64,000 bases of DNA, taken from the NCBI GenBank assembly GCA_012513435.1, contig JAAZCE010000008.1:30046-94045 (forward strand), read 5' to 3'. The translations under genes and the position numbers were made by a program. Every line of letters starts with the position of its first letter. The first letter of the stretch is position 1. A model generated the notes under the pieces. That model was not told where the DNA came from, did no database searches, and saw only the letters and a program-made list of their open reading frames with translations. Positions 1-64,000 of the stretch are shown in pieces. Source of the stretch: Clostridiales bacterium (GTDB lineage: Bacteria; Bacillota; Clostridia; Peptostreptococcales; Anaerovoracaceae).

Positions 1-1
1 G

Positions 2-502
2 GCAGCATTCGCAGGAGAATCCCAGGCGACAAACAAATACAACTATTTTGCAAGTCAGGCTAAAAAGGACGGCTACGTTCAGATTTCCAACATATTTGCA
101 GAGACTGCAGGAAATGAAAAGGAACATGCTAAGCTTTGGTTCAAGCTTCTCGAAGGCGGAAAGATCAAAGATACTATGAGTAATCTTCAGGCGGCTGCAG
201 ACGGTGAAAACTACGAATGGACTGACATGTATGCGTCCTTTGCAAAGGACGCAAGAGCAGAAGGCTTTGACGAGATAGCAGCTCTCTTTGACGGTGTTGC
301 CGCTATTGAAAAGGAGCATGAAGAAAGATACAAGAAGCTACTGGCTAACATCAAGGACGGCGTGGTATTTGAAAGGGAGCCTGAAGTAGTCTGGCACTGC
401 AACAACTGCGGACACACTGTAAAGGATAGGAACGCTCCTGAGGTATGCCCGGTATGCAACCACCCTAAGGCCCATTTCCAGATAAAGGCGGAGAACTTCT
501 AA
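2..502 (+). CDS. Rubrerythrin, 5' truncated by window edge
   Basis: Frame open from base 2 ([25 protein letters not shown]...); ferritin-like ExxH motifs and C-terminal rubredoxin-like CxxC...CPVC. Confidence 0.93.
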
Positions 503-533
503 AGGACTTTTATGTCCGGGAAAGGAAAAGAAT

Positions 534-1130
534 ATGGATAACAATGTAATGTTTAAAATCAGTTACGGTCTTTACGTCTTAACAGCCAAGGACGACGGTA
601 AGCTCAACGGCTGTATCGTCAACACACTGCAGCAGGTGACCACGTCTCCCAACAGAATATCTATAACCGTAAACAAGGATAACTTCACCCATGATATGAT
701 AGTAGCTTCAGGAGAGTTCAACGTTTCCATACTCAGCGAAAAGGTCAAGTTCAACACTTTCAAGCATTTTGGTTTCCAGAGCGGCAGAGACGTGGATAAA
801 TTCGCGGACTTCCCTATGGAAAAGAGTGAAAACGATCTCCCTTACATTACCCATGGGTCTAACGGATTCATATCTGGTAAGGTTATCTCCAAGACAGATC
901 TGGGAACTCATACTATGTTCATTGCTGACGTTGTTGACGGCAAGGTTTTCGCAGAGGATAACTCCGTAACCTACGATTATTATCACAAAAATATAAAAGA
1001 AGCGCCTAATTCCAAGTCCAAGGGCTGGGTCTGCAAGATATGCGGATATGTATATGAAGGCGACGATCTTCCGCCTGATTTCATCTGCCCTCTGTGTAAG
1101 CACGGTGCAGCCGATTTTGAAAAACTGTAG
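534..1130 (+). CDS. Flavin reductase-like domain fused to C-terminal rubredoxin (flavoredoxin/high-molecular-weight rubredoxin type)
   Basis: N-terminal FMN-binding split-barrel (ISYGLYVLTAKDDGKLNGCIVNTLQQVT) plus rubredoxin WVCKICGYVYEGD...CPLCKHG. Confidence 0.9.
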   Translation: MDNNVMFKISYGLYVLTAKDDGKLNGCIVNTLQQVTTSPNRISITVNKDNFTHDMIVASGEFNVSILSEKVKFNTFKHFGFQSGRDVDKFADFPMEKSENDLPYITHGSNGFISGKVISKTDLGTHTMFIADVVDGKVFAEDNSVTYDYYHKNIKEAPNSKSKGWVCKICGYVYEGDDLPPDFICPLCKHGAADFEKL

Positions 1131-1167
1131 GATAGTTGCAGATATCCCACCGCATCAATGTATTTTG

Positions 1168-1195
1168 AAAAAGAGAGCAACTCCGCTCTCTTTTT
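1168..1195 (+). terminator. Intrinsic terminator
   Basis: AAAAAGAGAGC-aactcc-GCTCTCTTTTT perfect hairpin with T-run. Confidence 0.85.
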
Positions 1196-1293
1196 CTACA
1201 TTTTGAAGCCGGGTAAGAGAAATTTTAATAAAAATTGGTTTTTCTTCTTTAATTTATTTGATTTTATGATATAATGGCAACTGTAACTGAATA

Positions 1294-1369
1294 TGCTCTC
1301 TTGGTCAAGTGGTTAAGACGTCGCCCTCTCACGGCGGAATCAGGGGTTCGACTCCCCTAGGGAGTACCA
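1294..1369 (+). tRNA. tRNA-Glu (CTC anticodon)
   Basis: Acceptor TGCTCTC/GGGAGTA, encoded CCA, T-loop GGTTCGACTCC, anticodon loop CTCTCAC. Confidence 0.92.
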
Positions 1370-1378
1370 AGCGCTATA

Positions 1379-1408
1379 AAAAAACAGGACATTAATCCTG
1401 TTTTTTTA
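1379..1408 (+). terminator. Terminator downstream of tRNA-Glu
   Basis: ACAGGA-cattaa-TCCTGT followed by T7. Confidence 0.8.
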
Positions 1409-1595
1409 TCATTCGTATATGTCTATAGTCACCAATATGATGTCGCCAATAGCCTCTGAACTCTTCTGTTAGGGCTTTTCCGTGTTGTCTTGGATGGCTA
1501 CATCCTTCAAGATTCTTTTTTATCCATACGACGATTATGGGGCCTGTGCCTTCCCTGCAAAGCTTTATATCAATCTCGTCTTCAATTCTTTCCAT
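1392..1595 (-). pseudogene. Truncated RelE/ParE-family toxin remnant
   Basis: WIKKNLEGCSHPRQHGKALTEEFRGYWRHHIGDYRHIRMI matches the RelE core (HGKxL...G.WR..IGDYR); the usual GHRxxxY C-terminus is missing. Confidence 0.7.
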
Positions 1596-1619
1596 GACTG
1601 ATTCTCTTATGAGTTCAGA

Positions 1620-4073
1620 TTAATTTACATCTGTTCTGCTCAGAATAGCTGCTGGAGTCTTCCTTATGGTTCTGAATACAGGTATGAGCCCGAATATCAG
1701 ATTTAGTCCGTATACCAGAGCCAGACAAATACCAAGGCTGGTAGGAGTCAGCAGGAACATACCTTCAAATACTGATATTGCCGAAATCTTAAGGAGAACA
1801 TAAGCCGTTCCCACAAATCCCGGAAGCCCTGCCAAAGTGGTTATAGCTAAAATCTCTCCCATAAACATTTTGTAAATATCGCTCTTCTTCACACCTATTG
1901 CCCTGTAAATACCGACCTCCTTTACTCTCGAAAGGAAAGTAGCCCTCATGATAAGGAATATCTCTATGAATGAAATAGCTAGTATTACTCCTGCCACAAC
2001 AAGCTTTGATACTACAGAAGACCAGATTGATTCCTTGTATTTATTGTAATTATCGTCGTAGGTATCCTTCACGTTGACCTTTGCCGCAATCAGCTCCTTC
2101 ATAGCATCTTTCTTGTTCTTAGGGCTAATGGTTATGTTGTCCTTCTCCGAAATGAGCTTATACTTGATGGTATTAGGACTTACCAGCATGTAATCGCTGT
2201 CCTTCGCATCAGAATAGTATCCGGAAACAACCAACTTAGTTTCATTTACCTTAGTTGATATTTGTTTTCCTATTTTCATATCTTCTTTATTCTTCTCGTT
2301 AACCAAAACCTGATAATCTCCAGTAGGCCAGTTGCCCTTCTTAAGACTTACAGAACCGGATTTTAAATTATAGTCTAAAACCTCGGATGTTGCATTTGTC
2401 TTCTGGGCTGTATTATCCTGTACTACTCCTATGTTATCGCCAGATCCGTTGACGGAATTAGCCAGGAGATTCAGGAACTTAGTTGGGCTTGTATATATGC
2501 ATGGGCTTGTCAAATCAGAAATGCCCACTATTGTCATATTGGGCATATTAGGAATCTCAAGTGATTCTCCGACAAAGTCTTTAGCCTTACCAAACCCTGC
2601 TGATTTACTTCCTTGTTTATCTATTACGTCTTTCAGTATCATTTTATCCACAACGATTTCATTCTCGTTTTCAGGCAGCTTGCCGTAGATAATGTCATTC
2701 TGCTTCAGTTTTTCAACATCTGACAGAGAGCCTGATATCAAAGCATTGTAACTCATTGTTTGGAAGTACTCATCGTATTTAAGGGTCATAGTAATCTTGG
2801 AATCTCCCGGCAGAACATATTGATAATTCTCATTACCCTCGTATTGCAAATATGTATCCACCGAAATGTTTTTACCAATTACACGAATATAATCCTTATC
2901 TTCCGATATGAATTTATCATCTGTGATATTAAGAGCTCCGAATATGCTTGTAATGGAATATGTTATGAATATGGCTGAAAGCAGGAATCCCAAAAGCAGT
3001 ATTTTCTTTAATGGGTTATAGTCAAATACCTTTCTGAATCCTTCCTTAAGCAAAGTCCACGGATTGAGTATAGACTTGGATTTTCTTTTGCCCTCATGGG
3101 CCAGCTCCCCTATATCGAAGCTCTTTTCAAGGGATTCCTCCTTAGTCATTTCTCTATAGTGCTCGTCAAGAAATTCAACACTGGAGCTATCATCTACTAC
3201 TTCTATCCTGCTGTTTGGTTCCTTAGTTCTCATGTATATATTACCATTTCTTACAACGATATCCAGCGCAACCTTGTCGCCTGTTTCGTTATAAAAATCT
3301 ATGTCATATTCCCCTGTATTGAGGCGCCTGTGGTCCTTAATATCTTTCAGATATATTACATTGTCGATTCGATAATCCAGATTATCCTGATGGTCATTTA
3401 TTTCATCTGATACAACTGCGCCGTCAGCCAGTCTCACTATCCTCGATGCATAAAAGTCAGCCAGCTCTCCTTCATGGGTTACGAGTATTACAAGCTTATC
3501 CTGAGATATTGATTTGATTATATTCATAATCTCAAGTGTATTCTTGCTATCAAGGTTACCCGTAGGTTCGTCTGCTATTACGATGGCCGGATTCTTGACT
3601 ATAGCTCTGGCTATACCTACTCTCTGTCGTTCTCCTCCGGAAAGCATATCTGCATATCTGTTGCGATAACGGTACATTCCTACCTTCTCGAGAACATAGT
3701 TGACCTTCTCTTTTATTTCTTCCTTATCCTTCACACCAACCATTCTCAGTGCGATAGCCACATTATCAAAGACAGTCATACTGTCTACTAGGTTGTAGTT
3801 CTGAAAAATGTAGCCAATGTTAAGATTTCTTATCTTATCTACCTTTCCTGAACCTCTTCCTGTAATACGCTCTCCGTTAATATAGACCTTGCCGTAGCTT
3901 ATCTTATCCAACCCGCCTATTACATTAAGCAGTGTGGTTTTACCACTACCGCTAGGTCCTAGAAGGGCAACTAATCCCCTATCCGGGAACTCCATGGAGG
4001 TATCATCTATTACGTGAATCTCGTTTTTCTTTCTCTTGTTAAAATACTTGTTTACATGTTCTAATTTAACCAT
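1620..4073 (-). CDS. ABC transporter, ATP-binding domain fused to FtsX/MacB-like permease
   Basis: Walker A GPSGSGKTT, signature LSGGERQRV, Walker B VIADEPTGNLD; C-terminal FtsX-like TM bundle. Confidence 0.93.
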   Translation of the reverse strand: MVKLEHVNKYFNKRKKNEIHVIDDTSMEFPDRGLVALLGPSGSGKTTLLNVIGGLDKISYGKVYINGERITGRGSGKVDKIRNLNIGYIFQNYNLVDSMTVFDNVAIALRMVGVKDKEEIKEKVNYVLEKVGMYRYRNRYADMLSGGERQRVGIARAIVKNPAIVIADEPTGNLDSKNTLEIMNIIKSISQDKLVILVTHEGELADFYASRIVRLADGAVVSDEINDHQDNLDYRIDNVIYLKDIKDHRRLNTGEYDIDFYNETGDKVALDIVVRNGNIYMRTKEPNSRIEVVDDSSSVEFLDEHYREMTKEESLEKSFDIGELAHEGKRKSKSILNPWTLLKEGFRKVFDYNPLKKILLLGFLLSAIFITYSITSIFGALNITDDKFISEDKDYIRVIGKNISVDTYLQYEGNENYQYVLPGDSKITMTLKYDEYFQTMSYNALISGSLSDVEKLKQNDIIYGKLPENENEIVVDKMILKDVIDKQGSKSAGFGKAKDFVGESLEIPNMPNMTIVGISDLTSPCIYTSPTKFLNLLANSVNGSGDNIGVVQDNTAQKTNATSEVLDYNLKSGSVSLKKGNWPTGDYQVLVNEKNKEDMKIGKQISTKVNETKLVVSGYYSDAKDSDYMLVSPNTIKYKLISEKDNITISPKNKKDAMKELIAAKVNVKDTYDDNYNKYKESIWSSVVSKLVVAGVILAISFIEIFLIMRATFLSRVKEVGIYRAIGVKKSDIYKMFMGEILAITTLAGLPGFVGTAYVLLKISAISVFEGMFLLTPTSLGICLALVYGLNLIFGLIPVFRTIRKTPAAILSRTDVN

Positions 4074-4075
4074 GG

Positions 4076-6397
4076 CTATTCCTCCTCCCTAAATGATCCC
4101 ATAGCCGTTTTCTTAAACAGCTTTCTGGCAAACTTACCGGAAATCAGATATGCCATAACTACTACAATCAAATACAGCATCACATAATCAAAAGGATCCA
4201 TATATTCCACAAGCTTTGCTATATATTCCACCTTTATCACATGATTATTCACAAGAGCTACAAGGGTTATGAAAATGGCGTAAGCTATGTTGACTATCAA
4301 CAGCATTTCAATGTCAAGGACCCTTCTCATCTTGTTCTTAGCAAGACCCAGCATCCTCAATATACTGAAATATCCAGCTCTTGAGCGCAGTATCAGTCGT
4401 ATTACAAAATATGATATGAAGAAAACCGCAAGCATTATAAGTACGATAATAGGCACCTGTACCATACTCAGCACATCAGCAGCACCCATAGTGGTGAATA
4501 CATCCTGCAAAGGTAATGCTACATATCCCATTTTTTCAAGGGCCTTGGCATTTGCTCGAGCCGCATCCTCATCCTTTACGAAAATCGATGCCTGATAATT
4601 CTCATTCTTAAAAATGGTATCAAAATCAGCCTGACTTACAAAGACTCCACCGTTATACGTGTCAAAATCGGAATAACCCGTTTTCTTTTCCAGTGTCTTT
4701 TTCTCGTAAAAATCTGCTATCTTCAAATCTATAGATTGACTGTAGAATATATTTCCCACATTTACATTTATATACTTGCCTTTTCCATCACCTTTTTCAT
4801 AGAAATTATTAACTTCTGTCCCAACTACTGCTGTCCCCTGAGAAACCTTGCTGCTAGGGACTATCCTGTAAAGACTTGTACCGCTAACATACTCCTGGGC
4901 CTTACCGTTTACGGTTATCGTAACCTTACTGTTGTAGTTGTACGTTTCCGAAAGCATGTTGTTCAAAACAGCATCAGAGACATACATATCTCCTTCGCCC
5001 ATATACACTCCGTCGGGGATTTCCTTATATGCCAATCCCACAACGGTAACATCTATTTTTCTTTCATTTATTGTTACCTTATATGTCTTGTCAATTATCT
5101 GGTCAATCATGTCCTTATCAAAATAGTAGTCATCCTTGATGCCTGACAAAATTATCTCATTGTCAGCCTCCGGCATTCTTCCCTTGATTAGCTTACCGTC
5201 AAACTCGCCTATTGACACAGGATATGCCTGATATGAAAAGTCCGCATCCTCTATGAAGATTGGCACGTCAAGAAGAATATCATAAGGCGATACCGACTTT
5301 ACGAAGGACTGGGATTTTATAGCCTTGTAATCATCCTCTGTAAAGCTTGAATTGTCCCCCTTCTTAAGGACAATCCTATCCTTGCTGTAGTTAAGAAAAT
5401 AGTTGCTGGTCCCCACATCTTTCATCTCTGCCTTGCTGTGCTGATAGCTTGTATACTGTGAGGTTACAGCCAAGACTATAAAAGCAAAAACTATCAAAAG
5501 AAGTATGAACTTCGTAAAGATATTAAAGGTATTTCTTACCCCCAGTCTAAACTGGCTGCCTACGGAAATGTTACCGCCATTATGCGCCATAGGTGCTATA
5601 ACTTCAGACACTACAGCTTCAGGCGCTCCATCCTCAGACACTTCATCCTTGGATTCCATAACCTCATTCACCACAATTCCGGGAGCCCCAGCTTCAAAGA
5701 TTCCTGTTTCAGGTCTTTGGCTGTCGATGTACTCGTCCTCAACTACCTTCCCATCGTGGAGTTTTACAGTTCTTGTCACGTATTTGCTGAACTGCTCGTA
5801 ATTGTGTGTAACAACTATGACCAGTTTATCACTTGATATTTCACTGAGAAGCTGAACGATGCCTTCTGCAGAAACGCTATCCAAATTTCCCGTAGGCTCA
5901 TCTGCTACGATAACGTCCGTGTCCTTTGCAAGCGCTCTTGCTATAGCTACTCTCTGCCTTTGTCCTCCGGAAAGCTTGGAAACCTTTGTTTTCGTCCACT
6001 TTTCAAGGCCTACCTTCTTTATGATAGAGTGGACTCTTTCCTTTACTTCATCATTCTTATATCCGTTAATAAGAAGGATGAGTTCAATATTCTGATAAAC
6101 CGTGTAGCTGTTAACAAGGTTAAAATTCTGAAAAATATTTCCTATGTACTTCTTTCTGTACTCCTCAAAATCCGAGGCAAGATAGTGGCTGGTCTCCTTG
6201 CCGTCTATAAACATCTCGCCTTCTTCGTAGGAATCCAGACCGGAAATAACGTTAAGCAAAGTACTCTTCCCGCTTCCCGATTCACCTGTTATTACAACGA
6301 ATTCTCCTTTATTGAATTCCAGGTTCACCTTGTTGATGCCGGCAGCTATCATTCCCTTGCTATAATAAAACTTAGAAACATTTTTTAACTTAATCAT
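4076..6397 (-). CDS. ABC transporter, ATP-binding domain fused to FtsX/MacB-like permease (second copy)
   Basis: GESGSGKST, LSGGQRQRV, VIVADEPTGNLDS; C-terminal TM segments. Confidence 0.93.
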   Translation of the reverse strand: MIKLKNVSKFYYSKGMIAAGINKVNLEFNKGEFVVITGESGSGKSTLLNVISGLDSYEEGEMFIDGKETSHYLASDFEEYRKKYIGNIFQNFNLVNSYTVYQNIELILLINGYKNDEVKERVHSIIKKVGLEKWTKTKVSKLSGGQRQRVAIARALAKDTDVIVADEPTGNLDSVSAEGIVQLLSEISSDKLVIVVTHNYEQFSKYVTRTVKLHDGKVVEDEYIDSQRPETGIFEAGAPGIVVNEVMESKDEVSEDGAPEAVVSEVIAPMAHNGGNISVGSQFRLGVRNTFNIFTKFILLLIVFAFIVLAVTSQYTSYQHSKAEMKDVGTSNYFLNYSKDRIVLKKGDNSSFTEDDYKAIKSQSFVKSVSPYDILLDVPIFIEDADFSYQAYPVSIGEFDGKLIKGRMPEADNEIILSGIKDDYYFDKDMIDQIIDKTYKVTINERKIDVTVVGLAYKEIPDGVYMGEGDMYVSDAVLNNMLSETYNYNSKVTITVNGKAQEYVSGTSLYRIVPSSKVSQGTAVVGTEVNNFYEKGDGKGKYINVNVGNIFYSQSIDLKIADFYEKKTLEKKTGYSDFDTYNGGVFVSQADFDTIFKNENYQASIFVKDEDAARANAKALEKMGYVALPLQDVFTTMGAADVLSMVQVPIIVLIMLAVFFISYFVIRLILRSRAGYFSILRMLGLAKNKMRRVLDIEMLLIVNIAYAIFITLVALVNNHVIKVEYIAKLVEYMDPFDYVMLYLIVVVMAYLISGKFARKLFKKTAMGSFREEE

Positions 6398-6399
6398 TT

Positions 6400-7908
6400 T
6401 TATAACTCCGTATATTTCATTATTCTCTTGCCGCTTTTGATTTCTCTTTCTATTTCCTTGATTGTTTCCTTTTCTGAATATTTCGTCCTCACTCCGCTGT
6501 AATCAAAATAATTTTCGTGTCCCTTTCCGAGAGATACTATCATGTCTCCCGGAAGTGCATGAGTTATGGCAAACGCTAAAGCTTCCTTCCTGTTGCGAAT
6601 CTTGATATACTCAATGCTGTGTTTATCCAGCTCATGGGCTATATCATCAATGATTTTTTCCGGATTTTCAAACCTCGGGTTCTCATCTGTGACCACAGCA
6701 AAATCAGCAATTTCCCCTATAACCTTGCTCATTCCGTAACGCCTTTTTCGCGAACGATTACCGGCACATCCAAAAACGCATATAAGCCTATTATGGCTGT
6801 ATTCGCTTAGAGCCTTCAGTACGTTGCGAGCGCTATCCTCGTTGTGAGCATAGTCTATTATAACATCAAATTTATGTGAGATGTTAACTAATTCCAGCCT
6901 CCCCTTTACCCTGACATCCTTTATACCTTCCAGTATATGATTATCGGCAACTTCTTTCAACTCTGCACACACTGCCATGGAAAGAAGCGCATTATACACG
7001 GAAAACTCTCCAGGGCTTTGTGTCTGAGCACTGCCGTTTATCAGTCCCTTTATCTTAAAGCTCATGCCATGCCGGCTCTCTCCAAAAATATATTCAATGT
7101 CATAAGCAATCAAATCGCCTGTACTCTTCTTTATGGAAACTCCCAAAACCCTACATGTATGTCCGTCAAGCAGCTCCTTGCAGTGACGGTCATCAATGTT
7201 GACTATTCCTGTCCTGCACTGTTTAAAAAGACGACTTTTACATTCTAGATATTCTTTAAAGCTGGCATGCTCTGCCTTACCTACATGGTCTGAAGAAATA
7301 TTGCTAAAAATTCCGTAGTCAAAGAATATCCCGTCGGTCCTGCTTTGCTTGAGACCTTGTGATGATACTTCTAAAACAGCATACCTGCAGCCGTTTTTCA
7401 CCATCTGGGCCAGGCTTTTTTGAATTTCGTAGGATTCAGGTGTAGTATTTTTCGTAGGGAAAGTGGTCCTCCCCGTATCGACACCTATACTGCCTATGAT
7501 TCCTGCCTTCTGCCCTGCTTCTTTCAATATTGATTTTATAGTATAGGCTATTGTGGTCTTTCCTTTAGTTCCCGTTATTCCTATGGTGACAAGCTTGTCC
7601 GCCGGATGTCCAAAAAGTGCTGCCGACATTAAAGCCAAAGCCGGGCGAGTAGCCCTTACATGAATTACCGTTACTCCTGCAGCAATGCCTTCCGCTTTTT
7701 CTAGATCTTCTAAAACAATTGCCGCCACCTGTTTCTCAACAGCTTCCGATATATATTCATGTCCATCGGTCACAGCTCCCGGAAGGCAGACAAATAGGCT
7801 TCCCGGTTTGATTTTTCTCGAATCGTATACTATATCTGTTATATCTCTATCCATGCTCCCCTGCAGTAATGTACAATTTATCTCTCCACATAAATCTTTC
7901 AGGTGCAC
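6400..7908 (-). CDS. murE: MurE-like UDP-MurNAc-tripeptide ligase
   Basis: Mur ligase P-loop GITGTKGKTT, DYAHNEDS, VTDENPRFENPEKI. Confidence 0.88.
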   Translation of the reverse strand: MHLKDLCGEINCTLLQGSMDRDITDIVYDSRKIKPGSLFVCLPGAVTDGHEYISEAVEKQVAAIVLEDLEKAEGIAAGVTVIHVRATRPALALMSAALFGHPADKLVTIGITGTKGKTTIAYTIKSILKEAGQKAGIIGSIGVDTGRTTFPTKNTTPESYEIQKSLAQMVKNGCRYAVLEVSSQGLKQSRTDGIFFDYGIFSNISSDHVGKAEHASFKEYLECKSRLFKQCRTGIVNIDDRHCKELLDGHTCRVLGVSIKKSTGDLIAYDIEYIFGESRHGMSFKIKGLINGSAQTQSPGEFSVYNALLSMAVCAELKEVADNHILEGIKDVRVKGRLELVNISHKFDVIIDYAHNEDSARNVLKALSEYSHNRLICVFGCAGNRSRKRRYGMSKVIGEIADFAVVTDENPRFENPEKIIDDIAHELDKHSIEYIKIRNRKEALAFAITHALPGDMIVSLGKGHENYFDYSGVRTKYSEKETIKEIEREIKSGKRIMKYTEL

Positions 7909-8131
7909 TTTGTTCCCTCCGCTTCAAAATTGATTATGCATCAGTATACAACAATAGTTCTGACATAATCCGTCGAATTTAGTATATAGGAACATTTTGT
8001 TAAGCTTAGCGAATTAATGTGTGGATTATATGGTAATTTTGTGTCAAAGTCTACCTTTTCCTTAACAATTCTTAACGCAAAAAAGGCTGTTAATTTTGTT
8101 TACTGTAAATATTTACCACCCTTTTCCAAGC

Positions 8132-8186
8132 AATAAAATACAGTTACCGGATTTGTCAATGACAAGTTTGGTAACTGTATTTTATC
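8132..8186 (-). terminator. Long inverted repeat, probable bidirectional terminator downstream of the flavodoxin-like gene
   Basis: ATAAAATACAGTTACC / GGTAACTGTATTTTAT (16-bp perfect arms) with nested TTGTCA/TGACAA. Confidence 0.65.
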
Positions 8187-8216
8187 TTAGTCTTCTATTC
8201 TCATTTCGCTGGCTTT

Positions 8217-8759
8217 TTAAAACTTTTCTGCTAGCTGGGCTGCCATCTTCAGTCCATCGGTTTTCTCAATATCACCTTCTGCCCCTACTCCCGGCACCAG
8301 TACATATCCTGCGTTTTCACACTGCAGCAGCTCTATGGTCTTATCGTAGGCAAACTTGATTCCATCGAAGGTTTCTAAGCTATCCTCTTCACAGCAGGAT
8401 ATCAACACCGACTTCTTGCCTGCAAAGCTTTTCTCCGCAACGCAGAAGGAATACAGCCTATCGATAACGGCTTTTATCTGTGCTGAGAATGTATACCAAT
8501 AGACAGGTGATACGAACACAATACCCTCTGCTTCTTCAAGCTGCTTGGCTATCTCGTTAAAATCGTCTTCAAATATACAGGCCTCCCCGCCGCTGAAGCA
8601 GCTATCACACGCCTGACATCCTCCAATTACCATTTCATTTGTATCAAAGAGTATCACCTCACAGCCGTTGGCTTGGGCGGCTCTTGCAAAGCTCTCTGCC
8701 ATACGATTACTGTTGCCATCCTTCCTCGGACTTCCTGTAAGTACCACTATTTTTTTCAT
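8217..8759 (-). CDS. Flavodoxin family / NADPH-dependent FMN reductase
   Basis: MKKIVVLTGSPRKDGNSNRMAESF..., VFVSPVYWYTFSAQIKAVIDR. Confidence 0.9.
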   Translation of the reverse strand: MKKIVVLTGSPRKDGNSNRMAESFARAAQANGCEVILFDTNEMVIGGCQACDSCFSGGEACIFEDDFNEIAKQLEEAEGIVFVSPVYWYTFSAQIKAVIDRLYSFCVAEKSFAGKKSVLISCCEEDSLETFDGIKFAYDKTIELLQCENAGYVLVPGVGAEGDIEKTDGLKMAAQLAEKF

Positions 8760-8815
8760 TTTTGCTCCTCTCTGCGGTGAGCGGATTAATCTTCGCAGCT
8801 TTGTAATTTAAGTTC

Positions 8816-9571
8816 CTATGCCCAGCAGTTGATGGAATCTGCCAGAAGTTTGGCACAGCCTTCCACCTTGCTGTCATAGTAAGCCTTAAAGCGTTGGTCA
8901 GCCAGGTACATCATAGCAACGCCCTTATGAGCCTGCGGTGTGTAAGTCTTCCATACCATGCTTATCCATTCCCTGTGCTTTGTCGTAATCTCCTTGCCCA
9001 CCAAGCTGTCAGACTTTACAGATTCCTTTATGCCCTTTTCCAAGAGGCCTTTGACCTCCATTTCCAAGTCCTTGAACCTGTCCCAGTCTTGTTGGGACAT
9101 GCCCTTAATCCGGCTGTTGAAACCTTCTACTTCATCTCCGCCGTACTTGCCGCGTACTTCCTCACCGTACTTTTTTTCGTTTTCTTCTATTATTCCATCT
9201 TTAAAAGCTTCGAATTTTTCCTTGTCATTCATTTCGCATTCTCCTCTCATAGAGCTTATAGTCTTTTTCACTGTCCGAATAAGAAGCTCCGTGTGCTCCT
9301 TTTGCTCTTCCAGCTTCAGAAGGTGGTCCTCCAGCGCTGTAATGATATCAAAGCTTTCATCATATATTATACCTCTAATCTGCTTTAAGTCCAAGCCCCT
9401 GCCCTTGTAAAAAAGAATTTGTTGAAGAAGGGCTACTTCGTTGTCACCGTAAAATCTGTAGCCGGCTTCATTGGTGTAAAGTGGCTTAAGCAAACCTATT
9501 TCTTCATAATAGCGCAGGGTGCGTGCACTCACTCCTGCGATTTTTGAAAGCTGTTTGATACTATATTCCAT
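8816..9571 (-). CDS. MerR family regulator with TipAS-type effector domain
   Basis: N-terminal MerR HTH (YSIKQLSKIAGVSARTLRYYEEIGLLKP); C-terminal TipAS-like helical domain. Confidence 0.9.
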   Translation of the reverse strand: MEYSIKQLSKIAGVSARTLRYYEEIGLLKPLYTNEAGYRFYGDNEVALLQQILFYKGRGLDLKQIRGIIYDESFDIITALEDHLLKLEEQKEHTELLIRTVKKTISSMRGECEMNDKEKFEAFKDGIIEENEKKYGEEVRGKYGGDEVEGFNSRIKGMSQQDWDRFKDLEMEVKGLLEKGIKESVKSDSLVGKEITTKHREWISMVWKTYTPQAHKGVAMMYLADQRFKAYYDSKVEGCAKLLADSINCWA

Positions 9572-9597
9572 AGTTTTTACCTCCTGAATAATACAAG

Positions 9598-9628
9598 TAT
9601 ATCCCTTGACGTAACGTCAAAGTCAATA
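9598..9628 (-). promoter_or_regulatory. MerR-type promoter with operator dyad
   Basis: Minus strand TTGACT-N19-TATATA, with dyad TTGACGTTACGTCAA inside the 19-bp spacer. Confidence 0.65.
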
Positions 9629-9667
9629 TAAAATTGTAAATAATAATAAAACAGGAGGAAACAGACA

Positions 9668-10045
9668 ATGGAATTTGTAAGCACAAAGAATGCGCCTGCT
9701 GCAGTAGGTCCTTACTCTCAGGCGATCAAAGTAAACGGAATGTTATTCACTTCAGGGCAAATCTCACTCGATCCTGCAACGGGCAGCATCGTAGGAGAAG
9801 ATATAGTAACACAGGCAGAACAGGTAATGAAAAATCTCATGGCGGTTCTTAATGCAGCTGGCACTAAGCAGGAAAACGTGGTCAAGACCACTTGCTTTTT
9901 GGCAAATATGGGAGATTTCGTAGCCTTTAACGAGGTCTACGCCAAATACTTTACAGAAAAACCAGCAAGGTCCTGCGTGGCAGTAAAGACCCTGCCTAAG
10001 GATGTGCTTTGTGAAGTTGAAGTTATAGCCACAGTGGAGGCTTAG
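9668..10045 (+). CDS. ridA: RidA family reactive intermediate/imine deaminase
   Basis: NAPAAVGPYSQAIKVNGMLFTSGQI ... RSCVAVKTLPKDVLCEVEVIA. Confidence 0.95.
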   Translation: MEFVSTKNAPAAVGPYSQAIKVNGMLFTSGQISLDPATGSIVGEDIVTQAEQVMKNLMAVLNAAGTKQENVVKTTCFLANMGDFVAFNEVYAKYFTEKPARSCVAVKTLPKDVLCEVEVIATVEA

Positions 10046-10046
10046 T

Positions 10047-11267
10047 ATGGAAAAGCTTACACTTGAAAAATTCGAGGAAGCATCGGAGCTGGTCAAGAAG
10101 GTCACCCTGCCCACAAAGCTTGAGTACAGCGAAACTCTAAGCGACAGAACAGGCGGCAAGATATATCTGAAGCCTGAAAACATGCAGTACACCGGCGCCT
10201 ATAAGGTCAGAGGCGCTTACTACAAGATAGCAACTTTAAGCGAATCTCAGAGAAAAAAAGGTCTTATTACGGCCTCAGCCGGCAATCACGCTCAAGGTGT
10301 GGCCTACGCCGCAAAGAAATTTGGATGCAAGGCGACCATCGTAATGCCTACGGTAACGCCTCTCATCAAGATAAACCGTACTAAAAGCTACGGTGCGGAA
10401 ATAGTTCTTCACGGAGACGTATACGACGACTCCTACGAGCACGCTGTAAAACTGGCAAAGGAACAGGGCCTAACCTTTATACATCCTTTTGACGACTTGG
10501 CTGTAGCAACTGGACAAGGCTCCATCGCCATGGAAATCGTTCAGGAGCTGCCTACGGTAGACTATATAATAGTCCCTATCGGAGGGGGCGGCTTAATTAC
10601 GGGCGTTTCCACACTGGCTAAGATGCTTAACCCTAAAATCAAGGTGGTTGGCGTAGAGCCAAAGACTGCAGCAAGCATGACTGCCGCCCTTGAAAACAAC
10701 GGCCCCATGACTCTTGAAAGCGCCAATACCATCGCTGACGGTACGGCGGTAAAAAAAGTCGGCGAAAAAATATTCCCATACTGCAAGGAAAATATAAGTC
10801 AAATCGTGAGAGTAGAGGACCATGAGCTTATCGGTGCTTTTCTCGACATGGTGGAAAACCACAAGATGATTGTGGAAAATTCAGGGCTTCTTTCCGTGGC
10901 TGCTCTCAAACAGCTGGACCTTAAGGGCAAAAAAGCCGTAGTAGTTCTCAGCGGCGGAAACATGGACGTTATCACCATGTCATCTGTGGTTCAACACGGC
11001 CTTATCCAAAAGGACAGGATATTCTCTGTTTCCGTTCTTCTTCCCGACAAGGCAGGCGAGCTTGTAAAGGTGGCTTCGACTATCGCTGATGCCGGCGGCA
11101 ATGTTATCAAGCTCGAGCACAATCAGTTTGTCAGCATCAACAGAATCAACGCCGTTGAACTGAGAATTACCATGGAAGCCTACGGCACGGAGCATAAGAA
11201 CAAGATACTCAAGGCTCTTGCAGATAAGGATCTGAATCCTCAGGTGGTAGACACTAAACTGTATTAA
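10047..11267 (+). CDS. ilvA: Threonine ammonia-lyase
   Basis: PLP lysine region KPENMQYTGAYKVRGAYYKI, SAGNHAQGVAYAA, C-terminal ACT-like domain. Confidence 0.93.
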   Translation: MEKLTLEKFEEASELVKKVTLPTKLEYSETLSDRTGGKIYLKPENMQYTGAYKVRGAYYKIATLSESQRKKGLITASAGNHAQGVAYAAKKFGCKATIVMPTVTPLIKINRTKSYGAEIVLHGDVYDDSYEHAVKLAKEQGLTFIHPFDDLAVATGQGSIAMEIVQELPTVDYIIVPIGGGGLITGVSTLAKMLNPKIKVVGVEPKTAASMTAALENNGPMTLESANTIADGTAVKKVGEKIFPYCKENISQIVRVEDHELIGAFLDMVENHKMIVENSGLLSVAALKQLDLKGKKAVVVLSGGNMDVITMSSVVQHGLIQKDRIFSVSVLLPDKAGELVKVASTIADAGGNVIKLEHNQFVSINRINAVELRITMEAYGTEHKNKILKALADKDLNPQVVDTKLY

Positions 11268-11285
11268 TGAGTCACTAAAATCTAA

Positions 11286-11335
11286 AAGTGAGTGGGAACC
11301 TCAGGGCTTTCTCTGATATTCACTCACTCTTTTAT
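11286..11335 (+). terminator. Terminator after ilvA
   Basis: AGTGAGTG ... CACTCACT stem followed by TTTTATT. Confidence 0.7.
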
Positions 11336-11431
11336 TGCTTTTGTTTATTCTTCTTTATTACTTTTGTATTACAGCTTCGGGAGCTTCCTTGCTGAGAACC
11401 TGCATCTTTACGTCCCCCTAATCCTTCTCGC

Positions 11432-12277
11432 TCAGCGGATACTAAAGCCCGTATGACTCAACCCTCCCAAGGTTCTTTCTGCCCATGAATACTGATTCAT
11501 ATATTCCCCCGTAAAGGTACTGATTGCCGCAGCGTTGCCGTCCAGTGCCATATAATAGTCACAGTCAATCTTCGTCGTATCCACACGAATACTATTGTAC
11601 TTCTTCGAGATTATACCTTCTATTCCAGCGGCCGCAAGTGATTTCTTTAAATCAGAAATGATTTTTTCCGCGTAGTTCATTATCCTCTTACTGTAGGGAG
11701 CCTCCTCCCAGAGAACCTCCGACAGCTCCTTAATGGTTACCTCCGCACCCCTTCTGTCTATAAGGTATGCAAGACACTCCTTGGACTTGCTCCTTGCAAA
11801 ATTAACAGGCATACCTCCATTTTTATCAAAAACTGTAAAATTCCCAAAGGTCTGCACAAAGGGCTTGCCAGAATTCGGTTCATCTGCTTTTACAGGATTT
11901 CTTAGGTTATTCAGCTCCAAGGAAAGGTCTTCTTCGTCAATTGGTTTGATAAGATATCCGCTAGCGTGCATCCTTATAGCCTCGTAGGAATATCGAGAAT
12001 CTCTTGCCGTAAATACGATGTTTAAGAGAGGGCAAATCTCTTTAAAACGAAAAGCAAAGTCCACGCCGTTTGCTCCCTTCATCTGTGTGTCTAGGATAAC
12101 AACATCAACTGGACTTCTCTCTAGGTACCGCATAGCTTCCACAGGGCTTAAAAATCCAAGAGCTTCGTAGGCCGGGGAAATTTTTTCAAGCAAAGAAAGC
12201 GTATTATCAAGATCAAATTTTTCTTCATCAACAACTATTATCCGCAATGCCGTACCCTCCTGTTTTATTGACTGCAT
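11432..12277 (-). CDS. Response regulator with receiver domain and C-terminal winged-helix DNA-binding domain
   Basis: LRIIVVDEEKFDLDNTL...DVVILDTQMKGANGVDFA receiver; C-terminal SRSKECLAYLIDRRGAEVTIKELSEVLW. Confidence 0.85.
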   Translation of the reverse strand: MQSIKQEGTALRIIVVDEEKFDLDNTLSLLEKISPAYEALGFLSPVEAMRYLERSPVDVVILDTQMKGANGVDFAFRFKEICPLLNIVFTARDSRYSYEAIRMHASGYLIKPIDEEDLSLELNNLRNPVKADEPNSGKPFVQTFGNFTVFDKNGGMPVNFARSKSKECLAYLIDRRGAEVTIKELSEVLWEEAPYSKRIMNYAEKIISDLKKSLAAAGIEGIISKKYNSIRVDTTKIDCDYYMALDGNAAAISTFTGEYMNQYSWAERTLGGLSHTGFSIR

Positions 12278-12325
12278 TTTATCACATCTGTGTCGGCTCG
12301 ATCAATTTTCATGAGTCATATCGTC

Positions 12326-12643
12326 CTAATAATACTGTTTTATATATTCTTCTACCGTAGCCATGACCTCTTCAAAGCCTACCACACATTCCCAGTCGCC
12401 CGGAATATAGTGCTTTATAAGCCCATAAATCCACTCCCTGTAATATTCAAGAGCTGATTCACTGGTTTCGCCCCTGCCCTGACTTTTTAACTTCCTTATA
12501 TCGGTTCTGGCGTATTCGACTGTAATTTTACATCGTCGCTTTTCAATGCCTTGGGTGGCATCATATACACTGACAACGCAGTTGGTGGGCAATACAATAT
12601 CTATTGCCAATCTTATTTTACGCATAGTATCCTGTCTCCTCAA
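12326..12643 (-). CDS. Hypothetical protein (105 aa)
   Basis: ORF abutting the ZIP transporter gene on the same strand; no family recognised. Confidence 0.6.
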   Translation of the reverse strand: MRRQDTMRKIRLAIDIVLPTNCVVSVYDATQGIEKRRCKITVEYARTDIRKLKSQGRGETSESALEYYREWIYGLIKHYIPGDWECVVGFEEVMATVEEYIKQYY

Positions 12644-13416
12644 CCAAGAGCAACGTCAAGTGTCATCATAAGACTAAAGCCAAGGACAAAAAATACAGTT
12701 CCCATATTGGAATGGCTTCCTTGAGTCATCTCGGGAATCAATTCCTCCACTACCACATAAATCATGGCTCCAGCGGCAAAGCTGAGCAAATAAGGCAGGG
12801 CCGGTAAAATAAATCCCGCCGCCAAAATTGTCAGCAACGCGCCTACAGGCTCTACCGCGCCCGACAACATGCCATAGACAAATGCCTTGGGCTTTCTCAG
12901 ACCCTCCGCTCTGAGAGGCATGGATATAATCGCTCCTTCAGGAAAGTTCTGAATAGCTATTCCGATAGCCAGTGCAAGGGCTGCCATAATGGTGATTTCC
13001 GTGTTTCCGGACATATATCCTGCGAAGACAACACCTACTGCCATTCCTTCTGGAATGTTATGAAGCGTTACTGCCAACATGAGCATAGTAGACTTTTTCA
13101 GCTTACTCTTAGGCCCCTCTGCTTCGTCGGCGCTTCTATGTAAGTGTGGAATAATATGATCCAAAGCCAAAAGAAACAGCGCACCTATCCAGAACCCCAC
13201 CACGGCTGGAACAAATGACAGCTTTCCCATTCCTTGTGATTGCTCCATGGCAGGAATGAGCAAGCTCCAGACTGACGCAGCTACCATAACCCCTGCGGCA
13301 AATCCATTAAGAGCCCGCTGTACCGTATCGCTAAAGTCTTTTCGCACCAAAAACACACAGGCTGCCCCTAAAGAGGTCCCAAGAAAAGGAATCATTATGC
13401 CTGCAAATATTTCCAT
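12640..13416 (-). CDS. ZIP family metal transporter
   Basis: LHNIPEGMAVGVVFAGY, QNFPEGAIISMPLRAEG; start set at MEIFAGIMIPF, preceded by GGAGTGACATTT. Confidence 0.92.
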   Translation of the reverse strand: MEIFAGIMIPFLGTSLGAACVFLVRKDFSDTVQRALNGFAAGVMVAASVWSLLIPAMEQSQGMGKLSFVPAVVGFWIGALFLLALDHIIPHLHRSADEAEGPKSKLKKSTMLMLAVTLHNIPEGMAVGVVFAGYMSGNTEITIMAALALAIGIAIQNFPEGAIISMPLRAEGLRKPKAFVYGMLSGAVEPVGALLTILAAGFILPALPYLLSFAAGAMIYVVVEELIPEMTQGSHSNMGTVFFVLGFSLMMTLDVALG

Positions 13417-13429
13417 AAATGTCACTCCT

Positions 13430-14212
13430 CTATTTTCTGTCCAAATAAAATCTTCGACGATATTTAAAGCCTGCGTACTTGAGTACCTGCTGCATATATA
13501 TAGCATCATAGGCTCCGCCAACTGCACCTACTATAGGGATTCCCTGCAAAAACTTCATGTAAAGAAGCTCCTTGGAAAGCGAGTTGGCCGCCTTCTTAAT
13601 ATAGTCCTGGCGCTGATAATCGTCGGGCAAATTGCCGGTTTCTATGAATTCGTTTATTTGTTCATCAATCTTTTGCAAATCGTTTCCGTAAGAAACGGAA
13701 CCCCTTATAAGCAGCAAAATGAAGTAGCGTTCTTCCTCAGTTTCGTACTGATATCCGTAGTGAAGAGTCATCTGGTAAATTCCCTTAAGCAGCCCGGCAG
13801 TAAATAGGGGTATATCTGGAATGCCTATGCCAAGAATCCCTAAACCTACTCCCGAAGCCCCGGAAATGGCCACATTGACTGCATGAGAGCCATTTGCTTT
13901 CTTGGAGAATCTCTTAAGAGATTTCCTGTTTCGCTGTACTCCGTCTGCAAAATCGTTTATCATGAATTTGTTATTGATTTTTTTCTTGTTGTAGGTCTTC
14001 TCTATTATCCCTGTTCCCTGTTCAAAAACCATGGAAAAGGCCTTTGCAAAGGCAGCATCCAGTGTATGCTGGAGCTTTGAGGGCACCTTGTCGTCCAATA
14101 GCCTGTTGAGTTTAGTGTCCTTTTTGCTTATTCTGTTGAAAAGGAATCGGTCTTCCTGTCTTTTTAGCCTCTGCCATTCCTTACGCAGGGCTTTTTCTTG
14201 TTTTTTATCCAT
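13430..14212 (-). CDS. EcsC family protein
   Basis: SGASGVGLGILGIGIPDIPLFTAGLLKGIYQ...; start set at MDKKQEKALRKEW. Confidence 0.85.
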   Translation of the reverse strand: MDKKQEKALRKEWQRLKRQEDRFLFNRISKKDTKLNRLLDDKVPSKLQHTLDAAFAKAFSMVFEQGTGIIEKTYNKKKINNKFMINDFADGVQRNRKSLKRFSKKANGSHAVNVAISGASGVGLGILGIGIPDIPLFTAGLLKGIYQMTLHYGYQYETEEERYFILLLIRGSVSYGNDLQKIDEQINEFIETGNLPDDYQRQDYIKKAANSLSKELLYMKFLQGIPIVGAVGGAYDAIYMQQVLKYAGFKYRRRFYLDRK

Positions 14213-14219
14213 ATTAAGA

Positions 14220-15122
14220 TTATACCCTATTTCCCGGAATTTTTTTCTTGCTTTCCCAAACACACCACCACCCAATAGTGACAATGATTATGGCTGCCCC
14301 TATCAATGCGAAGGTTCCCGGTGCTTCCCCATCAAAGATGAACACCCATACAGGATTCAGCAGAGGCTCCAGCATTCCAATGAGGGAGCAGGCAAGAGGC
14401 GGACAGTATTTTGACGCTACCGTATAAAGAACGTAAGGAATACCCAGCTGAAAAACCCCCAATATAATGGCGTATATTATTTCCGTTCCCGTAGGTTCAA
14501 AGGGCACAAATGCCAGTGTCACACAGCCTGCGACAGAAGTAATGACGTGAGCAAGGAGAATACCTGTCATCCTTACCGAATCATCATCTCGCGCCTGGCC
14601 CACTGCAACGAACATTACCGCCAGGAATATTCCTGCCAAAATCCCCAGTAAATTACCAACTATGCTTCCTGGAGAAAGCTGGTCAAAGAAAAACAAGGCA
14701 ATGCCGATGACAGTAACAGCTACCACTGTAACATCTGTCCTGTTAAGTTTTTTCTTTAAAAATAATGCGGAAATTATCAGTATGAAAACAGGTGCCATGT
14801 ATTGTAGGACTATGGCATTTGCTGCTGTAGTCAACTTATTTGCCATAACAAAGCATATGCATGAGCAGGACAGGCCTGCCCCTGCCATAAAAGTCCATTT
14901 GTTGAACTTTAGCTTTCTTCCCGTGGCCGCCATAAAAATGCCTAATACAACTGCGCTGACGATACTCCGGAATCCTGCAATGAGCAGAGGGTTCCAGGAT
15001 ATCCACTTAATAAAAATCCCTGCAATACTCCAGAGGCAGGCACATAATGCCATAAGCCCCATTGACTGACGTTCCTTTGTCACTTTCACTTTCCTTTCTC
15101 TTATGCTTTCTCCATAATCCAT
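14220..15122 (-). CDS. DMT superfamily (EamA) transporter
   Basis: About ten hydrophobic segments in two EamA repeats. Confidence 0.9.
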   Translation of the reverse strand: MDYGESIRERKVKVTKERQSMGLMALCACLWSIAGIFIKWISWNPLLIAGFRSIVSAVVLGIFMAATGRKLKFNKWTFMAGAGLSCSCICFVMANKLTTAANAIVLQYMAPVFILIISALFLKKKLNRTDVTVVAVTVIGIALFFFDQLSPGSIVGNLLGILAGIFLAVMFVAVGQARDDDSVRMTGILLAHVITSVAGCVTLAFVPFEPTGTEIIYAIILGVFQLGIPYVLYTVASKYCPPLACSLIGMLEPLLNPVWVFIFDGEAPGTFALIGAAIIIVTIGWWCVWESKKKIPGNRV

Positions 15123-15281
15123 TTTTTATTTACTAGTATATCATTTTTTTGGTATCCGACCAACAGTCGTGTTGCAAAGAAGAGCGATTTTATTGACAAA
15201 GCAGGATCATATGATATAAGTTAATCATGGTTGGCGCGCAACCGGGGAAATTAAAACCGCAAAACATCAGGGAGGAACACC

Positions 15282-16280
15282 ATGGAAAAAATTACATTTG
15301 GAAAATACATTCTAGAAAAAAGGAAGTCCATGTCCTTGTCTCAAAAGGAATTGGCAGACAAGCTATATATCACAGAATCAGCGGTCAGCAAATGGGAGCG
15401 TGGCCTTTCATATCCTGATATTACTCTAGTCACGCCTATATGCGAAACGCTGCAGGTCAGTGAACATGAACTTATAACGGCCAGTGATGATCATTATCAG
15501 CGAGAACTGGAAAATGATGCGCGAAGTTTCAGAAGCTTGATTAAAAAATATTCTATAATAACATATTTAATATACGGTATACCTCTTATCACATGCCTTA
15601 TCTGCAACATAGCCGTGAACCATACCTTGTCCTGGTTCTTTATAGTGCTTACATCGGAGATGGTCGCTTTCTCATTGACCAATGTGCCTGTGTTGGCGGA
15701 AAAGAAAAAAGGCCTTCTTACCCTTGGAGCATTCTACGTGTCGCTGAACCTACTCCTCTTAACATGCTATATCATTATAGGAGGCAGCTGGCTTGGAATA
15801 ACATCCATGTCACTGCTTCTCGCCTTCGTTGTTGTATTCCTGCCTTTCATTCTCCGTAGCATTCCGCTTCCGGAACCTATAGGCTCTCATAAGGCCCTTC
15901 TGTGTACCACCATAGACACCATATTGGTTTTCGCACTGGTAATGGTAATAACAGGCGATTCCTTAATGTCTATTGCTATGCTTTCTACAACCTTCGGCGT
16001 AAGCTTTGCGTGGATATATATGCTAGTTATAAGATACATCCACTGCAACGGTCTGTTCAAGGCTTCCATTTGCATATTTGTAGCAGGTATATATACAGCC
16101 CTATCAAACAGTATTTTCTCTGTAATAATCGACCATGCGCCTTTTCATATGCCCGCCTTTAATATTCTCATCTGGAACGAGGCTAATATGAATGGTAACA
16201 TCGCATTTCTTATTATGGCAGTTGCCCTTTGCTTTGCCATAGGAGGAATCGCGCTGACAGTTAATTCAGCAAGAAAATAA
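15282..16280 (+). CDS. XRE-family HTH regulator with C-terminal membrane domain
   Basis: ILEKRKSMSLSQKELADKLYITESAVSKWERGLSYPDI HTH, then multiple TM helices. Confidence 0.9.
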   Translation: MEKITFGKYILEKRKSMSLSQKELADKLYITESAVSKWERGLSYPDITLVTPICETLQVSEHELITASDDHYQRELENDARSFRSLIKKYSIITYLIYGIPLITCLICNIAVNHTLSWFFIVLTSEMVAFSLTNVPVLAEKKKGLLTLGAFYVSLNLLLLTCYIIIGGSWLGITSMSLLLAFVVVFLPFILRSIPLPEPIGSHKALLCTTIDTILVFALVMVITGDSLMSIAMLSTTFGVSFAWIYMLVIRYIHCNGLFKASICIFVAGIYTALSNSIFSVIIDHAPFHMPAFNILIWNEANMNGNIAFLIMAVALCFAIGGIALTVNSARK

Positions 16281-16293
16281 AAGTCCCATCAAC

Positions 16294-16626
16294 TTGAATA
16301 CAGGCATCATGATTAATAAATTGCAACAGAAGCATCGTCGTCTCTCCTACGCGGTTCAAAACTTACAAAGGCTGTACGCTACGTTTCAAAATCAGAAGAC
16401 ATATATGGGAAACTTCCTTCTTGATGGAAGATCATCACTTTCAAACAACGCTACAGAAAATGCTATCAGACCATTTGTGACAGGTCGCAAGAACTGGCTG
16501 TTTGCAGACATGCCTAAAGGTGCGGATGCATCGTCTGCAGTCTACAGCCTTGTCCAAACGGCTAAAGCAAGACTTATTATTCATAATTCACCTCCTGACG
16601 GGTTACTTGAGACCCGCCTGTTTTAA
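16294..16626 (+). pseudogene. IS66-family transposase C-terminal fragment
   Basis: FLLDGRSSLSNNATENAIRPFVTGRKNWLFADMPKGADASSAVYSLVQTAKA; most of the transposase is absent. Confidence 0.85.
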
Positions 16627-16738
16627 AATTGCACTCTCCAAACCCTTTTTAAGTTCTTTACTATGAAGAGGGACTTCGGTCTGTCTATTAGTTTTAACAT
16701 TTCTCATTTTTACGTGAGAACCATTCTGACTAACTTGT

Positions 16739-16942
16739 TCAAAACCGTTTTGCTTTTATCCGTTTCAACACAATGGAGAACACCACAGAGGCAATCAGCA
16801 ATATGCCCAGCAGCACGATTACCCATCTAAAAGCTCTGATGGTTTCCAGCTCAAATGCAGAAAATGCTACTATTGCAGCTACGCATAGTATGAAAACACC
16901 GAAGCTAACGTGAGACCATATCGCAATAGTTTTCTTTTTCAT
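16739..16942 (-). CDS. Small two-TM membrane protein
   Basis: 67-aa ORF with two hydrophobic segments. Confidence 0.55.
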   Translation of the reverse strand: MKKKTIAIWSHVSFGVFILCVAAIVAFSAFELETIRAFRWVIVLLGILLIASVVFSIVLKRIKAKRF

Positions 16943-16985
16943 GATTACTTCAACTCCTAGAAACCCTTATTAACAGCTGTAGCTT

Positions 16986-17831
16986 CTATATCTCTATATT
17001 GTCAATAAGCCTAGCCTTTCCCAGCTTCACTGCTACTGCCATGAGGCATCTACCTTGTCCTGTTACCTGTGGTACTGGCTGCATAGTCAGTCCGTCGACT
17101 ATTTCTGCATATTCAGTTTGCAGCATTGGCTCGTCATACATGGAACGTTTAAAGCTTTCCGTAAGCACACAGGAATGATGTTCGCCGCAGATGACCATTT
17201 TTTTTACCTGTAAAAGCGCCGCATATATCTTAGGGGCTACGGCGCGCTCGCCATGGGTCAAATATGAATTCCTTGAACTTTTAGCAAGGCCGTCAGCCTC
17301 ACGAACACAGTCACAGCCGACGATTTTGATATCAATATTCAGATCATTGACCATCTGTTTTACAACGGCAAGCTGCTGGGCGTCCTTCTTTCCAAAATAC
17401 GCCCTATCAGGCGTTACAATATTGAAGAGCTTGCTGACTACTGTACATACACCCTTGAACATATTTTCCCTGCTGGCACCGCAAAGCCCCTCACTTATTA
17501 CAGACATATCCACAAAGGAATAAAAGCTCTTTGTGTACATTTCTTCGGCTTCAGGGTTAAATATCAAATCCGCTCCCAGCTCCTGGCACATCCGGCTGTC
17601 ACGCTCCATGTCCCGGGGATAGACTCCCATATCCTCACCTAGAGAAAACTGCATGGGATTTACGAAAACGCTGACAACAGTCCTGTCGTTTTCCTTTACA
17701 GACCTGGCAATCAAACTGCCGTGGCCCTCATGAAGAAAGCCCATAGTGGGAACCAGACCGACGGTGAGGCCCGACTTCTTCCAATCCTTTATTATTTTTC
17801 TCGTTTCACCAATAGTTTTAATTATATTCAT
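16986..17831 (-). CDS. panC: Pantothenate synthetase
   Basis: VGLVPTMGFLHEGHGSLI, VFVNPMQF, AYFGKKDAQQLAVV. Confidence 0.97.
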   Translation of the reverse strand: MNIIKTIGETRKIIKDWKKSGLTVGLVPTMGFLHEGHGSLIARSVKENDRTVVSVFVNPMQFSLGEDMGVYPRDMERDSRMCQELGADLIFNPEAEEMYTKSFYSFVDMSVISEGLCGASRENMFKGVCTVVSKLFNIVTPDRAYFGKKDAQQLAVVKQMVNDLNIDIKIVGCDCVREADGLAKSSRNSYLTHGERAVAPKIYAALLQVKKMVICGEHHSCVLTESFKRSMYDEPMLQTEYAEIVDGLTMQPVPQVTGQGRCLMAVAVKLGKARLIDNIEI

Positions 17832-17844
17832 TTATTTTCCCCTG

Positions 17845-18672
17845 TTATTTCACCGTGTCAACAATATCATCATCGACCTTGAATTCATGCTCAGCTGACG
17901 GAAAAGTACCATCGCTTACCTCTGTAATGTACTGCCCTACGGCATCCCTTACCATTAAGCCCACGTCTGCAAATTTCTTTGCAAACTTGGGTGTGAAATC
18001 AGAAAACAGGCCCAGCATGTCTTGATAAACGAGAACCTGTCCATCGCATCCGTTACCGGCTCCGATACCGATTGTCGGGATACCGATGTTTTGCGATACC
18101 TTCTTTGCCAGCTTCGCTGGAACACATTCAAGGACTAATGCGAAGGCTCCTGCAGCTTCTACTGCTCTGGCCTCATCCATCAACTTCTGGGCTGCCGTAC
18201 TGCTTTTTCCCTGAACCTTGAATCCGCCAAAAGCATTTACCGACTGGGGAGTCAAGCCTAAATGAGCCATAACGGGAATAGACGCATCAACTATAGCTTT
18301 TATCTGAGGAATTACTTCCATACCGCCTTCTAGCTTAACGCACTGAGCTCTGCCTTCTTTAATCAGTCGCCCAGCATTTTTCACCGCATCATATACAGAC
18401 GTCTGATACGACATAAAGGGCATATCCGCAACCACTAAGGCGTTCTTAGCACCGCGGGCAACTGCCGCCGTATGATGTATCATGTCCTCCATGGTCACCG
18501 GTAAGGTATCCTCATAACCCAGGCATACCATGCCCACCGAATCTCCCACTAAAATGGCGTTAACTCCTGCTTCGTCAAAAATCTTGGCAAACGAATAATC
18601 ATATGCAGTAATCATGGACTGCTTCATGTTATCGGCCTTGGCCTTTTTGAATGTAACTACTGTGTTCTTCAT
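17845..18672 (-). CDS. panB: 3-methyl-2-oxobutanoate hydroxymethyltransferase
   Basis: [47 protein letters not shown]. Confidence 0.97.
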
Positions 18673-19510
18673 TTTTTTCCTCCAGTAATTCTTGCAATTC
18701 GCTATAGTTTCTGTTTTTATTTTTCTCCCGTGCTATGTCAACAAGCTCCAGGGATAATAAACGGTATATTTCTTTCGAGTTTCCTTCAAGACCTTCAAGG
18801 TGCGTTCTGATGGTCTGCTCGTCCCCTCGTTCTATCGGACCGGTCAAGGCCTGCTCAGTCCCTTTCTCACATACTGCATCTATGTTGCTTTTCATCAAGG
18901 GCGTCAGCAGATGTAAAGCTCCCTGCCGGCTGAATCCGCACTCCTGCAGCTTATTTATGGAAAGCTCTGCCAGGGCGACCATCAGGTTGCTGGCTATGCT
19001 GGCTGCACAATGGTAGCTACCTTTTTTATCAGTTTCTATTAGTGTCACTATGTTTCCGCATTTTGTAAGCATGCTTTTTAAAATGCTAACGGTTTCCGGC
19101 TGGCCTTCTATTGTAAAGGGTGCTTCCGACAAATCGGTTTTCCTGCTGCTTATAGCTATCATGGGGTGAGCAGAGGCGCATTTATCACTGGCACATAATA
19201 AAGACTCCGATGACAAGGAACCGCTGAGATGGCATAAGTGCTTTCCATTTAAATCATACTTTGATGAATTTTCGGAAAGAGTCTGTGCCACCTGTCCTAT
19301 GGTCCTGTCGGGAGTCGTAATAAATATCATATCACTTTTTGCTATAAGTTCTTCTAAATCAGAAAAGGCAGTTGATTTTGTAAAATCAGCTGCCTGCTTT
19401 GAACTCTCAATGGATTTGCTATAATACCCTGCTATTGGTATTTCTTTGCTCTTAAAGTAAATGCCTAGGGAAGTTCCAGCCTTCCCGGCTCCAATAAATC
19501 CTGTTTTCAT
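18629..19510 (-). CDS. Rossmann-fold NAD(P)-binding protein with DUF2520-type C-terminus
   Basis: [20 protein letters not shown]...; start set after GGAGGTGATTTAC; overlaps panB. Confidence 0.85.
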
Positions 19511-19809
19511 GTAAATCACCTCCATAAATTCCGGCGATGATATGATTTCAAGTCCCACTCCCTGTGGATATAGGCTTTCGATTTATGTTTTTATTAAGTT
19601 GTGTTTTGGTTTTCTTATCTACTTGCCGGCTTCCGCGCATTTGTTTATGCTGCAGTGCCTGTGAGACTTTATTAGTATAACACGTTTTGAAATGGTTGCA
19701 AGGATTTTTGTCGCTGCATATTCCCATTCTTATTCCCATGAGACAAACTGCTGCTGTTTTTAAATCCTAATCACCTGCCATTTCTCAACACCTTCTCGTT
19801 TCTTTCAAT

Positions 19810-20325
19810 TTAAATATTCTTTCTGATTATCAATGAGTTTCTTCCATTGACGTATTCGTATTGTACGCTACCTGCAAGCCGGTTCACCATGCTTTTAACA
19901 GTCAGTCCTCCACCGTCAGCCAAGGTTTTTAACAACCTCTCTTCTCCAAAAATTTCATGAGCAATATTCTCCGACTCCGTTACACCATCCGTATACAGGT
20001 ACAGCGCATCCCCATCGTCTAACACGAATTCATATTCCTTGTACATGGTCATATCCATGCCTGCCAGGATAAATCCGCTCTTGTTTTTCATGTATCGGTA
20101 CTCTCCGTTCTGTTGGACTACAGGGGGATTATGCCCTGCATTCACATATATAGTCTTTCCCGTGGAGATTTCAAACATGCACATCCATGCAGTAACGAAC
20201 ATATTAGCATCGTTTTGTTCACACAGCTGTCTGTTTGCTGCTGCAAACGCCTCTGCCGGCGACATTCCGGATTGCATGTTATTCTTTATTATAGTCTTGG
20301 ATACAATCATGAATAGGAGCTTACA
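19810..20325 (-). pseudogene. 5'-truncated SpoIIE/PP2C-type phosphatase
   Basis: LLFMIVSKTIIKN...ANMFVTAWMCMFEISTGKTIYVNAGHNPP...YTDGVTESEN; N-terminal half missing, abuts an IS3 remnant. Confidence 0.8.
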
Positions 20326-21043
20326 AAATCACTCATGTTCTTGAGCGTGATTATGGTGTTAATATCAGTGTCGGCAGAGTGTACCCACTGATGAAAACCA
20401 TGCAACTTCCAAAGATGTCCACACGTAAACCAAATTGCACTTATGCGACATCTGATATTGAATGCCCAAATCACCTTAAACAAAAATTCTATCCTGAGGA
20501 ACCTAATCAGGTATGGGCAAGTGATATTACCTATTTGCGTGTTGGTAGCACCTGGTTCTATTTATGTGTAATCATTGACCTTTTTTCTAGGAAAGTAATT
20601 TCCTGGAAAATTTCAGAAAACAATAATGTTGCCCTTACAATAGCCACCTTCAAATCAGCCTTTGAAGCTAGAAACCACCCTAAATATTTATTGTTTCACT
20701 CAGATAGGGGGGTGTCAGTACACCGCCTCATCTTTTCGCAAATTACTAGATTACTGCGATGTTTTGCAATCCTTTTCCAAAAAGGGTTACCCGTTTGATA
20801 ATGCTGTATTAGAAAATTTCTTTAAGTATCTAAAACCCTAAGAAACTAACCGTAACACATATCATTCGCTTAATGAATTGCAGCTATCCATCTTTGATTA
20901 TATTGAAGGTTTCTACAATTCCAGGCGGCCACATGGCACTCTTAATATAATGACCCCTGCTGAAAAGGAAGCTGCTTTCTTCAGGTCAGCTTAACCGGCC
21001 TGAAAATATTTTTTATTTTTGTGTCCAAAATATTGACTATAGT
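20320..21043 (+). mobile_element. Degenerate IS3-family insertion sequence
   Basis: Encloses the broken OrfB and trailing AT-rich DNA ending ...AAATATTGACTATAGTTCA; exact ends not determined. Confidence 0.6.
20326..20994 (+). pseudogene. IS3-family transposase OrfB remnant
   Basis: VWASDITYLRVGSTWFYLCVIIDLFSRKVISW..., frameshift near 20710 (DRG/QYTASSFRKLLDYC), internal TAA near 20839, ends FFRSA*. Confidence 0.88.
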
Positions 21044-21346
21044 TCACTCCATACCTTTTGCCGGAAGATAATGAGCCTGTACCGGTATGATCACACTGTC
21101 CGCTGCTGATAACGCATTGATGGTTATCATTCCTAAGGATGGCATACAGTCTATAACGACAAAGTCAAAATTCTTCTTTACCTTATCTATATATTCTTTT
21201 AAAACTCTTTCCCGGTTCATAGTACCAACTAGGCTCATTCCCATGGCGGAAAGCTCAAGATTTGCAGCAGCCGTTGTTTTCCCTACTCCGCTTTTCTGAT
21301 TACAGATTGCAATCACTTTTCCTTTTTCTTTAACCATATCACTCAC
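21044..21346 (-). pseudogene. ParA/Soj-family ATPase remnant, internally deleted and C-terminally truncated
   Basis: KGKVIAICNQKSGVGKTTAAANL joined to VVIDCMPSLGMITINALSAADSVIIPVQAHYLPAKGME; central segment missing. Confidence 0.8.
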
Positions 21347-21659
21347 CCTTTAATGAATCACTGTAAAACTCCTCGATTTGCTCTGCAAACTTATCGGCAA
21401 AGCACCTCTAATCCCTCGCCTAAAATGCAGTCACTGCAAACCTCCATTTATGGCTCTTTCATAACAATAACTTCTACCTTTTGTTTTTTCTTTTTCATTT
21501 GTTACCTCCATTTAAAAAGCAAAGCTGCCTGTACCAAGGCTATGGCCATAGGCTGCTTTGCTGATGACCTCTAAGCACCAAAATGGTGTTTAGACAATTA
21601 AAAAAGCCATGCTCCCTATTGAACATGGCTATGTAATGGTTTTATTGAATTTTTAAGAT

Positions 21660-21840
21660 GGTTCCTATGCAGCACATACCTTCTTACATTTGGCACTGAT
21701 GACTTTAATCAAAAGCTCATCTAATGCATCAGTATACTTGCCCTGCTTGATCAATTTATTCTTTAGATAAATCAAACTTTCAATTAGGAGCTTCCTTTCT
21801 GCCTCGTCTATATATAAGTAATATCTCTTTTAAACATTTT
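21660..21840 (-). pseudogene. Small ICE-type hypothetical ORF, frameshifted near its start
   Basis: Minus-strand reading RYYLYIDEAERKLLIESLIYLKNKLIKQGKYTDALDELLIKVISAKCKKVCAA*; the only ATG is out of frame. Confidence 0.45.
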
Positions 21841-22183
21841 CTATCCCTCCTTCTGTGGTTATATTACAATGGGGATTAAAACATTTCCAATTAGTTCCAA
21901 AGTAGTTCCACAGAATATATTAAAACCTCTGAGATATGCATTTTTCAATGCCTCCAGAGGTTTTGTAAGCCATATTCAGCTATTCAAACTCCTAATTCCC
22001 AACTTGTTGTACAGTATAATCATTGATTTTTCATACGGTTTCATTTCAATATTGAACGGTTTTATATGTATTATATAAATTCTTAAATCTTTATATTACT
22101 AAAATCTTACCTATGTATCTCAATAATCTACTTATAGTTACACTAGCCAATTACTTTTGAAATTCACTACTAAGAGCTTCGTT

Positions 22184-23917
22184 TTAATCATATTTAAATG
22201 CACATGCTGATAATTCATCTGTACATGACAAAGGATAGCCTTTTTGAGTTGTTCGCCCTTTTTCAGCAAATAAGTACAAATTTTCTTTTGCTCTTGAACA
22301 TAACACATAAAGCATTTTTTTCGTCTCCTCATGTCTAATTTTTTTTAATGCATCGTTATAAATATAATCCCAGTGTGGTAAATGACCATTTAATAAGTCA
22401 TATCCTATAACAGTTTTATATTCTTCGCCCTTTACTCCATGAATTGTACTTATAACAATTCCCTTTTTCTCTTTAAAACAACTCTCCATTGCATGACAAT
22501 CATATGGTAATTTGTATTCTTTTATTCTATGATTCACTTTATCAAAAAATTGTTGCTTTGCTTTTGAAAACTTGTCGTCTGGTTCTATTTTTACAGTTAC
22601 CAAAACCTTTTCTATGGCATTCTCCAAGGTGGCCAACCCATCATTACATATATACTTGGTTGAATTAATCGCCTTTAAGATATCCAACTTACTGAATCTT
22701 CCCAAAATATTAAATCCATAATCCTCTTTAACCATATTTAGAATATCATCGGCTTCCTTTCTTCTCAATAATCTATGTTCACTCTGTTTCGTAAACAGTA
22801 GTTTACAAATCAAAAAGAAAATATTTAGTGGGTCGTATTTAACGGGGGATATATCCGGTGCATCAAAGTGATTTTCTGGAAATTGCTTTCTTAATTCATT
22901 TGCCATTGGATATATTTGATACCACTGAGGCGCTACTATACAAATTTCTTCTTCTGGAGTCCCATTTTTAAGTTCCGTTTTAAGTATTGAAATAATCTCA
23001 GTTAATAGCTGATCTTTATCTATATTTGTATTTAACTTTATTTTTCCAATGGTATTTTTGCATTTGGATGCGGAATAAGCACCTGTTTCAGCCACCTCAT
23101 AATTCACATAATAGTCGACTATTCGTTGCGTTGAACGGTAGCACCCATCTAAACATTTTTCTAAAAAATTGACAGGGAATAGGGTTTTTATTTCATCAGC
23201 TGATTTAGCAACTCCACCCAAATTTCGGTAAATCGCCTGATTCACATCCCCAACAAATAAAATATTAATATTTTTGTTTTGCTTTACAATTAATGCTAAA
23301 ATCAGATACTGCCTTTCATTTGTATCCTGATATTCATCCACATGAATACTGCAAACAATATCCGAAATATTTTGAGCAATAAAAATGTTATGCTCAAGCA
23401 ATTCTTGTGAATATTGTAGAATCATATCAAAATCAATTTCTCTATTATCTAACATCTTTAATAAATATGTTTTCATTACAATATCATTTTTATATAAATC
23501 CTTTACATAAAATTTCTTTATACCCAATTCTCCCGCAATTTCCTTTAAATATTCATCTTTTACATATTCATCAATTATTCTATAACCTTTGCTTAACTGT
23601 TCATGATACATGGCATATGGACGGATTATATACTTCATACAAAATTGATGTATAGTACCTGTCCAAATATTTGAAACGTTAACACCCATAGCCATAATTC
23701 TATTTTCTATTTCATTTGCAGCCCTATTAGTATATGTTATCGCTATATTAATTTTTTTAGATTTTTTATATTTTTCTGCCATGTATGCCAAACGATAGGT
23801 AATAGTTCTTGTTTTTCCACTTCCGGGACAAGCTGTTAATATAAAATTATGGGGACTTTCACAAATGTTCTTTTGCTTTTCATTTAGTTCTTTCAAAAAA
23901 TCGTAATTATCATTCAT
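22184..23917 (-). CDS. UvrD/PcrA-like helicase (GajB-like)
   Basis: Motif I TACPGSGKTRT, II VDEYQDT, III GDVNQAIYR, V STIHGVKGEEY, VI LYVLCSRAKENLYLF. Confidence 0.9.
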   Translation of the reverse strand: MNDNYDFLKELNEKQKNICESPHNFILTACPGSGKTRTITYRLAYMAEKYKKSKKINIAITYTNRAANEIENRIMAMGVNVSNIWTGTIHQFCMKYIIRPYAMYHEQLSKGYRIIDEYVKDEYLKEIAGELGIKKFYVKDLYKNDIVMKTYLLKMLDNREIDFDMILQYSQELLEHNIFIAQNISDIVCSIHVDEYQDTNERQYLILALIVKQNKNINILFVGDVNQAIYRNLGGVAKSADEIKTLFPVNFLEKCLDGCYRSTQRIVDYYVNYEVAETGAYSASKCKNTIGKIKLNTNIDKDQLLTEIISILKTELKNGTPEEEICIVAPQWYQIYPMANELRKQFPENHFDAPDISPVKYDPLNIFFLICKLLFTKQSEHRLLRRKEADDILNMVKEDYGFNILGRFSKLDILKAINSTKYICNDGLATLENAIEKVLVTVKIEPDDKFSKAKQQFFDKVNHRIKEYKLPYDCHAMESCFKEKKGIVISTIHGVKGEEYKTVIGYDLLNGHLPHWDYIYNDALKKIRHEETKKMLYVLCSRAKENLYLFAEKGRTTQKGYPLSCTDELSACAFKYD

Positions 23918-26063
23918 ATTGCCCTGCCAATCCCAAAAACTTTGAGACTATATCGTCTGGTAACCTAGAAATAAATTCTTGTAAAAATAATTCTTTATCT
24001 TTTTCACAATTAATTTCATCGTATTGTTTCAATAATTTTTCTATTTTATCATCATTGTTTGAATACTGTTTTAATGAAAAATAAGTCATTTTAAGTTTTA
24101 TAGCTGTTGTAAGGACTTCTCTACTCGCAAAAGCCAGTGCATCTAGAATATATTCCGGAATAACTGCCAAACAGTCTATATACTCAGACAAAATAGTAGC
24201 ATACCATCCTTTTTTCATTCCAGACGCAAGTGTTAATACGCTATCATAGCGTTTAGATGCAGAGGCATCCAAATTTTCTTTATGTTTTATTATTGTATCA
24301 GGGTCTGTATAGTGATAATCAATAATCTTTTTAACATATGGTCTATTTGCCTCCTCATTGCAGAAATCCACTTCTAAAGTGTAGGGCGCATAAAACATTT
24401 CAACATATGGATTGCTCCCAAACAACTTGTCTAATTTATCTTTTCTGCTTTGTCCTCTCTTTTCTGCCTCAGAACTACATTTTTTTGCTCCTGAAAGCTG
24501 CTGATCCATATCTGTAATAATTGCACAATATCTTTCTAATCTACATGGTTCAAAAATGCAAGCAATATATTCAAATGCTACACTGCCAACATTAATAAGT
24601 CCAATGCCCAACTCGTCTAATGATATACCCATTGTCTTTTTCACTAAGTTTGGTATAAGAATTTCTTCACCATCACCCTCGACCAAAACAATTCCCTTTG
24701 AAAATAGCAAAACACATCTTTTCGCATCCAAAAATCGTTCTAAACATTGTGTTAAGCTGACGTCCTTCAATTTAAGTTGCGTCTTACCAAATTCATTTAA
24801 CCCATTTGAAGGTTGCATAACTACCGAAATATTTTCTCTTCCCTTAAGCACATTAACTTTTGTTATATCTGCCACTTCCGATAAATGTGTTGAATGCGTT
24901 GTCATTAAAACTTGAGTATAATCCTTTGATACCTGCAAATTATCAAACAATGTCTTTTGAATATGAGTATGTATATGGGCTTCCGGCTCTTCTATAAGCA
25001 TAATATTAACTATTTCTCGATTTATGTTAAACTCAAACTCTACTAGTTTAAGAGCAATGAATAATATATTGAGATGCCCTAATCCCAAAAAATCTATGTC
25101 TTGTTTATCAGACGGCAACATCGTAATATACTTAGATAATACCGATATATCATCTTTCATTTGAGATTCTAGCACAATATTTGGCGAATAAACCAGCCCT
25201 ATTATCTCATCTAATTTATGATTTATTTGATGTCCAATACCAGATATTTGTCCTACACCGGAAATCTTAATATTTAATTCTTGTATTTTTTCTTTAATTT
25301 CGCTAATATCTAAGTCAGAAATATCAGCTCTAATGGAATCTACAATTCTTCTAATCGGATTTTTAGGTTTCTTTAATTCCGATTCAACATCACGCAAAGC
25401 ATCAATAAACACAACAGAGATATACTTCCATATCTCCAATATATCTAGTTTTCCACCTACAATAGCAGAATCCTCTTGTTCTGGATCTGCATACTGAAAT
25501 GAATCTATATCCCCTACAATTTCTTTATATACATCTTCCTTTGTAAAATCCACTTGTGATCTTGCAGTATATACAAATTCATAATCTTCAAGTTTAATTC
25601 TATTTCTTACTGCCTCAAATTCCTTTTTATCTTTTGCTTCAAAAAGTGCTTTTCGTATAGACTTTTGTGGGCGAATTAATAACGTAACCGTTCCATAATT
25701 ATATCCTTTACAACGTATAAAAGATTTTAAGAAATTTTCATTTTCCTTTTCAGGAACTATATCTTTACATGCTTCGTTACTCTTTTCCTCAGATGAAATT
25801 TCGTCAAAATAAGCTGAAATAATTATCCAATGACCTCTCCAATTTTTGAGAGAATCTGTAAAATCAGACTCTTTCAATCGCTTTGCATTATAATAAAAAG
25901 AATCATCGAGTAATATTCTCAATGCCGTTATTGCATTAGATTTACCAGAATCATTTTCTCCAATTATTGCATTAGCGCCTTTTCCAAAAGTGAATCTAGC
26001 TGATTTTAAATTTTTATAATTTACTATTTGCAAATATTTTAGATACATATTTATTCCTTCCAA
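23910..26063 (-). CDS. OLD-family ATPase with TOPRIM nuclease domain (GajA-like / class 2 OLD)
   Basis: Walker A GENDSGKSN, Walker B IMLIEEPEAHIH, TOPRIM VLVEGDGEE and ITDMDQQ; overlaps the helicase gene by 8 bp. Confidence 0.9.
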   Translation of the reverse strand: MEGINMYLKYLQIVNYKNLKSARFTFGKGANAIIGENDSGKSNAITALRILLDDSFYYNAKRLKESDFTDSLKNWRGHWIIISAYFDEISSEEKSNEACKDIVPEKENENFLKSFIRCKGYNYGTVTLLIRPQKSIRKALFEAKDKKEFEAVRNRIKLEDYEFVYTARSQVDFTKEDVYKEIVGDIDSFQYADPEQEDSAIVGGKLDILEIWKYISVVFIDALRDVESELKKPKNPIRRIVDSIRADISDLDISEIKEKIQELNIKISGVGQISGIGHQINHKLDEIIGLVYSPNIVLESQMKDDISVLSKYITMLPSDKQDIDFLGLGHLNILFIALKLVEFEFNINREIVNIMLIEEPEAHIHTHIQKTLFDNLQVSKDYTQVLMTTHSTHLSEVADITKVNVLKGRENISVVMQPSNGLNEFGKTQLKLKDVSLTQCLERFLDAKRCVLLFSKGIVLVEGDGEEILIPNLVKKTMGISLDELGIGLINVGSVAFEYIACIFEPCRLERYCAIITDMDQQLSGAKKCSSEAEKRGQSRKDKLDKLFGSNPYVEMFYAPYTLEVDFCNEEANRPYVKKIIDYHYTDPDTIIKHKENLDASASKRYDSVLTLASGMKKGWYATILSEYIDCLAVIPEYILDALAFASREVLTTAIKLKMTYFSLKQYSNNDDKIEKLLKQYDEINCEKDKELFLQEFISRLPDDIVSKFLGLAGQYE

Positions 26064-26307
26064 TGCTATTTATTCTTCCTGAAAGTTCAACATTTTATTT
26101 AATATTATATCATCATTGTACATTATTTACCATATTTCTCATACAAACCCACATATTTTCAGTAAGAGTTCTGCTGTCTGTGAGCGGAACGCCCGTTTAT
26201 GAGCAAAAAGATCTGCATATGCAGCAGAAAGCACCGCAGGTGCGTTTTGCAAATGGCATGGCTGAACTGTTACTATTTCAACATCCTTCTCAAACGATCC
26301 AAAAAGT

Positions 26308-26676
26308 TTATTCTCCTCTCAAATCAAACCGCTCTCCATCCGTTCTCCCCACACCAATGATATCCCCCTGCATACTACAAGTAAACGTATACGACACCTC
26401 GTCAACCATAACCTCAATGGTCATTCCGTCCTGCTCCAGCATACAGAACACATCAAACTCCAAATCCTCGCTTTCACGATTCAAAAACCGACTAACTGCC
26501 TCTTCCGTCTGCTCCTCCAATGCTCTCCTCTCATCTGTCACATCTTCCCCGTCACGATATGCCGATATGATTTCTCCGTCAGCCGTAACCACCATAGATG
26601 AATGTCCTTTTTCCTCCATTATCGGAGCACATCCCGCAAGCAACACTACCAGACCTAATATAATTATTTTCTTCAT
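26308..26676 (-). CDS. Predicted lipoprotein
   Basis: MKKIIILGLVVLLAGCAP signal peptide and lipobox. Confidence 0.7.
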   Translation of the reverse strand: MKKIIILGLVVLLAGCAPIMEEKGHSSMVVTADGEIISAYRDGEDVTDERRALEEQTEEAVSRFLNRESEDLEFDVFCMLEQDGMTIEVMVDEVSYTFTCSMQGDIIGVGRTDGERFDLRGE

Positions 26677-26725
26677 CTCTTTGCCTTTCCGGCAAATACG
26701 CAAAAAGCAGCCCTACCAGACTGCT

Positions 26726-27049
26726 CTACTTCAATTTCATACCCCTCACATAAATTTCAACCGCTTCTCTCTCTTTATCTGTCAAGGATTCCCACATATA
26801 CAACACTTTCTTTTGTTCTGAAGACAATTCCAATTTCCCTATATCATCAGAAAAAAATTGTGGTATCGTAATTCCCAATCCATCACAAATCCTGTCCAAT
26901 GTATAAAAAGTAGGTGTGCTTCCTCTTTTCATCAGATTCGATAAGGATGACTGGCTAATCCCCGTCTTTTTAGATAGTGCATACATGGTCATCTGCTTTT
27001 TATCACAGAGTTCTTTTATTCTCTTTGCAATATACTTCTCATCTAACAA
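26726..27049 (-). CDS. XRE-family HTH regulator
   Basis: RIKELCDKKQMTMYALSKKTGISQSSLSNLMKRGSTPTFYTLDRICDGLGIT. Confidence 0.9.
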   Translation of the reverse strand: MLDEKYIAKRIKELCDKKQMTMYALSKKTGISQSSLSNLMKRGSTPTFYTLDRICDGLGITIPQFFSDDIGKLELSSEQKKVLYMWESLTDKEREAVEIYVRGMKLK

Positions 27050-27083
27050 GCAACCTACACCTCACTTTCGATATATGTTGCTT

Positions 27084-28652
27084 TTATTCAAACTCTATCG
27101 TCCCTGGCGGTTTTCCTGTGCAGTCATACATGACTCTGTTGACATGCTTTACTTCGTTGACGATTCGGGTGGTTACCTTCTGGAGGACCTCCCACGGAAG
27201 CTGGGTGGCTTCAGCTGTCATGAAGTCAGAGGTATCCACTGCACGGAGGGCAATGGCATAATCATAAGTCCTAAAATCCCCCATGACTCCTACCGAGCGC
27301 ATGTTGGTTAATGCTGCGAAATATTGCCCGATGGTTCCCGACTGTCCGTATTTTGGAATCAGTCCGGATTCCATAGCTGCTGCTATTTCCTCACGGTAGA
27401 TGGCGTCTGCATCCTGGACTATCTTCACCTTTTCTTCCGTCACGTCGCCGATGATTCTGATGCCAAGGCCAGGGCCTGGGAATGGCTGGCGATAAACTAG
27501 ATAAGCCGGTATACCAAGCTCAAGTCCGGCACGTCGTACTTCATCCTTGAAGAGCATACGGAGAGGCTCAATTATTTCTTTGAAATCCACATAGTCCGGC
27601 AGACCGCCTACGTTGTGGTGGGACTTTATCACTGCGGACTTGCCAATGCCGCTTTCTATTACATCGGGATATATAGTCCCCTGCACCAGGAAATCCACAG
27701 TTCCAATCTTCTTTGCTTCTTCTTCAAAGACACGGATGAATTCCTCGCCTATTATCTTTCTCTTTTTTTCAGGGTCGCTAACCCCTGCCAGCTTTTTGTA
27801 AAATCTCTGCTGTGCGTTGACACGGATAAAATTTAAATCATAAGGCCCATCAGGTCCGAACACTGCCTCTACCTCGTCCCCCTCATTTTTACGCAAAAGA
27901 CCGTGGTCTACGAAAACGCATGTCAGCTGCTTTCCAACGGCCTTGCTCAGCAAAACGGCCGCAACTGAGGAGTCCACGCCGCCGGAAAGTGCGCAGAGCA
28001 CTTTGCCACCGCCCACCTTTTTGCCAACGTTGGCTATGGTATTTTCCACAAAGGAATCCATCTGCCAATCGCCGGCGCAGCCGCAAACATCCTTTACAAA
28101 AACCTCAAGCATCTTCTTTCCTTCAACCGTGTGCATTACTTCGGGATGAGGCTGAAGGGCGTAGAGCTTCCTTTCTCTGTTTTCCATCGCTGCCACAGGG
28201 CAAACGGAAGTATGGGCCGTAACCGTAAAGTCTGCAGGAGCTTTGCTTATATAATCCGTATGGCTCATCCAGCATATTGTTTTGTCTGAAACATCCTTAA
28301 ACAAGCCATCCTTGTTATCAATATCTACTTCCGTTCTGCCATATTCGCTTACAGGAGCCGTCTCCACCTTGCCTCCAAGCTGGTGGGCCATAAGATGCGC
28401 GCCATAGCATATGCCCAAGATAGGCACTCCCATATCATATATTGCCTTGTCATACTGTGGTGAATCGTCTCCGTACACACTGTTTGGGCCTCCTGTAAAT
28501 ATGATGCCCTTAGGTGCTTTGGCCTTAATTTCTTTCAGACTCAATGTATAGGGATAAACTTCACAGTACACGCCTTCTTCTCTTACACGTCTTGCTATAA
28601 GCTGGTTGTACTGACCGCCAAAATCAAGAACGATAATCAATTCGTGGTTCAT
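27084..28652 (-). CDS. guaA: GMP synthase (glutamine-hydrolysing)
   Basis: GATase [17 protein letters not shown]-loop [13 protein letters not shown]-terminal [29 protein letters not shown]. Confidence 0.97.
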
Positions 28653-28689
28653 AATATGTCCTTTCCTGTTACTTCCTCCGGCCTTAGGT

Positions 28690-30198
28690 TTATCTGTTAT
28701 TGTTCTTGGAGGTATCTCTTAAGATAACGTCGTGAGCTCCGCCCTCTACTATGCTTGTTGCGGAAACAACCGTCAACTTCGCTTCCTTCTGCAGCTGTGA
28801 GATGCTGGTTACACCACAGTTACACATGGTGGATTTAACCTTCTGCAGTGACTGACGCACGTTGTCGCTGAGGGAGCCTGCATATGGCACGTAGGAATCC
28901 ACGCCTTCTTCAAAGGAAAGCTTGCTGTCGCCACCCATATCGTATCGCTGCCAGTTCCTCGCTCTGTTGGAGCCTTCGCCCCAGTATTCCTTAACGTAGC
29001 TTCCATTAATGGTGAGCTTGGCTGTCGGCGATTCGTCAAATCTTGAGAAGTATCTTCCCAGCATGAGAAAATCAGCGCCCATCGCCAGTGCCAGTGTCAT
29101 GTGGTAATCATAGACGATGCCGCCGTCGGAACAGATTGGAATATAGACTCCCGTCCTTTCGTAGTATTCGTTTCTCGCTCTCGCTACTTCTATTACAGCC
29201 GAGGCCTGTCCGCGGCCAATGCCTTTTTGCTCTCTAGTTATGCAGATGGAGCCGCCGCCGATGCCTACCTTGATGAAGTCTGCTCCGGCCTCTGCCAGAA
29301 ATTCAAAGCCTTCCTTATCCACTACGTTGCCTGCTCCAATTTTAACGCTATCACCGTAGTGGGCTCTCACGTAATCCAAGGTGTTTCTCTGCCACTGGGA
29401 GAAGCCCTCAGAGGAGTCTATGCAAAGGACGTCCGCCCCCGCCTCTACAAGGGCCGGTATTCTGTCTGCGTAGTCTCTCGTATTTATTCCCGCTCCCACC
29501 ATGTACCTCTTGTGTTCATCGAGAAGCTCATCCGGGTATGCCTTATGTGTATCGTAGTCCTTACGGAAAACGAAATACTTCAGTCTCTGGTTCTTGTCTA
29601 TAACAGGGAGGGCGTTGAGCTTGTTGTCCCATATCATGTCGTTGGCTTCGGAAAGGGTCACGCCCTCTTCGGCATAGATGAGTTTTTCAAAAGGAGTCAT
29701 GAATTGGCCTACTCTTGTATCCATTGACATCCTACTTATACGGTAGTCTCTGCTGGTCACAAGGCCTACCATCCTGCCTGCCGCCGTACCGTCCTCCGTT
29801 ACTGCCGTGGTGGAATGACCCGTTCGCTCTTTAAGCTGAAGCAGCTCTCCCAGTGTCTGATCAGGCCTGATGTTGGCATCGCTTGTTACAAACCCCGCCT
29901 TGTGGTTCTTGACACGGCGGACCATTTCGGCCTGTGACTCTATTGCCTGAGAGCCATATATAAATGAAATTCCGCCTTCCTTGGCAAGGGCGATAGCCAG
30001 TCTGTCGTCGGATACCGCCTGCATAATCGCAGACACTAAAGGTGTATTCATTTTGATAGAGGGTTCTTCTCCTTTTTTAAACTTTACTACAGGGCATTTG
30101 AGAGAAACGTTTTCTACTCTGCATCCTGTTGAAGAATAGCCCGGTACTAAAAGATATTCATTAAATGTTCTAGATGGTTCATCAAAAATATATGCCAT
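28690..30198 (-). CDS. guaB: IMP dehydrogenase
   Basis: CBS region, [22 protein letters not shown] catalytic loop. Confidence 0.95.
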
Positions 30199-30334
30199 AT
30201 CAACCTCCTTGTGAATTATTAGAAACTATTGTATCACATTTTTGAGCAAAATGCTTTGTTTTACAACTTAAATCCACGGTTTTTTTGCTGTTCCGCATTG
30301 TGAAATCGCCTTTCCTAATAATACAACCGACAAA

Positions 30335-30377
30335 AAACAAAACAGCCGGCTGGTTCGTTTCACCGGCTGTTTTGTTT
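30335..30377. terminator. Bidirectional terminator-like hairpin
   Basis: AAACAAAACAGCCGG ... CCGGCTGTTTTGTTT. Confidence 0.75.
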
Positions 30378-30445
30378 GCAAGCAGCATAGCCTACCTGCA
30401 TGAAGAAGCTTATATCAAAAGCCTTAGCTGAACACTTTAGTATCT

Positions 30446-32071
30446 TTATGTCTCATCACCGTTATAAATGACTTTCCCATTCATAATAGTCATTGATACA
30501 TTGGCCTGCCGCATTTCATCGGGAGATACGTTGAAAAGGTTTCTGTCTATCACTGCTATGTCTGCCAACTTGCCTTTTTCCAGAGTCCCTAAGTCAGCTT
30601 CCCGTCCTATGCCATACGCAGAGCCATATGTGTATCCTCTAAGTATTTCGGCAACCGTAAGCTTTTCCGTTGGGTTCCACCCTCCTTCTGGCAGCCCATC
30701 GTCATGGAGCCTTGTTATTCCTCTATGAATAGCATAAAAAGGATTGTTATCCACAACCGGGCAATCGCTTCCTATTGCCAGTACTCCGGCACTATCAAGC
30801 AGCGATTTCAGCGGCCAGCTCCTTCCAGCTCTTTCTTCTCCTAATGTAATCCTATATTCTTCACCCTTCCATGTAGGCATAAGACCTATATGTTCAGGCT
30901 GAACAGAAGGAATGAGTTTTAAGGTTTTAAACCTACGGATATCTTCCTCTAAAATCATTTCCACATGCTCTATGGCATGGCGGCAACCCATCATGCCATA
31001 TTTTTTTATGGCCTTCTCATAGCTGTTGACTGTAAAGTTAATGGCTCTGTCTCCGATAGCATGTATTTTTATCCAAAGCCCCCTTTTATGGGCTTCCTGC
31101 ACCGCATCCTCAATTTTATCCAGCTGGTAAAGAGGTGTTCCTAGGTTATCAGGGGCATCTTCATAGCCTTCAAATACCAAGGCCGTATGAGTAGTGATAA
31201 CGCCATCAACGAATTGCTTAAGCAGATGGGCTCTAACCATGTCACTCTTATACTTATTGCTGTTTGTCGCCGCCTTATCCAAATCCCCCAGCAAATCTCC
31301 TGCGGCGGTAATCCTGGTGGTAAGGCTGCCGTCTCTTTCCATGTCTGCATATACATCGAGGGAACCTAACTCTCTGCCGAAATATGGCTGTACATCCACC
31401 ACAGATGTTATGCCTAGTTTTGCCGCATCCTTCATAAAGCTTTTTAAATAAGTACTCTCCTGTTCTTTGGTGAAGACCAATGCGTACTTAGCTGCTAAAG
31501 CTATGGCTCCTTCATACAAAAATCCTGTAGGCTCACCCTTTTCGTCGCGATTTATTTTTCCGCCAAAAGGGTCGGACGTCACCCTGGTTATTCCTGCAAT
31601 CTCCAGAGCCTTACTGTTGACCCATACGCCATGAGCTTCTGCGTTTATTAAAAACACAGGATTGTCGGGAAAATATTTATCCAGGGTTCCTTTACTGGGG
31701 AGTTCTTTAACATCCCAAAATACATGATACCAGTTGAAGCCGAATATCCAGCCATCATAGGGATTCTCGTCATAGGATTCCTTTAACATTCGGGCTGCCT
31801 CTTCCTCTGATTTAGCGCTTCCCAAATTCACATATGTCTTATACATACCGGCCAGTATAAGATGGGTGTGGCTATCATGAAAGCCGGACATGACAAGTTT
31901 ATCGCCTGTGTCATACACCTTTGTATTCGGCCCCTCCCAGCTTTTGCAGTTTGACATATTTTTCCCCACATCAGCTATCTTATTGCCCTCTACAGCCACA
32001 TATCCCGAAAACGGCTGTTCACTAATACTGTCAAATATGGCCTTTCCCTTTATTATCAGATTAGCTGCCAT
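30446..32071 (-). CDS. Amidohydrolase (YtcJ/amidohydrolase-3 type)
   Basis: SGFHDSHTHLILAG, IKIHAIGDRAI, AIGSDCPV. Confidence 0.9.
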   Translation of the reverse strand: MAANLIIKGKAIFDSISEQPFSGYVAVEGNKIADVGKNMSNCKSWEGPNTKVYDTGDKLVMSGFHDSHTHLILAGMYKTYVNLGSAKSEEEAARMLKESYDENPYDGWIFGFNWYHVFWDVKELPSKGTLDKYFPDNPVFLINAEAHGVWVNSKALEIAGITRVTSDPFGGKINRDEKGEPTGFLYEGAIALAAKYALVFTKEQESTYLKSFMKDAAKLGITSVVDVQPYFGRELGSLDVYADMERDGSLTTRITAAGDLLGDLDKAATNSNKYKSDMVRAHLLKQFVDGVITTHTALVFEGYEDAPDNLGTPLYQLDKIEDAVQEAHKRGLWIKIHAIGDRAINFTVNSYEKAIKKYGMMGCRHAIEHVEMILEEDIRRFKTLKLIPSVQPEHIGLMPTWKGEEYRITLGEERAGRSWPLKSLLDSAGVLAIGSDCPVVDNNPFYAIHRGITRLHDDGLPEGGWNPTEKLTVAEILRGYTYGSAYGIGREADLGTLEKGKLADIAVIDRNLFNVSPDEMRQANVSMTIMNGKVIYNGDET

Positions 32072-32084
32072 TTCTAACCTCCAC

Positions 32085-32966
32085 TTATTCTCTAATGGAC
32101 AGCTTCATGATTTCCTGATATGAATCAACGCGCCTGTCTCTGTGAAATTGCAGGATATCCCTGGCTCTCTTTATTTCGTCCAAATCCAACTCTGCTACAA
32201 TGGTATCCTCCTTATTGCGTTTACCTTCAGCAATTATGGTGCCCCAGGGATCAGATACGAAACCTCGACCGTAAAACTCCATAAATCCGCTTCCATCCAC
32301 CGCATCTTCTCTTCCTACTCGGTTACATGCGCATACATAAAAGTTATTATGTATCCCGTGGCCTCTAATGGCATCTACCCATGTCTGAGATGTATCAAGC
32401 TCCGGATTGTCAGGCTCTGAACCTATTGCCGATGGATAGAATACGAAATCCGCACCCTTGAGGGCCAAAATTCTCGTTGGTTCAGGGAACCATTCATCCC
32501 AACATATGAGAACGCCGAAGGTACCGTACTTTGATTTAAATACTATGTAAGGAGAGTCTCCCGGTGTAAAATAATATTTTTCAATATATTGAGGGCCTTC
32601 AGGAATATGATGCTTCCTGTAGTTTCCTAAAAACCTTCCGTCTGCATCATATACTGCTGCCGCATTGTAATACACACCATCCATAGCATACTCGTAATAA
32701 CAGCTGATTATCACTACATCCAGTTCCCTGGCAAGATCCTGCATTCTCTGATTTGTCGGGCCATCTACAGGCTCCGCCCAATCGTACTTGGTATAGTCAA
32801 TAATCTGGGCGAAGTATTGTCCGTTGAACAGCTCCTGGGTACATATAATTTTTGCACCCTTTTTTGCCATTTTCCGTATTTGTTCATCTGCCTTTTTTAA
32901 ATTAACCTCTCTGTCGGGTACGCAAGCAAATTGCGTCATTCCTATTTTAACTTTTCCTTTATTCAT
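32085..32966 (-). CDS. Carbon-nitrogen hydrolase, N-carbamoylputrescine amidase-like
   Basis: Nitrilase triad: E in CTQELFNGQYF, K in YRKHHIPEGP, C in LICWDEWFPE. Confidence 0.9.
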   Translation of the reverse strand: MNKGKVKIGMTQFACVPDREVNLKKADEQIRKMAKKGAKIICTQELFNGQYFAQIIDYTKYDWAEPVDGPTNQRMQDLARELDVVIISCYYEYAMDGVYYNAAAVYDADGRFLGNYRKHHIPEGPQYIEKYYFTPGDSPYIVFKSKYGTFGVLICWDEWFPEPTRILALKGADFVFYPSAIGSEPDNPELDTSQTWVDAIRGHGIHNNFYVCACNRVGREDAVDGSGFMEFYGRGFVSDPWGTIIAEGKRNKEDTIVAELDLDEIKRARDILQFHRDRRVDSYQEIMKLSIRE

Positions 32967-32988
32967 ATCTTTTTCCTCCTTGAAATGC

Positions 32989-34338
32989 CTACCAGATGAA
33001 CCCTGCCACAGTGAAGAGTATTATTGCCAAAACAGTAGGTAATGCTATCATCGGCAACGCACTCTTCGCATATTCAGTATTGCTTATTCCCGTAACTGCA
33101 GATGCCAGCGTAGCCGCATCGCCGTAGAAGCATGCGTGGCTTCCAAATGCTCCTGCAGATACTATTGCGCCTCCCGCAAGAATTGGATTAGCGCCCATGG
33201 ATATTGCTAATGGAATCAATATAGGAGAAGCTATAGTCATAGTTCCCCAGAAACTTCCTGTACACATAGCTATAAAAGCACACACAACGAAAGATATTAC
33301 AGGCAATAAATTAGCACTCAGTACAGGTTCTGCTGCCGAAATAACATATTCGGTTAAGCCAAGCTCTGTATTTGCGGTCTGAAGTACAAATGCCGAAATT
33401 ACGATTGCAGTTACTAAAACCATGCTCTTAAAGCCTTCAAGTGAATGGTCACAAAATTCTCCCAGGCTCATAAGCTTTGCAGGAACAAACAAGACAAGAC
33501 ATACGACAAATCCAACCGCCATACCGATTAGAATATCATTGGTTATCAATGTCACCGCAATAAGTATTGCCATAGGAATAATAAAGAACCAAGGACTGGA
33601 TTTCTTTACATCAGTATAGCCTTCCATCTCTTCATGGGTCTTATGATAATTTTCGGAAAAAACATCGCCATCAGCGGCTCTCAGTTGAGCTTTTTTCATA
33701 GGCCCCCAAGTCGGAATAATTTTAAATCCGATTAGTGGTACAACCAAAACAGCTACCCAAGCATAAAAAATAAACGGTATAGTTTGCAGATATGCGGCAA
33801 ATGAACTTCCGCCTGACGTCACACCTAAATCTTCATATATGGAAATCATCAAAATCGCCCAGGAAGACATAGGCACCAATACGCATACCGGTGCACCTGT
33901 TGAGTTTATCGTGTATGCCATAAGCTCTCTTGGAATTTTATTTTTGTCACTGATATTTCTCATAGCCGTACCAACACCCAAGTTATTAAGATAATCATCA
34001 ATAAATACTAAAATTCCTAAAATCCAGGTAATCAAAATAGTCATCCCCTGAGTTTTGGCTATCTTGGCTCCCCAATCTGCAAATCCCAACGCACCTCCTG
34101 ATTTCTCAAGCAAAACTATGACCATGCCAAAAAATCCAAACACCAGTACAAACCATGCGTTGTCGGCTACAACAGTAGAAAATCCACTGAGAAATTCTGT
34201 AAAAAATGACCCCTTGTAGACAATTACATAACCCACCAAGGCACCCAAAATAAGGGGTTCAACTGTTCTCCTGGTAATAATCGCCGTTATGATTACTACC
34301 AGAACCGGAACTAAACTAACAATTCCATAAGTATCCAT
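32989..34338 (-). CDS. NhaC-family Na+/H+ antiporter-like transporter
   Basis: Polytopic; GSFWGTMTIASPILIPLA and GSHACFYGDAATLAS motifs. Confidence 0.88.
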   Translation of the reverse strand: MDTYGIVSLVPVLVVIITAIITRRTVEPLILGALVGYVIVYKGSFFTEFLSGFSTVVADNAWFVLVFGFFGMVIVLLEKSGGALGFADWGAKIAKTQGMTILITWILGILVFIDDYLNNLGVGTAMRNISDKNKIPRELMAYTINSTGAPVCVLVPMSSWAILMISIYEDLGVTSGGSSFAAYLQTIPFIFYAWVAVLVVPLIGFKIIPTWGPMKKAQLRAADGDVFSENYHKTHEEMEGYTDVKKSSPWFFIIPMAILIAVTLITNDILIGMAVGFVVCLVLFVPAKLMSLGEFCDHSLEGFKSMVLVTAIVISAFVLQTANTELGLTEYVISAAEPVLSANLLPVISFVVCAFIAMCTGSFWGTMTIASPILIPLAISMGANPILAGGAIVSAGAFGSHACFYGDAATLASAVTGISNTEYAKSALPMIALPTVLAIILFTVAGFIW

Positions 34339-34389
34339 ATCTACCTCCTAACTAAAAAATATAAAAATAAACTTCTAACCTTGTATAAC

Positions 34390-34404
34390 GCAATCATTGT
34401 GCCA
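34390..34404 (-). promoter_or_regulatory. Sigma-54 (-24/-12) promoter
   Basis: Minus strand TGGCACAATGATTGC matches TGGCAC-N5-TTGC. Confidence 0.85.
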
Positions 34405-34463
34405 CATTGCATTCCCTCCATTTTTCAACGGTTTATCGGTTTTCCTATAAAATTAAAAAAAAT

Positions 34464-34487
34464 AAGTGTGAGTACGAACTTACACTT
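34464..34487. promoter_or_regulatory. Candidate activator-binding dyad for the sigma-54 regulator
   Basis: AAGTGTGAGT-ACGA-ACTTACACTT near-perfect inverted repeat about 60 bp upstream of the -24 box. Confidence 0.6.
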
Positions 34488-34558
34488 ACTTTCATTTATT
34501 TCTCTCACACCCTTGCCAGTAGCCCTTGTAATCGTTTTGTAAGCCCTTACTTACACTG

Positions 34559-35926
34559 TCAGTTTGTGCGTATGTTTTGAATTTTCAATCTCTTTATTTT
34601 TTGATATAGACGGGGGCGAGAAATTTTCAGTATTTCTGCCGCTTTGCTTTTATTTCCTTTGGATTCCTCTAATGCCTGCAAAATCAACTCCCTCTCTGCA
34701 TTATTCTTTGCTTCTTCTATGGGATTGTTTGCTTGTGCGGTTAAAATATTCTGCCTCTGCCCGGGTATATTTATATCCTTGGCCGTAAGCCTGTTATCTC
34801 GCGAAAAAGCTATCCCCCGCTCTATAACATTCTGCAACTCTCTCACATTCCCCGGCCATTCATAGTCTGCCAGCTTACCATATACCTGCGGCATAATTTC
34901 GGTAATAGATTTACCTGCATTCCTACTGCAGATTTTAACGAAGTGGTCTGTAAGCAGCGGTATATCCTCCTTCCGATTCCTCAAAGGCGGAACATAAACA
35001 GGCACTACATACAATCTGTAATATAAGTCTTCTCTAAATTTGCCCTTGTTTACCAGCTCTACTATATCCTGATTTGTGGTTGCTATTACTCTTGTATCTA
35101 TTGATATGCTTTTATCTCCACCTAATTTCTCTATTTCATTTTCCTGCAAAACGCGCAGCAGCTTTGGCTGTACGCTCATAGACATCTGGTTTATCTCATC
35201 TATAAACAGAGTTCCTTTGTCTGCAAGTTCAAATTTCCCAATTTTCCCCTCCTTCTCAGCTCCTGTAAAAGTCCCCTTTTCATATCCAAACAATTCGGAT
35301 TCCACAAGGTTTTCTGGAAGGTTGGCAGAATTAATCTTCATAAAATTATTCTTTGCCCTTCTGCTCATGTTATGAATGGAGTGAGCAACAAGCTCCTTCC
35401 CTGTGCCTGTCTCTCCATATATCAACACTGTTGCATCACATCTTGCCGCATTAACAATGTCTTCCTTTAATTTATCAATGGCTGCGGATTTGCCTATAAT
35501 ATCATCTATGCAATATTTAGCACCTCTCAACTCGTTTATTTTTCTCCTTAAATCATGAAGCTGCTCATTCAAGAAATCAGTATAATCATCTGCCAGCTCA
35601 TAAAGCACTTCTGAGCTTTGAACAACATCGTATTCAAGGAGACCAACCCGCCTCCCATCTTGAAAAACAGGTATATGAACGCTTATTCCCACACCAAAAC
35701 AATGATAAAAAACTATAGTGGGCTTATCTATATCAAGACTATCTATCATTTTAGTTTCAGGAAAGACCTCTGTAATATGTTTCCCCATAGCCCAATCTCT
35801 GTCAACTTCGATATATTCAGCGCACTGGCCATTAAGGTATACCAACATCCCTTCAAGGTCAATGACCATGGCTCCCGGTATGTGCTCCAAAATAAATTCA
35901 TAGTTTTTAAGATTATCGATATTCAA
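34559..35926 (-). CDS. Sigma-54-dependent Fis-family regulator with N-terminal PAS domain
   Basis: AAA+ GETGTGKE, ESELFGYEKGTFTGA, C-terminal Fis HTH GNKSKAAEILKISRPRLYQKI. Confidence 0.95.
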   Translation of the reverse strand: MNIDNLKNYEFILEHIPGAMVIDLEGMLVYLNGQCAEYIEVDRDWAMGKHITEVFPETKMIDSLDIDKPTIVFYHCFGVGISVHIPVFQDGRRVGLLEYDVVQSSEVLYELADDYTDFLNEQLHDLRRKINELRGAKYCIDDIIGKSAAIDKLKEDIVNAARCDATVLIYGETGTGKELVAHSIHNMSRRAKNNFMKINSANLPENLVESELFGYEKGTFTGAEKEGKIGKFELADKGTLFIDEINQMSMSVQPKLLRVLQENEIEKLGGDKSISIDTRVIATTNQDIVELVNKGKFREDLYYRLYVVPVYVPPLRNRKEDIPLLTDHFVKICSRNAGKSITEIMPQVYGKLADYEWPGNVRELQNVIERGIAFSRDNRLTAKDINIPGQRQNILTAQANNPIEEAKNNAERELILQALEESKGNKSKAAEILKISRPRLYQKIKRLKIQNIRTN

Positions 35927-36060
35927 AACAGCCTCCTATAATTGCTATATTAAGCATTTGAAGTTCAAGCCACTCTATATATCCCACCCACTTAATACTA
36001 TGTTTATCATTTCATCATTATAGCAAATTAGAATGAAAATATCAAATAGTCTGATTTATT

Positions 36061-36098
36061 AAAAAATGTGCGACGCTCATTTGAACATCGCACATTCT
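36061..36098 (-). terminator. Terminator after groEL
   Basis: ATGTGCGA...TCGCACAT stem followed by TTTTTT on the minus strand. Confidence 0.7.
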
Positions 36099-36143
36099 CA
36101 TATTATTATATTGTCGTCCCAATATGGGTCTTAATCCTTCAGG

Positions 36144-37793
<1,650 letters not shown>

Positions 37794-37798
37794 TTATA

Positions 37799-38131
<333 letters not shown>

Positions 38132-38158
38132 TTAGCACTCTCTATCTTCGAGTGCCAA
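38132..38158 (-). promoter_or_regulatory. CIRCE (HrcA operator)
   Basis: TTAGCACTC-N9-GAGTGCCAA, one mismatch from TTAGCACTC-N9-GAGTGCTAA, upstream of groES. Confidence 0.92.
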
Positions 38159-38199
38159 GTATAATTTACCGCCATTTCACATTTTTGTCAATAGGTTTT

Positions 38200-39084
38200 T
38201 TACTTTTTCTTGTGAGTTATGTAATAAAACAGGTACTGCTGGGCTATACCTCCGTATTCTCCAAACTTTTCGGCAGCGTATTCTTTCATCCCGTTCATAT
38301 CGTTTTCATCTATTCCGTAGCATTGATTCATTACCTTCCTGACCCACACATCTATTGGGAAACTGTCGAATTTCTTCATGGAAAAAAGAGCTATACAGTT
38401 GGCCACCTTAGGACCTACGCCGCAATAGCAAAGCAAGGCATCGAGGGCCTCCCGCCCACATATCTCTTCTCCTCCCAGAACCTCAAGGCTCTCCAACCCC
38501 TCTTCCACGATCCTTCCCGCTGTTGCCACAAGGTACTTGGCTCTGTATCCCAGCCTGCATGGTGCCAGGTCCGCCTGACTTGCTTCTGCAAGAACCTCCG
38601 GCGTGGGAAGTTTGTAATAGGCTCTTCCTTTATATTCTCCTGCCTTGGTGCCTAGGGTTTCCGCCAGAGAGTTTATGCACTTCTTTATCCTGGGTATGTT
38701 GTTGTTCTGAGATATGATGAAGGAAATCAGGGTCTCCCATTTTTCCTGGTTGAGTATTCTTATTCCCTGTCCGTATTCCACAGCCTGCCTCATGACATCG
38801 TCTTTGTCTGCAAGGATTTTCTTTATATCTCCATAGTCACGACCCAGGTCAAGGTAATCATACCAGACAGAATCAAAATCAGACTTATGGGAACCGAACA
38901 GCTTCAAGGTCTCTGTCTCTTTATCGTATTTCATCGTAACTATCTTCCCAAAGGCTATTCCCGTATAGCTACCGTCTTCATTCTTCTCCCAGCGAAAACA
39001 TTGTCCACAATCAAATATGTGGTCAAGCTCGAAATCCCTTATATCCTTTACTTCCAAATGGTCCGCATACTCTTTTGCTATCAT
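38200..39084 (-). CDS. 8-oxoguanine DNA glycosylase (OGG-like)
   Basis: DCGQCFRWEKNEDGSYTGIAFGKIV, HhH region ALLCYCGVGPKVANCIALFSMKKFDSFPIDVWV. Confidence 0.92.
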   Translation of the reverse strand: MIAKEYADHLEVKDIRDFELDHIFDCGQCFRWEKNEDGSYTGIAFGKIVTMKYDKETETLKLFGSHKSDFDSVWYDYLDLGRDYGDIKKILADKDDVMRQAVEYGQGIRILNQEKWETLISFIISQNNNIPRIKKCINSLAETLGTKAGEYKGRAYYKLPTPEVLAEASQADLAPCRLGYRAKYLVATAGRIVEEGLESLEVLGGEEICGREALDALLCYCGVGPKVANCIALFSMKKFDSFPIDVWVRKVMNQCYGIDENDMNGMKEYAAEKFGEYGGIAQQYLFYYITHKKK

Positions 39085-39899
39085 TCTTCTATTTCCTTTA
39101 TTTCAATATCCAGCCTGTTGATATTCAGTGCTGTCATCTCTTCGATTTTCTCCGCTACCTTGTACTGAAATTCTTTCGCCGCCGATACTAGGGCCTTACC
39201 CCATTTCAAATTAACCGATATGAGCACCTCTATGCCTTCCTGAGATGGAGTGACCATGACTCTGCCCACCTCTCCCAAGGCAGCCATTTCTAGACTTACA
39301 CATTCCACTATGTCGGCCATAACCTTTTCTGATATCTTATACTCTCCAAGATAGCTGTAGGTAGGTCTCACTACAGATTTTTCGGAAATATCCCTCCAAG
39401 GACCTATATTTGGCCCTAACTCTCGCACGAACCTCATAGGCGACATGAAATACCCAGAAAACTGTCTCTTTATCTGAAATGTAGGCACCGGAATAACGTG
39501 CTGTCCCATTTCCTTTCGCTGCTTATGGGCCATTTCTCGATCTTCGGCTGTGGTGATTTCCTCTATATATACTCGCTTTCCGATTTTGGGCATCTCAAGT
39601 CTCTTGACGATTTTGTCCACCATTTCATCTGATGTGCCAAGCACCAGAATGGAAGATGGCTTGATTCGCTTGATAGAAGCCTTTACCTCCAGGGCATGTT
39701 CTTCCTTGGAAAACAGTGCGGTTTTCACCGCCCCTATCTTCGTGGCCTGCCTCTTGGCAGAGATTCCTGCCGCCACTTTGTTTCGGCAAATAAAAAGTCC
39801 GTCGTCTATAATGCTCTCTATATTTAATTCTTTGCAAAGGTTCACAGCTTGAAAGCTCTTGCCTGTTCCGCTTTTTCCAATTAATCCATAAACTTTCAT
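39081..39899 (-). CDS. P-loop NTPase domain fused to Asp23/Gls24-like domain
   Basis: N-terminal GLIGKSGTGKSFQAVNL; C-terminal region consistent with Asp23/DUF322. Confidence 0.75.
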   Translation of the reverse strand: MKVYGLIGKSGTGKSFQAVNLCKELNIESIIDDGLFICRNKVAAGISAKRQATKIGAVKTALFSKEEHALEVKASIKRIKPSSILVLGTSDEMVDKIVKRLEMPKIGKRVYIEEITTAEDREMAHKQRKEMGQHVIPVPTFQIKRQFSGYFMSPMRFVRELGPNIGPWRDISEKSVVRPTYSYLGEYKISEKVMADIVECVSLEMAALGEVGRVMVTPSQEGIEVLISVNLKWGKALVSAAKEFQYKVAEKIEEMTALNINRLDIEIKEIEE

Positions 39900-39980
39900 T
39901 TTGAAATCCTCTTGAATTCCTTATATATGTTTGTTATAATCAGTTTGTTGCTTAACGATAATCTAAAGGAGGTACACACG

Positions 39981-40151
39981 ATGGCTTATATTATTAATGA
40001 TTCTTGCATCAACTGTGGAGCTTGCATCGAAGAATGCCCTACAGAAGCTATCACTGCAGGCGCAGAGAAGCCCGACATCGATGCTGATAAGTGCATTGAC
40101 TGCGGAGCTTGCGCGGGAGTTTGTCCTGTAGATGCACCAGTTGAAGACTAA
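39981..40151 (+). CDS. 2[4Fe-4S] ferredoxin
   Basis: CINCGACIEECPTEA and CIDCGACAGVCPVDA; start after AAAGGAGGT. Confidence 0.97.
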   Translation: MAYIINDSCINCGACIEECPTEAITAGAEKPDIDADKCIDCGACAGVCPVDAPVED

Positions 40152-40176
40152 CTGATAAATACATCGAATGATAATT

Positions 40177-40205
40177 AATAACCGTTTCACATTGAAACGG
40201 TTATT
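40177..40205 (+). terminator. Terminator after ferredoxin
   Basis: AATAACCGTTTC / GAAACGGTTATT perfect 12-bp stem. Confidence 0.8.
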
Positions 40206-40219
40206 TAATTTTACCATAT

Positions 40220-40864
40220 TTACTTTTTCTCTGAATACGCGCCTGTCATGTGATATGCCAGTGAGTGAAGACTATCGCTTATATGCACGTTTTCTATAGC
40301 AACGTGATTCGGTGTTTCTATGTCCACCGGAGCGAAATTCCATAACCCTCTGACTCCAGCAAAGCACAGCTTGTCAGCTACTTCCTGTGCTGCATCCTTG
40401 GTTGTGCAGATAATGCCTATATCAATTTGATTCTCTTCAACATACCCTACGATATTTTCATAATCCATTACTTCTATGTCATTTATCTTTATCCCGATAA
40501 GTCTGGGATTAATCTCAAAAATACCACAGACCACAAATCCCGCCTTGTAGTAATATGTATGATTGGCTATAGCTTGTCCTAAATTTCCGGCCCCTACTAT
40601 AACCATCTTGTATTGTCTGTCTAAACCTAAAATAGCACTAATTTCGCTATAGAGTCCCGACACACTATATCCGTACCCCTGCTGTCCGAATCCGCCAAAG
40701 TTGTTTAAGTCCTGCCTTATCTGGGATGCAGTATACCCTATGAGGCTGCTAAACTCATTGGAGGAAATCTTGTCAATTCCCTTTTTTTGCAATTCGCCGA
40801 GATACCTTCTGTAACGAGGCAGTCTCTTGATTACAGCACTTGAAATTTTGGCCTGTTTTTTCAT
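40220..40864 (-). CDS. rex: Redox-sensing transcriptional repressor Rex
   Basis: RLPRYRRYLGELQKKGIDKISSNEFSSLIGYTASQIRQDLNNFGGFGQQGYGY. Confidence 0.97.
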   Translation of the reverse strand: MKKQAKISSAVIKRLPRYRRYLGELQKKGIDKISSNEFSSLIGYTASQIRQDLNNFGGFGQQGYGYSVSGLYSEISAILGLDRQYKMVIVGAGNLGQAIANHTYYYKAGFVVCGIFEINPRLIGIKINDIEVMDYENIVGYVEENQIDIGIICTTKDAAQEVADKLCFAGVRGLWNFAPVDIETPNHVAIENVHISDSLHSLAYHMTGAYSEKK

Positions 40865-40866
40865 TT

Positions 40867-41094
40867 TTACGCCTTCTCTACTACATAGGATACTATATCA
40901 CTTACAGTCTGGAATTTCTCCGCATCCTCGTCAGGCACTTCGATACCGAATTCTTCTTCAATAGCCATGATTATCTCTACGGCATCCAGTGAATCCGCTT
41001 CCAAGTCCTTCATCAGATGAGTTTCCATCTCTATAATGTCTTCTTTTATTCCTAGTTGTTCTGCTATTATCCCTTTGATTTTTTCAAATGTCAT
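40867..41094 (-). CDS. acpP: Acyl carrier protein
   Basis: [32 protein letters not shown]; start set at MTFEKIKGI. Confidence 0.95.
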
Positions 41095-41164
41095 TGATAC
41101 ACCTCCGTTTTTGCTAATAATTACCCACTCATTATAGAGTACGGGAATTGGTATTGCAAGCATT

Positions 41165-43111
41165 TTACTGTAATTCAAGCCAATTTTCGTACTTGGCCTC
41201 CAGGGTCCTTCTCTTCTCCTCCATTGCAGCGCTAATGCTTGACAGCTTCTCGTGGTCGGTCATATTCTCCTGTTTACAGACTTCTTCCTCAAGAAAACCC
41301 ATTTCAGCCTCCAAGGTTTCTATTTCCTTCTCCAGCATTTCCTTCTGCCTCTTTATGCGGCGTTCACTGGCCTCCTGCTCCTTTTGGAACTTTCTCTTAT
41401 CTGCTGCGGAAAGTTGGGCTTCATCTCCCCGGTCTATACCCGCCAAAGCGCTTCTGCCTGCCAGCTCATCAAGATATTTTTTGCCTGAACTTATCTGTCG
41501 CTGCTTCTTCTCCACATAGTAATCGTATACGCCTAAATAGTTCTCCATGCCCCTTGCAGTAAGCTCCATTATCCTTGTAGGTATCCGATTCAGAAAATAT
41601 CTGTCGTGAGATACGATAATGCATGTTCCTGGAAAGTCCAGAAGAGCTTCCTCAAAGACCTCCTTTGACTCTATATCCAAGTGGTTAGTAGGCTCGTCAA
41701 GAATGAGGACATTGGCACCCGAAAGCATCAGCTTGAGAAGAGCCAGCCGAGCCCTTTCGCCGCCGCTTAGGGAATCTACAGTCAGGAATACCATCTCTCC
41801 CCTGAAAAGGAACCTTCCAAGTATGTTCCGCATCTCCGTATCGGAATAGAGCCTGTAAGCATCCTGCAGCTCACCGATTACCGTGTTCTCGCCATTTAAA
41901 AGCTGCTGTCCCTGGTCATAGTATCCGAACTGGACATTGTGTCCAATTTTAATACGCCCCCTATTGCATGTCAAGTCTCCCATGAGCATCCTCAGAAGGG
42001 TGGTCTTGCCTATGCCGTTGGCTCCCACTATGCAAATGCGCTCGCCCCTTTTAATATCAAGGTCTACATTGTCAAAAAGCTCTACATGGCTGCTGCCGTA
42101 GCCAAAGCCCTTGGAAAGGTTCTCCGCGAAGATAACGTCTCTTCCGCTCTGAAAGTTTTCCTTAAATCTCAGCTTCAGCTTCCCATGGCCGCTCTCCGGT
42201 CTGTCTATTATTTCCGTAGCGGAAAGCCGTTTTTCTCTGGACGCAGCTCTCTTGGCCAGCTTTTCCGTACCGTGCTGCTTGAAACGCCTTATTATCTCTT
42301 CCTGCCGCTGTATTTCCTTTTGCTGTTTCTCGTATTTTCTCAGCTCGGCTTCACGCCTGTTTCGTTTTTCGGTTGCGTAGAAGCTGTAGGTGCCTTCGTA
42401 TATCTGGAGCTTGTGGTTTTCTACCTCGAAAATTCTCGTCACGGTCTCATTGAGAAAATATCTGTCATGGGATACCAGCACAATGGTGCCCTTATATCCC
42501 TTGAGGTACTGCTCAAGCCACTTCAGGGTTCCTATGTCCAAATGGTTTGTAGGCTCGTCGAGAAATAGGATGTCCGGACTTTTCAGCAGCAGGCAGGCTA
42601 AGGAAAGTCTCGTCTTTTCCCCTCCGCTAAGGGAGCTTATCTTCTTGTCGTAGCTGTCCTCCTTGAAGGCCATGCTGGAAAGTATGCCCGTTATCTCGCT
42701 TTTGTATGTATAGCCTCCTTGGGTTCTGTACTTTTCCTGCAATCTGTCGTACCGGTCTATCAATGTCCGGTCCTTATCCCCACTGTCGATTCTTGAAAGA
42801 ATTTCTTCCATGTCCTTTTCTATAATACCAAAGCGGCTGAACAGAGCCTCCACCTCTTCTATTACGGTTCTTTCGGAATGAAAGCCGCCGTCTTGTTTCA
42901 TATATCCGGTCTGCAGCTCCGATGAAATAAAAAAATCCCCGGATTCACAGGGAATCTCCCCAGTTAGCATACGAAGTAGGGTGGTTTTTCCCGCTCCATT
43001 TATGCCGATTATGCCAATTCTCTCACCCTTATTTATGTGGAAGGATACCTTGTCCAGAATAACATCGGTTCCATATGCTTTTGTTAACTCTTTTGCTGAT
43101 ACTACTATCAT
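41165..43111 (-). CDS. ABC-F family ATPase
   Basis: Two ABC cassettes ([24 protein letters not shown]), no TM domain. Confidence 0.95.
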
Positions 43112-43118
43112 TTCTTCC

Positions 43119-44135
43119 TCACAGTTTTAAATTAGGTATTGCATCTAGGGTAAGGTCCGAGACCTCCCCCGCCATATACTTGTAGTAAGCGGCACATCCT
43201 ATCATTGCAGCATTATCAGTGCAAAGCACAGGCGATGGATAGTACAGTTTCAGGTGGTTTTTATCACATTCTTCCTCAAACATTTCCCTCAGTCTGCTGT
43301 TGGCTGCAACTCCCCCCGCTAAGACTATCTTATCTTTATTCATATCAATAGCGGCCCTCACTGTCTTCGTCACGATAACTTCAAGAACAGCAGCCTGAAA
43401 GCCTGCGGCAACGTCTGCCGTGTTTATCTCCCTATCTGCCTGTTCTTCTGAATTTATATAGTTGAGGACTCCTGTCTTGATACCGCTGAAACTAAAGTCC
43501 AGACTCCCCTTTTCGAGAAAGACTCTCTTGAACTGAACAGCTTCCGGGTTCCCTTCCCTTGCAAGCTTGTCTATCAAGGGACCTCCAGGATATCCAAGTC
43601 CCAGAACCCTTGCCACCTTGTCATAGGCTTCTCCTGCTGCATCGTCTCTAGTGCCTCCCAAGACGTGACACTTGTTGTAGTCCGTCACCTCCACAATATT
43701 GGTGTGCCCTCCGGAAATTACAAGGGCCATAAATGGCGGCTTAAGTTCTTTGTGCTCTATGTAGTTTGCGCAGATATGCCCCTGAATATGGTGAACGCCT
43801 ATAAGAGGCTTGTCTCCGGCTAAAGCGTAGGCCTTGGCAGTGGCAAGTCCGATGAGAAGGGCCCCCACAAGTCCCGGCCCATAGGTAACTCCTATAATAT
43901 CTATGTCCTCAAATGTGACTCCCGCTTCATCTATTGCCTGCCCCACCACCCTGTTCACGTTATCGAGATGATGCCTTGAAGCAATCTCTGGGACTACGCC
44001 TCCGTATAGTTTATGTATATCTATCTGTGACGAAATAATATTGGAGAGGGAACATCGCCCTTCCAGCATTACGGCTGCCGCCGTCTCGTCACAGCTAGAT
44101 TCGATTGCAAGTGTTAATAATTTTCCGTCTTTCAT
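43119..44135 (-). CDS. tsaD: tRNA t6A threonylcarbamoyltransferase TsaD
   Basis: [36 protein letters not shown]. Confidence 0.98.
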
Positions 44136-44311
44136 AGGTTATTTCGTCTCTCTTCCAATTTTTTATCACATTGGTTTTCGCCATTTAAGTGTCTGCAATT
44201 CTCGCATGACATATAGTCGCTCATACTGAATACGTCAAAATCATGACGTCTTGCAAATTTCTTGCAGGGCACCGATACCACGTTCATATTATCTCCGGAA
44301 AAACTGTCCAT
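44132..44311 (-). CDS. Small Cys-containing protein overlapping tsaD
   Basis: 4-bp ATGA overlap with tsaD; GGGAGG ribosome-binding site; [13 protein letters not shown] motif. Confidence 0.6.
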
Positions 44312-44377
44312 AGCCACCTCCCACAGCAGTAGTCTTACTGTTTATGCTTACTACTATTATGGTCAGTGATTTATGTT

Positions 44378-44836
44378 TTATTCGCTCTTGCTCTCGTGTC
44401 TCCACATAATTAGCGCATCTTCTCCATTGTTGAGATAATACTTCTTCCTCACTCCCTCCACCTTGAAGCCGTGCTTCTCATAGAGGCCTATTGCTGCCTC
44501 ATTAGAGCTACGCACCTCCAAGGTGTGATGTTTTATACCTTTGCTCACCGTGAATTCGATGAGTACTGATATTATCCCCGTAGCTATTCTTCTATTTCTG
44601 AATCCGGGCCTTACTGCCACGTTGGTAATGTGACCTTCATCCTCTATCCACCAGAGTCCTGCATAACCCACCACCTTTTCGTCTATCTCCGCCGCTATGT
44701 AAAACGCTCTCGGATTTTCCTCAAGCTCATACCTGAGGGAATCCCTGCTCCAGGGATCTGGGAAGCACAATCTCTCAATTTCATATATGGGCTCTACGTC
44801 CTTCTCGTTTGCCTGCCTGACAATTATATCTGCCAT
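44378..44836 (-). CDS. rimI: Ribosomal-protein-alanine N-acetyltransferase
   Basis: GNAT fold; HITNVAVRPGFRNRRIATGII, EVRSSNEAAIGLYEKHGFKVEGVRKKYY. Confidence 0.93.
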   Translation of the reverse strand: MADIIVRQANEKDVEPIYEIERLCFPDPWSRDSLRYELEENPRAFYIAAEIDEKVVGYAGLWWIEDEGHITNVAVRPGFRNRRIATGIISVLIEFTVSKGIKHHTLEVRSSNEAAIGLYEKHGFKVEGVRKKYYLNNGEDALIMWRHESKSE

Positions 44837-44863
44837 CTTCTCGCCTTCCTATTTATGCTTTTT

Positions 44864-45583
44864 TTAGCTTTCCTTCAGCTTCCGTTCAGCCTCCGCCAGA
44901 CGCATATAATCAGGCTCAAGCTGGAAGTAGTCCATGCCTCCCTTTTCTGCAAAACTCCTGGCTCCCAGCATGGCAACGGAATCAGCTCTCTGGTATCTTA
45001 TGCTTTCGAGTGCTGTCAATGTTCCTGCAGGACGAAGTTCCTCTATCCTCCCCTTGCAGGCGTCAGCTCCGTCTCCCAAAAACATGACCTTTTCATATCC
45101 TTGCACAGCCTTTAAGAATTCTTCTATGGTGTATGCCCCTGCCTTAACCTTCTCCACAGGGTATCCGTCTTCTATAAAATATCCGCCTCCGTATACCTGA
45201 CTCCTCCTAGCGTCCAGTATGGGACATATGAGAACACTGCCCCCCTCAGCTTCGCTAGACAACTGACCTTCCTCCGCCCTTATGGCCAGAGCTTCAAGGC
45301 TTGATACAGGAATGCATGGGATGTCCAATATCTGTGCAAGAGCCCTTGCAGATGACACGCCTATCCTTATCCCTGTAAATGAGCCTGGACCCTTAGACAC
45401 TGCAATGGCACTAATATCGCCTAACGACAATTTATTATCTTTTAAGACACTTTTCACCTGGGGCATGAGATTTTGCAAATGAGAAAATCTGTCGCTGCCC
45501 TGGACCTGTCCTATTATTTTTCCTTCCTTCATAAGAGCAACAGACGCAAAGGCCCCTGTTGTTTCTATGGCTAAAATATACAT
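44864..45583 (-). CDS. tsaB: tRNA t6A biosynthesis protein TsaB
   Basis: ILAIETTGAFASVAL, VSKGPGSFTGIRIGVSSARALA. Confidence 0.96.
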   Translation of the reverse strand: MYILAIETTGAFASVALMKEGKIIGQVQGSDRFSHLQNLMPQVKSVLKDNKLSLGDISAIAVSKGPGSFTGIRIGVSSARALAQILDIPCIPVSSLEALAIRAEEGQLSSEAEGGSVLICPILDARRSQVYGGGYFIEDGYPVEKVKAGAYTIEEFLKAVQGYEKVMFLGDGADACKGRIEELRPAGTLTALESIRYQRADSVAMLGARSFAEKGGMDYFQLEPDYMRLAEAERKLKES

Positions 45584-45996
45584 TTGTAGACCCGTTCCCC
45601 TTCTTCCCTGCCGTATTGAATATCTATTCTCATCCCATTATCAGGAATGATTTCTTCTATTATACTTGCCCACTCTATGACGCAAACTCCTTCTCCGTAA
45701 AAGTATTCCTCATAGCCCAGCTCATACATTTCTTCAACATCGCCTATACGGTACACGTCGAAGTGATAAAGGGGTAGTCTGCCGCCGTCATACTCCTTAA
45801 CTATATTGAAAGTGGGGCTTGTAATGGTTTCTTCTATGGAAAGTCCCTTAGCTATAGCCTTGGTGAGTGTGGTCTTGCCGGTTCCCAGCTCTCCGCTAAG
45901 GGCTATCACGGTTCCCGTCTTGACCTCCTGTCCCAGCTTAATGCCAAACTTTTCGGTGTCCCTCTCATTTTTCATAATGAATACATTTTCTTTCAT
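45571..45996 (-). CDS. tsaE: tRNA t6A biosynthesis ATPase TsaE
   Basis: ALSGELGTGKTTLTKAIAKGL, ITSPTFNIVKEY. Confidence 0.96.
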   Translation of the reverse strand: MKENVFIMKNERDTEKFGIKLGQEVKTGTVIALSGELGTGKTTLTKAIAKGLSIEETITSPTFNIVKEYDGGRLPLYHFDVYRIGDVEEMYELGYEEYFYGEGVCVIEWASIIEEIIPDNGMRIDIQYGREEGERVYKCIF

Positions 45997-46109
45997 AATC
46001 TATATAGTATACCATAATAGCTCTGAAATTTAAATACCGTTTAGAGCAGCGCCCCAAACGGTATTTACATAAAACCCTTTATTGTCTTATTCCTGAAGGA
46101 CACATGATA

Positions 46110-46643
46110 TTACCTATGAAGGAAGCCTGATATCCTCTTATAGAGCAGGAATGTCACGATAGCGTTGACTCCTGCCTTAATCAAGTTAAAACCTGCGATA
46201 AAAGGCATCAGGTCCCATACGACGCTTCGCGGAACTCCCATGAATATAGGTGTTATAATGAGATTGGCTAATATCATTACCAAAGTCCATGCTATGACAC
46301 CGCATGCCAGGCCTATGACTGCGCCTTTTCTCGTCTTGTTGTACTTATAGATGAGCCCTGCAACCAGTACAAGGGTGCTCGTGGCTATTACGTGCATTAT
46401 TATCCCGTATACTCCGCTGGCAGCACTTACGGTTACTCCCTGAATGACCGCTGTGACTATTGTCAGCAGCACTCCTGCCAAAGGCCCGAATGCAAAGGTT
46501 CCTATGAGAATAGGAATGTCTGCCGGGTCGTATTCAAGAAAGGCAACTGCAGGGAAAATCGGGAAGTGTATAAAATACACAAGTACTATAGAAACCGCAA
46601 CCAGCATTCCCATCTTCGCTAATCTAACTGTTTTTTGATTCAT
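46110..46643 (-). CDS. ECF transporter S component, probable riboflavin-specific (RibU-like)
   Basis: Six-TM S-component pattern; located directly downstream of an FMN riboswitch. Confidence 0.9.
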   Translation of the reverse strand: MNQKTVRLAKMGMLVAVSIVLVYFIHFPIFPAVAFLEYDPADIPILIGTFAFGPLAGVLLTIVTAVIQGVTVSAASGVYGIIMHVIATSTLVLVAGLIYKYNKTRKGAVIGLACGVIAWTLVMILANLIITPIFMGVPRSVVWDLMPFIAGFNLIKAGVNAIVTFLLYKRISGFLHR

Positions 46644-46732
46644 TTCAAATTCCTCCTAAAATTGATATAATTTTTCTTCGGAATCTGTCAGGTGATGCTT
46701 TAGACTTTGGAAAATTCCAAAGAAACAGCATC

Positions 46733-46766
46733 AAAAAAGCCTTGGATAATTTTTTCCAAGGCTTTG
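46733..46766 (-). terminator. Riboswitch expression-platform terminator
   Basis: Minus strand AAAGCCTTGG-AAAAAATTAT-CCAAGGCTTTTTT. Confidence 0.8.
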
Positions 46767-46814
46767 AAATACTCGTACAAAAACACGCTTTCGCGCCGCA
46801 CGTCAAGTATTCTC

Positions 46815-46985
46815 GTTTCTTTCATCCGGACTATACCGTCGGTACAGGATTCACACCTATTCGGCCATCACAGCACCCGATGGATTGCTTGACATCGGCT
46901 CCTGTTCAGCTCGCGGACTTATAGCTTCTGCCTTATCAGCATCCGCTCATCACCGCCGGTGAGGACTTTCACCTCGCCCTGAAAC
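46815..46985 (-). ncRNA. FMN riboswitch (RFN element)
   Basis: Minus strand AGGGCGAGGTGAAAGTCCTCACCGGCGGTGATGAGCG ... GTCCGCGAGC ... GTGTGAATCCTGTACCGACGGTATAGTCCGGATGAAAGAAA. Confidence 0.96.
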
Positions 46986-47099
46986 AGATTTTCACAAAAC
47001 ATATTATAATCCTAATAATAAGCAATGTCAAGGAATCTTGTTGGTCATAACAGCGTTAAGTTGTTATATGCAATCAATATCTGGGTTCCACTGATTTTA

Positions 47100-49013
47100 T
47101 CAAGCACCTTGGTGAGAGCCTCCTTCTTCAAAATAGATCATCTTGATTTCCTTTACAATATCTCCCATTCCAATTAATTGGATTTTCTCTACCTTTAACG
47201 TACTTTGTTCAAATTTTCTCTTAATCTTGGCACAGGTTTCTTCTATACGCTCACTTTCTCCTCCCATAATACGCAAAATATCTTCTGTGATCTCATCAAG
47301 GGTTTCCGTCTCGTTTTGCCCAATGAAAAGAATATCGTTAACCAACAAGCGTTGATTATCAATAAACTCCTGTAACTCCTTACTCTTAAGTTTTGTATTA
47401 TTTAGTATCAGCTTATCCTCAATTAAATTCCCGGTCAATACTAAATTTGCTATTTCATTTTTATCCTCACACTCACCTTTTGAAAAAAATACACTGCGAA
47501 ACAATTCCTTTGTTACTACCCGATATCGTATTCTTAGTCTTTCTGTTGTTTCTTCTACTTTTGCATGGAATACAAATCGGTTGATAAGCATGGCCACTAT
47601 TCCGCCTATCAGCACAAACAGCAATCGTTCAATTTCAAAGTTTTGACTTGATGGATCCGCCATTGCCGCTACACCTAGAGCTGATATCGTCACAAATATG
47701 GTTTGCTTAGCATATGTGGTCATATAGCTGCAAATATAACCTGTGGCCATCATCACCACACTTCTATATAGAGGGTCTCTAACGATTCCAAATATGACAA
47801 TAAAACCAATTACACCAATAGTCGTTCCAATTACCCTGTCTTTAAATCTATCTTTTGCATTTGATGCATAGGGCTGAATAATTGCAAACATAGTATACAT
47901 CATCCATCTTCCATATTCCAACTCAAAGTATTGCGTGACAAAAAATGCCAAGCCAATGCCTACTGCACTACGAAATGCAAAGCTGAATCTTATCGAAGTT
48001 GTATTAAAGCTTTCCTTGATCAAGTGGTAAGTTTGATAATCTTTCGCCTTCTTTTTTGTGTGTTTTTCTTTTCGCTGCGTCTTATCTTTTCGCTTGTCAA
48101 CCAAGATATATGTAGCTTTTTCTAAAACACGTACAACCTCTACCAATTCATAGGTAAAGTAATCAGCATTTTCTACTTCGCTACGTTCTGCAAAGTTCTC
48201 AATTACTTTTGCAAACTCATCCCGGGTCCTTTTCCCTTTAATGAATAGTGTTAAGCTAGTCAACACATCTTTTAATTCTTGTACTACAGCCAAATGCTTT
48301 TCTTTGTTTGCTTCTTTTAAATGCAGACTAATTCTCTCTAGGCAAATAGAAATGTTTAATTTTTCCATTACTGTGAAAGAAACAAAAAACGCCTTGGTTT
48401 TTCTATTATCTAAAAATTTTGCCAAATTCCTAACTTCCTTTGAGACTTCAGCAATTGTGTCTTCTTTAATCTCGCCTTGTTGGAATTGATTAATTTCTTC
48501 AATGAGTTTATTGACTACTCTTTCAATGGTCTGATTGGTAAGGTTTCTAGACTTTTTTCCGTTAGCAATGAGCTGTAAAAGCATAGTAACTACAGCACCT
48601 AAAGCCAATAGCCCGAGTCGAAGCGGCAATTCACTAAAAATCACCGGTGCAGTCCCCATCATAAACAAGTAAGTAAGCATAAACGGAAAATACATAGGCG
48701 TACTAAGATCCTTCATGTAAATATATACAACGCCAAAGATAAGCAATAAGTTAATCACTAATCCTAGTATCGGGTCTATCTGAACAGCTGTCGATGCAAC
48801 CCCTAAAAGCAAATCTACAAATAATATTTTAAAAAAGTTCTTCAGCGGTTCCTTAGTTAGATCCACCGTTAAAAAAACTAGTGCCTGTGTAAAAAGTCCT
48901 ACTGTTACAATAACGTTGATTTCACCAAAAACACTTTGGCTAAGCAAAACTGTTCCCACAGCTACAAGGAACATGATTGTTTTTGATGCTACCGTACCCA
49001 TGATTTTTTTCAA
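47100..49013 (-). CDS. FUSC family (aromatic acid exporter-like) membrane protein
   Basis: Two TM bundles separated by a cytoplasmic region; FxxxQPYASNAKDRFKDRVIGTTIG. Confidence 0.85.
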   Translation of the reverse strand: MKKIMGTVASKTIMFLVAVGTVLLSQSVFGEINVIVTVGLFTQALVFLTVDLTKEPLKNFFKILFVDLLLGVASTAVQIDPILGLVINLLLIFGVVYIYMKDLSTPMYFPFMLTYLFMMGTAPVIFSELPLRLGLLALGAVVTMLLQLIANGKKSRNLTNQTIERVVNKLIEEINQFQQGEIKEDTIAEVSKEVRNLAKFLDNRKTKAFFVSFTVMEKLNISICLERISLHLKEANKEKHLAVVQELKDVLTSLTLFIKGKRTRDEFAKVIENFAERSEVENADYFTYELVEVVRVLEKATYILVDKRKDKTQRKEKHTKKKAKDYQTYHLIKESFNTTSIRFSFAFRSAVGIGLAFFVTQYFELEYGRWMMYTMFAIIQPYASNAKDRFKDRVIGTTIGVIGFIVIFGIVRDPLYRSVVMMATGYICSYMTTYAKQTIFVTISALGVAAMADPSSQNFEIERLLFVLIGGIVAMLINRFVFHAKVEETTERLRIRYRVVTKELFRSVFFSKGECEDKNEIANLVLTGNLIEDKLILNNTKLKSKELQEFIDNQRLLVNDILFIGQNETETLDEITEDILRIMGGESERIEETCAKIKRKFEQSTLKVEKIQLIGMGDIVKEIKMIYFEEGGSHQGA

Positions 49014-49232
49014 TGTATCTTCCCTCGCAATATTATTATCTATCTTTTCTATCTGCCCCGTTCTTTAACAAATAATGTTATCATTGATTTAAACTTTTTT
49101 CAAGTAATACCAGGGCTTTAAAAGGGTATATATATGGACTTTAAAAAGGTATATTTAATATGAACTTGCTTATCCCCATAAATCTTGATAAAATATTTTG
49201 GTACACAATCATATGAAAGGATAACAAATACA

Positions 49233-50894
49233 ATGGATTATAATAAATTAGCGGAGCTGTTATTTCCACATATAACTAAAACACCCGGAGATTATGAGGA
49301 GCTTTTTCCAAATAGGAAGCTTCCCGAAAATGCAATGGTCACAAGATTGGGACCAAGCCCCACAGGCTTCATACATCTTGGGAATCTTTACGGAGCATTC
49401 ATTGACGAGCGTCTGGCTCACCAGTCAGGAGGCACCTTCTACCTGAGAATAGAGGACACTGACGATAAAAGATACGTTGATGGGGCCATTGAAACCATCA
49501 TCACTTCTCTGGGATTCTTCGGTATAAACTTTGACGAGGGAGCCATGCTTGACGGTGAAATTGGCGGCTATGGGCCTTATTTTCAGAGCAACAGAGGAGA
49601 GATATATCAGTGTTTTGCAAAGGAGCTTGTAAAGAATGGCTTGGCATATCCTTGCTTCCTTACGGAAGAGGAACTTGGTGATATTCGCGCCGAGCAGGAA
49701 GCCGCAAAGGTTACCACCGGCATATACGGCAAATACGCTGAGAAAAGCAGGAGCCTTTCCTTTGAAGAAATTGAAGAAAACATCAAGGCAGGCAAGCCCT
49801 ATGTTGTAAGACTCAAGTCGTCGGGAAACCATGACGTGCCTGCTGAGAAGGTCAAGTATATCAATGTGGAGGATGCCGTACGCGGCACTATTTCCATGCC
49901 GGAAAACGATCAGGACATTATAATTCTCAAAGCTACCGGTATTCCGACCTACCACTTCGCTCACGTCGTAGACGATCACTTCATGAGAACTACCCATGTA
50001 GTACGAGGTGAGGAATGGCTCATGTCTCTTCCCATACACGTTGAGCTCTTTGAAAAGCTAAGATTTGAAATGCCTGTTTACTGTCACACGGCACAGCTTC
50101 TCAAACTGGACAACGGCAACAAGAGGAAGCTGAGCAAGCGTAAGGATCCTGAGCTTTCCCTAGACTACTACAGGCAGGAGGGCTATCACCCTCAGGCTAT
50201 AAAGGAATACTTGCTGACTATTTTGAACTCAAACTTTGAAGAATGGCGTATAGATAATCCTGACGCTCCTATGGAGGATTTTGAATTTACTACGGAAAAA
50301 ATGAGCAGCGGCGGAGCTCTCTTTGATTTGAACAAGCTGAACGACGTGTCTAAGGACGTTCTCGTAAAGCTTCCTGCCAATGAGCTGGCTAATTTCTTGA
50401 TTAGTTGGGCAAGTGAATTTAAGCCCGAAATACTCCCCCTCTTGGAAGGGCATGAGGACTATCTGAAAAAGATTCTTGATCTTGGAAGAAATGGCAACAA
50501 GCCACGTAAAGATCTGATTTACGGCAAGCAAATCTTTGATTTTATCAGTTACTTCTTTGATGATTATTTCAGAATCGAGGATACGATTCCCGAAAATGTT
50601 AGTGACGAAGATGCTGTTGCTATACTCTCTGAATATCTGAAAAGCTATAATCACGAGGATGACCAAAGTCAGTGGTTTGATAAAATAAGGGCTATTGGTT
50701 CAGAGCTGGGATACGCTGCTAAGCCTAAGGATTTCAAAAAAAATCCCGACATGTACAAGGGACATGTCGGGCATATAAGTACTGTCATCAGAATCGCCCT
50801 TATAGGCAAAAGTCAATCTCCTGACATCTGGGAGATACAGCAGATACTAGGTGAGGAAAAAACGCGAGAACGTATAGCCACTCTCATAAGATAA
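49233..50894 (+). CDS. gltX: Glutamyl-tRNA synthetase
   Basis: TRLGPSPTGFIHLGNLYGAFIDE, KRKLSKRKDPELS; start set at MDYNKLAELL. Confidence 0.95.
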   Translation: MDYNKLAELLFPHITKTPGDYEELFPNRKLPENAMVTRLGPSPTGFIHLGNLYGAFIDERLAHQSGGTFYLRIEDTDDKRYVDGAIETIITSLGFFGINFDEGAMLDGEIGGYGPYFQSNRGEIYQCFAKELVKNGLAYPCFLTEEELGDIRAEQEAAKVTTGIYGKYAEKSRSLSFEEIEENIKAGKPYVVRLKSSGNHDVPAEKVKYINVEDAVRGTISMPENDQDIIILKATGIPTYHFAHVVDDHFMRTTHVVRGEEWLMSLPIHVELFEKLRFEMPVYCHTAQLLKLDNGNKRKLSKRKDPELSLDYYRQEGYHPQAIKEYLLTILNSNFEEWRIDNPDAPMEDFEFTTEKMSSGGALFDLNKLNDVSKDVLVKLPANELANFLISWASEFKPEILPLLEGHEDYLKKILDLGRNGNKPRKDLIYGKQIFDFISYFFDDYFRIEDTIPENVSDEDAVAILSEYLKSYNHEDDQSQWFDKIRAIGSELGYAAKPKDFKKNPDMYKGHVGHISTVIRIALIGKSQSPDIWEIQQILGEEKTRERIATLIR

Positions 50895-50919
50895 GCTGTT
50901 GCAGTTTTCTTTGGTTCTA

Positions 50920-50962
50920 TAAAAAATCTACAACATCCATCAAAATATGCTGTGGATTTTTT
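50920..50962. terminator. Bidirectional terminator between converging gltX and ahcY
   Basis: AAAAAATCTACA ... TGTGGATTTTTTA hairpin. Confidence 0.65.
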
Positions 50963-50995
50963 ATTGTTGGTTATTTATTACAGTATTGTCGGTCT

Positions 50996-52246
50996 CTATA
51001 CCTGCCAACTGTCCAGATACTTCTTCTGGTCTTCTGTCAGAGAGTCTATTTCTACGGCCCAGGCGTCCAGACGCTTTCTAGCTATTATCTCGTCAATCTC
51101 TTCAGATACATCAACAACTTTTTTGCCTAAATTCTTGTAATTATCTTTGATATATATTGCCGACATAGCCTGAACAGCGAAACTCAAATCCATAATTTCC
51201 GCAGGATGACCATCTGCAGCTGCAATATTAGCTAACTTACCTTCCCCTATGACATTGATGGTTCTGCCATTAGCAAGAAGATAGCCTGTAATGTTTTTTC
51301 TCGCCTCGAATTGGGAAACAGCAGCATGTCCCAATCCTACCATATCTATTTCCACGTTAAAGTGACCTGCATTGGCTAATATGGCTCCATCCTTCATTGT
51401 CATCATGTGTTCCGGCGTTATAGTATGCTTGCAGCCTGTAGCCGTAACGAAGATATCTCCCAGCATGGCTGCTTTTTTCATCATCATGACATCATATCCA
51501 TCCATCTTGGCTTCCATGGCCTTTACCGAATCTATTTCCGTTACGATTACTTTAGCACCGAGAGCTGCCGCCCTCATGGCAATACCTCTGCTGCACCAGC
51601 CGTATCCTACCACAACTACTGTTTTGGAGGCAACAATCAGGTTGGTATTTCTCATTATGCTGTCCCACACAGATTGTCCCGTGCCGTACCTGTTGTCGAA
51701 GAGGTGCTTGCACTTGGCATCGTTTACAGCTACCATTGGAAATTTGAGAACACCATCTCTTTCCATAGCCTTCAACCTTATTACCCCTGTGGTTGTTTCC
51801 TCACATCCGCCCATGACTTCCTTGCCAAGCTCCGGACGTTTTTCGTGAATCAGGCTTACAAGATCTCCCCCGTCATCAATTATAATGTTAGGCTTATGTT
51901 CAAGACACATTTCAATATGCCTCATGTACTCTTCATCGGTGGCTCCATGATAAGCGAACACCTTGAGCCCCGCGTCCGCCAGAGCGGCTGCAACATCATC
52001 CTGAGTAGACAGGCTGTTGCTCCCCGTTACAGACATCTGTGCTCCCCCGGCAGCCAACACAACGCAAAGATATGCCGTCTTTGCTTCCAGATGAACGGAA
52101 AGGCTGATTTTAAGCCCTTCGAAAGGCTTTTCTCGCCTGAATTCGTCCTCCATTGCGGAAAGCAGCGGCATATTATTCTTTACCCACTGTATTTTCATGT
52201 GGCCTGATGGGGCCAACGTTATATCTCTGATTTCGTAATCTTTCAT
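50996..52246 (-). CDS. ahcY: Adenosylhomocysteinase
   Basis: VVVGYGWCSRGIAMRAAALGAKVIVTEID, DNRYGTGQSVWDSIMR. Confidence 0.95.
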   Translation of the reverse strand: MKDYEIRDITLAPSGHMKIQWVKNNMPLLSAMEDEFRREKPFEGLKISLSVHLEAKTAYLCVVLAAGGAQMSVTGSNSLSTQDDVAAALADAGLKVFAYHGATDEEYMRHIEMCLEHKPNIIIDDGGDLVSLIHEKRPELGKEVMGGCEETTTGVIRLKAMERDGVLKFPMVAVNDAKCKHLFDNRYGTGQSVWDSIMRNTNLIVASKTVVVVGYGWCSRGIAMRAAALGAKVIVTEIDSVKAMEAKMDGYDVMMMKKAAMLGDIFVTATGCKHTITPEHMMTMKDGAILANAGHFNVEIDMVGLGHAAVSQFEARKNITGYLLANGRTINVIGEGKLANIAAADGHPAEIMDLSFAVQAMSAIYIKDNYKNLGKKVVDVSEEIDEIIARKRLDAWAVEIDSLTEDQKKYLDSWQV

Positions 52247-54076
52247 CTATTCCACCGTTACAGACTTAGCCAGATTCTTAGGCTTATCTATATTGCAGCC
52301 TCTTTCCTTTGCAACATAGTAGGCAAAAATCTGCAGCGGAATCACGGCTACTACAGGAGCCACCTCATCTATACAGTCAGGTATGTATATAACCTCGTCT
52401 GCAACCTTCTCGATTTCAGTCCTGCCATCCTTGGCTACCCCAATAACTCTTGCTCCTCTTGCCTTAATTTCTTCAACATTTGATACCATCTTTTCATATA
52501 AGAAATCCTGTGTTGCCAGTGCGAACACCAGGGATTCTTCTTCCATGAGGGCGATAGTTCCATGCTTTAGCTCTCCTGCTGCAATAGCAAAAGAATTTAT
52601 ATACGATATTTCCTTAAGCTTCAGTGAGCCTTCATATGACACACCACAGTCAATGCCTCTTCCAATGAAAAACACCTGCTCTCTCCTATGGTACTTCTTT
52701 GCAAGGGCAGCGATTTTATCCTCACTTTTCAGCAGCCCATCTACTTTGTCCGGCAGCTCCTTCAGCTGGTCTAAAACCTTGTTGTAGTATTCTGTTTCTA
52801 TAGTACCCTTAGTTCTTCCCATATAAAGGCCAATAAGATACATGCATATTAGCTGAGTTGTATATGCCTTGGTTGATGCTACAGCAATCTCCGGCCCTGC
52901 CCATGTGTAAAATACATCATCGGATTCTCTAGAAACAGAGCTTCCCACTACGTTTACTACAGAAAGAACACGAGCACCCTTTCTCTTCGCTTCTCTTAAG
53001 GCCGCCAAAGTATCCAGAGTCTCCCCGGACTGACTTATAGCTATGAACAAAGTGTTTTCATCCACGAAAGGATCTCTGTACCTGAACTCGGAAGCCACAT
53101 CAACTTCGACAGGTACCTTGGCCATCTTCTCTATTACCAGCTTGCCTACCAGCCCTGCGTGATAAGCCGTTCCGCAGGCCACTATATAAATTTTATTATA
53201 GCCTTCTATGTCCTCTTTTGTCATTGATATCCCATCGAGATTAATGCTTCCATCATCATTGATTCTTCTAACTAGAGTCTCATAAACTGCCTTAGGCTGT
53301 TCGTGGATCTCCTTGAGCATGAAGTGCTCGTAGCCTTCTTTTTCTGCTGCGTCCGCATCCCATGTCACGTGGAAGACATCTCTCTTCACCGTCTTCCCAT
53401 TTTCATCATAAATTGTGATATTGTCTGCGGTAATAACTATGGTTTCATTGTTCTCTATTAGATATACTTCTCTAACGTACTTCAAAAGTGCCGGTATATC
53501 CGATGCTATGAAGTTGAAGCCCTTGCCTATTCCGGCAACGAGAGGGGCGTCTTTTCTCACCGCAACGATTTTGTCAGGCTCTGCTGCCGCTATGGCACAT
53601 ACAGCATATGCTCCGCGCATTTCGGCAACTGCCTTGTTGACTGCTTCCAGAAGATCTCCGTCATAAAATATGCCTATAAGGTGCGCTATTACTTCCGAAT
53701 CCGTTTCTGATTTAAACTTCACTCCGTAATCCTTAGCCAACCATTCCTTGATTTCTTGATAGTTCTCTATTATTCCGTTATGAACTATGGCTATTGAATT
53801 ATCCTCGTTGCCGTGAGGGTGAGAATTAATATCAGAAGGAGCTCCGTGAGTAGCCCATCTCGTGTGTCCGATTCCTATTGGGCTATCAAATTCCGGATCT
53901 AAAATAATCTTTTCAAGATTTTTTATTTCTCCCACGTGTTTCCTTATCGCAATCTTCCCGTCTACGGGAAGGGCAATTCCGGCAGAGTCATATCCTCTGT
54001 ATTCAAGCTTTTTAAGCCCGTCTATTATTTTTTCCTTGGCGTGAGCCTCACCTACATAACCTACTATACCGCACAT
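52247..54076 (-). CDS. glmS: Glutamine--fructose-6-phosphate aminotransferase
   Basis: MCGIVGYVG N-terminus, C-terminal KPKNLAKSVTVE. Confidence 0.98.
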   Translation of the reverse strand: MCGIVGYVGEAHAKEKIIDGLKKLEYRGYDSAGIALPVDGKIAIRKHVGEIKNLEKIILDPEFDSPIGIGHTRWATHGAPSDINSHPHGNEDNSIAIVHNGIIENYQEIKEWLAKDYGVKFKSETDSEVIAHLIGIFYDGDLLEAVNKAVAEMRGAYAVCAIAAAEPDKIVAVRKDAPLVAGIGKGFNFIASDIPALLKYVREVYLIENNETIVITADNITIYDENGKTVKRDVFHVTWDADAAEKEGYEHFMLKEIHEQPKAVYETLVRRINDDGSINLDGISMTKEDIEGYNKIYIVACGTAYHAGLVGKLVIEKMAKVPVEVDVASEFRYRDPFVDENTLFIAISQSGETLDTLAALREAKRKGARVLSVVNVVGSSVSRESDDVFYTWAGPEIAVASTKAYTTQLICMYLIGLYMGRTKGTIETEYYNKVLDQLKELPDKVDGLLKSEDKIAALAKKYHRREQVFFIGRGIDCGVSYEGSLKLKEISYINSFAIAAGELKHGTIALMEEESLVFALATQDFLYEKMVSNVEEIKARGARVIGVAKDGRTEIEKVADEVIYIPDCIDEVAPVVAVIPLQIFAYYVAKERGCNIDKPKNLAKSVTVE

Positions 54077-54088
54077 ATATCGCTCCTC

Positions 54089-55438
54089 CTATCCGAATCT
54101 CTTAGTTAATAATACGGCCAAATCCTCAGCCAGCCTGGCAATATGGTCAGTGTCCTCCCCTTCAATCATTACTCTGACCAAGGGCTCCGTCCCCGAAGGT
54201 CTTATGAGGACTCTGCCTACACCTTTGATTTCGCTCTCCACATTTGCTATAGCCTGTTTGACTATTGCATCCTGTTCAAATTTCTGCTTGTTTTCCGATT
54301 TTACTCTTGCGTTCCTAAGCACCTGAGGAAATATGTCTATTGCATCCGAAAGCTCCGAAGGCTTCTTTCCCGAAAGCAGCACCGCCTGCAAAAGCTGAAG
54401 CGATGACAATATCCCATCTCCCGTAGTCGTATGATTGAGGAAAATAATATGCCCCGACTGTTCTCCGCCTATGCTGCATCCCGTCTTCAGCATGCTTTCC
54501 AGAACGTACCTGTCACCTACGCTCGTCACTTCCACCTCTGCATCTATCTTCTCTATGTATTTATGGAAACCGATGTTGCTCATTACTGTTGCCGTAACAA
54601 GGTTCTCTGTAAGCAGACCCTTTGCCTTCATCATTTCCGCGCAGATACAAATCAGCTTATCTCCATCTATTACTCGCCCCTTTTCATCCACCGCTATCAG
54701 CCTGTCAGCATCCCCATCGTATGCAAGTCCTAGGAAGGCATCTTGCCTTACTACCTCTGCCTGAAGCTTTTCAGTGTGAGTGGAGCCGCAGTTATCATTG
54801 ATGTTTATTCCGTTAGGCTTGTTCCCTATTACAGTGATATCGGCACCAAGCTCGGAGTAAACCTTGGCGGCTACGCTGTAAGCCGCTCCGTTGGCGCAGT
54901 CAAGAACCAGCTTCATGCCTTTAATATCCACGTCTATGGTAGATTCTAGGAACTTGGCATATCTATCCATAGCGTCATCATCTGCCTCCAGACATCTGCC
55001 CAGCTTATCGCCTGTTATGTGGCTGTTCACGTCTATATCTCTGAGAATTATATCCTCAATCTCATCCTCCATGGAATCATCCAGTTTGAATCCGTCACCG
55101 TTAAAAAACTTTATCCCATTGTACTCAAAAGGATTGTGCGATGCGGATATTACGACTCCTGCATCTGCCTGATATGTCCTTACAAGGTAGGCTATTGCCG
55201 GTGTAGGAAGAACTCCGACTTTAATAACATTGCCACCTACTGCCAGTATGCCTGCACTTAAAGCATCTTCCAGCATATCCCCCGATAGTCGAGTGTCCTT
55301 GCCTATTAGCACGACAGGCCTTGTTTTATCCTTGCTCAACACATATGCTCCGGCCTTCCCCAGCTTAAACGCTAACTCAGGAGTGAGCTCTGCATTGGCT
55401 ACTCCTCTCACTCCGTCAGTTCCAAATAATCTTCCCAT
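54089..55438 (-). CDS. glmM: Phosphoglucosamine mutase
   Basis: GRLFGTDGVRGVAN, VISASHNPFEYNGIKFF. Confidence 0.98.
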   Translation of the reverse strand: MGRLFGTDGVRGVANAELTPELAFKLGKAGAYVLSKDKTRPVVLIGKDTRLSGDMLEDALSAGILAVGGNVIKVGVLPTPAIAYLVRTYQADAGVVISASHNPFEYNGIKFFNGDGFKLDDSMEDEIEDIILRDIDVNSHITGDKLGRCLEADDDAMDRYAKFLESTIDVDIKGMKLVLDCANGAAYSVAAKVYSELGADITVIGNKPNGININDNCGSTHTEKLQAEVVRQDAFLGLAYDGDADRLIAVDEKGRVIDGDKLICICAEMMKAKGLLTENLVTATVMSNIGFHKYIEKIDAEVEVTSVGDRYVLESMLKTGCSIGGEQSGHIIFLNHTTTGDGILSSLQLLQAVLLSGKKPSELSDAIDIFPQVLRNARVKSENKQKFEQDAIVKQAIANVESEIKGVGRVLIRPSGTEPLVRVMIEGEDTDHIARLAEDLAVLLTKRFG

Positions 55439-55459
55439 ATCCTTCTCCTTATTTATTTG

Positions 55460-56392
55460 TTATTGTGCTGCCACTACCCAGACTACAGCTGTAACATCCT
55501 TTTGTGTATCCATTTCATATACCCCGCTAGACAGTTCCTCAAGGTCTATGCTTATCTCGTATTTTCCTGCAGCCGTTATACTGCTCAAATCTATTATGCC
55601 CTTAACCGTTTCTACACTTTTCAGGCTGTCCGTCGTTCCTATTATTCTGATGGTCTTCGGTGCTGATATCTTCTGTATTTCAAATTCACTGCTGAGATTT
55701 TCATCAATAAGATCCAGCTCTACCTTTGCCGCCGTAAGCAGCTGAGCTGTAACATTTATTCCTTTTACCTGAGGCTTCACTCCGTATATTACATTCCCCT
55801 TTTTATCAACAGGCGTAAGCTCAACGTAAAAATCCTGGGCACTCTTGTGCATCTTATTTGTCGGTATGGTTCCGCTTACAGCCTCCGCCTTTTTCACTGA
55901 GCTTTCGGCTCCGCTGACCATTACATAAAGGTAATCGTAATCTCCCGACCAAGGTACTAGTTTACCGCTGCCTACATCTCCTATGAAATTCACCTCTACC
56001 GGCCTTTCTTCACTGACCAGGTCTTCCACTTCGAATTCAAGAGTTTCCTGGGATATGCCTTCTAAAGCAATGCCTGAAGGAAGGTTGATACTTAGCTCTT
56101 TTTCATTCTTACCTTTCTCACATCCGTTCACATCTACAGTTGCCGTTATACCATTTTCGGCAGCCTCATTGACCTGAGACCTCTTGCCCTTAATGGTGGC
56201 GCTTACTGTAACAGTATCCTCCTCTACGGCTGCCAGACCATCATCTGCTAAAAGCTCTGTATTAGCAAAGCTGACCTGTATATCGTTTACCTTCAGCTTG
56301 GTTTCGGGGTTCACTTCCCCCATTACATACACCCACAGCAGCACGGCAATGACAAGAGAGATAATTCTAAGAACTATTTTATTGTTCAGCAT
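55460..56392 (-). CDS. cdaR: YbbR-domain protein, CdaA regulator
   Basis: N-terminal TM then YbbR repeats; position between cdaA and glmM. Confidence 0.92.
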   Translation of the reverse strand: MLNNKIVLRIISLVIAVLLWVYVMGEVNPETKLKVNDIQVSFANTELLADDGLAAVEEDTVTVSATIKGKRSQVNEAAENGITATVDVNGCEKGKNEKELSINLPSGIALEGISQETLEFEVEDLVSEERPVEVNFIGDVGSGKLVPWSGDYDYLYVMVSGAESSVKKAEAVSGTIPTNKMHKSAQDFYVELTPVDKKGNVIYGVKPQVKGINVTAQLLTAAKVELDLIDENLSSEFEIQKISAPKTIRIIGTTDSLKSVETVKGIIDLSSITAAGKYEISIDLEELSSGVYEMDTQKDVTAVVWVVAAQ

Positions 56393-57248
56393 CCTTCTTC
56401 CCCCTTATCTTTGCAAAAAATCTTGAGATTGCTGACATTGTCCCCGTCATTTCCCCCGCATTGAGATACATGTTGAGCAATGTCTTTTCCACCGTCTTAG
56501 TGTCTAGGAATCTGGAAAGCTGACCATCGCTGGCCATTGAAATTATCCCGGTTTCCTCCGATACCAATATGGTCAATGCATCAGAATGTTCCGTTATACC
56601 TATACCAGCTCGGTGTCTTGTTCCAAGCTGCTTGCTAATGCTGTTGTTCTTGCTAAGAGGGAGAACGCATCCTGCTGCATACAATCTGCCGTCCTTAATT
56701 ATGACTGCTCCGTCATGCATAGGTGCGCCTTCGTAAAAGATATTTCCCAGAAGCATTTCGGAAACTTCCGCATCGACTATGGTCCCTGTTTCGACAATAT
56801 CATAAAGGGATGTTTCCCGCTCAAAAATAATAAGCGCGCCCACTCTATCCTGAGAAAAAGATTCGACAGCTTTAACTATCTGATTGGTTATCCTTTTGCC
56901 TTCCTCTTTATCGAGGGCACCAAGGTGTGCGTTAACTATCTTACTTCTGCCCATGAATTCCAGGCCTCTTCTAAGCTCTGGCTGGAACACGATAAGAATG
57001 GCCACCGCTCCCAAGGCAACAGTACCCTTCAGCAACCAGTTGATGGTGTGCAGGCCAAGCACTCCGGAAACAAACGTAGCTATCACAAGGAGGAGCACTC
57101 CCTTCAGCAGCTGCTCCGCTCTTGTTTGCTTAATAAGCCCAAGCAATTTATAAATCACAAAGGCCACTATAAGAATATCTATAATATCCGCAATCGCAAT
57201 TCCGGAAAATGCATTTTCAAAAAATCTCTGCATGTGTATTCTCCACAA
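56379..57248 (-). CDS. cdaA: Diadenylate cyclase
   Basis: DAC domain MHDGAVIIKDGRLYAAGCVLPLS, RHRAGIGITE. Confidence 0.97.
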   Translation of the reverse strand: MWRIHMQRFFENAFSGIAIADIIDILIVAFVIYKLLGLIKQTRAEQLLKGVLLLVIATFVSGVLGLHTINWLLKGTVALGAVAILIVFQPELRRGLEFMGRSKIVNAHLGALDKEEGKRITNQIVKAVESFSQDRVGALIIFERETSLYDIVETGTIVDAEVSEMLLGNIFYEGAPMHDGAVIIKDGRLYAAGCVLPLSKNNSISKQLGTRHRAGIGITEHSDALTILVSEETGIISMASDGQLSRFLDTKTVEKTLLNMYLNAGEMTGTMSAISRFFAKIRGKKDAEQ

Positions 57249-57348
57249 ATTTATTCATACCATTACATTTTACAAAAATTAGGGTTCCTTTTCAATAGCA
57301 AAGATAATAAAACACAATGGTTTCACACATCCTCCATAAAATCGAATT

Positions 57349-57374
57349 GAAGTCCCGCAAAATTGCGGGACTTC
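57349..57374 (-). terminator. Terminator after hpf
   Basis: GAAGTCCCGC-aaaatt-GCGGGACTTC perfect 10-bp stem. Confidence 0.75.
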
Positions 57375-57407
57375 ATAATTATATGTTTCACTATTCCATT
57401 TATTCTA

Positions 57408-57935
57408 TCAATATGTTGTTTCCAGAACTCCGTAATCGTTGTCGTTTCTCTTGTATACCACATTTACCGAATCCGTCTCCATATTAAGGAAAACATAGAA
57501 GTTGTGTGCCAGCAGTTCCATTTGGACTATGGCCTCATCCACCATCATAGGTTCCAGCTCAAACTTCTTCCTCTTCACAATGTGTATATCTTCCTGTTCC
57601 TCCTCAAAGGCCGGAAGGTCTGTAAACACTATTTCCTTATTACCCTTGTACTTTTTCTGAAGCTTAGTCTTGAATCTGGACATCTGAGTCGAAAGTTTTT
57701 CGATTACCCTGTCCACTGCATCGTAAGGATCTTCGGCCTTGACTTCGGCTCTGAAAATCGTTCCCTTTGCATTTATGGTAGCTTCTACTTTGTACCCGCC
57801 TTTCTCTCTTATTGTCATTACGTTACCGATGATTTCGTTTGAAAAATATTTATCTAGCTTTTCAAACTTCTTCTCTATAGTCTCTTTTAACTTATCGCTG
57901 GGACTATAGCTCTTACCAGTGATGTTTACCTTCAT
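57408..57935 (-). CDS. hpf: Ribosome hibernation promoting factor, long form (HPF/RaiA)
   Basis: MKVNITGKSYSPSDKLKETIEKKFEKLDKYF and C-terminal dimerisation region; start after GGAGGTTGTTATT. Confidence 0.95.
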   Translation of the reverse strand: MKVNITGKSYSPSDKLKETIEKKFEKLDKYFSNEIIGNVMTIREKGGYKVEATINAKGTIFRAEVKAEDPYDAVDRVIEKLSTQMSRFKTKLQKKYKGNKEIVFTDLPAFEEEQEDIHIVKRKKFELEPMMVDEAIVQMELLAHNFYVFLNMETDSVNVVYKRNDNDYGVLETTY

Positions 57936-58010
57936 AATAACAACCTCCTTTTGTAGGCTTTTCTTTATTATACCATATCTTGTGTGATAATAAAGTGTTT
58001 TTGTTCTGTA

Positions 58011-58198
58011 TGCAATATGTATATGACTCAGCTGACCTGATCTTTGCCCCCACACTTGCCTTTACCCGACTTTGTCGGAGGACTTACATCTAAACTACGC
58101 CATGCTCACTGCCGCTTTGCGGAACAGCTTACGTGGGACCCTTCGCCCGTAGCTGGCCTGGCCTTTCAATCACAGACCTGAGTCATATACATATTGCA
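58011..58198 (-). ncRNA. Structured RNA candidate, probable raiA-motif ncRNA
   Basis: Perfect 21-bp terminal inverted repeat TGCAATATGTATATGACTCAG / CTGAGTCATATACATATTGCA; internal hairpins CCGAC-AAA-GTCGG and CCGC-AAA-GCGG; lies between comF and hpf/raiA. Confidence 0.72.
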
Positions 58199-58952
58199 CC
58201 GGCTTCTTGTTGCCGCCCGAAGCTAAGGTAAGCAGCAATACTGCTTCTGCGCCCGCCTCAAGCAGCGTTTTGCTGCAGGAATCCGCCGTACTTCCGGTGG
58301 TATATATGTCATCTATAAGTAAAACCTTTTTATTGTAAACTTTCTCAAGTGCGCCAGAGCATACTGCAAAGGCTCCTCTCAAAGCGCTTTCCCTTTCCAC
58401 AGGGCTGAGGCTTCTCAGCAAGGCAGTCTCTCTTGTTCTGACCACAGCATCCCCGAGAAAAGGTTTTTCCATTTTTTTCGCCAGAGATTCGGCCATAAGT
58501 GCCGACTGATTATATCCCCTTTTTCTTTCTCTCCTCCTGTGTATCGGTACGGGAATTATAACATCTGCATCTATGTTTTCACAAGACATTCTGTCATATA
58601 ATATATCTCCGAATTTCTTTCCCAAATAGCTTTTGCCATTGTACTTGTAATCAAGTAAAAGTTCACGCTCTTTCAGACCATAGGTCATGCAGCTGTATCC
58701 CTTATCAAAATAGTGAGGATATGCCATGCAGTCGTAGCACAGCTGCCCCTTGTATGTGTCCTGCAAGGCTTTGCCGCATTTTCGGCACCTTCTGCCATTT
58801 ATCCAGTGAAACTCTCTGATACACTTGTCACAGAGAGAATAGGGCCTCGTCCCGTCTATAAGGCTGCCGCAGCTTATACAATAAATACCCGACGGAAACA
58901 ATGCCTCGTCCACAACCTTTATTGCTCTCTCCCAAATACCGCCTCTATCCAT
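58170..58952 (-). CDS. comF: ComF family phosphoribosyltransferase-like protein
   Basis: Zn-finger CISCG...CDKCI...CRKCGKAL...CYDC; PRPP motif VLLIDDIYTTGST. Confidence 0.93.
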   Translation of the reverse strand: MDRGGIWERAIKVVDEALFPSGIYCISCGSLIDGTRPYSLCDKCIREFHWINGRRCRKCGKALQDTYKGQLCYDCMAYPHYFDKGYSCMTYGLKERELLLDYKYNGKSYLGKKFGDILYDRMSCENIDADVIIPVPIHRRRERKRGYNQSALMAESLAKKMEKPFLGDAVVRTRETALLRSLSPVERESALRGAFAVCSGALEKVYNKKVLLIDDIYTTGSTADSCSKTLLEAGAEAVLLLTLASGGNKKPVQYVYDSGL

Positions 58953-58980
58953 TTCCTTTTCCCCTTTATCTTCGCCTGTG

Positions 58981-61200
58981 CTATAGTTCCCCTATTAAAA
59001 ACTTCCTGAGCCTTACAGCCAATCCGGAAAACCTCTGGCTTACAACATTGTTGTCTACCATCCCATTGAGCTTGTTCTCTGAACCTACCAGGATGACTGC
59101 TTTCCTTCCCCTTGTCACAGCTGTGTAAAGCAGGTTCCTCGTAGCCAGCATAGGCGGAAACCAGCTGACAGGCATGATTATTATAGGGAATTCACTGCCC
59201 TGGCTTTTGTGTACCGTAACAGCGTAAGCAAGCTCCAGTTCGTCAAGCTGAGCAAAGTTATATTTAACGTATTTCACATCATCGTATATAACTGTTATTT
59301 CATTGAATTCTTTGTCTATGCTATCTATGAAGCCCACGTCTCCATTAAAAACCCCTTCTCCCTCTGAAAAATCCTCACGGTTTTTCCATACAAGCTCGTA
59401 GTTGTTCTTTATCTGCATCACCTTGTCGCCTTCTCGGAAAACTCTTTCTCCGAAGGCCTTTTCGGCCAGAAATTCATCGGGCGGATTCAACACCTCCTGC
59501 AGCTTCTTGTTCAGGTTTATGCTTCCCAAAAGGCCCTTTCTCACAGGCGTAAGAACCTGTATATCAACCGTGGGCGATATCTCCTTGTAATAATCCGGTA
59601 ACCTTACGAGACAGAGATTCTTGATGGTTTCAAGCATCTCCTTTTCCGTATTTCTTCTCAGCAGAAAAAAGTCCTTGTCCTTCGTATTACAATCAGGGTA
59701 CTCTCCCTTGTTAATTCTGTGGGCATTGACCACTATCATGCTTTCCTTGGCCTGCCTGAATATCTCCGTCAGCTTGTTGGAATAGATATATTCACTGTCT
59801 ATTATATCCCCCAGCACGTTACCTGCACCTACAGAAGGAAGCTGGTCCGCATCTCCAACTATTATTAGCCTGGTGCCTGATTTTATAGCGCTGACAAGAC
59901 CGTTCATGAGCATAAGGTCTATCATGGAGGCTTCATCTATGACAATGGCATCGTATTCAAGGGGACTATCGGCTGTTTTCCCGAATTTCATAAAGCTTCC
60001 ATCGCCCGAAAAACTGTACTCAAGCAGCCTATGTATGGTGGAGGCATAGTGCCCCGATGTTTCGGTTATCCTTTTGGCCGCCCTTCCCGTAGGCGCGGCT
60101 ATAGCCGTTTTGAATCCGCTGTATTCCAGTATGTTTATAATGGCATTGATAATAGTTGTCTTGCCTGTACCCGGCCCTCCTGTTATTACGGACACTCCCA
60201 TATTAAGTGAGGTTTTAACAGCGTGCTTCTGATTTTCCGACAGATATATCCCTGTATCATTTTCTGTTCTCTTAATAAGGCTGTCCGCATCTGCCGCTAT
60301 TGGCTTCAGCCTGGCTTCGCTGAGAAGGGACAGACATTTGCAGACATTTTGCTCAGCCAAATAGTAGGGCATCAAGAACACTACGGATTGGCCCTCCAGG
60401 CTCTCAACATGTACATCGCCTTCAAAAGCCATGGTTACGACGGCGTCGTCTATGGTATCCATAGGTAGGTCGAGAAGCTGCCCTGTTTTCTCACACAGCA
60501 TATCACGGGGCAGATAGGTATTGCCTTCCCCTGCAAAGTAGGATAATGTAAATTTTATTCCGCTCTTTATCCTAAAGCTGTCGTCAGAGGATATTCCCAT
60601 TTTCTCCGCTATCTTATCGGCCTTTTTAAAGCCTATGCCAAAAACATCCTCTACAAGCCTATAAGGGTTCTCCTCCACAGCAGCTATAGTGTTGCCGCCG
60701 TATACCTGATAGAGCTTCATAGCGTAATTGGCACTTATACCAAATTGCTGAAGAAAAATAGTTACATTAGCAAACTCTCTGTGCTGGGCAAAGCTTTCCG
60801 CTACCCTTTCAGCAGTTTTGGGCCCTATTCCCGGAATGTCCGTAAGCCTTTCCGGCTCTTTTTCTATTATATATAGAGTCTCCTTGCCGAATTTTGAAAC
60901 TATGGCTGCAGCGGTTTTGGACCCTATTCCTTTGAGTATACCTGATGATAAAAATCCTCTGATGCCTTCCTCGCTTGAAGGCATTACATCCTCAAATTCC
61001 TTTATGGCAAACTGTTCACCATAAGTGGGATGAACGGTCATTTCTCCCCTCAATAAAAAACTTCTTCCCACACCGGCTCCGGGCAGAACGCCAACTACCG
61101 TATAGGCTTCTAGTTCAGTTTCAAAAACGGCTACAGTATAGCCGTTTTCGTCATTATGGAATATTATTTCTTCAATGGTTCCTTGTATTTCCTTCTTCAT
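58981..61200 (-). CDS. recD2: RecD-like ATP-dependent DNA helicase (RecD2/YrrC)
   Basis: VITGGPGTGKTTIINAI, VIDEASMIDLMLM, AYAVTVHKSQGSEFPIIIMP. Confidence 0.95.
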   Translation of the reverse strand: MKKEIQGTIEEIIFHNDENGYTVAVFETELEAYTVVGVLPGAGVGRSFLLRGEMTVHPTYGEQFAIKEFEDVMPSSEEGIRGFLSSGILKGIGSKTAAAIVSKFGKETLYIIEKEPERLTDIPGIGPKTAERVAESFAQHREFANVTIFLQQFGISANYAMKLYQVYGGNTIAAVEENPYRLVEDVFGIGFKKADKIAEKMGISSDDSFRIKSGIKFTLSYFAGEGNTYLPRDMLCEKTGQLLDLPMDTIDDAVVTMAFEGDVHVESLEGQSVVFLMPYYLAEQNVCKCLSLLSEARLKPIAADADSLIKRTENDTGIYLSENQKHAVKTSLNMGVSVITGGPGTGKTTIINAIINILEYSGFKTAIAAPTGRAAKRITETSGHYASTIHRLLEYSFSGDGSFMKFGKTADSPLEYDAIVIDEASMIDLMLMNGLVSAIKSGTRLIIVGDADQLPSVGAGNVLGDIIDSEYIYSNKLTEIFRQAKESMIVVNAHRINKGEYPDCNTKDKDFFLLRRNTEKEMLETIKNLCLVRLPDYYKEISPTVDIQVLTPVRKGLLGSINLNKKLQEVLNPPDEFLAEKAFGERVFREGDKVMQIKNNYELVWKNREDFSEGEGVFNGDVGFIDSIDKEFNEITVIYDDVKYVKYNFAQLDELELAYAVTVHKSQGSEFPIIIMPVSWFPPMLATRNLLYTAVTRGRKAVILVGSENKLNGMVDNNVVSQRFSGLAVRLRKFLIGEL

Positions 61201-61208
61201 ACGGTGTC

Positions 61209-62480
61209 CTATCTCAGCCAGGTTACTCCTCTTATGCTTCTGCTCAACTTGCTTTTGCTTAATCTCTTGGCATTGATCAGCAATATTTTTCGAGTGTTGT
61301 TTTCGGGTTTTTTGTGGACTACATCAGGCAGCAACGTCATAAGAAATGCTGCTCTCTGCGGACTGTCCGTAATTCCAGCTTCTATGATGTCTTCAACATC
61401 TATCACCAGGTCCTCTTCAAATATCGGCTCCTTGTTCATTATGATTTCACGGAGCATTGCATCTCTGCCTTCTATTTTTGCCGTATTGTAATCGAAGAGT
61501 ATAGCCTCTGCCTTCAAAAGCCTGTCGAGGTAATTAAAACTCTCCCATCCCCTTCTGTGTATGCATCTTTTCAGCTCTGTGGAATTGTTGATGAAGTAAA
61601 CGCTTCTTATTCCTGTTTTGGATTCAAGGAGAAGCGCCTTATCGTGCTCGCTGTGAGGCAGATATTCAACTGCCTCGTCATAATGCCTTCTGAAGCGGTA
61701 GTAAAAAAGGTTCAGCCTTCTCAGAGGCACATGCTTTATCTGGTCTATTCTCTCGCAAAGTATCCTATACTCATCTGCTTCTCTTCTATTGTTTTGAGAT
61801 GCTTTCTTGCCGATTATGTATTCCACAAGCCCTAACCCAGCAAGCATCTTAAGAGCCTTGCCGGCGTAGTCACCGTTGACGATTTCCAGCATTTCTTCCA
61901 GTATATCGGCCTTCCTTGCTCTAGCCAGCAGTCCTGAGTTTTTGGTTATGGCTTCGGAAAGGCCCTTAGACATGTCAAGGTTATAAAGGGACGCATACTT
62001 TACCGCTTCCAAAATTCTTATCGGTCTCTTTTCAAGGGATTGAACTATATCTCCCGCAGGTTTGAGTATGAGCTTCTTAATGTCCTCTCTTCCGCCGTAT
62101 GGGTCTATGGGAGACTTCTGGGAATGTTCTGCAATGGTCTCAGCTGTAAAGGCGTAATTCTTTAATTCGTCCTCTATAGTGGCTTCGTATGTAATAAGGT
62201 CAGCTATCACTCCCTCATAGGAATCGGCAACATTTACATCATCAGACTTCACTTCTACAGTATAATCCAGTCTTATTACTCGCTTCCCTACCTTTTCTCC
62301 CTCATCAAACAACTCCGTCAGCTTTTCCTGAGGGCAGTCAGTGTATATATCCCAGTCAAGGGGCTCTTCGCCTAAATAGGCTGCCATGACACAATGCCCT
62401 GCACAGTAGGCATCGTAACCTGCTTCAGCAATCTTGTTTACGATTTTGTTTATCTCCTTAGGCCGCTTTACCATCTTCAC
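61209..62480 (-). CDS. Divergent class II nucleotidyltransferase (CCA-adding/polyA polymerase-like)
   Basis: AGHCVMAAYLGEEPLDWDIYTD and DPYGGREDIKKLILK resemble CCA/PAP motifs but several conserved residues differ. Confidence 0.7.
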   Translation of the reverse strand: MKMVKRPKEINKIVNKIAEAGYDAYCAGHCVMAAYLGEEPLDWDIYTDCPQEKLTELFDEGEKVGKRVIRLDYTVEVKSDDVNVADSYEGVIADLITYEATIEDELKNYAFTAETIAEHSQKSPIDPYGGREDIKKLILKPAGDIVQSLEKRPIRILEAVKYASLYNLDMSKGLSEAITKNSGLLARARKADILEEMLEIVNGDYAGKALKMLAGLGLVEYIIGKKASQNNRREADEYRILCERIDQIKHVPLRRLNLFYYRFRRHYDEAVEYLPHSEHDKALLLESKTGIRSVYFINNSTELKRCIHRRGWESFNYLDRLLKAEAILFDYNTAKIEGRDAMLREIIMNKEPIFEEDLVIDVEDIIEAGITDSPQRAAFLMTLLPDVVHKKPENNTRKILLINAKRLSKSKLSRSIRGVTWLR

Positions 62481-63436
62481 ACCATCCTTTTGTAAATCGT
62501 TCTGTTATCCAATGTCCACACCCTATCGCTGAATTCACCCGGCTCTGTCTTTTCCAAAGCCTCCTGCATATCGTACATTTTGGCATCCATCATATCCAGA
62601 TAGTGCAACATTTCCGCCTCTGGAAACAGTGGCTTTTTCGGGCTTCCAAATTCCGGTTCATAGTGATGGGACAGCATCATATGTTCAAGCATAATAGCCT
62701 TTTCTTTGGGTATTCCAAGCTCCCTGGCAAGTTTATCCACAGTCTTCACTCCCTGAACAAGGTGCCCAAGCATTTTCCCCTCAAAGGAATAGCCAGTGGA
62801 TATCCCTAGCTCATTGGCCTCGATTTCATTTATCTTCTCCATGTCGTGGAGTATTACTCCTGCCATGACCAAGTCAAGGCTAAGATTCGTATATATTTCA
62901 CAGGCTTTCTCTCCCATCATAAGCATACGCTTAATATGATACAAAAGACCTGCCATTTCGGCATGGTGATTTTTCTGTGCCGCAGGATAGTACATGAGCT
63001 TTTCTCTGTTATCATCAAGCTGCCTGATACAAATTCTCCTCAGGTCTTCGTCCTCAAGCCCTTTAGCCTTGCCGTAGATGTAATCCAACATATTCTGGGC
63101 GTCCTCGGGCGCCGCCTTGATATAGTCCTTCATATCCAGCTCATCTTCTGCCGACGTCTGTCTTATCTTGCTGACTCTCAGCTGCTTCATACCGTTCCAC
63201 TCGCTGACCAAAGCCCTTATCTTGATAATAGTTCCTTCCTTGATTTTCTCAAGTCCGGGCAGCTCCTCATCGACTATGTCCCATTTTTTACCGGATATTT
63301 CACCCGTGGCGTCTGCCAGCAGCAAATCCAGATAGGCCTTCTTGTTGGAACCCACCTTCACTGCAACTGATTTGACTATAAAATATGACGTAAGCTCCTG
63401 ACCTGTTCTTATGTCAGAAATAAAGATATCTTTCAT
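62477..63436 (-). CDS. OB-fold/HD-domain 3'-5' exoribonuclease (YhaM family)
   Basis: N-terminal OB fold (LLLADATGEISGKKWDI), HD motif VILHDMEKINE. Confidence 0.9.
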   Translation of the reverse strand: MKDIFISDIRTGQELTSYFIVKSVAVKVGSNKKAYLDLLLADATGEISGKKWDIVDEELPGLEKIKEGTIIKIRALVSEWNGMKQLRVSKIRQTSAEDELDMKDYIKAAPEDAQNMLDYIYGKAKGLEDEDLRRICIRQLDDNREKLMYYPAAQKNHHAEMAGLLYHIKRMLMMGEKACEIYTNLSLDLVMAGVILHDMEKINEIEANELGISTGYSFEGKMLGHLVQGVKTVDKLARELGIPKEKAIMLEHMMLSHHYEPEFGSPKKPLFPEAEMLHYLDMMDAKMYDMQEALEKTEPGEFSDRVWTLDNRTIYKRMV

Positions 63437-63598
63437 TTGCCTTCCTCTCCGTATAACATGGTTTTTCCTCTTGAAAGTCTATCACGATTTTGCTGTTTTT
63501 ACAACTCAAAGTATAACATAACCAGAGATTATATGTCAATATTTTCCATAATCCGATTCTTACACCTCGTTACGATGTTTAATTTGTACACAAAAATT

Positions 63599-63613
63599 CC
63601 CGCTTAACGCGGG
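63599..63613 (-). terminator. Hairpin, likely terminator
   Basis: CCCGC-ttaac-GCGGG; minus strand followed by AATTTTTG. Confidence 0.5.
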
Positions 63614-63702
63614 CTTATGCTGTAGACAAAGCTCAACCTCAGGCATGAGTTTTGTCTTTATTAATCTCAAAAAAGCTCAGTGGATTATCCGCAGACAACA
63701 AC

Positions 63703-63726
63703 AAAAGACCCCTCTCGAGGTCTTTT
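63703..63726 (-). terminator. Terminator downstream of tuf
   Basis: AAAAGACC ... GGTCTTTT. Confidence 0.7.
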
Positions 63727-63739
63727 ATCTCATTTTATT

Positions 63740-63835
63740 TACGCAATGCACAACGTTCAGCTTCGCTGCTCTCTGACTCCAGCTGCAAATCGACGCTTCA
63801 GGAAAATGTGCAGAATTTTTCGTTCACCACTAGGA
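63740..63835 (-). repeat. Candidate dispersed intergenic repeat / structured element in tuf 3' region
   Basis: Closing TGCACA...TGTGCA with internal CAGC-GAA-GCTG hairpin; no ordinary gene; repeat status is from general recollection only. Confidence 0.35.
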
Positions 63836-63862
63836 ATCAGCGGTAAACCAAAAGGCAAATAT

Positions 63863-64000
63863 TTATTCTATTATCTCTGTTACAACGCCAGACCCTACTG
63901 TCCTTCCACCTTCTCTGATAGCGAATCTAAGTCCTCCTTCGATTGCTATTGGTGTTATCAGCTTGATTGTCATGGTGATGTTATCTCCAGGCATGCACAT
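63863..64000 (-). CDS. tuf: Elongation factor Tu, C-terminal end (truncated by window edge)
   Basis: [45 protein letters not shown]. Confidence 0.97.

Follow-up and report, generated by a model that had tools for sequence, protein, structure and literature searches.

A raiA RNA with a family-wide long P1 stem, possibly released from the 3′ end of a comF operon transcript

The RNA located between comF and hpf on the minus strand of the window (the whole stretch of 64,000 nucleotides of Clostridiales bacterium DNA analysed here) is a genuine member of the raiA/ModT class. Its closing stem P1 has over twice the usual length which, judging from the aligned relatives, is a trait of the family Anaerovoracaceae. 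We see an even chance that this presumably trans-acting RNA forms the 3′ end of a yhaM–cca–recD2–comF transcript and is released at the long P1 stalk, with release and termination as putative steps. A cmscan search of the whole window returned three matches at the gathering level, namely the raiA RNA, a tRNA and an FMN riboswitch (RF00050, 95.2 bits, positions 46810–46990 of the minus strand). The raiA match (RF03072) spans the full model, positions 1–209, with a score of 130.3 bits against a gathering score of 101.3, i.e. 29 bits above it, and E = 8.7e-32. The genome holds a single raiA RNA copy. With this full-model match and this single copy, the proposal of the earlier note that the element is a minus-strand raiA-motif RNA stands. 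The minus strand of the element folds with −75.6 kcal/mol (z = −5.65), and none of 200 shuffled sequences was equally stable. The coordinates of all features are collected in Table 1.

Table 1. Features of the raiA RNA locus (positions in the window)
Feature	Positions	Strand	Basis
raiA (ModT) RNA core	58023..58186	-	RF03072 model positions 1–209, cmscan
Extended P1, 5′ arm (22 nt; outer 13 beyond the Rfam model; encodes the comF C-terminus)	58178..58199	-	Inverted repeat, covariation, G–U count
Extended P1, 3′ arm (no following U-run in this genome)	58010..58031	-	Inverted repeat, covariation
P3 loop AGCUACG, 5′ half of pk-1 (7 bp)	58148..58154	-	Mapped from the cryo-EM architecture (PMC11751092); pairing complete (100%) across 29 sequences
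pk-Loop CGUAGUU, 3′ half of pk-1	58093..58099	-	Pairing in 29 relatives
P5 hairpin containing CCGCAAAGCGG	58108..58128	-	Alignment of relatives
Short P6 hairpin containing CCGACAAAGTCGG, P7/P8 absent	58059..58081	-	Rfam alignment; PMC11751092
comF, ending inside the RNA	58170..58952	-	Pfam PF00156 and DZR_2; NCBIfam TIGR00201 below cut-off
comF stop codon UGA, made of P1c nucleotides	58170..58172	-	ORF and RNA map
Candidate promoter within the comF gene (TTGTGA-18-TATAAT with TG), some 370 nt ahead of the RNA	58555..58584	-	Consensus scan
Candidate promoter of the yhaM–cca–recD2–comF(–raiA RNA) operon, TTGACA-18-TATACT with TG	63510..63539	-	Consensus 11/12; hits in the region about as many as in shuffles
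hpf (long-form raiA/HPF)	57408..57935	-	Pfam PF02482 and PF16321; NCBIfam TIGR00741
Candidate hpf promoter TTTATT-16-TATAAT, TG one base before the −10	57967..57994	-	Score 13.0
Intrinsic terminator after hpf	57348..57375	-	Terminator scan

The published cryo-EM architecture of raiA RNA (PMC11751092) can be transferred to the window, its numbering being shifted by a fixed 18 positions as far as P5. The window RNA contains P1, P1b (CUG/CAG), P1c (UGAUU/GAUCA), P3a, P3b, P4, P5 and P6 together with the pseudoknots pk-1 and pk-2, and the two hairpins singled out in the earlier note turn out to be the P6 hairpin (CCGACAAAGTCGG, 58066–58078) and the tip of P5 (CCGCAAAGCGG, 58112–58122). Covariation in relatives had been suggested as a check, and two-sided changes are abundant: across 29 relatives from the genus, pairing over the whole structure amounts to 98.1% and 31 pairs carry two-sided changes, compared with 33–42% pairing for slid versions. 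The helices inside P1 are 100% paired, and P1 itself 95.7%, with misses mostly at the outermost pairs. The two pseudoknots are likewise 100% paired in these sequences; pk-1 has one pair with a two-sided and one with a one-sided change, and the 2 bp of pk-2 are invariant and hence uninformative on covariation. The A-minor adenosines that follow P4 (A75 and A76 of the alignment) do not vary, and the GNRA-like turn is almost invariant.

The multi-stem P7/P8 domain is absent from the window RNA and is skipped in the Rfam alignment; the RNA measures 164 nt, compared with 201–218 nt in relatives that belong to the order but not to this family. According to PMC11751092, P7/P8 is an optional domain found in 68% of raiA members, and a ‘variant 1’ with a short P6 stem-loop makes up 32% of the sequences. 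The window RNA is of this short-P6 variant 1 form, and its membership is unaffected since P7/P8 is optional. A few genera of the family have kept a long form of 206–207 nt (loci L106, L107, L117, L141 and L145), mostly with an extended P1, so that the loss of P7/P8 and the extension of P1 are separable. Two loci from other families of the phylum (L196 and L197, in genomes G517 and G468) give raiA-like matches of only 113–119 nt, below the gathering score, and are possibly a minimal raiA form.

The outer part of P1 is lengthened in the window RNA. Its arms, TGCAATATGTATATGACTCAG at 58011–58031 and the exact reverse complement at 58178–58198, are separated by 146 nt and form the longest inverted repeat within 57000–59500; they are the perfect 21-bp closing helix that had been described. 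A terminal G–U pair on the minus strand brings P1 to 22 bp, with a duplex energy of −33.3 kcal/mol. The Rfam model stops after nine outer P1 pairs, the pairing in the window continues for 13 more, and P1 in the family reaches about 10–17 bp past the model. Within the genus, the 24 outer P1 pairs are 95.1% paired and 23 of them show changes on both sides (slid controls, 30–46%); none of 500 shuffles, which ignore relatedness where the slid controls keep it, reaches any of these measures. The length was scored by a strict walk with heavy penalties, as under a laxer version 10–14% of shuffles attained at least eight pairs. The resulting extension score is at least 10 in 28/31 loci of the genus and 49/80 of the family, against 0/16 in the order and 0/20 in the phylum (shuffles, at most 0.05%), and the median P1 is 24, 23, 10.5 and 11.5 pairs, respectively. 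Two loci, L043 and L047, score zero by the walk and were excluded from the covariation alignment; on inspection by eye, pairing in their flanks seems to continue past a small internal loop.

A perfect 21-nt inverted repeat could also be a protein site or part of a mobile element, acting at the level of DNA and unrelated to RNA, a reading to which we give virtually no credence. In the P1 extension, G–U cells outnumber A–C cells by 39:4 in the genus and by 59:16 in a family set with one sequence per genus, an excess that a DNA palindrome would not explain and that points to pairing of the sense-strand RNA. This excess and the Rfam match rule out a repeat at the DNA level only, and the two-sided changes in P1 also speak against it.

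On the minus strand, the genes follow in the order yhaM-like, cca-like, recD2, comF, RNA, hpf, terminator, cdaA, ybbR-like, glmM and glmS (ybbR, glmM and glmS being named by eye from their translations), and the first four are tightly packed. The final codons of comF lie in the 5′ arm of P1. The earlier description of the element as non-coding needs one correction, in that the comF reading frame enters the outer 5′ arm of P1 and stops inside the RNA. Such an overlap recurs in the family: at six of the 61 comF-adjacent loci (L101, L105, L118, L138, L144 and L152), comF terminates 21–57 nt inside the RNA, with stop positions taken from ORFs, as tblastn had read through stops in L019–L021. The same tight run of genes encodes two RNA 3′-end enzymes (61209–63436, minus strand), a YhaM-like 3′–5′ exoribonuclease and a protein resembling CCA nucleotidyltransferases, neither of which reaches its NCBIfam cut-off. 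Further downstream, a GlmS-like ORF identified by eye (52247–54076, minus strand) ends the cdaA–ybbR–glmM–glmS cluster, and no glmS ribozyme was found there at the Rfam gathering threshold.

Promoters were scored with a hand-made σA consensus model, which a weak or distant promoter may escape. The best score within 75 nt of the window RNA is 0.3, i.e. no σA-like promoter nearby in the consensus scan, whereas 14/16 relatives from the order score at least 11, with a −10 element ending 4–13 nt before P1. In clostridial ModT, a σA promoter of its own has been reported just upstream (PMC11706538). Scores of at least 11 are found at 1/20 comF-adjacent loci of the genus compared with 8/11 other loci (Fisher p = 0.00017), and at 10/61 compared with 8/15 in the family sample (p = 0.005). 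The long P1 extension in turn is associated with linkage to comF (54/65 compared with 3/15, p = 6e-6). None of these three p values takes common ancestry into account. In a tree built from the approximately 145-nt RNA core, independent pairs opposing promoter and extension run in the expected direction, 6.2 to 1.3, but the tree-corrected sign tests give no significant relation between promoter and stem length (median p of 0.125 to 0.45).

It could be argued that this is an ordinary raiA RNA gene driven by a promoter of its own that lies concealed within the comF reading frame, with the long P1 merely guarding the ends from exonucleases. The promoters of its close class relatives lend weight to this, as does the TG-extended site inside comF. 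Some promoter-bearing loci of the genus also have a long P1, from which it follows that the extension does not serve processing only. However, the model that fails at 19 of the 20 comF-adjacent loci of the genus is the one that succeeds at most of the others and, in most of the genus, at the downstream hpf; moreover, the promoter-like sites inside comF have no shared position and no pile-up among relatives. We regard a hidden promoter as rather unlikely.

At the 3′ end, a U-run was defined as at least five U in six positions starting 0–3 nt after the last G–C pair of P1. Such a run is present at 14/31 loci of the genus and 32/80 of the family (46/111), compared with at most 6 and 13, respectively, at random downstream places. 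None of the 16 relatives from the order has one; their T-runs peak instead about 26–40 nt further downstream, as would be expected behind a terminator hairpin distinct from P1. The ModT of C. difficile has two isoforms, and terminators lie downstream of its motif (PMC11706538). In the family loci that carry the run, the terminator stem seems to be P1 itself. P1 might then be primarily the terminator of the comF operon, stem plus U-run, coupling 3′-end formation to correct folding; we rate this somewhat below an even chance, and it can coexist with release at the stalk. The run tracks the end of the stem even where P1 is unextended (L109, L115 and L148), but it is missing in about 59% of the family loci, and a ‘loop’ of about 145 nt is far above that of ordinary terminators. 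The window copy has ACAGAACAAAAACAC after P1 in place of a U-run, on which ground P1 as a terminator there was rejected, and no separate terminator was found for this RNA in the window. Outside the family, L179 and L180 combine an unextended 9-bp P1 with a T-run almost directly after it, a hint that a terminator role of P1 also emerged, or has survived, in other groups.

The route that we favour, release from the comF operon transcript, would proceed as follows. The RNA would be transcribed as the 3′ segment of the yhaM–cca–recD2–comF mRNA. Its core would fold first, and P1 would then zip outwards from P1c into a stalk of 22–26 bp that sets the ends of the RNA. Because the stop codon of comF is part of P1c in the window, a ribosome terminating there should hold P1 apart until it is released. 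The ends would be produced by RNase III or a similar double-strand-cleaving enzyme, by intrinsic termination with the whole RNA as the ‘loop’ at loci that have a U-run, or by both. The length of the stalk suits RNase III, which this genome encodes and which would be a candidate for the cleavage. As the U-run is missing, processing would be the likelier route in the window species, with read-through into hpf possible. Extended to the whole family, this would mean that raiA RNA, which is deeply conserved and housekeeping-like, has turned from an independent σA-driven gene into the 3′ portion of the comF operon and no longer has a promoter. The P1 stalk would release it and, in many species, would double as the terminator, coupling correct folding to end formation and the RNA level to expression and translation of the comF operon. 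We put this wider proposal forward only tentatively, thinking it somewhat less probable than its converse. The production anatomy of the RNA is the new part here, and long P1 stems or P1-terminators may already have been mentioned in the literature.

The RNA is likely to be produced independently of hpf, as had been supposed from a TATAAT promoter between the two. The site consists of an extended −10 (TGgTATAAT, hexamer at 57972–57967) and a weak −35 (TTTATT at 57994–57989) with a 16-nt spacer, and a promoter-like site follows the RNA in most of the genus. The position between comF and hpf, together with the precedent of terminator-embedded aptamers (the HMP-PP riboswitch, PMC6478431), might evoke a cis-acting riboswitch or attenuator, with P1 as a switchable terminator for read-through into hpf. 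This seems to us very improbable: studied relatives complement in trans (PMC11706538), and a riboswitch on hpf was rejected on the promoter-like site of hpf and on a context that is not conserved, hpf being on the other strand or not found nearby at several loci of the genus. Judged by the Hpf protein, the named neighbours are Anaerovorax odorimutans SL.3.17 and MAGs from gut and environmental sources, among them Candidatus Allocopromorpha and Candidatus Colimonas, which points to an Anaerovorax-related family.

The raiA/ModT RNAs are among the most abundant clostridial RNAs, with solved structures and knock-out phenotypes, and to our knowledge no molecular function has been assigned to them. 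The studied ModT is abundant, acts in trans and has effects on growth transition, sporulation and c-di-GMP (PMC11706538); by analogy, the window RNA would also work in trans and share this function. If the proposed route is true for the whole family, it provides a natural experiment on what sets the level and the ends of raiA RNA, and a reason for its puzzling linkage to comF. The family also offers a compact natural set combining strong P1 covariation with a short-P6 core.

The window RNA shares with the raiA/ModT RNAs of C. difficile and C. acetobutylicum the full-length model match, helices P1, P3, P4, P5 and P6, both pseudoknots, the invariant core nucleotides, and comF upstream with hpf/raiA downstream. 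It differs from them in its 22-bp outer helix and short P6, in the lack of a detectable proximal σA promoter and of a separate terminator in our scans, and in the overlap with comF. With variant 1 it has in common the short P6 hairpin and the missing P7/P8 domain; the long P1 and the linked comF transcription are not described for that variant in the available part of PMC11751092. In the HMP-PP riboswitch (PMC6478431), a single helix both closes a folded domain and serves as a terminator stem, as we propose for the relatives with a U-run, whereas the window copy has no such run and the studied raiA relatives act in trans. Finally, although cleavage at the raiA P1 is presumptive, the stalk is reminiscent of the processing stalks of bacterial rRNA precursors: in both cases a long helix is formed from the two flanks of a structured RNA within a longer transcript.
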